Of a stretch of DNA of 40,399 bases, positions 1-40,399 are shown in pieces. The notes beneath the pieces were generated by a model. That model saw nothing but the letters and a program-made list of their open reading frames with translations, had not been told where the DNA came from and made no database searches. Source of the stretch: Nitriliruptoraceae bacterium (GTDB taxonomy: Bacteria > Actinomycetota > Nitriliruptoria > Nitriliruptorales > Nitriliruptoraceae); assembly GCA_007122985.1 (NCBI GenBank), contig SKSM01000131.1:1-40399 (forward strand). Direction: 5' to 3'. The position numbers were made by a program, and so were the translations under genes. Position 1 is the first letter of the stretch, and every line of letters begins with the position of its first letter.

Positions 1-882
1 GGCCTCGGCGGGGACGCGCTGGCGTTGGCGCGTGCCGGTGCGCAGCTCACCGCGGTCGAGGCCGATCCGGCGCGGGCGGTGCTGCTGGCCCACAACCTTG
101 AGGTCAGTGGTGTCCGGGCGCGCGTGGTCGTCGGTGACGCGCTGGAGGTCCGGGTGCCGCCTGATGGCAGCGCGTTGGCGGACCCGGCCCGGCGGCGGGA
201 CGGGCGACGCGTCCACCACCTCGACGCCCATCTACCACCGGTGGGGCCGCTGGTGCAGCGACACGGTGACCGCGGCGGGCTGGCCCTGGTGCTCGCTCCC
301 GGTGTCGATCGCGACGCCGCCGCCTTCGGCGGCCGCGGCATCGAGGTGGAGTACGTCCAACGCGACGACCAGCTGCTGGAGGCCACGGTGTGGTTCGGCG
401 GCCTGCGCGAACCGGGGGTGGAGGCCAGCGCCACGCTGCTGCCCGCCGGCGACCACCGCACACGCAGCTCCCGTGGTGAGCGGTTGCCCGTCCGCGCGCC
501 GAGCAGGTACCTGATCGAGGTGGCACCAGCGGCGGTGCGGGCGCGGCTGCACGACGACCTCGGCCGCGAGATCGATGCCTGGCGGCTGGCGTTGCACCGC
601 GCGCTGTTGAGCACCGATCGACGACCTCCGGCGTCCGCGTGGTACCGCGCGCGCCGCATCGAGGCGACGCTGCCGGCACGGGCGGCGTCGGTGCGCCGCT
701 GGCTCGCGCAGCATGAGGACACGCCGGTGGAGGTGGTGCTGCACGGTGTCGAGGCCGACCCGACCCGGTGGTGGCGCGAGCTCGGCAGGCCGCCGCGCGG
801 TCCGCAGGGGCGGCGCATCGAGCTCATCCGCCGCGACCACGACACCATCGCGGTGGTCACCGACGCTCGGAGCGGGGCGTGA
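1..882 (+). CDS. Class I SAM-dependent methyltransferase with THUMP-like C-terminal domain, 5' end missing
   Basis: The frame is open from base 1, so the true start lies before the window. The first codons read GLGGDALALARAG, the glycine-rich SAM-binding motif I, followed by an acidic strand end (AVEADP) expected to hold the SAM ribose. Further on there is a degenerate Asp-Pro-rich stretch (LADPARR) that could be motif IV. The last 90 or so residues (from about ASAWYRARRIEATL) resemble the THUMP-like domain fused to actinobacterial methyltransferases of unknown substrate. The listed TTG at base 25 lies inside motif I and is not a start. The family suggests action on RNA or a small molecule; the substrate cannot be read from sequence. 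The gene ends 148 bp before the next one. Confidence 0.75.
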   Translation, partial: GLGGDALALARAGAQLTAVEADPARAVLLAHNLEVSGVRARVVVGDALEVRVPPDGSALADPARRRDGRRVHHLDAHLPPVGPLVQRHGDRGGLALVLAPGVDRDAAAFGGRGIEVEYVQRDDQLLEATVWFGGLREPGVEASATLLPAGDHRTRSSRGERLPVRAPSRYLIEVAPAAVRARLHDDLGREIDAWRLALHRALLSTDRRPPASAWYRARRIEATLPARAASVRRWLAQHEDTPVEVVLHGVEADPTRWWRELGRPPRGPQGRRIELIRRDHDTIAVVTDARSGA

Positions 883-1030
883 CGCCGGCGGGCGCCGGGC
901 AGGGGAGGAGAGGAGAGGGCAGGACGGGGTATGGTCGTCCACCGCGCGGTGGGACCGGCCGGGCCGCGTTCTGCACGGTGATCTGGGGAACATCGCGCGG
1001 CGCACCCTACGATCGCGGTACGATGAGCCC

Positions 1031-1288
1031 ATGAACCAGACCAGTGGATCCACCGCCATCGCCGAGGTCACGCCGCGGCGCTCGTGCACGCGTTGCGACG
1101 GAGAGCAGCACCTGGTCGACGGTGCCTCCGGTTTCGGCAAGTTCCGCTGCGACGTGTGCGAGATGGTCGTCGGGTTCGACCTCGAGTCCGACCCGGCCGA
1201 GTTCCTGATCGACCGCGGCCAGCCGGGGCGGTACTCCAAGGAGCTCTTCGGCAGCCAGCTGACGCCGACCGAGCGGCGGCTGCCCTGA
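1031..1288 (+). CDS. Small zinc ribbon protein, unknown function
   Basis: An 85-residue protein starting at the ATG in gcccATGAACCAG. Two Cys pairs, CTRC and CDVC, about 22 residues apart, form a plausible four-Cys zinc ribbon. The tail is charged and ends in a short basic segment (TERRLP). No Shine-Dalgarno is obvious, but TACGAT lies 17 bp upstream and could be a -10 box for a very short leader. The next gene, an RNase HI, also begins with a two-CxxC zinc ribbon, so this may be a related nucleic-acid-binding or adaptor protein. That is inference only. Family not recognised. Confidence 0.6.
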   Translation: MNQTSGSTAIAEVTPRRSCTRCDGEQHLVDGASGFGKFRCDVCEMVVGFDLESDPAEFLIDRGQPGRYSKELFGSQLTPTERRLP

Positions 1289-1372
1289 CACTGGTGGTCC
1301 CTGTTCGGCGCGTCACACGCGTGCCGTTGCCGGCCCGGTCGGGCCGCGGCACTGGCGGGTGCGGGGTCGTCC

Positions 1373-2008
1373 GTGGCTGAACCGCTGCGCTGCGCGGACT
1401 GCGGTGAGCGCTTCGAGCCGCCAGCGAGCCTGCGCGAGCGCTACCCGGGCTGGACGCCCAAGCGGTGCCGTCGCTGCCACCAGCGGGCCTCCGGTGGCGC
1501 GTCCAAGGGACGTCGAGGTGGTGGCGAGGGCGCGCAGACCCTGGCACAGGTGCTCGAGCGCTACACCGGCGGACCGGACACCGGGGTGTTCACCGACGGC
1601 TCGGCGATCCCCAACCCCGGTCCCGGCGGCTGGGGCGCCGTCTACGTCGTGGCCGGGGAGATCCACGACCAGGCCCACGGCTTCGAGCCGGAGACCACCA
1701 ACAACCGCATGGAGCTCACGGCGCTGCTCGCGGGCACCGACCTGGTGCCGCAGGGCACCCCCGCGCGGATCCACACCGACTCCAACCTGGCGGTGCGCAC
1801 GGTCAACGAGTGGGCCGCCGGGTGGGCCGCCAACGGCTGGCGCCGCAAGCGCGGGCCGGTGGAGAACCTCGATCTGGTGCGGCCGTTGTACGAGCGGCTG
1901 CAGGCCCGGCCCGAGCTCGAGGTCGTGTGGATCCAGGCCCACGCCGGCCACCGCTGGAACGAGTACGCCGACGCGCTCGCCACCGCCTGGGCCCGCGACG
2001 AGCTGTGA
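1373..2008 (+). CDS. rnhA: Ribonuclease HI with N-terminal zinc ribbon
   Basis: A 211-residue protein from GTG. Residues 1-40 hold CADC and CRRC, a zinc-ribbon-like N-terminus absent from the classical 155-residue enzyme. A basic Gly/Arg linker follows. From about residue 70 it is a complete RNase HI fold: FTDGSAIPNPGPGGWG (catalytic D75), NNRMEL (E114), HTDSNL (D136) and AHAGHRWNEYADALA (H193 and D200). All four DEDD metal ligands are present, so cleavage of the RNA strand of RNA/DNA hybrids is expected. The added ribbon may help bind hybrids. Gene name rests on the domain; other RNase H paralogs cannot be excluded. Confidence 0.88.
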   Translation: MAEPLRCADCGERFEPPASLRERYPGWTPKRCRRCHQRASGGASKGRRGGGEGAQTLAQVLERYTGGPDTGVFTDGSAIPNPGPGGWGAVYVVAGEIHDQAHGFEPETTNNRMELTALLAGTDLVPQGTPARIHTDSNLAVRTVNEWAAGWAANGWRRKRGPVENLDLVRPLYERLQARPELEVVWIQAHAGHRWNEYADALATAWARDEL

Positions 2009-2190
2009 GCTGTTTGCACCCGGCTGCCGCGCCCGTGCGCCGGTGTCGCTGAGCGGGGCAGGGGCCCGGCCGGTCGGACGCGACTCCACCCCGGGGTGTT
2101 CGGTGAACTGGACGCTTCGTACGGTAGGCTGTATCGCCGAGCGAACCGGTCGCCACCGCGTCGTCGAGCCAGCCCGATTGGAGTTGCTCC

Positions 2191-2775
2191 GTGCCCGAGG
2201 CGATCACCGACGCGGAGACGCACGACGCCGCACAGCTGCGCGCACGGGTGGCCGCCTCGGTCCGTGAGCTGCGGTCCCGATCCGGCCGCAGCCTCGCGGA
2301 CGTCGCCACGGCCGCCGGGATCGGCAAGTCGACCCTGCATGCCATCGAGGCCGGCGACGCGAACCCGGGCATCGAGACCCTGTGGTCGCTCGCCCGGGCG
2401 CTCGGGGTCCCGTTCGGGGCGCTGCTGGACGCGCCCGGGCCGACGGTGCGGGTGGTCCGCCACGGCCACGGACCGCAGGTGGCCAGCGAGGCCAGCACGA
2501 TGCGCGCTCACCTGCTGGCGACGACCGGGCACGCCAGCCGGGCCGAGCTCTACCATCTGCGGCTGCAACCGGGTCCGGTCGGGGATTCGGACGGCCACAC
2601 CGCCGGCACCGTCGAACACGTGCTGGTCACCGCCGGTCGGCTCCGGGCCGGCCCCGTCGACCGGCCGGTCGAGCTCGACGTCGGCGACCTGGCGACCTTC
2701 CCGGGCGACGACCGCCACCGCTACGAAGCGCTCGAGGACGGCACCACGGCCGTGCTCATGCTCGAGTACCGCTAG
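2191..2775 (+). CDS. XRE-family transcriptional regulator with C-terminal cupin domain
   Basis: A 194-residue protein starting at GTG, with GGAG seven bases upstream. Residues 15-75 form a Cro/CI-type helix-turn-helix (LADVATAAGIGKSTLHAIE, then GIETLWSLARALGVP). Residues about 105-190 form a beta-rich cupin-2 domain (EHVLVTAGRLRAG, LDVGDLATFPGDDRHRYEAL) that in this family binds a small ligand. It precedes the ABC exporter and MFS genes on the same strand, so it is a reasonable candidate for their regulator. The effector is unknown. Confidence 0.85.
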   Translation: MPEAITDAETHDAAQLRARVAASVRELRSRSGRSLADVATAAGIGKSTLHAIEAGDANPGIETLWSLARALGVPFGALLDAPGPTVRVVRHGHGPQVASEASTMRAHLLATTGHASRAELYHLRLQPGPVGDSDGHTAGTVEHVLVTAGRLRAGPVDRPVELDVGDLATFPGDDRHRYEALEDGTTAVLMLEYR

Positions 2776-2897
2776 CTCGAGCGCCGCTGGCCCGAACCCC
2801 ACCCGTTGGAACATCACGGCGCCGTGCCCGCCGCCGCACCACCCAGGCCGCACCCCGGTGCGCAGCCCCCGTCCACGACCGTCCCACGAGGTCCTTG

Positions 2898-3902
2898 GTG
2901 TCCGCCATCTCCGTTTCGCAGGTCCGCAAGCGCTTCGGCGAGACCGTCGCGCTCGCCGGCGTCGACCTCGAGGTCGAGCACGGCGAGGTGGTGGGGCTGC
3001 TCGGCCCGAACGGGGCGGGCAAGACCACGTTGGTGCGGGTGCTGACCACGCTGCTGCCCCCCGACGGCGGGCGCGCCGAGGTGTTCGGGCTCGACGTGGT
3101 GCACCAGGCCGACGCAGTGCGCCGCTCGATCGGGGTGACCGGCCAGTACGCCGCGGTCGACGAGCTGCTCACCGGACGCGAGAACCTGCGGATGTTCGGC
3201 GAGCTGTTCCACCTGCCGGGACGGATCGCCCGCCGGCGCGCGGACGAGCTGCTGGAACGCTTCGAGCTGGCCGACGCGGCCGACCGTCCGGCCCGGACCT
3301 ACTCCGGTGGGATGCGACGCCGGCTCGATCTGGCGTCGAGCCTGCTGGTCCGCCCGCAGCTGCTGTTCCTCGACGAGCCGACGACCGGGCTCGACCCGCG
3401 TTCGCGCAACGCCATCTGGGAGGTCACCCGCGAGCTGGTCGACGAGGGCACCACCCTGCTGCTGACCACCCAGTACCTCGAGGAGGCCGACCAACTCGCC
3501 GACCGGATCGCGGTCATCGACCACGGCTCGATCATCGCCGACGGCAGCGGCGACGACCTCAAGGACGCGATCGGCGGGCAGGTGGTCGACGTGGTGCTGC
3601 TCGATCCGGCGCAGCGCCCCAGAGCGCTCGCGGCGGTCACGGACGCCGAGCCGCTGGCCGATCCGCGCCGCCTGCGTGTGCCGGTGACCAACGGCTCGCC
3701 GCTCGGCGCCGTCGGCCTGGTCGCCGACACCCTGCGCGGTCTGCGCATCGAGGTCCACGACCTGGGGCTGCGCCGGCCCACCCTCGACGATGTCTTCCTC
3801 GAGCTCACCGGTGCGCCGCCGGTGCCGTCGACCTCTGACCACCAGGACCCCGGCAGCGACCCCGACCACGATCCGGGTGACGACCAGGAGGCGATGGCGT
3901 GA
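2898..3902 (+). CDS. DrrA-type ABC transporter ATP-binding protein
   Basis: A 334-residue cytoplasmic ATPase. The start is the GTG behind ACGAGG (6-base spacing), not the far-upstream ORF start; a TTG directly before it is possible. Walker A is GPNGAGKTT (36-44), the signature YSGGM (135-139), Walker B LLFLDEP (155-161), and the H-loop region reads TTQYLEEADQL, characteristic of the daunorubicin-resistance DrrA subfamily. The C-terminal 80 residues are the usual DrrA extension, ending in an Asp/Pro-rich tail. It overlaps the next permease gene by 4 bases (GTGA), so the two are translationally coupled. Likely powers export of a drug or lipid; substrate unknown. Confidence 0.9.
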   Translation: MSAISVSQVRKRFGETVALAGVDLEVEHGEVVGLLGPNGAGKTTLVRVLTTLLPPDGGRAEVFGLDVVHQADAVRRSIGVTGQYAAVDELLTGRENLRMFGELFHLPGRIARRRADELLERFELADAADRPARTYSGGMRRRLDLASSLLVRPQLLFLDEPTTGLDPRSRNAIWEVTRELVDEGTTLLLTTQYLEEADQLADRIAVIDHGSIIADGSGDDLKDAIGGQVVDVVLLDPAQRPRALAAVTDAEPLADPRRLRVPVTNGSPLGAVGLVADTLRGLRIEVHDLGLRRPTLDDVFLELTGAPPVPSTSDHQDPGSDPDHDPGDDQEAMA

Positions 3903-4759
3903 GCGAGACGACCCGCCGTGCCCTGACGGCCCGCGCGCCGGCGACCGACGCCGAGCTGCAGCCGCGGGTGGCGTCCTCGCTGGCGGGACGCGCCTACTGG
4001 CAGCTGCGCGACACCTGGACGGTGACCAAGCGCAACCTGCGGCACTTCGTGCGCCAGCCGCGGCTGCTGGTGTTCTCCACGATCCAGCCGATCATGTTCG
4101 TGGTGCTGTTCTCGTCGGTGTTCGGCGGGGTCGCCAGGGTCGCGCTGCCGCAAGGCATCTCCTACATCGACTTCCTGCTGCCGGGGCTGTTCGTGCACTC
4201 GGCGGCGTTCCGCTCGACCCAGACCGCGGTCGGGCTCGCCGAGGACCTCGAACGCGGCGTCGTCGACCGCTTCCGCTCGCTGCCGATGTCCCGTGCGGCG
4301 GTGCTGGCCGGTCGGACCTTCGCCGACCTGATGCGGTCGGTGGCCGTGATCGGGCTGATGGTCGCGGTGGGCTACCTCATCGGCTTTCGATTCACCCAGG
4401 GGGTGCTCGCCGCGATCGGCGCGGTGCTGATCGTCGCGCTGTTCTCGTTCTTCATGAGCTGGCTGTTCTGTCTGCTGGCGCTGCTGGTCCCCGGCGCCGA
4501 GGCCGCCCAGACGGCCGGGTTCGTCCTGATCTTCCCCCTCGTGTTCGCAAGCTCGATCTTCGTCCCGTTGGAGACGATGCCGACCTGGCTGGCGGCGTTC
4601 GCCGCCAACAGCCCGCTGACCCATGCAGCCGACGCCGCCCGTGCCCTGTCGATCGGCGGCGAGGTGCTGCGCCCGGCGGCGATGTCGGTGCTGTGGTGCA
4701 CCACGCTGCTGGCCGTCATCATCCCCACGGCGGTGGCCAAGTACCGCCGCATCACGTGA
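3899..4759 (+). CDS. DrrB-type ABC-2 transporter permease
   Basis: A 286-residue integral membrane protein starting with GTG inside the stop of the ATPase gene. It has about six hydrophobic segments, beginning near residue 55 after a basic cytoplasmic N-terminus with the family-typical TKRNLRHFVRQPRLL. The ABC-2 motif region appears as LEDLERGVVDRFRSLPMSR, the coupling loop that contacts the ATPase. The downstream segment IFVPLETMPTWLAAFAANSPLT is also typical of DrrB permeases. Together with the preceding gene it should form a two-gene exporter. It overlaps the MFS gene by 4 bases, so all three are probably one transcript. Confidence 0.9.
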   Translation: MSETTRRALTARAPATDAELQPRVASSLAGRAYWQLRDTWTVTKRNLRHFVRQPRLLVFSTIQPIMFVVLFSSVFGGVARVALPQGISYIDFLLPGLFVHSAAFRSTQTAVGLAEDLERGVVDRFRSLPMSRAAVLAGRTFADLMRSVAVIGLMVAVGYLIGFRFTQGVLAAIGAVLIVALFSFFMSWLFCLLALLVPGAEAAQTAGFVLIFPLVFASSIFVPLETMPTWLAAFAANSPLTHAADAARALSIGGEVLRPAAMSVLWCTTLLAVIIPTAVAKYRRIT

Positions 4760-6192
4760 GCGGGGCGCAGCCGCCGGTCGTCACGCCGGCACGGGCGATC
4801 GTGATGTCGCTGGCGGCGCTGTCGGCCGCCACGCTGCCGGTGTTCCTCACCGGAGCACTGCAGGGCCGTATCGCCGCCGACCTGGACGTCGGGCCGGGCG
4901 CGATCGGCACCGCGGTCGCCGGGTTCTTCCTCGCGGCGGCGATCAGCTCGGTGCCGGGAGGACGGCTCACCGACCGGATCGGTGCCACCGCCGGCCTGCG
5001 GCTGGGCATGCTGATCGCCACCGTCGCCGCGGTCGCGGTCGCCGTCGGCGCCGACGACCGTTGGCACCTGACGGCGGCGCTCGCGCTCGGTGGGGTCGCC
5101 GTGGCGTTCGTCGATCCGGGGACCGCACGGGCACTGACCGCCACCGTGCCCTACCGCAACCACGGCGCCGCCTTCGGCATCAAGGAGGCCAGCGTCCCGG
5201 TCGCCTCGCTGCTGGCCGGACTGGTGCTGCCGTTGTTGGGGGCGCAGTTCGGCTGGCGACCGGCGTTCTACCTGGGCGCCGGCATCGCCGTCGTGACCGC
5301 GTTGCTGGTGCCGGCGCGGCTGGACGAGGTCATCGGGGGAGCGGGGATCGGTCCGGCGCGCGACGCCACGCCGGGCGACGCAGCGGTCGGGCTGCCTGGT
5401 GTCGCCGGGACGAGGTCACCGCGTCCGGATCCAGCCCCCGATCCCGGCAGCGACGCTGCGCGTGGCGCGTCCCCGGCTGCGTCCGAGGACGGCACCTCGA
5501 CGTCCGCGATCCCCGGGGTGGAGGCCGGGGTGGAAGCCGGGAACGCAGCCGGGGGGGAGGCCGGCGACCAACCGCGACGCACTGCCGCACTGCTGGCCGG
5601 CCTGGCCGTCGCGGCGGCGCTGGCCGGGGGCGTGGCCGCGGCGGTGGCCGCCTTCCTGGTGCCGACCGCGCAGATCGTCGGACTCAGCGCCGGCGCCGCC
5701 GGGGTGCTGCTGTCGGTCGGTTCGCTGGCGAGCGTGGTGGCACGGCTCGGGTTCGGCGTGATGGTCGACCGACGCCGGGCGACCGAGCTCGTCAGCATCA
5801 CCTGGCTGACGGCGATCGGGGCGGTCGGTGTCGCGCTGCTCGCACTGCTGTCCGCATCCACACCGGGGCTGGCAGCCGGATCGTCCGGCGCCGCGCCGTC
5901 GGCGCTGGCCGTGGTCCTGCTGGTGGTCGCCGGGGTCGCGGCGCTCGGGGCGGGCTGGGGCTGGACCGGACTGGTGTTCCTGGCCGCGGTCAGGCTCGAG
6001 CCGACGCGACCGGCCCGGGCCGCAGGGGCCGTGCTGGCCGGACTTGGCGCCGGGGGATCGCTCGGGCCTGCGCTGATCGGCGTCATCGCCGAGCGTTCCG
6101 GGTTCGCCCCGACCTGGGCCGTCGGGTCCTCGCTGATGGCGGTGGCCGCGCTCGGCGTCGCGCTGCTGCGTCGGCGCATGCCGGTGCGCTGA
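4756..6192 (+). CDS. Major facilitator superfamily transporter
   Basis: A 478-residue membrane protein. I place the start at the GTG overlapping the permease stop; the longer ORF upstream is a shadow of the permease gene. The first half has about six hydrophobic helices and the MFS loop 2-3 motif as GGRLTDRIGATAGLR. A hydrophilic Pro/Gly/Ala-rich linker of roughly 80 residues (from about ARLDEVIGG to EAGDQPRR) joins it to the second half, which has another motif-A-like loop (GVMVDRRRATELV). The linker is longer than usual and probably cytoplasmic. Likely a drug or metabolite exporter acting with the ABC pair; substrate unknown. Confidence 0.88.
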   Translation: MSGAQPPVVTPARAIVMSLAALSAATLPVFLTGALQGRIAADLDVGPGAIGTAVAGFFLAAAISSVPGGRLTDRIGATAGLRLGMLIATVAAVAVAVGADDRWHLTAALALGGVAVAFVDPGTARALTATVPYRNHGAAFGIKEASVPVASLLAGLVLPLLGAQFGWRPAFYLGAGIAVVTALLVPARLDEVIGGAGIGPARDATPGDAAVGLPGVAGTRSPRPDPAPDPGSDAARGASPAASEDGTSTSAIPGVEAGVEAGNAAGGEAGDQPRRTAALLAGLAVAAALAGGVAAAVAAFLVPTAQIVGLSAGAAGVLLSVGSLASVVARLGFGVMVDRRRATELVSITWLTAIGAVGVALLALLSASTPGLAAGSSGAAPSALAVVLLVVAGVAALGAGWGWTGLVFLAAVRLEPTRPARAAGAVLAGLGAGGSLGPALIGVIAERSGFAPTWAVGSSLMAVAALGVALLRRRMPVR

Positions 6193-6236
6193 GGCGCGAT
6201 GCGGGGCGGATCGGGTCGTCGGGCGCGTGCGTCCGC

Positions 6237-6878
6237 TCAGCGCAACGCCAGGCCCGCGTCGAGCAGCGCGACCACCTCGGCGTCCGATGTCTGGGCGAAA
6301 TCGCGGTAGCAGGCGCCGATCGCCACGAACCCGGGCGGCGTCTCCAGGCAGACGACCTCGTCGGCGACGCCGCGCAGGTCGGCCACCGTCTCCGCCGGTG
6401 CCACGGGAACCGCCAGGACGACACGCGCGGCACCGCGCCGGCGCACCACCTCGATGCCGGCTCTGGCCGTGAAGCCGGTGGCGAGGCCGTCGTCGACCAG
6501 CACGACGCTCGCGCCGGCGAGCGCCACACCGGCCCGTCCCCGCCGGTAGTGCCGGAGCCGGCGGTCGAGCTCGCGGCGCTCGCGGCGCGCGATCTCGGCC
6601 AGCTGCTCGTCCGAGACCCGCGCCTGGCGGACCAGGTCGGGGTTGCGCAGCTCGACGCCGTCCTCGCCGATCGCGCCCAGGCCGAGCTCCGGCTGCCCGG
6701 GACAACCCAGCTTGCGCACGATCAGCACGTCCAGTGGTGCACCGATGGTCCGTGCGACCTCGAAGCCCACCGGCACCCCGCCGCGTGGCAGCGCCAGCAC
6801 CACGGGCCGGTGCAGCTCCAACGCGGCGACCGCCCGGGCCAGGCGGATGCCCGCGTCACGTCGGTCGGTGAACGGCAT
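6237..6878 (-). CDS. Phosphoribosyltransferase-domain protein
   Basis: A 213-residue protein; start at ATG (MPFTDRRDAG) with AGAGG upstream. The PRPP-binding motif is VVLVDDGLATG with its acidic pair. The N-terminal VLALPRGGVPVG and the IVRKLGCPGQPELGLGAI segment are typical of a type I phosphoribosyltransferase family common near stress proteins in actinobacteria. The acceptor base, if any, is unknown, since the C-terminal hood that decides specificity is not diagnostic. It is transcribed divergently from the CapA-like gene across about 190 bp. Confidence 0.85.
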   Translation of the reverse strand: MPFTDRRDAGIRLARAVAALELHRPVVLALPRGGVPVGFEVARTIGAPLDVLIVRKLGCPGQPELGLGAIGEDGVELRNPDLVRQARVSDEQLAEIARRERRELDRRLRHYRRGRAGVALAGASVVLVDDGLATGFTARAGIEVVRRRGAARVVLAVPVAPAETVADLRGVADEVVCLETPPGFVAIGACYRDFAQTSDAEVVALLDAGLALR

Positions 6879-7071
6879 CGACGGCCTCTGCGCGTGCTGC
6901 ACGGACGTCGTTGCTGCGATGGTGCGGTCCGTACGTCGGCGCTGCCAGGGGCCTTGGGCCCGGCTGGGCTGGCCCGCGGCCACGCACCGTGCGACCGGCG
7001 GGCTGGCAGGACGACCGGGGCTGTGGCACCGTCGCCGAACGAGCAGGCCCGGCGTCCGAGGTGGGCGAGCC

Positions 7072-8202
7072 GTGACCAGCAGCGCCGCACAGGACGGTGG
7101 GACGGCACCGGTCCGGCTGATGCTCGCCGGCGACGTCATGCTCGGCCGCGGCGTCGACCAGATCCTGCCCCACCCCGGCGACCCCACGCTGCGCGAGGAG
7201 TTCATCGACGACGCCCGCGACTACGTGCGGCTGGCCGAGCAAGCCAACGGCAGCATCCCCTCGCCCGTCGAGCACACCTGGCCGTGGGGCGAGGCACTGG
7301 AGGCGCTGGACACGGCGCAGCCCGACGCCAGGGTGCTCAACCTGGAGACCAGCGTGACGCGGCACGCTGCGTTCGCCCCCGGCAAGGCAGTCCACTACCG
7401 CATGCACCCCGCAAATCTGCCGAGCCTGGCAGTGGCGCGACCCGACGTGTGCACGCTCGCCAACAACCACGTCCTCGACTTCGGGGTGGCGGGGCTCGAG
7501 GAGACCCTCGAGGTGCTCGCCGCATCGGGGCTCGCGACCGCCGGAGCGGGGCGCGACCTTGGCACGGCCCGGCAACCGGCGAGCGTCCCGCTGAGGGCCG
7601 GAGGCCGGGTGCTGGTGTTCTCGCTCGGCATGGCCAGCAGCGGCATCCCGGGCAGCTGGGCGGCCACCCCACAGCGCCCCGGCGTCGACTGCTACGACCA
7701 GCCGACGGCCGAGCACGCCGAAGCGGTCGCCGATCGGGTCGCGGCCCACAGGCGCGACGACGACGTGGTCGTGGTCTCGCTCCACTGGGGGTCCAACTGG
7801 GGGTATGGGGTCGACCGGGGTCAGCAGCGCTTCGCGCGGCAGCTGATCGACGGCGGGGTCGACCTCGTGCACGGGCACTCCTCGCACCATCCCCGGCCGA
7901 TCGAGATCTACCGCGGCCGGCTGATCCTCTACGGCTGCGGGGACCTGATCAACGACTACGAGGGGATCAGGGGCCACGAGGAGTACCGCAGCGACCTGCG
8001 CCTGCTCTACCTGGCGGGGCTGGACCCGTCGACCGGACGGCTGGCCTCGCTGCGGATCCTCGCGTTCCGGGCGCGCCGGCTGCGGCTGGAGCGGGCGACG
8101 CCGGGGGACGCCGACTGGCTGCGTGGGACGCTCGCTGGCCGCAGCCGGCTGGGAGATGCTGACCTGCAGGTCGCTGCGGACGGGGTGCTCGAGCTGGGCT
8201 AG
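7072..8202 (+). CDS. CapA-like metallophosphoesterase
   Basis: A 376-residue protein from GTG, with a GAGGTG purine stretch upstream. The PGA_cap/CapA fold is marked by LAGDVMLGRGVD near the N-terminus, LNLETSVT, TLANNHVLDFG, VVSLHWGSNWG and GHSSHHPRPIEIY. These are the metal-binding positions of calcineurin-like enzymes. The best-known member, CapA, acts in poly-gamma-glutamate capsule assembly, but no capB or capC partner lies nearby, so a different substrate is likely. There is no signal peptide at the chosen start, so it is probably cytoplasmic. Confidence 0.87.
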   Translation: MTSSAAQDGGTAPVRLMLAGDVMLGRGVDQILPHPGDPTLREEFIDDARDYVRLAEQANGSIPSPVEHTWPWGEALEALDTAQPDARVLNLETSVTRHAAFAPGKAVHYRMHPANLPSLAVARPDVCTLANNHVLDFGVAGLEETLEVLAASGLATAGAGRDLGTARQPASVPLRAGGRVLVFSLGMASSGIPGSWAATPQRPGVDCYDQPTAEHAEAVADRVAAHRRDDDVVVVSLHWGSNWGYGVDRGQQRFARQLIDGGVDLVHGHSSHHPRPIEIYRGRLILYGCGDLINDYEGIRGHEEYRSDLRLLYLAGLDPSTGRLASLRILAFRARRLRLERATPGDADWLRGTLAGRSRLGDADLQVAADGVLELG

Positions 8203-8320
8203 GGGCCCTGTCTGCGGGCAGGTGCACATCGGTCCGACGGGCGGGTCCCAGTGGCGTCCGCCAGGGACGTCCGCCTCTGGCCGGCGAGCCGGCACGGGCG
8301 TACCTGTGAGGGTGGAGCTG

Positions 8321-8346
8321 GGCACAGGCATGCGGGCACAGGCATG
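8321..8346 (+). repeat. 12-bp direct repeat pair before the cupredoxin gene
   Basis: GGCACAGGCATG occurs at 8321-8332 and again at 8335-8346, directly ahead of the Shine-Dalgarno of the cupredoxin gene. It could be a regulator site or simple slippage. Confidence 0.5.
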
Positions 8347-8357
8347 GAGGTGCGCCG

Positions 8358-8873
8358 ATGACCGTCCAGGCACGTGTGCTGACCGGGGTGCTGCTGCTCG
8401 CCGTGGTGATCGCGACGCTGGTGCACCTGCTCACACCGGACGCGGTCGACGAACCCGGCCGGGACGGCGTGCTCGAGCTCGTCATCGAGAACTACCGGTT
8501 CGAGCCCGCGTCGTTTCGCATCCCCGCCGAGGAACCGGTCAGCCTGGTGTTCGTCAACACCGACGACCACAACCACGGGGTGACCCTGGGCCGAGGTGTG
8601 GTCGAGGAGGGCGGTCGACCGGTTCGCTTCGAGGAGTGCATGTTCCAGCACCTGGACGCGACGACCGTGCCACAGGGCGCACTGATCGCGCCGAGCGAGG
8701 CGGTGCCCTGCACGACGCTGAGCATCGGGCCGAACCAGACTGTCACGCTCGAGTTCACCGCACCCGAGCAGACCGTCGGTACCTGGCGACTCGGCTGCTT
8801 CACCGGCCCCGGCTGCGACTACCGCGTCGCTCTGAGCGGCGAGATGACCGTCACCTCTGCCGAGACACCCTGA
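8358..8873 (+). CDS. Membrane-anchored cupredoxin-like protein
   Basis: A 171-residue protein with a strong GGAGG seven bases before ATG. Residues 7-26 are a hydrophobic N-terminal anchor or uncleaved signal. From about residue 38 the chain is beta-rich with cupredoxin features: FEPASFRIPAEEPVSLVFVN, then DHNHGV (H71/H73 as a possible first copper ligand), and GCFTGPGCDYR with C147 and a later M163. The usual second His between Cys and Met is absent; Cys153 sits in that region, so the type I copper site would be atypical or lost. Extra Cys residues (94, 118) could form a disulfide. Probably extracytoplasmic electron transfer or copper binding. Confidence 0.7.
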   Translation: MTVQARVLTGVLLLAVVIATLVHLLTPDAVDEPGRDGVLELVIENYRFEPASFRIPAEEPVSLVFVNTDDHNHGVTLGRGVVEEGGRPVRFEECMFQHLDATTVPQGALIAPSEAVPCTTLSIGPNQTVTLEFTAPEQTVGTWRLGCFTGPGCDYRVALSGEMTVTSAETP

Positions 8874-8899
8874 GACTCCGGGCGCGGCGCATCTGCCGG

Positions 8900-10150
8900 T
8901 CAGTCGAGCTCGCGTTCGGACGGCGGCATCACGGGTCGGGGAGCGTGCTCGTCGACGCGTGGCGCTGCGAGCAGCGCGTCGATCTGTTCGGTGTGCAGGG
9001 GTCGCGAGTAGAGGTAGCCCTGCGCGTACTCGTAGCCGAGCTCGCCGATCAGTGCGGCCTGCCGGTCGGTCTCGACGCCCTCCGCGATCGTCGTCAGGTC
9101 CAGCGAACGGGCGAACAGCACCAGGCCGCCGAGCAGCGCCTCGGTGCCGGGATCCCGGGCGAGTGCAGCCAGGAACGACCGGTCGATCTTGAGCACGTCG
9201 ATGGGGTAGCGGTGCACCGCCGACAGCGACGAGTAGCCGGTACCGAAGTCGTCCACCGCGAGCTGCACACCCAGGGTCTTGAGGCCGGCGAGCCGCGCGA
9301 CGGAGACGTCGAGGTCCTCGACCAGGGCAGACTCGGTCACCTCGACGCACAGCAGGCTCGGATCGACCCCGCTGCCCGCAATGTGGTCGCGACACCGGGA
9401 GATCAGGTCCGGTGACTCGAGCTCGCGTGCCGACATGTTCAGCGCGACCCGCAAGGGTGGCTGGTCGCCGCCGTCGGACGACCGCTGCCAGTGCACCGCG
9501 AGGCGGCAGGCCTCACCGAAGACGAAGCTGCCGAGCTCGTGGATCACCTCGCTGCGCTCCGCAGCGGGGAGGAACTCGGCGGGACCGAGCTCGCCACGAT
9601 CGGGGTGCTGCCAGCGCAGCAGCAGCTCGACGGCGTGGAGTCGACCGGTGGCGACCTCGATCACCGGCTGGCAGCGCACGAACAGCTCGCCGTGCTCCAG
9701 CGTGCGTCGCAGCCGGGTGCCCTCACGGCGGCGCCGGAGCTCCTCGATGATCGACGGCAGCGACGGCCGCACCAGCGCGGCCATCCCGGCACCGATGACC
9801 ACGAAGAAGCCGGTGCGGGTCAGCCAGCGGTGCGACGCCTGTGCGGTCCCGGCTGCGACGTCCAGATCGGTCAGTGGCCCTGCGAGCACGCCGGAGAGCA
9901 GCGCCACCACGACCGCGGCCACGGGCCCGAACCGCACCGCCGCGAACAGGATCGGCACGTAGTACCAGTGGGGCACCACCTGCTGGGCCCCGCCGAGGAG
10001 GTAGGTCAGCAGCCACGATGCGGCCAGGCCGACGGCCACCAGCACGACGGCGCCGACCGGTGACGAGGCGAGCGACGCCCGCATGGCGGCCAACGCCAGC
10101 CGGTCTCCGACGCCCGCGTCGGTCCATCGTGGAGGCGACCAACCGCTCAT
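8900..10150 (-). CDS. Membrane EAL-domain cyclic-di-GMP phosphodiesterase
   Basis: A 416-residue protein from ATG. The first 130 residues contain about four hydrophobic helices (from PVGAVVLVAVGL to FFVVIGAGMAALV), a probable membrane sensor. Residues about 145-400 are an EAL domain with its catalytic set: VELLLRW for the EAL motif (E175), ALNMSARE, VTESAL, DDFGTGYSS, LKIDRSFL, TIAEGVET and YAQGYLYSRPL. Because the metal-binding acidic residues are present, active hydrolysis of c-di-GMP to pGpG is likely. No GGDEF, PAS or response-regulator part is present. It stands alone, 144 bp from the end of serA. Confidence 0.92.
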   Translation of the reverse strand: MSGWSPPRWTDAGVGDRLALAAMRASLASSPVGAVVLVAVGLAASWLLTYLLGGAQQVVPHWYYVPILFAAVRFGPVAAVVVALLSGVLAGPLTDLDVAAGTAQASHRWLTRTGFFVVIGAGMAALVRPSLPSIIEELRRRREGTRLRRTLEHGELFVRCQPVIEVATGRLHAVELLLRWQHPDRGELGPAEFLPAAERSEVIHELGSFVFGEACRLAVHWQRSSDGGDQPPLRVALNMSARELESPDLISRCRDHIAGSGVDPSLLCVEVTESALVEDLDVSVARLAGLKTLGVQLAVDDFGTGYSSLSAVHRYPIDVLKIDRSFLAALARDPGTEALLGGLVLFARSLDLTTIAEGVETDRQAALIGELGYEYAQGYLYSRPLHTEQIDALLAAPRVDEHAPRPVMPPSERELD

Positions 10151-10294
10151 CCGGATACCCCGTCAGACTGCATCGCGCGCGCAGGCTACGCACGGCGGGA
10201 CGCCGCCCGCTCGCCAGAGCATCGGCAGCGCGGTGACCGCCCTTGAGTCCGAACCCACGGTCAGGCCAGCGTGTCTGCGGTAACGCTCGGTCGC

Positions 10295-11896
10295 TCAAGA
10301 ACCGACGGGGGCGGGTTCACCGTCGGTGGCGCCGAGCCGGACGTAGTCGGCCCGGGTCGCCCCGACCCTGATGGCCAGTGCGGCCAGCACGTCGTCGGCG
10401 ACGGGCGATTCCACGCCCAGCACCATCAGCGCCTCGTCGCCCTGCTCGTCGCGGGTCACTTGCATGCTGGAGACGTTGATGTCGGCGTCGCCGAGTTCGC
10501 CTCCGACCAGACCCGCCACCCCCGGACGATCTGTGTAGCGCAGGCACAGCAGGTGCTCGCTGAGCTCGATGTCGAGCCCTGCACCCCACAGCTCCACCAG
10601 GCGTTGTCGGCCGGCGGCGCCCATCAGCGTTCCCGCGACCGTGAGCGAGCCAGCCGTGACGCGCACCAGGCAGACGTGGTCTCCGGCGTCCGCGTGCTCT
10701 GTGGCCGTGAGCTCCAGCCCGCGGTCGTCGGCGATCCACGGTGCGTTGACCAGGTTGACCGGCGCCTCGCAGGTGTCTGCCACCATCCCCCGGAGCACGG
10801 CGAGGTTGAGCGCGTCGGTGTTCTCGGTGGCCAGGGTCCCGCGGTACTCGACGTGCGCCTGGGTCACCGGCTCACCGCTCAGCGCCGTGCACAGCCGGCC
10901 CAGGCGCTCGGCCAGTGGCAGGTAGGCGGCGACACGTTCGGGAACCGCGGCGTTCATCGGCAGATTGACCGCGGTGGGCACGAGGTCGCCGCGCAGTGCC
11001 GTGCGCACCACCTCGGCGGCTGCCAGGCCGGCCTTGTCCTGCGCCTCGACGGTCGACGCGCCGAGGTGCGGCGTGACCACGGTGTTGTCGAGCTCGAGCA
11101 GCGGGGAGTGCGTTGCGGGCTCGTCGTCGAACACGTCCAGGGCCGCGCCGGCGATCGTCCCCTCGACGAGCGCGGCGTGCAGGGCGTCCTCGTCGACGAT
11201 GCCGCCACGTGCGGTGTTGACCAGCAGCGCAGTCGATTTCATCTGCTCGAGCTGTCGTGCGCCGATCAGCCCGACGGTGTCCGGCGTCCTCGGTAGATGG
11301 ACGGTCAGCACGTCGGCGATCCGGCACAACGCCTCGACGCTGTCCACCAGGCGAACGCCGAGCTTCGCTGCACGGCCCGGTGGCAGGTACGGGTCGTAGG
11401 CGTGCGGCCGCATCCCGAAGGCGGCCAGCCGCTGGGTGACCAGTTGGCCGACCCGTCCGAGCCCGAGCACACCCAGGGTCTTGTCGTGCAGTTCGACGCC
11501 CTGATGCCCATCGCGCTCCCACCGGCCGTCGGTCAGCCGGGTGTGGGCGCTCGGGATGTCACGCGCCAGTGCCAGCAGCAGGGCGACGGTGTGCTCGGCC
11601 GCGCTGACCACGTTCGCCCGGGGCGCGTTGCACACGATGATGCCGTCGGCCGTCGCAGCGTCGACGTCGATGTTGTCGAGCCCGATGCCAGCACGCGCGA
11701 CGACCTTGAGGCGGTCGCCGGCGGCGAGCACGCCTGCGTCCAGGGTCGTTGACGAGCGCACGACCACGGCGTCGACGTCGCGGATCGTCTCGATCAGTTC
11801 GCTGCGGGACATCCCTGGCCGCACCGCGACCTCGAAGTCCTCGGCGAGTTCATCGACACCCGCCGAGGACAGCGGATCGGCGACGAGCACACGCAT
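10295..11896 (-). CDS. serA: D-3-phosphoglycerate dehydrogenase (long, ASB and ACT domains)
   Basis: A 533-residue enzyme making 3-phosphohydroxypyruvate with NAD, the first step to serine and then glycine. The start is the ATG behind a perfect GGAGG; the annotated ORF runs 13 codons further but lacks a ribosome site. NAD-binding GLGRVG is at 145-150, and the catalytic triad is R230 (NTARGGIV), E259 (DVFDDEP) and H277 (TPHLGAST). The C-terminal half holds the allosteric substrate-binding domain and a final ACT domain (from about LLCLRYTDRPGVAGLV), as in Mycobacterium SerA, so feedback by serine is plausible. As last gene of the leftward betaine operon, it would supply the glycine precursor. 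Confidence 0.96.
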   Translation of the reverse strand: MRVLVADPLSSAGVDELAEDFEVAVRPGMSRSELIETIRDVDAVVVRSSTTLDAGVLAAGDRLKVVARAGIGLDNIDVDAATADGIIVCNAPRANVVSAAEHTVALLLALARDIPSAHTRLTDGRWERDGHQGVELHDKTLGVLGLGRVGQLVTQRLAAFGMRPHAYDPYLPPGRAAKLGVRLVDSVEALCRIADVLTVHLPRTPDTVGLIGARQLEQMKSTALLVNTARGGIVDEDALHAALVEGTIAGAALDVFDDEPATHSPLLELDNTVVTPHLGASTVEAQDKAGLAAAEVVRTALRGDLVPTAVNLPMNAAVPERVAAYLPLAERLGRLCTALSGEPVTQAHVEYRGTLATENTDALNLAVLRGMVADTCEAPVNLVNAPWIADDRGLELTATEHADAGDHVCLVRVTAGSLTVAGTLMGAAGRQRLVELWGAGLDIELSEHLLCLRYTDRPGVAGLVGGELGDADINVSSMQVTRDEQGDEALMVLGVESPVADDVLAALAIRVGATRADYVRLGATDGEPAPVGS

Positions 11897-11943
11897 GTCT
11901 GCCTCCAAGGGCGATTCGCCGGCAACGCAGCCCACGTGATGCA

Positions 11944-11981
11944 GCCGCGCCCGGGGCGGTGGTGCACCTCCCGGGCGCGGC
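11944..11981 (-). terminator. Strong hairpin between metF and serA
   Basis: A perfect 12-bp stem, GCCGCGCCCGGG paired with CCCGGGCGCGGC, with a 14-nt loop. It lies 32 bases after the metF stop. There is no T-tract, so it may be a weak terminator, an mRNA stability element or an attenuator ahead of serA. Confidence 0.55.
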
Positions 11982-12013
11982 CGGACAGCCGGGCAGCCGG
12001 GCAGCCGGACAGG

Positions 12014-12877
12014 TCAGGCCGGGACCAGGTTCAGGTTGTCGTGCACGGCCCGGGGCGCCTCGGCGCGGTTGAGGGTGTAGACGTGCAGACCCGGCGCGCC
12101 CTCGTCCAGGAGTCGCTCGGAGAGCTCGGAGACGACCTCCACACCGATGCGGCGGACCTCGTCCGGGTCGTCCTCGACGGCGTCGAGCCGGGCGACGAGC
12201 TCGGATGGCATCGCCGCGCCCGACATCGCGGCGAAGCGCTGTACCTGCTGCGAATCGGTGATCGGGATCACACCAGGGATGATCGGGGTGTCGACCCCGC
12301 GGCGCTGCATCTCGTCGACGAAGCCGAGGTAGTCTTCGGCACGGAAGAAGAACTGGGTGATGCCGAAGTCGGCGACCCGGAGCTTGGCCGCCTGGTGCTC
12401 CCGGTCGGTCGCCAGGTCCGGTGCCTGGGGGTGGCCCTCGGGATGCGCTGCCACGCCGACGCAGAAGTCGCCGACCTCCCGTGCGAGCTCGACGAGCTCT
12501 GCCGCACGACGGAGGTCTCCGGGTGCGATGTCCGGGTCGTCACCGGGCGGGTCGCCGTGGAGCGCCAGCAGGTTGTCGTGCCCGAGCGTGGCGTAGTCCG
12601 CGAGGATCTCGACCAGCTCCCCGCGGCTGTGCGCGATGCAGGTCAGGTGCGGCATGGCGGTGAGCGAGGGGCGCTGCTCGAGCTCCTGGACCACCTCGCG
12701 GGTGCGATCGCGGGTGGATCCGGCCGCACCGTAGGTCACCGAGACGAAGGACGGATCGAGCGGCTCGAGCTCGTCGATCGTCTGGCGCAGCCGCTGGTGG
12801 CCCTTCTCACTCTTGGGCGGAAAGAACTCGAACGAGAGGGTCCGGTCCGTTGCCAGCAGGTCCGCGATCTTGGCCAT
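12014..12877 (-). CDS. metF: 5,10-methylenetetrahydrofolate reductase
   Basis: A 287-residue flavoenzyme reducing methylene-THF to 5-methyl-THF, the methyl donor for MetH. I chose the ATG of MAKIADLLATD, which has AGGAG upstream. LSFEFFPPKS near the N-terminus carries the catalytic Glu (E17); VSVTYGAAGSTR, LLALHGDPPGDD, GVAAHPEGHP, ITQFFFRAEDY and IIPGVIPI are the typical FAD and folate binding strands of the barrel. The length matches bacterial MetF, without the eukaryotic regulatory domain. Its first 71 bases overlap the 3' end of adoK in another frame, so translation may be coupled. Confidence 0.96.
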   Translation of the reverse strand: MAKIADLLATDRTLSFEFFPPKSEKGHQRLRQTIDELEPLDPSFVSVTYGAAGSTRDRTREVVQELEQRPSLTAMPHLTCIAHSRGELVEILADYATLGHDNLLALHGDPPGDDPDIAPGDLRRAAELVELAREVGDFCVGVAAHPEGHPQAPDLATDREHQAAKLRVADFGITQFFFRAEDYLGFVDEMQRRGVDTPIIPGVIPITDSQQVQRFAAMSGAAMPSELVARLDAVEDDPDEVRRIGVEVVSELSERLLDEGAPGLHVYTLNRAEAPRAVHDNLNLVPA

Positions 12878-13913
12878 GTGAGGGCTGCTCCTGTCGTGCG
12901 GGGGTGGACGTCGTCGTGGCCGTGGAGTCGGCGGTGAGCATCGGCTCGAGGTCGGCGGCGGCGTCGTCGCCGTAGGTCTGTGCGATGCGTGGCAGCATCT
13001 GGTCCGGGTCGAGGTCGTACTCCTGCGGCCCGATGGTCTCCAGCGCGCAGGTCGCCACGGCGGAGCCGAGCTGAGCGCAGCGCTCGAGCTGGTAGTCCTG
13101 CGCGCAGGCGGCGAAGAACCCGGCCCGGAATGCGTCGCCGATGCCGGTGGGCTCCAGCTCCACGTCGTCGCGGGTCGGCACCGCCGGGACCTCGATGGCC
13201 GGCTCACCGGCCGCTTCGATCACACAGCCCTTGTCGCTGTAGGTGGTGATGCGCAGCCCCACGTGCCGGAGGACCTCCTCGGAGGCCCAGCCGGTCTTGG
13301 AGGCGACCAGCGCGGCCTCGTACTCGTTCGACAGCAGGTAGGTGGCGCCGTCGACGAGCTCACGGGCTTCCTCGCCGGACAGGCGGGGCAGCTGTTGGCT
13401 CGGGTCGGCCGCCAACGCCCAGCCGGCCTCCAGGGCCTGGCGGGTGTGCCGCAGCATCGCGGCCGGGTCGTTGGGGCAGACGATGACCAGCTCCGGGTCC
13501 GGTGGGTCGCCGGGCAGGTCGGTGAGGTCGATCTCATGGCTCTCGCCCATCGCGCCGGGGCAGAACGAGGCGATCTGGTTCTCGTCCTCGTCGTTGGTGC
13601 ACAGGAACATCGCGGTGCGGTGGTTGTCCGACACCCGCACCGTGGAGGTGTCCACTCCCGCGGCCGCGAGGTGCGGCTCGTACTCGAGGAAGAAGTCCTG
13701 ACCGACCGAGCCGATCAGGTGTGGGCCGAGGCCGAGCTTGCCCATCCCGAAGCAGATGTTCGCGGCGACACCCCCTCGTCGGATCTCGAGTGCGTCGACG
13801 AGGAAGCTCAGCGACACCCGGTCCAGCTGGTCGGTCACGAGCTGATCACGGATGCTGCCGGGAAACCTCATCAGGTAGTCGTTGGCGATCGAGCCGGATA
13901 CGGCGACGCGCAC
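12807..13913 (-). CDS. adoK: Adenosine kinase, PfkB family, mycobacterial type
   Basis: A 368-residue kinase from GTG (GGGAG upstream). It matches Mycobacterium adenosine kinase throughout: VSGSIANDYLMRFPG, KVSLSFLVD-like DRVSLSFLVDALEIRRGGVAAN, QIASFCPGAM, ADPSQQLPRLSGEE and PTGIGDAFRAGF, where the Asp of GIGDA is the catalytic base. It phosphorylates adenosine to AMP with ATP. In this operon it would clear the adenosine made by AhcY, pulling S-adenosylhomocysteine hydrolysis forward. After the usual family end (near DLEPMLTA) about 40 disordered residues continue into the metF gene, an overlap of 71 bases. The extension is unusual and could reflect a lost stop codon. Confidence 0.93.
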   Translation of the reverse strand: MRVAVSGSIANDYLMRFPGSIRDQLVTDQLDRVSLSFLVDALEIRRGGVAANICFGMGKLGLGPHLIGSVGQDFFLEYEPHLAAAGVDTSTVRVSDNHRTAMFLCTNDEDENQIASFCPGAMGESHEIDLTDLPGDPPDPELVIVCPNDPAAMLRHTRQALEAGWALAADPSQQLPRLSGEEARELVDGATYLLSNEYEAALVASKTGWASEEVLRHVGLRITTYSDKGCVIEAAGEPAIEVPAVPTRDDVELEPTGIGDAFRAGFFAACAQDYQLERCAQLGSAVATCALETIGPQEYDLDPDQMLPRIAQTYGDDAAADLEPMLTADSTATTTSTPARQEQPSHGQDRGPAGNGPDPLVRVLSAQE

Positions 13914-13982
13914 GGTGCCTGCTCCCTTCGAAGCGGTGTCGGGGTCGGCCGGCCGGGCCTCGCAACGGCCCAGCCGCAGCGG

Positions 13983-15314
13983 CTAGTAGCGGTAGTCCTC
14001 ACGCTTGAACGGGCCGGTCGACGGGATGTCGAGGTACTTGGCCTGCTCGGGTGTGAGCTCACTCAGCGATGCGCCGAGCTTGTCGAGGTGCAGTCGGGCG
14101 ACCTCCTCGTCCAGTCGCTTCGGGAGCACGTAGACCTTGCGCTCGTAGGCCTCGTGATTGCCCATCAGCTCGATCTGGGCCAGCACCTGGTTGCTGAACG
14201 ACATGCTCATCACGAACGAGGGGTGCCCGGTCGCGCAGCCGAGGTTCACCAGGCGGCCCTCGGCCAGCAGCACGATCCGACGGCCGTTGGGCAGGTGCAC
14301 CCGGTCGACCTGTGGCTTGATCGTCTCCCACTCGTAGGCACGCAGCCGCTCGGTCTGGATCTCGGTGTCGAAATGGCCGATGTTGCAGACGATCGCGTGG
14401 TCCTTCATCTCGAGCACGTGCTCGAGCGTGATGACGTCGTCGCAGCCGGTCGCGGTCACGAAGATGTCGGCCACCGGCGCCGCCTCGTCGAGGGTCACGA
14501 CCTTGAAGCCCTCCATGAGCGCCTGGAGCGCGCAGATCGGATCCACCTCGGCGACCCAGACCTGGGCACCGAGCCCGGCGAGCGCCTGCGCGGAGCCCTT
14601 GCCGACGTCGCCGTAGCCCGCCACGAGCGCGATCTTGCCGGCGATCATCGAATCGGTGGCCCGCTTGATGCCGTCCACCAGTGATTCGCGACACCCGTAG
14701 AGGTTGTCGAACTTCGACTTGGTGACCGAGTCGTTGACGTTGATCGCCGGCGTGCCGAGGGTGTCCGCACGCTCGCGCTGGTGGAGCGCCATCACACCGG
14801 TGGTGGTCTCCTCGGACACCCCGTGGATGTCGTCGAGCAGTTGCGGGTAGCGGTCGTGGACGATCGCGGTGAGGTCGCCGCCGTCGTCGAGGAGGAGGTT
14901 GGGCCCGCGCCCGTCACCGAAGTCGAGCGTCTGCTCGATGCACCACTCGTACTCGGACTCACTCTCGCCCTTCCAGGCGAACACCGGCGTGCTGTTGGCT
15001 GCGACGGCTGCAGCGGCCTGATCCTGGGTCGAGAAGATGTTGCACGACGACCAGCGCACCTCGGCGCCGAGCGCCTGGAGGGTCTCGATGAGCACCGCCG
15101 TCTGGATCGTCATGTGCAGACAGCCGGCGATGCGTGCACCGGCCAGCGGCTGCGCGGAGGCATAGCGCTCGCGCAGGGCCATCAGTCCGGGCATCTCGGT
15201 CTCGGCGATCTCGATCTCGGCGCGGCCCCAGTCCGCCAGGCCGAGGTCGGCGACGCGGTGGTCACCGGCGGCCGCGGTGGCGGTGTCCGGCGTCGGGTGG
15301 TCGGTCGTGGTCAT
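13983..15314 (-). CDS. ahcY: S-adenosylhomocysteine hydrolase
   Basis: A 443-residue NAD enzyme splitting S-adenosylhomocysteine into adenosine and homocysteine, relieving product inhibition of methyltransferases. ATG start with AGAGGA upstream. Family motifs: [62 protein letters not shown], the NAD-binding [11 protein letters not shown] and the [14 protein letters not shown] segment. It ends in KREDYRY, close to the conserved Lys/Tyr tail that reaches the partner subunit's NAD. It lacks the roughly 40-residue insert found in plant and many bacterial enzymes. It lies between bsmB and adoK, exactly where the betaine pathway needs it. Confidence 0.97.
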
Positions 15315-15367
15315 GTTCGATTCCTCTTCATGGTCGTCTGCAGGCGTGGGTCGCAGGGCAGGCGCGA

Positions 15368-15386
15368 CCCCGGGGCGCCGCCGGGG
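15368..15386 (-). terminator. GC hairpin between bsmB and ahcY
   Basis: CCCCGG and CCGGGG arms (6 bp) with a 7-nt loop in the 117-bp gap. It could slow polymerase or stabilise mRNA ends; no T-tract follows. A CGTTGC box at 15395-15400 lies beside it. Confidence 0.3.
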
Positions 15387-15431
15387 GATGGGGGCGTTGC
15401 GGTGCAGCGGCGACCCGAGGCCCGGTCGTCG

Positions 15432-16274
15432 TCAGGCCGGGCGTTCGGCGACGACGAATCCGTGGCTGATCTTGCCGGCCCGTGCGGAGTCGACCCACAG
15501 CTGCAGCGCGGTGATCGTCGACTCGATCTGCTCGGAGGGCACCGAATCGGCGAGCGCGTCACGCTGTTCGACCAGCTGGTCGAGGACGCTCTGGTAGGTC
15601 GGTGCAACGTTCTCCGGCCAGTCGGCGGTGTCGACGACCTTGAAGCCCGCGTCCTTGATCGCGTCGACGTACTCGTCGAGATCCCACATCCCGGGGCTGC
15701 GCACCCGCTGGTAGATGCGCTCACGCTCCTCCTGGGTCAGCGAGCCGCGCACCAGCAGATCGGAGAGCACGAACCGACCGCCGGGCCGGACCACCCGCAG
15801 GCACTCGTCGAGCACCTGGGGCTTGTCTGCCGCGTGCAGCAGCGACTCCTGGGTCCAGACCACGTCGAACTGCGCCGTGTCGAACGGGAGCTCGTGGAAG
15901 TCGCCGTACCGGATGTCGATCCGGTCGTCGAGCCCTGCCTCGCGGTTGCGTTCGATCGCGAGCTCGTTCTCCCGGGGGCTGATGTTCACCCCCACGACCC
16001 AGCAGCCGTACTCCTTGGCGAGGAACCGCGCACTGGCGCCGTAGCCGCTGCCGAGGTCGAGCAGCTCGCTGCCGTGACGGACGCGGGCACGCTCGGCCAT
16101 GACACGGTTGGTCCGGACCATTGCGGTGTCGATGGTGTCGTCTGGATCGGTCCACGACCCCATGTGCACGTTGTCGCGCCACAGCCGACGGTAGATCTCG
16201 TCCGCCGGACCGTCGTAGTAGCGCTGGGTCTCTTGGACCACGTTTGCGATGATCGTGCTGGTGTCAGTACTGAT
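15432..16274 (-). CDS. bsmB: Sarcosine/dimethylglycine N-methyltransferase, probable ATC start
   Basis: A SAM methyltransferase converting sarcosine to dimethylglycine and then glycine betaine. Motif I is LLDLGSGYGASARFLA; VVWTQESLLHAADKPQVL and RPGGRFVLSDLL match halophile SDMT enzymes. It is 280 residues from the start I prefer. The only standard in-frame start near the conserved region, GTG at 16241, has no Shine-Dalgarno. A clear GGAGG lies further up, and exactly 8 bases after it is an in-frame ATC beginning I-S-T-D-T-S. metH shows the same layout. If GTG is right, the gene is 15432-16241 (269 residues). Cytoplasmic; acts after BsmA. Confidence 0.9.
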   Translation of the reverse strand: MSTDTSTIIANVVQETQRYYDGPADEIYRRLWRDNVHMGSWTDPDDTIDTAMVRTNRVMAERARVRHGSELLDLGSGYGASARFLAKEYGCWVVGVNISPRENELAIERNREAGLDDRIDIRYGDFHELPFDTAQFDVVWTQESLLHAADKPQVLDECLRVVRPGGRFVLSDLLVRGSLTQEERERIYQRVRSPGMWDLDEYVDAIKDAGFKVVDTADWPENVAPTYQSVLDQLVEQRDALADSVPSEQIESTITALQLWVDSARAGKISHGFVVAERPA

Positions 16275-16282
16275 GACAATGC

Positions 16283-16287
16283 CCTCC
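16283..16287 (-). promoter_or_regulatory. Shine-Dalgarno of bsmB, 8 nt before ATC
   Basis: GGAGG on the minus strand followed by gcattgtc and ATC. No ATG, GTG or TTG in frame falls at a workable distance. An ATT lies only 2 bases after the GGAGG, too close to be a good start. Confidence 0.7.
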
Positions 16288-16307
16288 GGGCAGTGAATGT
16301 GTGGACC

Positions 16308-16326
16308 GTACGTTCATTGCACGTAC
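16308..16326. promoter_or_regulatory. Inverted repeat in the bsmA-bsmB gap
   Basis: GTACGT and ACGTAC, perfect 6-bp arms around a 7-nt spacer, 34 bases before the presumed bsmB start. It could be an operator or an mRNA hairpin controlling bsmB. Confidence 0.4.
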
Positions 16327-16343
16327 AAAAACTCTGGAAAGAG
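16327..16343 (-). terminator. Weak hairpin plus T-run after bsmA
   Basis: On the minus strand CTCT-ttcc-AGAG is followed by TTTTT, seven bases past the bsmA stop. The stem is only 4 bp, so partial termination at most. T-runs are rare in this GC-rich window. Confidence 0.3.
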
Positions 16344-16349
16344 CAGGTC

Positions 16350-17105
16350 CTATGCCTGCCCAACCTGGATGACGAAGTCCGGCTCATGCAGATCGTACGG
16401 AGCCTTGAAGTCGCCGAATTGACGAATGTTGTCGAATCCAACGTCCTTCATGAGTCCGGCGAGATGGTCCTGGCGCAATGGAAAGAGCGTCAAGTGATGG
16501 ACGGCACCGTCCGGGAACCTGTAGCAGAAGCGCACGTACTCATCGGTGATCGCTTCGGGCCGGGCATCCACGTTCTCGCCGCAGTAGTAGTACTCGTGCT
16601 TCGTGCTGAATCCCTGGTCGAGGATCGCGTCGTAGTTGCGCTGATCGATGACGACAAGCCCGTCCGGATCGAGCACCTTGCGGAACTCCTCGAGGACGTT
16701 GATCCGCTCGTCCTCACTGAACAGATGGGTGAAGGCATTTCCCAAGCACAGGATCGCGTCGAAGGTGCCGTCGACATCGTCGCTCAACGTCCGCCAGTCG
16801 GCGTGCTGCACGGGGAGATCGAGGCCGAGGTCACCGGCGTTCTCGGCCGTCTTTGCGACCATCTCGGGAGCACCGTCGGCGGCCAGCACGTCGAGACCGG
16901 CCTTGCGAAGCTGCACGCTGTGGTAGCCCGTCCCTGCTGCCGCGTCGAGGACGCGCTCGCAGCCGGCATCACGCAGCAGCTGCTCGTAGAACCCGTCCTC
17001 GCCGGCGGCGCGGCGCTCCCAGTTGATCAGTTCGTCCCACTTCTCGACGAAGGAGGGCTGGTACTCCTCGCGGTAGAGATCCGAGCTGACGGTGTCGGTT
17101 GTCAT
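16350..17105 (-). CDS. bsmA: Glycine/sarcosine N-methyltransferase
   Basis: A 251-residue SAM enzyme carrying out the first two steps of betaine synthesis, glycine to sarcosine to dimethylglycine. The start is ATG (MTTDTVSSD) with GGAG five bases upstream; the longer ORF start is in the leader. It matches the halophile GSMT family closely: [30 protein letters not shown] (motif I, 52-63), [35 protein letters not shown], the LTLFPLR segment and FGDFKAPY. First gene of the leftward operon. Its GC content is visibly lower than its neighbours (31/60 in 16381-16440), hinting at transfer. Confidence 0.96.
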
Positions 17106-17605
17106 GCATGCTCCATCTGGTTGCAGCCGTAGTTGTCGGTCGTGGCTTCCGAACGTCATGCAGAATCGTCCGGAATGTGCACACATCCGAGCAGTCGATG
17201 TCCCGCTTCACGACGCCGGTGGCGCTGGGGAAGAAACAAACCACGGCGGTCTATTCCTTGCAAGTCAATCTGCCTGATCGACTGCCGGCTGCTTCTGATT
17301 CAGCGCTCAGGACGGGCACGAATGCGCTGGTCAGGACGGCATTCCTGTCAAACACAGCAGCAGGAAATCAACCGTTGCCAGCTACGCAACCGTCACTGGC
17401 GTTGCGCTATGCGCGAACTACTGCACTTGACGCAACGCAATCGCTGCAACGGTTGCTTGATAGGGAACGCGTAGGGGTGCTGAGCAATTTGCGTCCAAGG
17501 AAGACCCTTAGATCGCTCATATTTGTGCGTGATCGACTTGCTGGATCGGCTGACTTGTGCTTCAGTCGCTGCCTACTTGACGCTCACCGCCCTCAGGGAT
17601 GTGTT
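17106..17605. promoter_or_regulatory. 500-bp divergent control region between bsmA and metK
   Basis: This gap has no credible gene; the ORFs across it are extensions or short frames. It is poorer in GC than the rest (33/60 in 17401-17460). It must carry the promoters for both operons, but I could not fix a convincing -35/-10 pair. It contains a cluster of GCAAC/GTTGC boxes (17369-17456) and a TGTGCACA palindrome near 17177. No known SAM or SAH riboswitch could be recognised by eye. Confidence 0.6.
17369..17456. promoter_or_regulatory. Cluster of GCAAC/GTTGC boxes, possible operator array
   Basis: Cores at 17374 (GTTGC), 17386 (GCAAC), 17401 (GTTGC), 17432 (GCAAC), 17446 (GCAAC) and 17452 (GTTGC). 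Two are arranged as dyads: CAACCGTTG at 17369-17377 and GCAACGGTTGC at 17446-17456. Such density suggests cooperative binding by a regulator of the locus. The protein is unknown. Confidence 0.45.
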
Positions 17606-18796
17606 ATGCCTTTCGAGACATTGTTCACCTCCGAGTCCGTCACAGAAGGACATCCGGACAAGATCGCAGACCAGGTCTCCGACGCGGTGCTCGACGCCGT
17701 GCTCACCGAGGACGCCGCCAGCCGGGTGGCCTGCGAGACCTTCGTCAACACCGGCCACATCTCGATCGCCGGGGAGCTGACCACCAAGGCATCGCCCAAC
17801 ATCCCCAAGCTGGTCAGACAGACGTTGCTCGACATGGGCTACAACGGGGATGCGACGTCCTTCGATGGCGCGACCTGCGCGATCAGCATCTCGCTCGACG
17901 AGCAGTCCCCCGACATCGCCATGGGCGTCGACACCGCCTATGAGGCCCGGGAGGACGGGGGCGACGACCCCCTGGACCGGATCGGTGCGGGCGACCAGGG
18001 CATGATGTTCGGCTACGCCTGCGACGAGACCCCGCAGCTGATGCCCGTGCCGATCCACCTGGCCCACCGCATGTCGGAGCGGCTCGCCAAGGTCCGGCAC
18101 GACGGCACCCTGCCCTACCTCTACCCGGACGGCAAGACCCAGGTCACGGTCGCCTACGCCGACGGTGAGCCCCGCGAGGTGCGCACCGTGGTGGTCTCCA
18201 GCCACCATGATGCGGCGGTCGACCTCGACCAGCTGCGCGCCGAGATCGAAGAGCACGTGGTGCGCCCGCTGATCCCCGACGATCTCGCCGCCGACGAGTT
18301 GCGGGTGCTGGTCAACCCGACCGGGCGGTTCGAGGTCGGTGGACCGCTGGCCGACGCCGGGCTGACCGGCCGCAAGGTGATCGTCGACACCTACGGCGGC
18401 ATGGCCCGGCACGGCGGCGGCGCCTTCAGCGGCAAGGACTCGACCAAGGTCGACCGCTCAGCGGCCTACGCGGCACGGTGGGTCGCCAAGAACATCGTCG
18501 CCGCAGGACTGGCGCGCAAGGCGGAGATCCAGCTGGCCTACGCGATCGGCGTGGCGTCTCCGGTGTCGGTCGCGATCGACACCTTCGGCACCGAGCAGGT
18601 CGACCCGCAGCTGCTGCACAAGGGGGTCAACGAGGTCTTCGACCTGCGCCCCGGGGCGATCGTGGCGGACCTCGACCTACGCAAGCCCATCTTCAAGCAG
18701 ACCGCGACCTACGGCCACTTCGGTCGCGACGAGCCGGGCTTCACCTGGGAGCGGACGGACCGTGCCGAGGATCTGCGCGACGTCGTCGGGGTCTAG
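17606..18796 (+). CDS. metK: S-adenosylmethionine synthetase
   Basis: A 396-residue enzyme making SAM from methionine and ATP. I chose the ATG of [19 protein letters not shown]; the ORF upstream of it is the control region. A purine run (AGGGA) lies shortly upstream. Motifs: GHPDKIADQ (15-23, ATP-binding His), [12 protein letters not shown], and the phosphate-binding [31 protein letters not shown] near the end is also typical. Full length and intact. It is divergent from bsmA and 128 bp ahead of metH, so SAM supply is probably matched to betaine demand. Confidence 0.97.
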
Positions 18797-18807
18797 CCCC
18801 CATTCGA

Positions 18808-18844
18808 CGGCTGCGCGCGAGGGCTGGGTGCCCGCGCGCAGCCG
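18808..18844 (+). terminator. Strong hairpin between metK and metH
   Basis: A perfect 12-bp stem, CGGCTGCGCGCG with CGCGCGCAGCCG, and a 13-nt loop, 11 bases after the metK stop. No T-tract follows. Likely a terminator or an mRNA-end stabiliser that separates metK from metH. Confidence 0.55.
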
Positions 18845-18910
18845 CTTCGTGACGTCTACCTCGCCAGCTCTACGCATACCCGAACGCCGTTTCACCTTTG
18901 CCCGCACCTC

Positions 18911-18916
18911 AGGAGG
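18911..18916 (+). promoter_or_regulatory. Shine-Dalgarno of metH, 8 nt before ATC
   Basis: AGGAGG, then tcgcagca, then ATC in the metH frame. The TTG used by the ORF track (18898) lies upstream of this site and has no ribosome site of its own. Confidence 0.75.
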
Positions 18917-18924
18917 TCGCAGCA

Positions 18925-22401
<3,477 letters not shown>

Positions 22402-22415
22402 CCCGGGGCCGGGAC

Positions 22416-22440
22416 GGTGGTCCCGCCCGCCGGGACCATC
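22416..22440. terminator. Bidirectional terminator-like hairpin between metH and IclR gene
   Basis: TGGTCCCG and CGGGACCA, 8 perfect base pairs with a 5-nt loop, extended by a G-U and a G-C pair. It fills the 39-bp gap between two convergent genes, so it could stop both. Confidence 0.6.
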
Positions 22441-23262
22441 CTATGAGGTGCTGCGGTGAGGCCGGTCACCGGACTGCGGCGACCCTACGTGGCCGAGCCG
22501 GCGTGAGATCTCCGCGGCGGCGTCCCGGGTCAGGTGCGCCGCGCGCTTCTGGGCAGCACCGTGGACCCGGTAGGACGGCCCGGAGACCGACACACTGGCG
22601 ACCAGCTGGCCGTCGACGCCCCACACGGGCGCACTGACCGCGTTGAGCCCCTCCTCGAGCTCCTCGAACGTCATCGAGTAGCCGTCACGCCGCACGAGCT
22701 CGAGCTGCTCGGCGAGGACGTCGCGATCGGTGATGGTGCTGTCGGTGTAACGCTCGAGGCGGTCGGGGAGGAGCTCGTCGGCGACGTGTTCGGGCAGATG
22801 AGCCATGAACACCTTCCCGCTGGAGGTGCAGTGCAGGTCGGTGTGGCTTCCGAGCCAGTCGACCCCGACGCGGCTGGTGGAGTGGTTGACCTGGTGGATG
22901 TTGACCACCATGTTCTCCTCGAGGATGGCCACGTTGACGGTCTCGTCGGTCTCGACCGACAGGCGGTCGCACACCGGCCTGGCTGCACGCACCAGATCGA
23001 ACGACGAGCGCACCGAGCCAGCCAGGCGCAGCACACCGAGGCCCAGCCGGTACTTCTGGGTGTCCGCGTCCTGCTCGACCAGCCCCCGCTGTTCGAGGGT
23101 CGACAGCAGCCGGAAGGCCGTGGACTTGTGGATGTCGAGCTCGTCGGCCATCTCGCTGACGCCGGACCAGTCCTCGCGCGCGAGGATCTCCATGGCGCTG
23201 ACGGCCCGGTCTACCGACTGGACCACGGGTGGCTTCTCGTCTCTGTCGGGGGCTCGAGTCAC
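22441..23262 (-). CDS. IclR-family transcriptional regulator
   Basis: A 273-residue DNA-binding protein from GTG. Residues 14-75 are the winged helix-turn-helix (VQSVDRAVSAMEIL, GVSEMADELDIHKSTAFRLLSTLEQRGLVEQ). The rest is the IclR effector domain, with VNIHQVNHSTSRVGVDWLGSHTDLHCTSSGKVFMAHL and a C-terminal VSAPVWGVDGQLVASVSVSGP. It converges on metH at the end of the betaine locus, so control of that locus by a metabolite is a reasonable guess but unproven. A CGTTTG/CAAACG dyad lies about 37 bases upstream of its start and may be its own operator. Confidence 0.9.
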   Translation of the reverse strand: MTRAPDRDEKPPVVQSVDRAVSAMEILAREDWSGVSEMADELDIHKSTAFRLLSTLEQRGLVEQDADTQKYRLGLGVLRLAGSVRSSFDLVRAARPVCDRLSVETDETVNVAILEENMVVNIHQVNHSTSRVGVDWLGSHTDLHCTSSGKVFMAHLPEHVADELLPDRLERYTDSTITDRDVLAEQLELVRRDGYSMTFEELEEGLNAVSAPVWGVDGQLVASVSVSGPSYRVHGAAQKRAAHLTRDAAAEISRRLGHVGSPQSGDRPHRSTS

Positions 23263-23298
23263 AATCGGACAACCTATCGAGCCACGGCCAGAAGTTCA

Positions 23299-23319
23299 CG
23301 TTTGGGCGCAAGGCAAACG
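23299..23319. promoter_or_regulatory. Dyad upstream of IclR regulator
   Basis: CGTTTG and CAAACG, perfect 6-bp arms with a 9-nt spacer. Position and symmetry fit an autoregulatory site. Confidence 0.4.
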
Positions 23320-23390
23320 CCTGACGGGGCAGTGGCCCGCACCGAGATCCGTAGATCCACGCGGCCGTGGACCAGGCGACACACGGCAGC

Positions 23391-23425
23391 GGGGCGGCCG
23401 GCTCCCGGGGGAACTCGGCCGCCCC
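23391..23425 (-). terminator. Terminator-like hairpin after the 5'-nucleotidase gene
   Basis: GGGGCGGCCG and CGGCCGCCCC, a perfect 10-bp stem with a 15-nt loop, 26 bases past the stop codon. No T-tract. Confidence 0.55.
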
Positions 23426-23451
23426 GACCGCGTACGGAGCGGATGCGTCGG

Positions 23452-25590
23452 TCAGTCGACGGTGCTGATGCGCCCGTCGGTCTCGACCTCGACGTTCACC
23501 TCGTTCACGATCCGCTCGCTGACGACATCGGACATCAGCCGGCCCTCGTCGGACGAGATCAGCGTCTCGCCGCGGTCCAGCATGTCGTAGCCGTCGCCAC
23601 CGATGTCCAACAGGAAGTCGTTGGTGGCGAGGGTGTAGTCGGCGTCCTCGTCCAGTGGCTCACCGCCGATGGTCACCGAGACGATGCGCTCGCCCGGATC
23701 AGCATCGGGATCCCAGACATAGGCCATCCCGCTGACGTGGGGGAAGCGCCCGTCGCCGTCCTCGACCCTGCTAACGCCGTTCTCGAGCGCTTCGAGGATC
23801 GAAGCGCCGTCGAGCTCGACCTTCACCACGTTGTTGGCGAAGGGCAGGATCGCGATGACGTCGCGGCGGATGATCGGACCGGGCTCGTAGACCTGGTCAC
23901 TGCGGATGCCGCCGCCGTTGGTCAACGCCACGTCCGCGCCGGCCTCGTCGCGCATAGTGTCGACGATGTAGTTGGCGAAGCCGGACTCCTCCCTGCGGAT
24001 CGGGTCTGGCGAGCGGACGTCCCAGGCATTGAGCCGGGTGCCGATCTCCTCGTCGAGCGCCTCGTCGAGCCGGACCTCCCAGTCGTCGACGATCGCCTGG
24101 ACCGTCGCGTCGCCCTGGTGGACGTGGGTGATGTCGTGCAGGGTGAAGTCGTGGTCGACCACCTCGCCGTCATCGACCGTCAACGTGAGCTGACCGAGCA
24201 GGTCGAACTCATCACCGACGAAGGACACGAGGGTGCCGTTGATCTCCTCGGGCTCGTCGAGCACCTCTGCGCAGTGGTCGCCGACGATCGCATCGATCCC
24301 GTCGACCTGCGCAGCGAGCTCCCGCGCGTCCGGTCCGCACAGGTGCGAGGCGACCACGATGACATCGGCGCCAGCGGCCTCCATCTCGGGCACGACCTCC
24401 TCCATGGCCGTGATCGCCGAGATCTGCTCGGTGTCGTCGCCGAGCGTGGTCACCTCGGCCATGCGCTCGGGTCCGAGCCCGGTGATGCCGACGCTGACCC
24501 CCTCGATCTCCTCGATGATGAAGCGCTCGACGTCGAGGTCGGCGGCGAACGGCTCACCGGTGGTGACGTCGCGGACGTTCGCGCTCACCCAGGGGAAGTC
24601 GCTGTCCTCGATGCGCTCACGCAGGTTCTCAGGACCGAAGTCGAACTCGTGGTTGCCGAGCGTGTTGACGTCGATCGGGGAGGCATTGAGGATCTCGATC
24701 ATGTGCTCGCCACCGAAGACGCTGGAGAGCACCGACGGTGCGAGGTCGTCACCGTTGCCGATGAACAGCGAATTGGGGTTCTCGGTCTTGAGATCGTTGA
24801 CGAGCTGCATGTAGCGCGCGACGTTGACGGTGGACGGACCGGTGGGCAGGACCTCGTCAGCGAGGTGAACCACCAGCGTCGCTGCCTGGGCACGCGTCGC
24901 GCTGCCAGAGGGGTCGTACATCGTGGCCGTCTTGCCCGAGACCAGGCCGAGCTCGAACGCGGCGTCGATGTTGGCCTCGTGCACACTGCCGGAGGTGTCT
25001 TCGAAGTGCGGGCCGTCGGTGGCCGACACCTCGGTGTGGAAGCCGATCTCGGCCGCCTGGACGAGCATCGTGGCCAGCTGTCCGCGGGTGACCGAGTCGC
25101 TCGGACCGAAGCTGCCGTCAGTACGGCCGCGGATCACGCCGAGTTCGGCCAGACTGCCGATCGACGACGCGTGGACACTGGCGGCCGCGTCATCGAACGG
25201 GAACGGATCGGGCGCGTCGGGCAGCGATACGCCCGACTCCTCGAGCGACTTGGCGACGAGGGTCGCGGCCTGCGCCCGGGTGACGTTCCCGGCCGGGTTG
25301 AACAGGTCGTCGCCGATCCCCTGGAGGATCCCGAGGCTGGCGGCGCAGTCGATGTTGCTCAGGTGGACGTTGCCGGCGGCGACGTCGGTGAACCCGGCGC
25401 TGTCGGGATCGTCGACGCACGCTGCGCTGCGCGGCTCGTCGTCACCGACGTTGCCATGGAAGTGGGTGTCGTGGAGCAGAGTGATGTCCACGGGGTTGCC
25501 ATCGTGGTCGTCCCCGACTGCGGGAACGGCGTAGAGCCCGAGGACAAGCCCCGCGATGAGGGTTGATACCCCAACTCGTCGAAGCGTCAT
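23452..25590 (-). CDS. Secreted 5'-nucleotidase with SLH triplet inserted in catalytic domain
   Basis: A 712-residue acidic exported protein. Residues 1-26 are a signal peptide (LIAGLVLGLYAVPAVG). The metallophosphatase begins with DITLLHDTHFHGN (metal motif I, 35-47), then is interrupted by three S-layer homology repeats (about 66-118, 128-180 and 196-245, with TRAQ, TRGQ and TRAQ). It resumes with RYMQLVNDLKTENPNSLFIGNGDD (motif II) and NTLGNHEFDFG (motif III). The C-terminal nucleotide-binding domain has ALTNGGGIRSD and GGDGYDML. It should release phosphate and nucleosides from nucleotides at the cell surface. It opens the phosphate block, which fits phosphate scavenging. SLH domains usually sit at a terminus. 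Confidence 0.92.
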   Translation of the reverse strand: MTLRRVGVSTLIAGLVLGLYAVPAVGDDHDGNPVDITLLHDTHFHGNVGDDEPRSAACVDDPDSAGFTDVAAGNVHLSNIDCAASLGILQGIGDDLFNPAGNVTRAQAATLVAKSLEESGVSLPDAPDPFPFDDAAASVHASSIGSLAELGVIRGRTDGSFGPSDSVTRGQLATMLVQAAEIGFHTEVSATDGPHFEDTSGSVHEANIDAAFELGLVSGKTATMYDPSGSATRAQAATLVVHLADEVLPTGPSTVNVARYMQLVNDLKTENPNSLFIGNGDDLAPSVLSSVFGGEHMIEILNASPIDVNTLGNHEFDFGPENLRERIEDSDFPWVSANVRDVTTGEPFAADLDVERFIIEEIEGVSVGITGLGPERMAEVTTLGDDTEQISAITAMEEVVPEMEAAGADVIVVASHLCGPDARELAAQVDGIDAIVGDHCAEVLDEPEEINGTLVSFVGDEFDLLGQLTLTVDDGEVVDHDFTLHDITHVHQGDATVQAIVDDWEVRLDEALDEEIGTRLNAWDVRSPDPIRREESGFANYIVDTMRDEAGADVALTNGGGIRSDQVYEPGPIIRRDVIAILPFANNVVKVELDGASILEALENGVSRVEDGDGRFPHVSGMAYVWDPDADPGERIVSVTIGGEPLDEDADYTLATNDFLLDIGGDGYDMLDRGETLISSDEGRLMSDVVSERIVNEVNVEVETDGRISTVD

Positions 25591-25929
25591 AGGTCTTTCC
25601 CCCTCACACGTTCGCTGGTGTGTCGGGGCCGCCGGTATACGCGTCGCGTCTCCCTCCCGACGTGCCCCACTGTGTGTGTCACCATCTCGTTCTCAGTGAC
25701 GGACCCGGCCGGCGTTGCTGGCCTGGCCGTCCACGCACAGACCCTAACCATCGCACGAATGGTGCGTCAGTAATTCTTAGCTGCCCGCACACACACCCCA
25801 CGACGGCACCCAGGCGTCCGCCGAGCCCATGCGGACACCGCGCCACCGTTCCACCTACCGCATACTCGAGGCCCCGGGCGGCCGGACGGCGCGGGGGAGC
25901 GGCACCCGTACGGCGCCCGTCGCCCGGAC
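25591..25929. other. 339-bp gap between the nucleotidase and arsC genes
   Basis: No credible gene; ORFs here are low-complexity shadows. It contains a possible promoter for the nucleotidase (25741-25770) and, near arsC, a GGCGCC-GTAC-GGGTGCC type hairpin around 25900-25917 that might end the arsC transcript. Confidence 0.5.
25741..25770 (-). promoter_or_regulatory. Possible promoter of the 5'-nucleotidase gene
   Basis: On the minus strand CTGACG (-35 like) and TAGGGT (-10 like) are 18 bases apart. The spacer contains CGCAC-gaatg-GTGCG, a 5-bp dyad that could be an operator. The leader would be about 145 bases long. Confidence 0.3.
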
Positions 25930-26346
25930 TCAGCCGTCGTGGTGGGCAACGCCGAGCTCGTCGAGCAGCCGGCGGACGCGGACACCGATCTCGTCGCGCA
26001 CTGGTCGCACCTGCTCGAGCGGCTGGCCGGCCGGATCAGGCAGCTCCCAGTCCTCGTAGCGCTTGCCGGGCAGCACCGGGCAGGCGTCGCCGCAGCCCAT
26101 GGTCACCACCACGTCGGCCTCCTCGAGCGCGTCGCGCGTCCACGGAGTCGGCTGGTTGCCGGCGATGTCGATGCCGACCTCGTCCATCGCCTCGACCGCG
26201 GTGGGGTTGATCTCTTCGGCGGGTTCTGAGCCACCGGAACGGACCCGCACACGGTCACCGGCGAGGGCGGCGAGCCACCCGGCCGCCATCTGCGAACGGC
26301 CGGCGTTGTGGACGCAGACGAACAGCACGGTGGGTGTCGGGTTCAT
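25930..26346 (-). CDS. arsC: Arsenate reductase of the low-molecular-weight phosphatase fold
   Basis: A 138-residue protein; start at ATG (MNPTPTVLFVC) with AGGAG six bases upstream. The phosphate/arsenate loop is CVHNAGRSQ, and the second part has TMGCGDACPVLPGKRYEDWELPDP with two further Cys residues, the pattern of thiol-dependent ArsC in actinobacteria. It reduces arsenate to arsenite using thioredoxin or mycothiol; which one cannot be told. No arsB, acr3 or arsR is adjacent. It sits just after the PhoR-like kinase gene, where phosphate starvation would raise uptake of arsenate through Pst. A phosphotyrosine phosphatase role is less likely because the general-acid loop differs. Confidence 0.88.
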   Translation of the reverse strand: MNPTPTVLFVCVHNAGRSQMAAGWLAALAGDRVRVRSGGSEPAEEINPTAVEAMDEVGIDIAGNQPTPWTRDALEEADVVVTMGCGDACPVLPGKRYEDWELPDPAGQPLEQVRPVRDEIGVRVRRLLDELGVAHHDG

Positions 26347-26433
26347 CGCAGGCTCCTGTTTGCGGGGCACGGACGTGGTCCGGCTCGTCGGCATTGGATC
26401 GCAAGCAGCTGGGCGCTGGCAGGATCGGCGCGG

Positions 26434-27462
26434 TCAGCCCGGTCGGGCCGCGGGGCTCGGTGGTTGCACGGGTAGCTCGACGGTGAACGTCGAGCCTTCA
26501 CCCAGGATGCTGCGGACCGCGACGGTGCCGCCGTGTCGTTCCACCGCGTGGCGGACGATGGACAGGCCCAGCCCCGTGCCACCGGTGGCCCGTGAGCGGG
26601 CGATGTCGACGCGGTAGAAGCGCTCGAAGATCCGGTCGAGGTCCTGTCGGGGGATGCCGATGCCGCTGTCGGTCACCGCCAGCCGCCAGCTGCCGCGCAC
26701 AGCACGCAGCTCGACCCGGATGCTGCCGCCGTCACGGTTGTAGCCGACGGCGTTGTCGAGCAGGTTGCTGACGATCAGGCGAAGATCGGCCTCGGACCCG
26801 GCCACGACCGCCGTCCCTGGCAGCTCGCAGTCCACATCGATGTGGTGCGCCTGCGCGCGCACCCGGATGCGGTCGATCTCCTCGGCGACGACGGCGGCCA
26901 GATCCACCGGCGTGTGGACGCGCTCACCGTCCTCCTCGAGCCGGCGCAGCGACAGCAGCTCGGTGATGAGCCGCCCGAGCCGTGATGCCTCCTCGGCGAG
27001 TCGCTCGGCCAGCTCGTGGCTGCGGGTGGTGTCACCGCGCTCGAGGGTGACCGTCAGCGCGTCGGCGAGCGTCTGGATGCCGGACACGGGCGTCTTCATC
27101 TCGTGCGAGGCGTTCGCAACGAAGTCACGTCGGATCGCATCCACGCGTGAGCGGGCGGTCTGATCGCGGAACACGAGCACGACGCCATCGGCGACGGGAG
27201 CCGCCGTGGTCTCGAGCTCGCGACCCTCGATGGTGATCCCCATGCGGACCGGACGCCCGGTGTCGGCGACCTCCTGCACGAGATCCGTCAGGTGGGCGCT
27301 GCCAAGGACCTGGCTGGGTGTGTACGCCTCGTCCCCGACGTCGAACAGTGCCCGGCTGGGGGCGTTGGCTGCAGTGAGCCGGTGGTCGCGATCGAAGAGC
27401 AGCGCCGGATCGGACAGTGCCTCGAGCAGCTGCCGCAGCGGCGGCGTCGCGGTGACGTTCAT
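26434..27462 (-). CDS. phoR: PhoR/SenX3-like sensor histidine kinase without membrane segments
   Basis: A 342-residue kinase from ATG, overlapping phoP by 4 bases (ATGA). Residues 10-100 form a PAS-like sensor (LSDPALLFDRDHRLTAAN). The H-box is FVANASHEMKTPVSGI with H120, followed by the N-box NLLDNAVGYN, G1 DSGIGIP, F-box FERFYRVD and G2 GGTGLGLSIV. I see no transmembrane helix, whereas PhoR and SenX3 normally have one or two. It would therefore be cytoplasmic or recruited by PhoU/Pst. It phosphorylates the PhoP-like regulator encoded just before it. The symbol rests on context. Confidence 0.9.
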   Translation of the reverse strand: MNVTATPPLRQLLEALSDPALLFDRDHRLTAANAPSRALFDVGDEAYTPSQVLGSAHLTDLVQEVADTGRPVRMGITIEGRELETTAAPVADGVVLVFRDQTARSRVDAIRRDFVANASHEMKTPVSGIQTLADALTVTLERGDTTRSHELAERLAEEASRLGRLITELLSLRRLEEDGERVHTPVDLAAVVAEEIDRIRVRAQAHHIDVDCELPGTAVVAGSEADLRLIVSNLLDNAVGYNRDGGSIRVELRAVRGSWRLAVTDSGIGIPRQDLDRIFERFYRVDIARSRATGGTGLGLSIVRHAVERHGGTVAVRSILGEGSTFTVELPVQPPSPAARPG

Positions 27463-28157
27463 GAGGTATCGACGAACCGGTAGCCGACACCGCGAACGGT
27501 GCGGATGCGCTTCGGGTCGTGGGGGTCGTGCTCGACACGTGCACGCAGCCGCCCGATGTGCACGTCCAGCGTCTTGGTGTCACCGACGTAGTCCAGACCC
27601 CAGATCCGCTCGATGATGCGTTCGCGTGTGACGACCAGCCCGGCGTTCGCCACGAGCAGCTCGAGCAGGTTGAACTCCTTGGGGGGCAGCTCCACGGCAA
27701 CCCCGTCGATGCGGACCTCGTGGCGGGCACGGTCGACGACCACTCCGCCCGCCTCGACGGCGGATCCCGTCACCTCCGCAGCCGCAGGGGCTGTCGCCCG
27801 TCCGCGTCGCAGCACCGCCCGGATGCGGGCGATCAGCTCTCGGGTGGAGAAGGGCTTGGTGACGTAGTCGTCCGCGCCGAGCTCGAGGCCGACGATCCGA
27901 TCCACCTCGGTGTCCTTGGCCGTGAGCATCACGATCGGCACGTCGCTCTCGGCTCGGACCCGTCGACAGATCTCGGTGCCGCTGAGGCCCGGGAGCATCA
28001 GGTCGAGCAGGATCAGATCGGGGTCATGGCGGTGCCAGGCCTCGAGCGCCTCGTCCCCGTCGCGGACCCAGTGGAGCCGGAAACCCTCGGCTTCGAGCGA
28101 GGTCGTCAGCCCTTCGCCGATGGCGGCCTCGTCCTCGACGAGCAGGATGGAGATCAC
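27459..28157 (-). CDS. phoP: PhoP/RegX3-like OmpR-family response regulator
   Basis: A 232-residue regulator from GTG. The receiver has VEDE near the start, D52 as phosphate acceptor (LILLDLMLPG), T in VMLTAKD and K in VTKPF. The C-terminal winged helix carries LPPKEFNLLELLVANAG and DVHIGRLRARVE...RTVRGVGYRF. It likely activates phosphate-starvation genes. TAGGCT ends seven bases before the GTG, so the mRNA may be leaderless. Divergent from the first phoU. Confidence 0.93.
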   Translation of the reverse strand: MISILLVEDEAAIGEGLTTSLEAEGFRLHWVRDGDEALEAWHRHDPDLILLDLMLPGLSGTEICRRVRAESDVPIVMLTAKDTEVDRIVGLELGADDYVTKPFSTRELIARIRAVLRRGRATAPAAAEVTGSAVEAGGVVVDRARHEVRIDGVAVELPPKEFNLLELLVANAGLVVTRERIIERIWGLDYVGDTKTLDVHIGRLRARVEHDPHDPKRIRTVRGVGYRFVDTS

Positions 28158-28163
28158 GCGACC

Positions 28164-28169
28164 AGCCTA
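28164..28169 (-). promoter_or_regulatory. Probable -10 box of phoP (leaderless transcript)
   Basis: TAGGCT on the minus strand, six bases or so before the GTG start, with no Shine-Dalgarno between. This is the classic layout of leaderless actinobacterial mRNA. Confidence 0.5.
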
Positions 28170-28215
28170 GCCGGTGCTGTACCTACCATGGCTTCGTCTC
28201 GAGGGGAGTACGCGG

Positions 28216-28887
28216 ATGGACGCCTTCGCTGTAGAGCATGACGCACTGGTCGAACAGCTGGTGCGCAGCGGCGACTCCGTGGTCGACCTGCTCGGCAGCG
28301 CGCTGCGGTGCCTCGTCGACGGTGACGACGTTCTCGGCGAGTCCGTCATCACCGCGGACGACCGGGTCGACGCCACCTACGCGCAGGTGCAACAGCGTGT
28401 CGTCGCGGCGATGTCCCTGCCGGTCTCCGACGACTCCTCGCATCGGACGCTCGCGGCGCTGCTGCAGGTCAACATCCACCTCGAGCGCATGGGTGACTAC
28501 GCCGTCAACGTCGCACGCGCCGGGCTGCGCACGGCGAGCGACCCACGCGACCCGGAACTGACTGCACAACTCGAGGAGATGGGGCTGCTGGCCTGCGACG
28601 TGGCTCGCTCGGCGGTGCGCGCCTTCGCTCGACGGGACGACGAGGTGGCCCGCCGACTCGCGGCGATGGACGACGGGGTCGACCGCCTCAACCTGGGAGT
28701 CTTCGGCCGTCTGGTGCGGCTGGCCGCCGCAGACGAGACCCGCCTGCCGTGGGCGACGCACATGATCCTGGTGGCGCGGGCGCTCGAACGCTTCGCCGAC
28801 CATGCCGTCGACATCGGCGAGGCCACCATCTACGCGGTCACCGGCGAGATCGTCGAGTTGTCGTCCGAGCGCACCGAGGGCGAGTGA
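28216..28887 (+). CDS. phoU: PhoU-family phosphate regulator (first copy)
   Basis: A 223-residue all-helical protein; ATG chosen because GGGGAG lies seven bases upstream. Two PhoU repeats are visible, with the metal-binding type motifs NIHLERMGDYAVNVA and LVARALERFADHAVDIGE. PhoU links Pst transport to the PhoR kinase, holding it inactive when phosphate is plentiful. It is divergent from phoP and convergent with the second phoU. Confidence 0.93.
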   Translation: MDAFAVEHDALVEQLVRSGDSVVDLLGSALRCLVDGDDVLGESVITADDRVDATYAQVQQRVVAAMSLPVSDDSSHRTLAALLQVNIHLERMGDYAVNVARAGLRTASDPRDPELTAQLEEMGLLACDVARSAVRAFARRDDEVARRLAAMDDGVDRLNLGVFGRLVRLAAADETRLPWATHMILVARALERFADHAVDIGEATIYAVTGEIVELSSERTEGE

Positions 28888-28907
28888 CACGCAGCGTCGG
28901 CTCTCCA

Positions 28908-29588
28908 TCAGACGGCACGCGATTGGCTGCTCGAGAACTCGACGTTGTCTCCCGTCACAGCGAAGACGGTCTGTTCGCTGATGTCGACCGCGTGATCGGC
29001 GAAGCGCTCCACCGCTCGGGCGACCATTGCCATCCGGGTCGCCCACTCGAGGTCGGCTCGATCGGTTCGACCGGCCCGAGCGGGAGACAGCAGCAGCCCG
29101 AGGATCTCGACGTTGTGGTCGTCGACCCGGTCGTCGAGGGACGGGACCTGGCGGGCGAGCTCCGGATCGCGCTCGGCGAAGGAACGCAGGGCCCTGCGTG
29201 AGACCTGCACGGCAGCAGCGCTCATGTCTTCAACCGCACGCAGGAGGCCCGGATCGGTCCTCGAATGGGTGTATCTGACCGCACGGGCGACGTGCACCGC
29301 GTAGTCACCCATCCGCTCGATGTGGATGTTGACGTTGAGGGCCGCGGTGAGCACCCGTAGATCACGTGCCACCGGCGCCTGCAGGGCGAGCAGTCTCAGC
29401 GCCGACTGCTGGACCTGCTGATAGGTCCGATCGACCTCGAGGTCGCGGGCGGCGACCTCCTCGACGCGCCGTCGGTCACCGGCCACCAGGGCCTGGACCG
29501 CGTCGTCGAGCATCTGCTCACAGTCCGCACCGGTCGACGCGAGCGTCGCGATGATCGATCCGATGTCCTGGTGGAATCCCTCGCGCAT
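28908..29588 (-). CDS. phoU: PhoU-family phosphate regulator (second copy)
   Basis: A 226-residue paralog of the neighbouring PhoU, starting at ATG (MREGFHQDIG) with AGGAGAGG upstream. It has the same two motifs, NIHIERMGDYAVHVA and MVARAVERFADHAVDISE. It is the last gene after pstB on the minus strand (66-bp gap), the usual pst operon place for phoU. The two copies end 20 bp apart in convergent orientation, as if by an inverted duplication, but they have clearly diverged. Confidence 0.93.
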   Translation of the reverse strand: MREGFHQDIGSIIATLASTGADCEQMLDDAVQALVAGDRRRVEEVAARDLEVDRTYQQVQQSALRLLALQAPVARDLRVLTAALNVNIHIERMGDYAVHVARAVRYTHSRTDPGLLRAVEDMSAAAVQVSRRALRSFAERDPELARQVPSLDDRVDDHNVEILGLLLSPARAGRTDRADLEWATRMAMVARAVERFADHAVDISEQTVFAVTGDNVEFSSSQSRAV

Positions 29589-29654
29589 GCGACCTCTCCT
29601 CGTGGGTGGTGCCGCGGTTGCGGACACGGCTGCGGTAGGTCTGGAGCCGGATGC

Positions 29655-30575
29655 TCAACCGAACCGACCGGTGATGTAGGCCTCGGTTCGCTCATCCGAT
29701 GCCTGGGTGAACAGCTTCTCGGTGCGTTCGAACTCGACCAGGCGCCCACAGCGCTGTCCGTCGGCGGCCTCCATGTCCACCGTGAGGAACGCCGTGCGGT
29801 CGGAGACCCGTGCCGCCTGCTGCATGTTGTGGGTCACGATGACGATCGAGTAGTCCTCACGCAGTTGGCGCATCAGGTCCTCGATCTTCAGGGTCGCGAT
29901 CGGATCGAGGGCCGAGCACGGTTCGTCCATGAGGATGACATCGGGCTCCATCGCGATGGCTCGTGCGATGCACAGTCGCTGCTGCTGTCCGCCGGAGATC
30001 GCGTGGCCGGGCTCGCGGAGCTTGTCCTTGACCTCGTCCCACAGCGCTGCACGACGCAGGGCACGCTCGACGACGTCGTCGAGGCCCTTGGAGCGACCGT
30101 GCAGCCGGGGGCCGAAGGCGACGTTGTCGTAGATCGACTGGGCGAACGGGTTGGGCTTCTGGAACACCATGCCGATGCGACGGCGTACCTCGGCGGGATC
30201 CACGTCCGCTGCGTGGAGGTCGAGGCCGCGGTAGCGGATGGTCCCGGTATGGGTGGCGACGGCGATGAGGTCGTTCATGCGGTTGAGCGACCGAAGCAGT
30301 GTCGACTTGCCGCAGCCCGACGGGCCGATCAACGCCGTGATCTCGCCCGCCGGGATGCGCAGACTGATGTCCGCGATCGCCGGGGTCCCGGCGTAGCTGA
30401 CACCGAACTGCTCGATCTCGAAGACCGCAGACTGGATCTGCTCGGGGACCTCGGACCGTGGCGTCTCACCGCCGACGGGGGAGTGGCGCAGCTCGATGCC
30501 CGGGTGGGTCCCGGTCGTTGTGCTGTACACGGAGTGGCTCCTGGTTCGGTCGCTCGTGGGCTCGATGGTGAACAC
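29655..30575 (-). CDS. pstB: Phosphate ABC transporter ATP-binding protein
   Basis: A 306-residue ATPase from GTG, with GAGG six bases upstream. The first 50 residues are a low-complexity extension not usual in PstB (about 260 residues). The core has GPSGCGKST (84-92), the Q-loop [20 protein letters not shown] typical of Pst[15 protein letters not shown] and [13 protein letters not shown]. It drives phosphate import with PstA and PstC. Confidence 0.96.
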
Positions 30576-30602
30576 GGCCGGCCTCGCTTCTGGCGACGAC
30601 GA

Positions 30603-31523
30603 TCAGTCAGGACGAACGGTGCTGCGCGATGAGACGAAGCGCGCGACGGCGGTGAAGACGAACACGATGCCGAGCAACAACAAGGCACCTGCCCAGGCAC
30701 GTTGCTGTCCGGGAGCGAACGGCTGGGTCGCACCGTCGTAGATCAGCAGGGTCAGCGCGCTCTGTGGCGTTCCCTGCACGGCGGTCACCACCGACAGCGC
30801 GCCGAGCGCGGTCAGCAGCAGCGGCGCCGTCTCGCCCGCGGCCCGGGCGACCGCGAGCATGGCACCGGTGACCAGGCCCGGACGCGCGGTCGGCAGCACG
30901 ACCTTGACGATCGTCTGCCACCGTCGGGCACCGAGCGCGGCACTGGCGGCCCGTTGGTCCTCGGGAACCAGCTTCAGCATCTCCTCACTGGACCGGACCA
31001 CGATCGGCAGCATGATCACGCTCAGTGCCAATGCCCCGACGAACGTACCGAAGCCGATGTCCCGGATGAGCAGGGCGTAGACGAACAGCCCGACGAACAC
31101 GCTCGGCACGCCGGTCATCACGTCGGTGAAGAAGCGGATCACCCGAGCCAGCCAACCGCGGCCGTACTCCACGAGGTAGACCGCCGCCATGATCCCGAGG
31201 GGCACTGACATGGCGGTGGCGAATGTGACCATGTAGAAGGTGCCGACCAGGCCCTGGAGATAGCCGCCGCCCTCGCGTCGGAAGGGCGGCTCGGTCTGGG
31301 TGAGAAACGACCATCCGAAGGCGTTCGCGCCGCGACGGCCGACCTCGATCAGGATCAGTGCCAGCGGGATCATGGCCGCGATCATCCCGGCAAGCAGGAC
31401 GGTGCGCATCACGCGCGAGCGCCGACGGCGCCGACGACTGTGCGGGTCGGCAGCCCTGAGTGAGGACGAGACCTCGCTCGCGGGGCGGGGCGGTGCCAGT
31501 GTGGTCACGGGAAGGGAGCTCAC
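30603..31523 (-). CDS. pstA: Phosphate ABC transporter permease PstA
   Basis: A 306-residue membrane protein. The start is the GTG overlapping the pstC stop by 4 bases. After a basic Arg-rich cytoplasmic N-terminus (SRRRRRRSRVMR) there are about six helices. The permease coupling loop is LVPEDQRAASAALGARRWQTIVKVVLPTARPG, and AVARAAGETAPLLLTA is a PstA hallmark. Confidence 0.95.
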   Translation of the reverse strand: MSSLPVTTLAPPRPASEVSSSLRAADPHSRRRRRRSRVMRTVLLAGMIAAMIPLALILIEVGRRGANAFGWSFLTQTEPPFRREGGGYLQGLVGTFYMVTFATAMSVPLGIMAAVYLVEYGRGWLARVIRFFTDVMTGVPSVFVGLFVYALLIRDIGFGTFVGALALSVIMLPIVVRSSEEMLKLVPEDQRAASAALGARRWQTIVKVVLPTARPGLVTGAMLAVARAAGETAPLLLTALGALSVVTAVQGTPQSALTLLIYDGATQPFAPGQQRAWAGALLLLGIVFVFTAVARFVSSRSTVRPD

Positions 31524-32518
31524 AGCGCGGCATCTCCTGCGACGCGCCCGATCCGCCATACCAGCAGCCGGGCGAGGACGTTGACGATGACGGTGATGAT
31601 GAACAACCCGACGCCGATCGCGATCAGTGCCTGCACGGTCTCGGGCGCGGCGTCCTGGAAGGTGTTGGCGATGTGGGCCGCCATGGCGTCGCCGCCGAAG
31701 AACAGCGACAGCCCCCACCGCTGTGACCCGCCGATGAGCATGGCCACCGCGATGGTCTCGCCGAGCGCCCGCCCGAGGCCGAGCATCGTCGCCCCGACCA
31801 CACCCGGAAACGACCGACGCAGGATGATCTTGCGCATGACCTCCCAATCGGTCGCTCCCAACCCGTAAGCAGCCTGAACCTGCTCGGGGGGGACCTGCGC
31901 GATGACCTCACGTGAGATGGCGGTGATGATCGGCAGGATCATGATCGCCAGGACCGTGCCGGCGGCGAGGTAGTTGGTGGAGTAGACCGGCCCCGCGAAG
32001 AAGGTGCCGAGCAGGGGGACCGGTGCAAGTGCCGCCGAGAGCAGCTCCATCACCGGTCGCAGGAAGGTCGGTACGAAGTACAGCAGGCCCCACAGTCCGT
32101 AGACGACGCTGGGCACCGCGGCGAGCAGCTCGACCGTGTAGGCCAGCGGCCCCTTCATCCGGCGAGGTGCCAGCCGCGTGATGTAGAGCGACACCGCCAG
32201 GGCGAGCGGTAGCGCCAGCACGATCGCGATCAACGCGACGACCAGCGTGCCGAAGATGAACGAGAATGCGCCGTACTCGCCGGTGAAGTCGGTGCGGGAG
32301 AAGCCGGCTCGCCACTCGTCGTTGACGAAGAAGTCGACGAAGCCCTGATACTGGAAGACGGGCCAGGCGTCCGCGGTCGTCGAGCCGATCATCAGCCCGA
32401 GCACGGCAAGGACGCTCACCCCGGCCGTGATCGCTGCCCACTTGAACAGTGGATCGGCGTAGCGACCGGCGCCGGTTGCCTGCAGTGCCGAGGCACGTCC
32501 TGGGGGGGCGCTCGTCAC
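31520..32518 (-). CDS. pstC: Phosphate ABC transporter permease PstC
   Basis: A 332-residue membrane protein starting at GTG with AGGAGG eight bases upstream; the long ORF before it is spurious. About six helices, with AAVPSVVYGLWGL, VPPEQVQAAYGLGATDWEVMRKIILRRS (coupling loop) and GLGRALGETIAVAMLIGG, all typical of PstC. Pairs with PstA. A mini-frame ATG AGG CGG TGA lies between ribosome site and start and is probably chance. Confidence 0.95.
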   Translation of the reverse strand: MTSAPPGRASALQATGAGRYADPLFKWAAITAGVSVLAVLGLMIGSTTADAWPVFQYQGFVDFFVNDEWRAGFSRTDFTGEYGAFSFIFGTLVVALIAIVLALPLALAVSLYITRLAPRRMKGPLAYTVELLAAVPSVVYGLWGLLYFVPTFLRPVMELLSAALAPVPLLGTFFAGPVYSTNYLAAGTVLAIMILPIITAISREVIAQVPPEQVQAAYGLGATDWEVMRKIILRRSFPGVVGATMLGLGRALGETIAVAMLIGGSQRWGLSLFFGGDAMAAHIANTFQDAAPETVQALIAIGVGLFIITVIVNVLARLLVWRIGRVAGDAAL

Positions 32519-32565
32519 CGCCTCATCCTCCTGTGAGATGGAAGCTCGATGACATCGGTCGTCCG

Positions 32566-32616
32566 GCCGACCGGCGGCCGGGGATGGGCGCACTGGCTTG
32601 CCCGGCCGCCGTCGGC
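32566..32616 (-). terminator. Large hairpin between pstS and pstC
   Basis: Arms GGCGGCCGGG and CCCGGCCGCC pair perfectly for 10 bp and extend by about six more pairs past a one-base bulge; loop of 18 nt. It abuts the pstS stop. This fits partial termination or 3'-end protection that lets pstS be made in excess over the permeases. Confidence 0.6.
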
Positions 32617-33750
32617 TCACTGCTGGATGTTGATGCGCTCGACAGCCGCCAGGACGTCGTCCTTGAGTGCCGAGCCGAGCGGGGCGTATCCGAGGTCCAA
32701 GGCGAGCGAGTCGCCCTCCTCGGAGACCGCCCACGACCAGAAGTCACGCAGCAGCGCTGCGGTGTCGTCGTCGTAGCCGCACTCCCAGGCGAAGATCCAG
32801 TTGGTGCCGGCGATCGGGAAGCCCTCGCCGCCGATGTCGAGGATGTCGAACTGGAAGGAGCCGGGGATCTCGGCCTCCTCGGCGGCTTCGGTGGTGTTCT
32901 CGAGCTCGGCCTTGATGGCGTTGCCGTCGTCGTTGACCACCCGTGCGGTCGGTAGCTGGTTCTCGAGGGCGTAGGCCTGATTGACGTAGCCGAGGCCCCC
33001 GGGGTTCTGCTGGATCTGCGCGGTGACGCCCTCGTTGCCCTGGCCGCCGAGGGTTCCGGATGGCCACTGCACCTCGGTGCCCTCTCCGAGTTCCCAGTTG
33101 TCGGCGGTGTGGTCGAGGTAGACGGTGAACACCGAGGTGGTGCCCGACCCGTCGGAGCGGTGCACGGGGATGATGTCGGCGTCCGGCAGGTCACGGTCGG
33201 GGTTGAGCGCCGCGATCGCCGGGTCGTCGAAGGTGGTGATCTCGCGCTGGAAGATGGCGGCGATGGTCTCCGCGTCCAGGATGAGGTCGTCGAACTCCTG
33301 GTCGTGGAAGGCGATCGTCACCGCGCCGAAGACCACCGGGAACTGGATGGCCGAACAGCCACGCGCTGCCTGCGCCTCGGTGAGCGTCTCGTCGTCGAGG
33401 TAGCGCTCCGACGAGCCGAAGTCGACCGTCTGGGAGAGGAACTGCTCGATGCCGCCGCCGGAGCCGATCGACTGGTAGTTGATCGACGCCTCAGGGTTGA
33501 CCTCTGCCTCGTACTCGAAGATCCAGTCCTGGAACAGCGGCGTGGGGAAGGTCGCGCCGGCACCGTCGAGGCTTGCAGCTGCGGCGGGTGCGCGATCGGC
33601 GTCGTCGTCGACGTCGGTCTCGGCGGCGGCGGGCTGCTGGTCGTCTTCCTGGGCGGCCGTCGGGTCGCCCGCGTCGCCGTTGGCAGCGCAGGCGGTGGCG
33701 ATCAGGGCCAGCACCAGCATGCTGAGCATGGCTCGGATGGGAGCTGTCAT
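32617..33750 (-). CDS. pstS: Phosphate-binding lipoprotein PstS
   Basis: A 377-residue exported binding protein. Three ATGs are possible (33774, 33759, 33750); I chose the last because AGGAG lies 11 bases before it but only 2 before the middle one. MLVLALIATAC is a lipoprotein signal. The mature protein starts with an acidic linker, then DGAGATFPTPLFQDWI, SIGSGGGIEQFL, VDFGSSERYL and IIPVHRSDGSGTTSVFTVYL, the phosphate-binding loops of PstS. Acidic overall, as expected in a salt-loving organism. First gene of pstSCAB-phoU. Confidence 0.95.
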   Translation of the reverse strand: MTAPIRAMLSMLVLALIATACAANGDAGDPTAAQEDDQQPAAAETDVDDDADRAPAAAASLDGAGATFPTPLFQDWIFEYEAEVNPEASINYQSIGSGGGIEQFLSQTVDFGSSERYLDDETLTEAQAARGCSAIQFPVVFGAVTIAFHDQEFDDLILDAETIAAIFQREITTFDDPAIAALNPDRDLPDADIIPVHRSDGSGTTSVFTVYLDHTADNWELGEGTEVQWPSGTLGGQGNEGVTAQIQQNPGGLGYVNQAYALENQLPTARVVNDDGNAIKAELENTTEAAEEAEIPGSFQFDILDIGGEGFPIAGTNWIFAWECGYDDDTAALLRDFWSWAVSEEGDSLALDLGYAPLGSALKDDVLAAVERINIQQ

Positions 33751-33858
33751 CTGCGTCATCGCTCCTGGTCTCATCGGGGGTGGGTGGATCGGGAGTGGGA
33801 GGGGGTGTGCCTGACAGTGATGACGCTACGGATCCGACCTTTCGGTCCATGCTCGGCC

Positions 33859-33877
33859 GGTCGAACGCAAGGTGAAC
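33859..33877 (-). promoter_or_regulatory. Probable PHO box upstream of pstS
   Basis: On the minus strand GTTCACC-TTGC-GTTCGACC: one perfect GTTCACC unit followed 11 bases later by a near copy. Direct repeats of 11 nt beginning GTTCACC are the known PhoP sites of Streptomyces and resemble RegX3 sites. It lies about 110 bases before the pstS start, fitting activation by the PhoP-like regulator encoded here. Confidence 0.6.
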
Positions 33878-33935
33878 ACCGGGCCACGGTTCGGAGTCCT
33901 CGGGGGCGCGCCTGGACTCGCGCCCCTTTGCAGCC

Positions 33936-34068
33936 GGGCAAAGGCGATCCGCGTCGGGCCCGGCCGAAGGCGACCCACGTCGGGGCTGGCCGAAGGCGAC
34001 CCACGTCGGGGCCCGGACGATCCCGAGCCGGCTGGCTCGGGGCCCGGACGATCCCGAGCCGGCTGGCG
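33936..34068. repeat. Tandem repeats: 26 bp x3 then 31 bp x2
   Basis: Units at 33936, 33962 and 33988 (26-bp period, core aaggcgacccacgtcggg, first unit diverged), then two nearly identical 31-bp units at 34007 and 34038 containing cccggacgatcccgagccgg. Non-coding; probably variable in length between strains. Confidence 0.8.
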
Positions 34069-34176
34069 GCCAACCGAACGTGATCCGCCGGTGGGCCGAT
34101 CGGCTCTGGTCAGTCGGCCGTGCGCGACCGACGCTTGACGAGCCAACTGATGGAGCGGCGGCCCGGAGGTGGGAGC

Positions 34177-34653
34177 ATGGGCAGGATCGTGGTCGGCGTC
34201 GACGGCTCGCGAGAGTCGATGGCGGCCCTCGAATGGGCAGTGGAGGAGGCGCGCCTGCGCGGTGCACAGATCGAGACCGTCTACGTCTTCCAGAACACAC
34301 CGTCCTACCGGCTCTACGGCAGCCAGCAGCCTGGGAGCGCACGGCACGAGGAGCGCTCCCACGTCCGTGCGCCGGTAGAGCAGAGCACACAGAAGGCAGA
34401 TGCCCACGACGAGGTGGCCCGGATGGTCGACAACCTCGATCAGCCCCGCGACGTCGAGTTGGAGTCGTTGCTGGTCGAGGACCGGCACCCTGAGCACGTC
34501 CTCGTGGAGCGATCCGAGGGCGCGGACATGCTCGTGGTCGGCTCACACGGCCGTGGTCGTGTGCCGGAGATGCTGCTGGGATCGGTCAGTCACCACTGCG
34601 CGACCCACGCGCGGTGCCCGATCGTGATCATCCGCACACCGCGACCGACGTGA
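34177..34653 (+). CDS. Universal stress protein, UspA family
   Basis: A 158-residue protein; ATG (MGRIVVGVDGS) with GGAGG seven bases upstream, so the longer ORF start is not used. The N-terminal strand VVGVDGSRESMAALEWA and the C-terminal nucleotide loop VVGSHGRGRVPEMLLGSVSHHCATHARCPIVI match the ATP-binding G-2x-G-9x-G-S pattern. Role in stress survival is by family; no specific function can be named. Divergent from pstS and convergent with the DUF3179 gene. Confidence 0.92.
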   Translation: MGRIVVGVDGSRESMAALEWAVEEARLRGAQIETVYVFQNTPSYRLYGSQQPGSARHEERSHVRAPVEQSTQKADAHDEVARMVDNLDQPRDVELESLLVEDRHPEHVLVERSEGADMLVVGSHGRGRVPEMLLGSVSHHCATHARCPIVIIRTPRPT

Positions 34654-34683
34654 CGGCGGCTCGCCGTACTGCGCCCTGCGGGC

Positions 34684-36054
34684 TCAGGCGGGCTCCCACA
34701 GCCGGGTGTCGGGACGGAACTGGCTCCATGCGAACCAGAACGCCTCGTGTGCGGCGAGCTTGGGGCCGCCGTCGCTCGGGCGAGCGACCAGTCCGCCGTC
34801 CTCGAGTTCGAGCCTGACGCCCGCCTCTTCGACCTCCGTGCCGGCCTCGAGCGCGGTGGTGGCCTCCTCGACCGGGAACGCCACCGCCGCCCCCCGAGGT
34901 GTCTCGACGCCCAGGACGACCCGCTGCTCCTCGGTGCGCTCGTCACGCTCGCCGACCGGAAACACCGGCCCGTCGGCGTCGCGGCGCTGGCGCAGGTCGC
35001 CCGGGTAGTTGAGGATCTCGCGGTCGGGGCTGCGCCGGCCCGGAACCGCCAGGACGGTGGTCTCCGGCTGCTGCTCGCGCCAGTCCTCCCACCGCGCGAC
35101 CGTGACGCGCAGTGCCTCGAGCTCGACCTCGGCCGCGTGCAGGGGACCGGAGACCGCGTTGCCGTTGAACTGGTCGAACAGCGACTCGGTCTCTTCGTCG
35201 TACATGAGCTTGTTGGACCGCTGGAGCAGGCCGGAGGTGCGCAGCTCGAGTGGCTCGTCCACCACCTCGACGTCGTCGACGAAGTAGGGGATCGGCGCTC
35301 CGCACAACGTGCAGTAGGAGAAGGCGACGCGACGGTCCCCAAGGGTGTCGTTGGCCATCTCGTGCACCTCGAGGAAGCGGCGCGGGTAGGCGCGTGCCTC
35401 CCCGCTGACGATGACGCCGAAGACCGTGTCGTCCGCGTCGAGGTGGTCGGCCTGCTCGGCCTCGACCACCGGCGGATCGACCAGCGCCTGCATCTCGTCC
35501 CGGAAGACGCCACCCCACGCCACCTCGCGCCAGTCGAGATCCGCGTCGGGGTCGAAGAACGGCGCCCACGTCTCGTCCCGCTCGAGGTAGATCGCCTGCT
35601 TGAGCTCGACGTAGCCGGGGGGTGCTGGCACATCGGCGGCGAGCAGCACGTCGGTGTACGCCACCCAGGCGACGTCATCCACCTCGAGCTCGTGTCCGGT
35701 GAGCGCGGCGAGCGCATCGACGATCTCACCGGCGCTTGCCTCGTCGGCGCGCTGGAAGCGCAGCAGATCGACCAGTGGCCATGCACTACGCGGGTCACCT
35801 GCTCGGGCGAGCGCCCCGAAGTCGACCGCGTCCGCGTCGGCGGGATCGTCGAGCAGCAACTGCAGCTGCGTCTCGACCTCCTCGCCGAGGGGCGACGACG
35901 CCGCAGGTGCGTCGATCGTTCCGGTCTGCTCACCGCTCGCGCACGCGGCCAGGACCAGCGCCACGACCGACAGGGGGAGGAGCAGGCGCGCGCGGTGCCA
36001 TCCGCGCGGCCGTCGGCGTTCGACCAACCTCACGCGTCCAGTCGCGACGGGCAC
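34684..36054 (-). CDS. DUF3179-domain lipoprotein
   Basis: A 456-residue exported protein. I prefer the GTG at 36054 because GGAAGG lies five bases upstream; the ORF track starts at a TTG 23 codons earlier. After a basic N-terminus the signal LLLPLSVVALVLAAC ends in a lipobox. The mature part carries the DUF3179 marks: GVIVSGEARAYPRRFLEVHEMANDTLG, FSYCTLCGAPIPY (two Cys), LLQRSNKLMYDEETESLFDQFNG and ILNYPGDL. The biochemical role of DUF3179 is unknown. The paired Cys and conserved polar residues suggest a metal or redox function outside the membrane. Confidence 0.88.
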   Translation of the reverse strand: MPVATGRVRLVERRRPRGWHRARLLLPLSVVALVLAACASGEQTGTIDAPAASSPLGEEVETQLQLLLDDPADADAVDFGALARAGDPRSAWPLVDLLRFQRADEASAGEIVDALAALTGHELEVDDVAWVAYTDVLLAADVPAPPGYVELKQAIYLERDETWAPFFDPDADLDWREVAWGGVFRDEMQALVDPPVVEAEQADHLDADDTVFGVIVSGEARAYPRRFLEVHEMANDTLGDRRVAFSYCTLCGAPIPYFVDDVEVVDEPLELRTSGLLQRSNKLMYDEETESLFDQFNGNAVSGPLHAAEVELEALRVTVARWEDWREQQPETTVLAVPGRRSPDREILNYPGDLRQRRDADGPVFPVGERDERTEEQRVVLGVETPRGAAVAFPVEEATTALEAGTEVEEAGVRLELEDGGLVARPSDGGPKLAAHEAFWFAWSQFRPDTRLWEPA

Positions 36055-36308
36055 GGTGACCTTCCAGGTCGGTGTGGGGGTCGTCACGGTGATCGACGGA
36101 ATCGAAGGAACTGGTGGGGGCAACCCGATCCGAGCACGCCGGATTCCGCCAGCCGCCGCAGTCGACCCTCAGAGAATCACCGGATCAACAGCGTTATATA
36201 ACGATGCTGGGGAGCGGAAGAGGTGCCTGGAGGATGGCTCATCCCGCGGTGCGGCGACACGAACCGGGAGCGACACGATCCGATGAGTCGGCCCCACAGC
36301 CCTGGCGT

Positions 36309-36501
36309 GACGACCCGACGGACCGACGAGACGGCTATGCAAGACGGCCCGACAGACCCGGCCAGACGACCCGACGAGGCGACCCGGCGACACGGCCCGG
36401 CGAGACGATCCGACAGACCCGGCCAGACGACCCGACGGACCGACGAGACGGCTATGCGAGACGGCCCGACAGACCCGGCCAGACGACCCGACGAGGCGAC
36501 C
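36309..36501. repeat. 76-bp direct repeat, two copies 117 bp apart
   Basis: Copies at 36309-36384 and 36426-36501 differ at a single base I can see (atgcaagac versus atgcgagac). The 41 bp between them repeats parts of the unit. The 117-bp period is 39 codons, so a repeat protein is possible, but frames on both strands stay open equally and none has a good start. Confidence 0.85.
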
Positions 36502-36514
36502 AGGGCGCTGGAGA

Positions 36515-36580
36515 CCTGTGCGACACAGGCGCAGACGCGACGCTCAGCGGGCATGGCTTGTGTCTGACTGTGTGACACAG
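36515..36580. promoter_or_regulatory. Pair of related palindromes
   Basis: CCTGTG-cga-CACAGG at 36515-36529 and CTGTGT-g-ACACAG at 36568-36580. Both share CTGTG/CACAG arms and lie just ahead of the transposase fragment. Could be operator sites or element ends. Confidence 0.4.
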
Positions 36581-36632
36581 ATCTGGCGAAGGATCAGACA
36601 ACGTCCGGGCCGGGCCTCGACCCGTACGAGGG

Positions 36633-36775
36633 ATGATGACCATGTCCAAGCAGACGCGTGGTGTCGACGGGCCGGGCGTGTCCGCGCACACCGGGCGGCG
36701 CAAGAAGCGCTTCCTGGCTGCGTCGGAGAAGTACGAGATCCTGCAGCTGGTCCGCTAGGAGGTGACGATGCGCCG
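36633..36775 (+). pseudogene. Transposase N-terminal fragment with premature stop
   Basis: ATG at 36633 or 36642 opens a short frame ending at TAG (36756-36758). The end reads RRKKRFLAASEKYEILQLVR, then stop, then EVTM. This resembles the helix-turn-helix start of transposases with KYEI-LQLVR-Q-EVTM, so the TAG looks like a mutated CAG (Gln). After EVTM the likeness ends. GAGG precedes it. A dead IS remnant; no inverted repeats found. Confidence 0.55.
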
Positions 36776-36822
36776 GGGTGTGCCGGGATGTTTCGGGATG
36801 CACCACGGCAGGCTGGCTCTCG

Positions 36823-36888
36823 CCGCGGGACGGGCTGCTGCCCGCCGCGGGACCAGCTGCTGCCCGCCGCGGGACCAGCTGCTGCCCA
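36823..36888. repeat. 22-bp tandem repeat, three copies
   Basis: Unit ccgcgggaccagctgctgcc plus two bases at 36823, 36845 and 36867; the first has cggg for ccag, the third ends ca. Confidence 0.85.
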
Positions 36889-37046
36889 CTGCCCGTCGAG
36901 CGTCGTGTCGGCCCCAAGCGCAGGACGTTCACCTCGAGTAGGTGGCCTGAGATCCCGGCCGCGCCGTCGGCACGCCAGGTCGATCGTCTCCGCACGGCGC
37001 GCTGCGGCTCGGCACGCCCCTGGCCCCTCTTGCGTGAACCCCATAA

Positions 37047-37060
37047 GTAACATTACGTAA
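37047..37060. promoter_or_regulatory. AT-rich overlapping dyads
   Basis: GTAA-ca-TTAC (37047-37056) overlaps the palindrome TTACGTAA (37053-37060). In this GC-rich setting it stands out and resembles TetR- or MarR-type operators, but no such gene is adjacent. Confidence 0.3.
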
Positions 37061-37155
37061 ACTAGTGATCGGCGTGGCTGGTCGATCGCTTCCCCGACCG
37101 CCCGGGGCGACCGCTCGGGAGGAACCAGCTGCCGGCCGACCTCGACCGCTCCCCC

Positions 37156-37240
37156 GACCGCGCGAGACGACCACTCCGTCGACCGCGCGAGACGACCACT
37201 CCGTCGACCGCGCGAGACGACCACTCCGTCGACCGCGCGA
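37156..37240. repeat. 25-bp tandem repeat, 3.4 copies
   Basis: Unit gaccgcgcgagacgaccact followed by ccgtc, at 37156, 37181, 37206 and a partial 10 bp at 37231. The copies are identical. Confidence 0.9.
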
Positions 37241-37296
37241 ACCGGGCCAGGTCGCATCGACACCGTGGGAATCAGCACGATGCCGTTGCTGGACGG

Positions 37297-37971
37297 CTAC
37301 GTCGATTGCCGGGGCGCTTGCGTCGACGTCCTGGCCCCATACAGCAGGCGTAGGCCGACCACGCCGATCCACACGAGCACGACCGCCGCCTTCACGCGCT
37401 GGACGACGCCGATGTACAGCGCCTCCGGGTCGACCGATCCGGCGATGAGGGTGGCCACCATCAGCACCAGGGTCGCGATGCCGGTCAGGGCGGTGTAGCC
37501 GGAGAGGCCACGCCAGTCGGGCCTGCGACGGATCCCGCGCCAGAGCAGCAGGGTCGCGAAGGCGAAGGCGAGCAACCCGACGTTGATGACCAACAGGTGC
37601 AGCGCGTCGATGGCTGCCTCGCCGTCGCACATGATCGCGGTGCACGGCAGCACGGCCATCGCGGCCCAGGCGAGGCCGAACACACCGACCAAGGCGGGAC
37701 CGAGGCGCGCGCCGCGGCCGTGGTCGAGGCCACGCCGCAAGCCCACGGCGAACACCACGATGAGCAGCCCGACGATCAGGAAGCTGACGTTCTGGACCAG
37801 CGGGTAGGGGGCCTGCGCGCCCCCGAGATCGCTCATCACCTGGGTGCGGTGGCTGTAGCCGTCCCAGAGCCATCCGCCCACCAGGACGCTGAGCAGCGTC
37901 AGGACCGGCACGATCACGCCGCACAGCGCCTGATAGGGCCGCGCAGCTCCCTGGTCCTGATCCTCGCTCAC
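37297..37971 (-). CDS. DUF998-like integral membrane protein
   Basis: A 224-residue membrane protein from GTG; ribosome site weak. About six hydrophobic helices, beginning with YQALCGVIVPVLTLLSVLVGG. The loop after helix 1 reads YSHRTQVMSDLGG, and VLPCTAIMC...IDALHLLVINVGL follows later; the S-x-LG-type loop and the later His are typical of DUF998. Function unknown. It lies downstream of the HNH gene on the same strand, 217 bp apart, with a GCCAGG/CCTGGC dyad (37987-38010) between. Confidence 0.75.
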   Translation of the reverse strand: MSEDQDQGAARPYQALCGVIVPVLTLLSVLVGGWLWDGYSHRTQVMSDLGGAQAPYPLVQNVSFLIVGLLIVVFAVGLRRGLDHGRGARLGPALVGVFGLAWAAMAVLPCTAIMCDGEAAIDALHLLVINVGLLAFAFATLLLWRGIRRRPDWRGLSGYTALTGIATLVLMVATLIAGSVDPEALYIGVVQRVKAAVVLVWIGVVGLRLLYGARTSTQAPRQST

Positions 37972-38188
37972 GCGCCCATCCCCTGTGCCAGGCCATCACG
38001 GTGACCTGGCGTCTGAGCTTCGCACGAACCGGCCCGACGTGGCAATCGACCTCACCCAGTCACCGTGTACCGATGCATGTGGGGTCGTCAAGGGCGTCGT
38101 CGCGGCGCTGGACCCACCCGTGCAGCCACGGCCGTCACCGCCGCCGGCGAGGGCATTCGTGGCGGGTTGGTGGCGGCCGGGCCGCGGG

Positions 38189-40339
38189 TCACATGGGCAG
38201 GCTGGGCTGTCCGGCGGCCGGAGGGTCACCGGGTGGATCAACCTCGCCGCACCGACCACCGGGCGGCCCAACATCACCGCACCGACCACCGGGCGGACCA
38301 ACATCACCGCACGGACCACCGGGCGGATCAACCTCACCGAACGGACCGTCGGGCGGCCCAACATCACCGAACGGGTCACCGGGCGGGTCGGCGCCGCCGT
38401 GGGCGTCGTCGACGGGCAAGACTGGGCCAGGGTTGTCCCCGGCGCGACGGTCGGACCGGTCACCTGGCGCTACTTCCTCGCGACGGTCGGACCGGTCACC
38501 TGGCGCTACTTCCCCGCGACGGTCGGACCGGTCACCTGGCGCTACGTCCCCGCGGCGGTCGGACCGGTCACCTGGCGCTACGTCCTCGCGGCGGTCGGAC
38601 CGGTCAACTGGCGCTACGTCCCCGCGGCGCTCGCTCCCACCACCGACGGATGGACCACCGGGTGGTCCGCCGCTGCCGCGCCCGCTGCCACCTCCGCCGG
38701 GCGGGCGGCTGCCATCGGGCCGATGAAAGACGGGTTGGCCGGCCTCGAGGCTCATGCGCCAGTCGCCAGCATCGAAGCGGCGGTGATGCCGGGCGCACAG
38801 CAGCGCAGCGTTGTCCAGGGTGAGGCGGCCGCCATCGCGGTAGGCGAGGTTGCCGTGGGCGACCTGGCACCATCCGGCCGGCGCATCACACCCTGGCCAG
38901 GCACAGCCACCGTCGCGCACCACCAGCGCGCGCCACAGCCCCGCCGGCACGCTGCGCACCTGCCGGCCGACCTCGATCGGCACCGAGTCGCCGTCCACCA
39001 CGATCCGCGAGAAGCCCGCATCGGCCAGCAACGGCCGGATCTCGTCGATCGTGACCGGACCGGTCAGCCCAAGCTGTGCGATTCCGGCCTGCTCAGCCAG
39101 CTGCGACCACTCGACCACCACCGACACGTGCGGGCGCACCCCGTGCCTGGCGGGCGCTTGCCCGGCAGCCAGCGCCGCATCCGCCCACGCCTCGAGCGCA
39201 TCCGCACCCCGCTGCCCCGGCGTCCGCGGCGCGTGCGCATCATCCGGCCGCTGGAACGCCCGAAACGCGGTCAACACCTTCTCGGCCTGCAGACCGAACA
39301 GCTCGCCCGAGAGCCGCAGCCCACCCTGCGGGGTCTGGGCCATGCTCATCCGCCGGCGTTCACGGCGGCGCAACTCCTCCGCGCGCGCCTGCGCCGGCTC
39401 GGCCTCGGCCACCAGCCGCCGCGCCAGCCGTCCCAACCCCACCGGATCCATCTGCTCGGCCGCGGCCACCAGCCGGGTCTCGAGCTGCTCACGACCAGGT
39501 CCGGACACCGCCTCCAGCGCCTGGGTGATCACCGCCGCATGGGCCTCGCTCAGCCGCCCGGCAGCAAAGGACTCGCTCGTCGCCGGCGCACTCGTGAGCT
39601 GCCGCCCGGTCTCTGCGGTGCGCTTGGCCTCGCCCGGCGGCAGGTGGAGCTCGTCTCGGAGGAACTGGCGCGTGTCCTGCCGACCCGCAGCCCCGCGCCC
39701 CCCACCAGCCTGCGCCGCACGCACCGCCCGCGCCTCCAACACCCCCGAGGCCCGCGCCCGCACCGAGGTCAAACGATCCACCCGCCGCTGCACCTCACGC
39801 AGCCACGTGCGCACCCCTGCATCATCCAACGCATCGAGCTCCACCCCCGCCACCGCCGCGAGCCCCGCATCCAACGCCCCCAACGCCGCCGCGACCGCCT
39901 CCCCGGCGCCCGCATACGGCCCGGCCTCCTCTGCGGCGGCGGTCGGCAGCCCACCGCCGCGCTGCTTCGCCGCCACGACCGTTCCCGACGACGCCACCCG
40001 ACCCCACGACGCCACCCGGCCCGACGACCCCACTCCGCCCGACGACGCCACCCGACCCCACGACGCCACCCGGCCCGACGACCCCACTCCGCCCGACGAC
40101 GCCACCCGGCCCGACGACCCCACTCGGCCCGTCGACCCCGCTCGATCCGACGACCCCGGCCCACCAGACCCCGTCACGGGAGCCGACCACGCCCCCGGCT
40201 CCTCGGCCGCGAGGTGTCGACCGGCACCATCCACCCCAGCCGACCGGCGCACGTACCCACCAGCGAGCGACCGCCGAGCCAGCACGCGCCCGTCGCCAAC
40301 CGCACACGCGGCAGCGACGGCGTGCGACCCACCAGCCAT
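38189..40339 (-). CDS. DUF222/HNH endonuclease with repeat-built ends
   Basis: A 716-residue protein from ATG with GGGAGGGG five bases upstream. Residues about 60-120 are imperfect SSGRVAS-type repeats. DUF222 spans about 140-400 (GELFGLQAEKVLTAFRAF, RGADALEAWAD). The HNH nuclease is near residues 485-540: CAWPGCDAPAGWCQVAHG, LDNAALLCARHHRRFDAGDW, with zinc Cys and His and the catalytic His. The last 150 residues are two repeat arrays, five copies of a 12-residue DRSDRRGDVAPG type and about six of a GDVGPPGG type. The family is abundant in actinobacteria, often multi-copy and of uncertain role, possibly mobile. Extra repeats are unusual. Confidence 0.88.
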   Translation of the reverse strand: MAGGSHAVAAACAVGDGRVLARRSLAGGYVRRSAGVDGAGRHLAAEEPGAWSAPVTGSGGPGSSDRAGSTGRVGSSGRVASSGGVGSSGRVASWGRVASSGGVGSSGRVASWGRVASSGTVVAAKQRGGGLPTAAAEEAGPYAGAGEAVAAALGALDAGLAAVAGVELDALDDAGVRTWLREVQRRVDRLTSVRARASGVLEARAVRAAQAGGGRGAAGRQDTRQFLRDELHLPPGEAKRTAETGRQLTSAPATSESFAAGRLSEAHAAVITQALEAVSGPGREQLETRLVAAAEQMDPVGLGRLARRLVAEAEPAQARAEELRRRERRRMSMAQTPQGGLRLSGELFGLQAEKVLTAFRAFQRPDDAHAPRTPGQRGADALEAWADAALAAGQAPARHGVRPHVSVVVEWSQLAEQAGIAQLGLTGPVTIDEIRPLLADAGFSRIVVDGDSVPIEVGRQVRSVPAGLWRALVVRDGGCAWPGCDAPAGWCQVAHGNLAYRDGGRLTLDNAALLCARHHRRFDAGDWRMSLEAGQPVFHRPDGSRPPGGGGSGRGSGGPPGGPSVGGGSERRGDVAPVDRSDRREDVAPGDRSDRRGDVAPGDRSDRRGEVAPGDRSDRREEVAPGDRSDRRAGDNPGPVLPVDDAHGGADPPGDPFGDVGPPDGPFGEVDPPGGPCGDVGPPGGRCGDVGPPGGRCGEVDPPGDPPAAGQPSLPM
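38221..38396. repeat. 30-bp tandem repeat in HNH gene 3' end, about six copies
   Basis: Units start every 30 bp from 38221 with variants of accaccgggcggcccaacat. Phase is kept at ten codons, giving GDVGPPGGRC-type peptides. Confidence 0.9.
38444..38623. repeat. 36-bp tandem repeat in HNH gene, five copies
   Basis: Units at 38444, 38480, 38516, 38552 and 38588, core tcggaccggtcacctggcgc, with one to four changes each. Twelve codons per unit. There are no spacers, so this is not CRISPR. Confidence 0.92.
39984..40130. repeat. 54-bp tandem repeat in HNH gene 5' end, about 2.7 copies
   Basis: Units begin at 39984, 40038 and 40092 with cccgacgacgccacccg; the third is shortened. Each unit is built from smaller cgacgccaccc/cgacgacccc pieces and keeps the reading frame. 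Confidence 0.85.
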
Positions 40340-40399
40340 CTGCGCCCCTCCCCCTGACTAGCTCCAGCGACGACTCCGGCGACTGCATCAGCGACTGCA

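Follow-up and report, generated by a model that had tools for sequence, protein, structure and literature searches.

Order of the Parts in the Window Protein

S-layer homology (SLH) modules are regarded as tags that sit at protein ends. The gene described here raises the question of whether an SLH triplet can instead lie inside the catalytic domain of an enzyme, how it came to be there, and what it would do for the protein. The gene is carried on the reverse strand of the window, which is the whole stretch of DNA analyzed (40,399 nucleotides), and its parts are arranged as follows.

23452..25590, minus strand: whole gene, secreted 5'-nucleotidase with an internal SLH triplet (712 amino acids, ATG start)
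25513..25590, minus strand: predicted signal peptide, about residues 1-26, judged from the basic N-terminus, the hydrophobic stretch, and AVPAVGD
25453..25494, minus strand: beta strand 1 and metal motif I, residues 33-46 (strand at 34-40 with pLDDT about 92; alignment to SLH-less orthologues)
24829..25434, minus strand: inserted cassette, residues 53-254 (gap against eight SLH-less relatives; edges within a few residues)
25264..25395, minus strand: SLH repeat 1, residues 66-109, VTRAQ and LGILQG kept (profile positions 18-44 matched at 25264-25344; start set by sequence)
25072..25200, minus strand: SLH repeat 2, residues 131-173, VTRGQ and LGVIRG kept (38.1 bits)
24880..25005, minus strand: SLH repeat 3, residues 196-237, ATRAQ and LGLVSG kept (27.9 bits)
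24256..24828, minus strand: remaining metallophosphoesterase domain, residues 255 to about 445 (Pfam, solved-structure alignment, and AlphaFold2)
24745..24759, minus strand: metal motif II, GNGDD, residues 278-282, with D281 as ligand (alignment)
24646..24657, minus strand: GNHE motif, residues 312-315, with N313 as ligand and H314 as catalytic residue (alignment)
23575..23997, minus strand: 5'-nucleotidase C-terminal domain, residues 532-672, with NGGGIR, LPF, and GGDGY (PF02872, E 3.9e-42)

A preliminary description of the sequence had claimed that three SLH repeats separate HDTHFHG from GNGDD. Pfam and the sequence itself confirm this order, with HDTHFHG at residues 40-46 (within TLLHDTHFHG, residues 37-46) and GNGDD at residues 278-282; the latter carries the motif-II aspartate D281 and is indeed the second metal motif. 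Motif I is followed by a linker, the three SLH repeats, and a short linker ending in PTGPST, after which the helix VNVARYM starts at residue 255. The triplet is non-terminal, lying between residues 53 and 254, and its presence inside the nucleotidase domain is a confirmed observation. Further downstream, SHLCG occupies residues 415-419 and GDHC residues 437-440. The whole protein is acidic, with a pI of about 4.

All three SLH matches (38.1, 35.0, and 27.9 bits) exceed the curated cut-off of 20.8, with a whole-protein score of 87.4 bits (E 5.8e-25) and the best stretch at residues 131-173. The 5_nucleotid_C domain (PF02872) scored 144.5 bits at residues 532-672 against a cut-off of 23.6. The Metallophos match was sub-threshold and begins at profile position 15, corresponding to residue 257, so strand 1 and its motif are absent from the matched stretch. 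Because Pfam lists SLH repeats and 5_nucleotid_C, accompanied at best by an incomplete Metallophos, architecture tables would present such cases as ordinary terminal anchoring.

Orthologues in the Same Genus

The same order of parts was found in two other MAGs of the genus, the Nitriliruptoraceae isolates CSSed162cmA_554 and CSSed162cmA_120, whose proteins (L032/L061 and L033/L062) are 66% and 63% identical to the window protein. Chance order is excluded, the order being the same in both. The source MAG is fragmented (3.19 Mb in 348 contigs, 75.6% complete) and the L033 frame is interrupted close to the signal peptide, as might be expected of an assembly or frame artefact; nevertheless, L033 is open through the insert, and the order is common to three diverged genomes, each with one open frame through the insert, which makes an artefact extremely improbable. 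In all pairs compared, Ka is lower than Ks in strand 1, in the insert, and in the catalytic part. G024, a fourth genome from this genus that is 72% complete, gave no full-length match, which may reflect its incompleteness. We take the CSSed isolate names to denote soda-lake sediment, a setting in which Nitriliruptoria have been reported to be abundant (PMC6146748).

Relatives without the Insert

A genome-collection scan identified close SLH-less relatives in Phytoactinopolyspora halophila, Halalkalibacter urbisdiaboli, and four Natrialbaceae. The P. halophila enzyme (L063) is 67% identical to the window protein over residues 257-712, and the Halalkalibacter enzyme (L064) is 47% identical. The SLH-less HDTHFHG nucleotidases (L063, L064, Natrialbaceae L065-L068, L074, and L079) share an orthologous or close catalytic domain and motif I with the window protein, but in these enzymes HDTHFHG is followed by about 8-16 residues and then by the first helix, NIARY or similar, where the window protein has the insert of about 200 residues. 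Halalkalibacter, for instance, reads HDTHFHGSFGDDE-VNLAKY, as against HDTHFHGNVGDDE-(about 200)-VNVARY in the window protein. No SLH repeats were seen in L074 and L079. P. halophila has HDTHFHGAFHHDADTGVSEIAQYM at the same site, and the TGPST linker may therefore represent the original loop. These orthologues align to both flanks and leave a gap of about 200 residues, which places the insertion point in the loop after strand 1, as had been proposed from the sequence. The clean gap was obtained with the plain proteins trimmed to the start of strand 1; untrimmed, their motif I was placed on the end of SLH repeat 3.

The spacing of the motifs agrees with this placement. In 38 of the 41 distinct nucleotidase genes that the retrieved loci contain, motif I precedes GNHE by 63-99 residues; the window gene and the two orthologues from its genus are the only exceptions (3/41). 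A true motif I behind the SLH repeats, which would speak against a split domain, was found in none of these three proteins: they contain no D-x-H, H-x-H, E-x-H, or DGES 55-110 residues upstream of GNHE, where all 38 other distinct genes have one.

Predicted Fold

The AlphaFold2 model based on a 15-row alignment has a mean pLDDT of 80 and a pTM of 0.67. The strand at residues 34-40 reaches about 92, the catalytic parts are mostly above 80, the SLH blocks mostly lie at 57-89, and the linkers at 51-56 and 250-254 fall below 50. In an earlier run with plain rows lacking strand 1, the strand (34-41) scored about 90 and the SLH part below 50; once rows with strand 1 and two further SLH rows were included, the pLDDT of the SLH part rose. 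The alignments behind these models are shallow (11-15 rows), and the placement of strand 1 comes from DSSP and pLDDT. A DSSP strand needs a partner and the SLH part is nearly strandless; the most likely partner of strand 1 in the model is therefore the catalytic sheet. Foldseek matched the chain to the 5'-nucleotidases of T. thermophilus, human CD73, and E. coli, with TM scores by target of up to 0.78, and among the CD73 entries the closed forms gave the best fit. The confident strand before the insert and the match to solved 5'-nucleotidases lend support to the earlier suggestion that the active site is formed by both parts, in which case the two catalytic parts would fold together around the SLH body.

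The SLH triplets of Sap and SpaA show approximate threefold symmetry (PMC6081394), which would allow the two ends of a triplet to lie near each other; by analogy, both ends of the window triplet may be close together and suited to insertion in a loop. The very low confidence of both linkers is what disordered segments would give, and such segments might be cut after export, freeing the SLH body or leaving catalytic pieces that are held together, with the insert serving as a transient targeting part. We consider this very improbable, given that the protein bears no positive sign of cleavage and that a plain domain insertion also needs flexible linkers.

Active Site and Expected Activity

The 5'-nucleotidase/UshA/CD73 family (PF00149 and PF02872; 2z1a, 3ive, 4h2i, and 1ush) shares with the window protein the two-domain fold, the motif order, the substrate-site residues, and secretion, and differs from it in having no SLH insert of about 200 residues between motif I and the first helix. 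The metallophosphoesterase motifs GD, GNH, H, and GxH are present; D281, N313, H314, H416, and H439 align to the solved enzymes; and the NGGGIR loop, LPF, and GGDGY are kept. HDTHFHG lies at strand 1, in agreement with its earlier assignment as metal motif I, but the position of the motif-I Asp of the family, in register with CD73, is His43 (H43-F-H45) in the window protein. D41, T42, H43, and H45 are conserved in the whole subfamily. Because its SLH-less members also keep His43, the histidine at the Asp position predates the insertion, and the metal site may differ from that of CD73 and UshA in the same way in the SLH-less relatives.

It could be argued that the insert broke the enzyme, leaving a protein that is now only wall-bound or nucleotide-binding, since the Metallophos profile falls below its cut-off and the motif-I Asp is a His. 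Yet several SLH-less or terminal-SLH relatives are also below the Metallophos cut-off or unmatched, SLH-less or terminal-SLH relatives share the motif-I His, all three inserted proteins retain the motifs of the metal and substrate sites, and both catalytic parts are under purifying selection. Loss of activity thus appears quite improbable, and the conserved residues suggest that the protein is an active enzyme.

The D-T-H-[FL]-H form of motif I, where others have D-x-H, occurs in the window protein (25453-25494), L034, L063-L068, L074, L078, and L079. This subfamily spans actinobacteria, Bacillaceae, and haloarchaea, and its hosts are mostly salt-loving. Another nucleotidase group, often SLH-bearing (L036, L038, L048, and L059; SLH-less L049, L050, and L052), has NDGES at motif I instead of NDxH, which puts a Glu in place of the metal-binding His.

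Origin of the Insert

In the catalytic tree, in which the subfamily has a support of 98/98, the three inserted proteins and the SLH-less P. halophila enzyme form one clade (99/97). In the SLH tree, the three inserts are monophyletic (99/93), and they are joined at 94/89 by the N-terminal triplet of L059, a further nucleotidase from this genus, as their sister. Together, the two trees point to a single insertion of a cassette, and we conclude that the triplet derives from SLH proteins already present in the lineage. We therefore consider it likely that a secreted 5'-nucleotidase received one SLH triplet of about 200 residues in the ancestor of the genus, which would have entered the surface loop that connects strand 1, the bearer of metal motif I, to the first helix. 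The branching order of P. halophila among the inserted proteins lacks support in the tree, so the insert could possibly have been lost there later.

The main rival to cassette insertion starts from an ancestor like L034, with N-terminal SLH repeats and a whole nucleotidase, in which the segment with strand 1 and motif I was moved to a place before the repeats, giving the same final protein. L034, from another genus of the family and 48% identical, has three SLH repeats first and HDTHFHG after them, and it resembles the window protein in its signal peptide and in the RxAAC with which its SLH region starts. However, the inserted proteins group with the SLH-less P. halophila enzyme and not with L034 in the catalytic tree, the inserts group with L059 and not with L034 in the SLH tree, and SLH-less relatives match both flanks of the insert. 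A moved segment is thus unlikely, and insertion of a cassette is the reading that we prefer. A scan of viral contigs with the SLH part as the query gave no match.

Proposed Wall Anchoring and Gene Neighborhood

Each of the three SLH repeats retains the TRAE-type Arg (R105, R169, and R233) as well as the second Gly of GIIxG. In SpaA, these two residues contact the pyruvylated wall polymer (PMC6081394). The triplets of Sap (3pyw) and SpaA (PMC6081394) likewise have three repeats with the polymer-binding Arg and Gly; in contrast to these, both ends of the window triplet join the same catalytic domain. From the retained binding residues, we infer that the SLH body binds the pyruvylated wall polymer, in line with the preliminary suggestion that the enzyme is pinned to the wall, and at the cell surface the anchored enzyme would release the phosphate of extracellular nucleotides. 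The same genome contains a CsaB-like pyruvyltransferase, which reached 156.8 bits with TIGR03609 over 1-258, at a contig end, against a cut-off of 213.1. This gene (L082, on contig C33 of G000) is cut by the contig end, and the contig also carries SLH genes.

The window gene lies (22441-29627) among genes for two PhoU proteins, a PhoB-like regulator, a PhoR-like kinase, an IclR regulator, and a low-molecular-weight phosphatase or ArsC-like protein, a setting that hints at a role in phosphate scavenging. A conserved gene context was considered and rejected, since the orthologous loci do not keep this setting: next to L061 lies a gene for uroporphyrinogen decarboxylase, and next to L062 one for a trypsin with SLH. 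Two SLH proteins are encoded beside the orthologues (L061:10155-11474 and L062:4722-5945), an HExxH metalloprotease-like protein with C-terminal SLH and a trypsin with SLH. The surroundings of the window gene showed no promoter or terminator pattern.

Comparison with Other Nucleotidases Carrying Wall-Binding Modules

Nucleotidases with terminal SLH repeats are already known. In B. pseudofirmus OF4, most SLH proteins bear their three repeats either directly behind the signal peptide or at the C-terminal end, and D3FQK4 and D3FZK5, two of its SLH proteins, are nucleotidases (PMC5938343). These two, together with L034, L035, L037, L058, and L059, also combine SLH repeats with a secreted nucleotidase, and several of their hosts are alkaliphilic; unlike in the window protein, the repeats of those in the Nitriliruptoraceae loci read precede a whole, unbroken catalytic domain. 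In the window's genome, which has 41 SLH matches, the repeats of the ten other SLH proteins scanned lie beside and not inside Pfam domains. L078 (256-2916), from the same class, belongs to the same nucleotidase subfamily and pairs a related catalytic domain with a wall-binding module, but its anchor is of a different type, three N-terminal CW_binding_2 repeats instead of SLH. The arrangements of L034 and L078 indicate that this catalytic domain met wall anchors more than once.

The split arrangement is so far restricted to one genus, among 66 genomes of the class and 397 of the phylum, with other phyla sampled by one pattern-based scan. It was not seen in loci from 41 Halalkalibacter-family genomes, many of these loci being too short to judge. 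An architecture that is common or already described would have spoken against the preliminary reading; the accessible portions of the literature on SLH with nucleotidases, metallophosphoesterases, or domain insertion describe no split arrangement.

There is a slim chance that the anchor, tied by two linkers to the motif-I loop, lets wall binding influence the active site or the way in which the two domains open and close; if so, nucleotidase activity would depend on wall attachment. In the window protein, a natural SLH module is placed within a catalytic domain, while close relatives still show the site unoccupied, and natural proteins with and without the insertion can thus be compared to test its effect. 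The protein also offers a natural example of enzyme immobilization through insertion.
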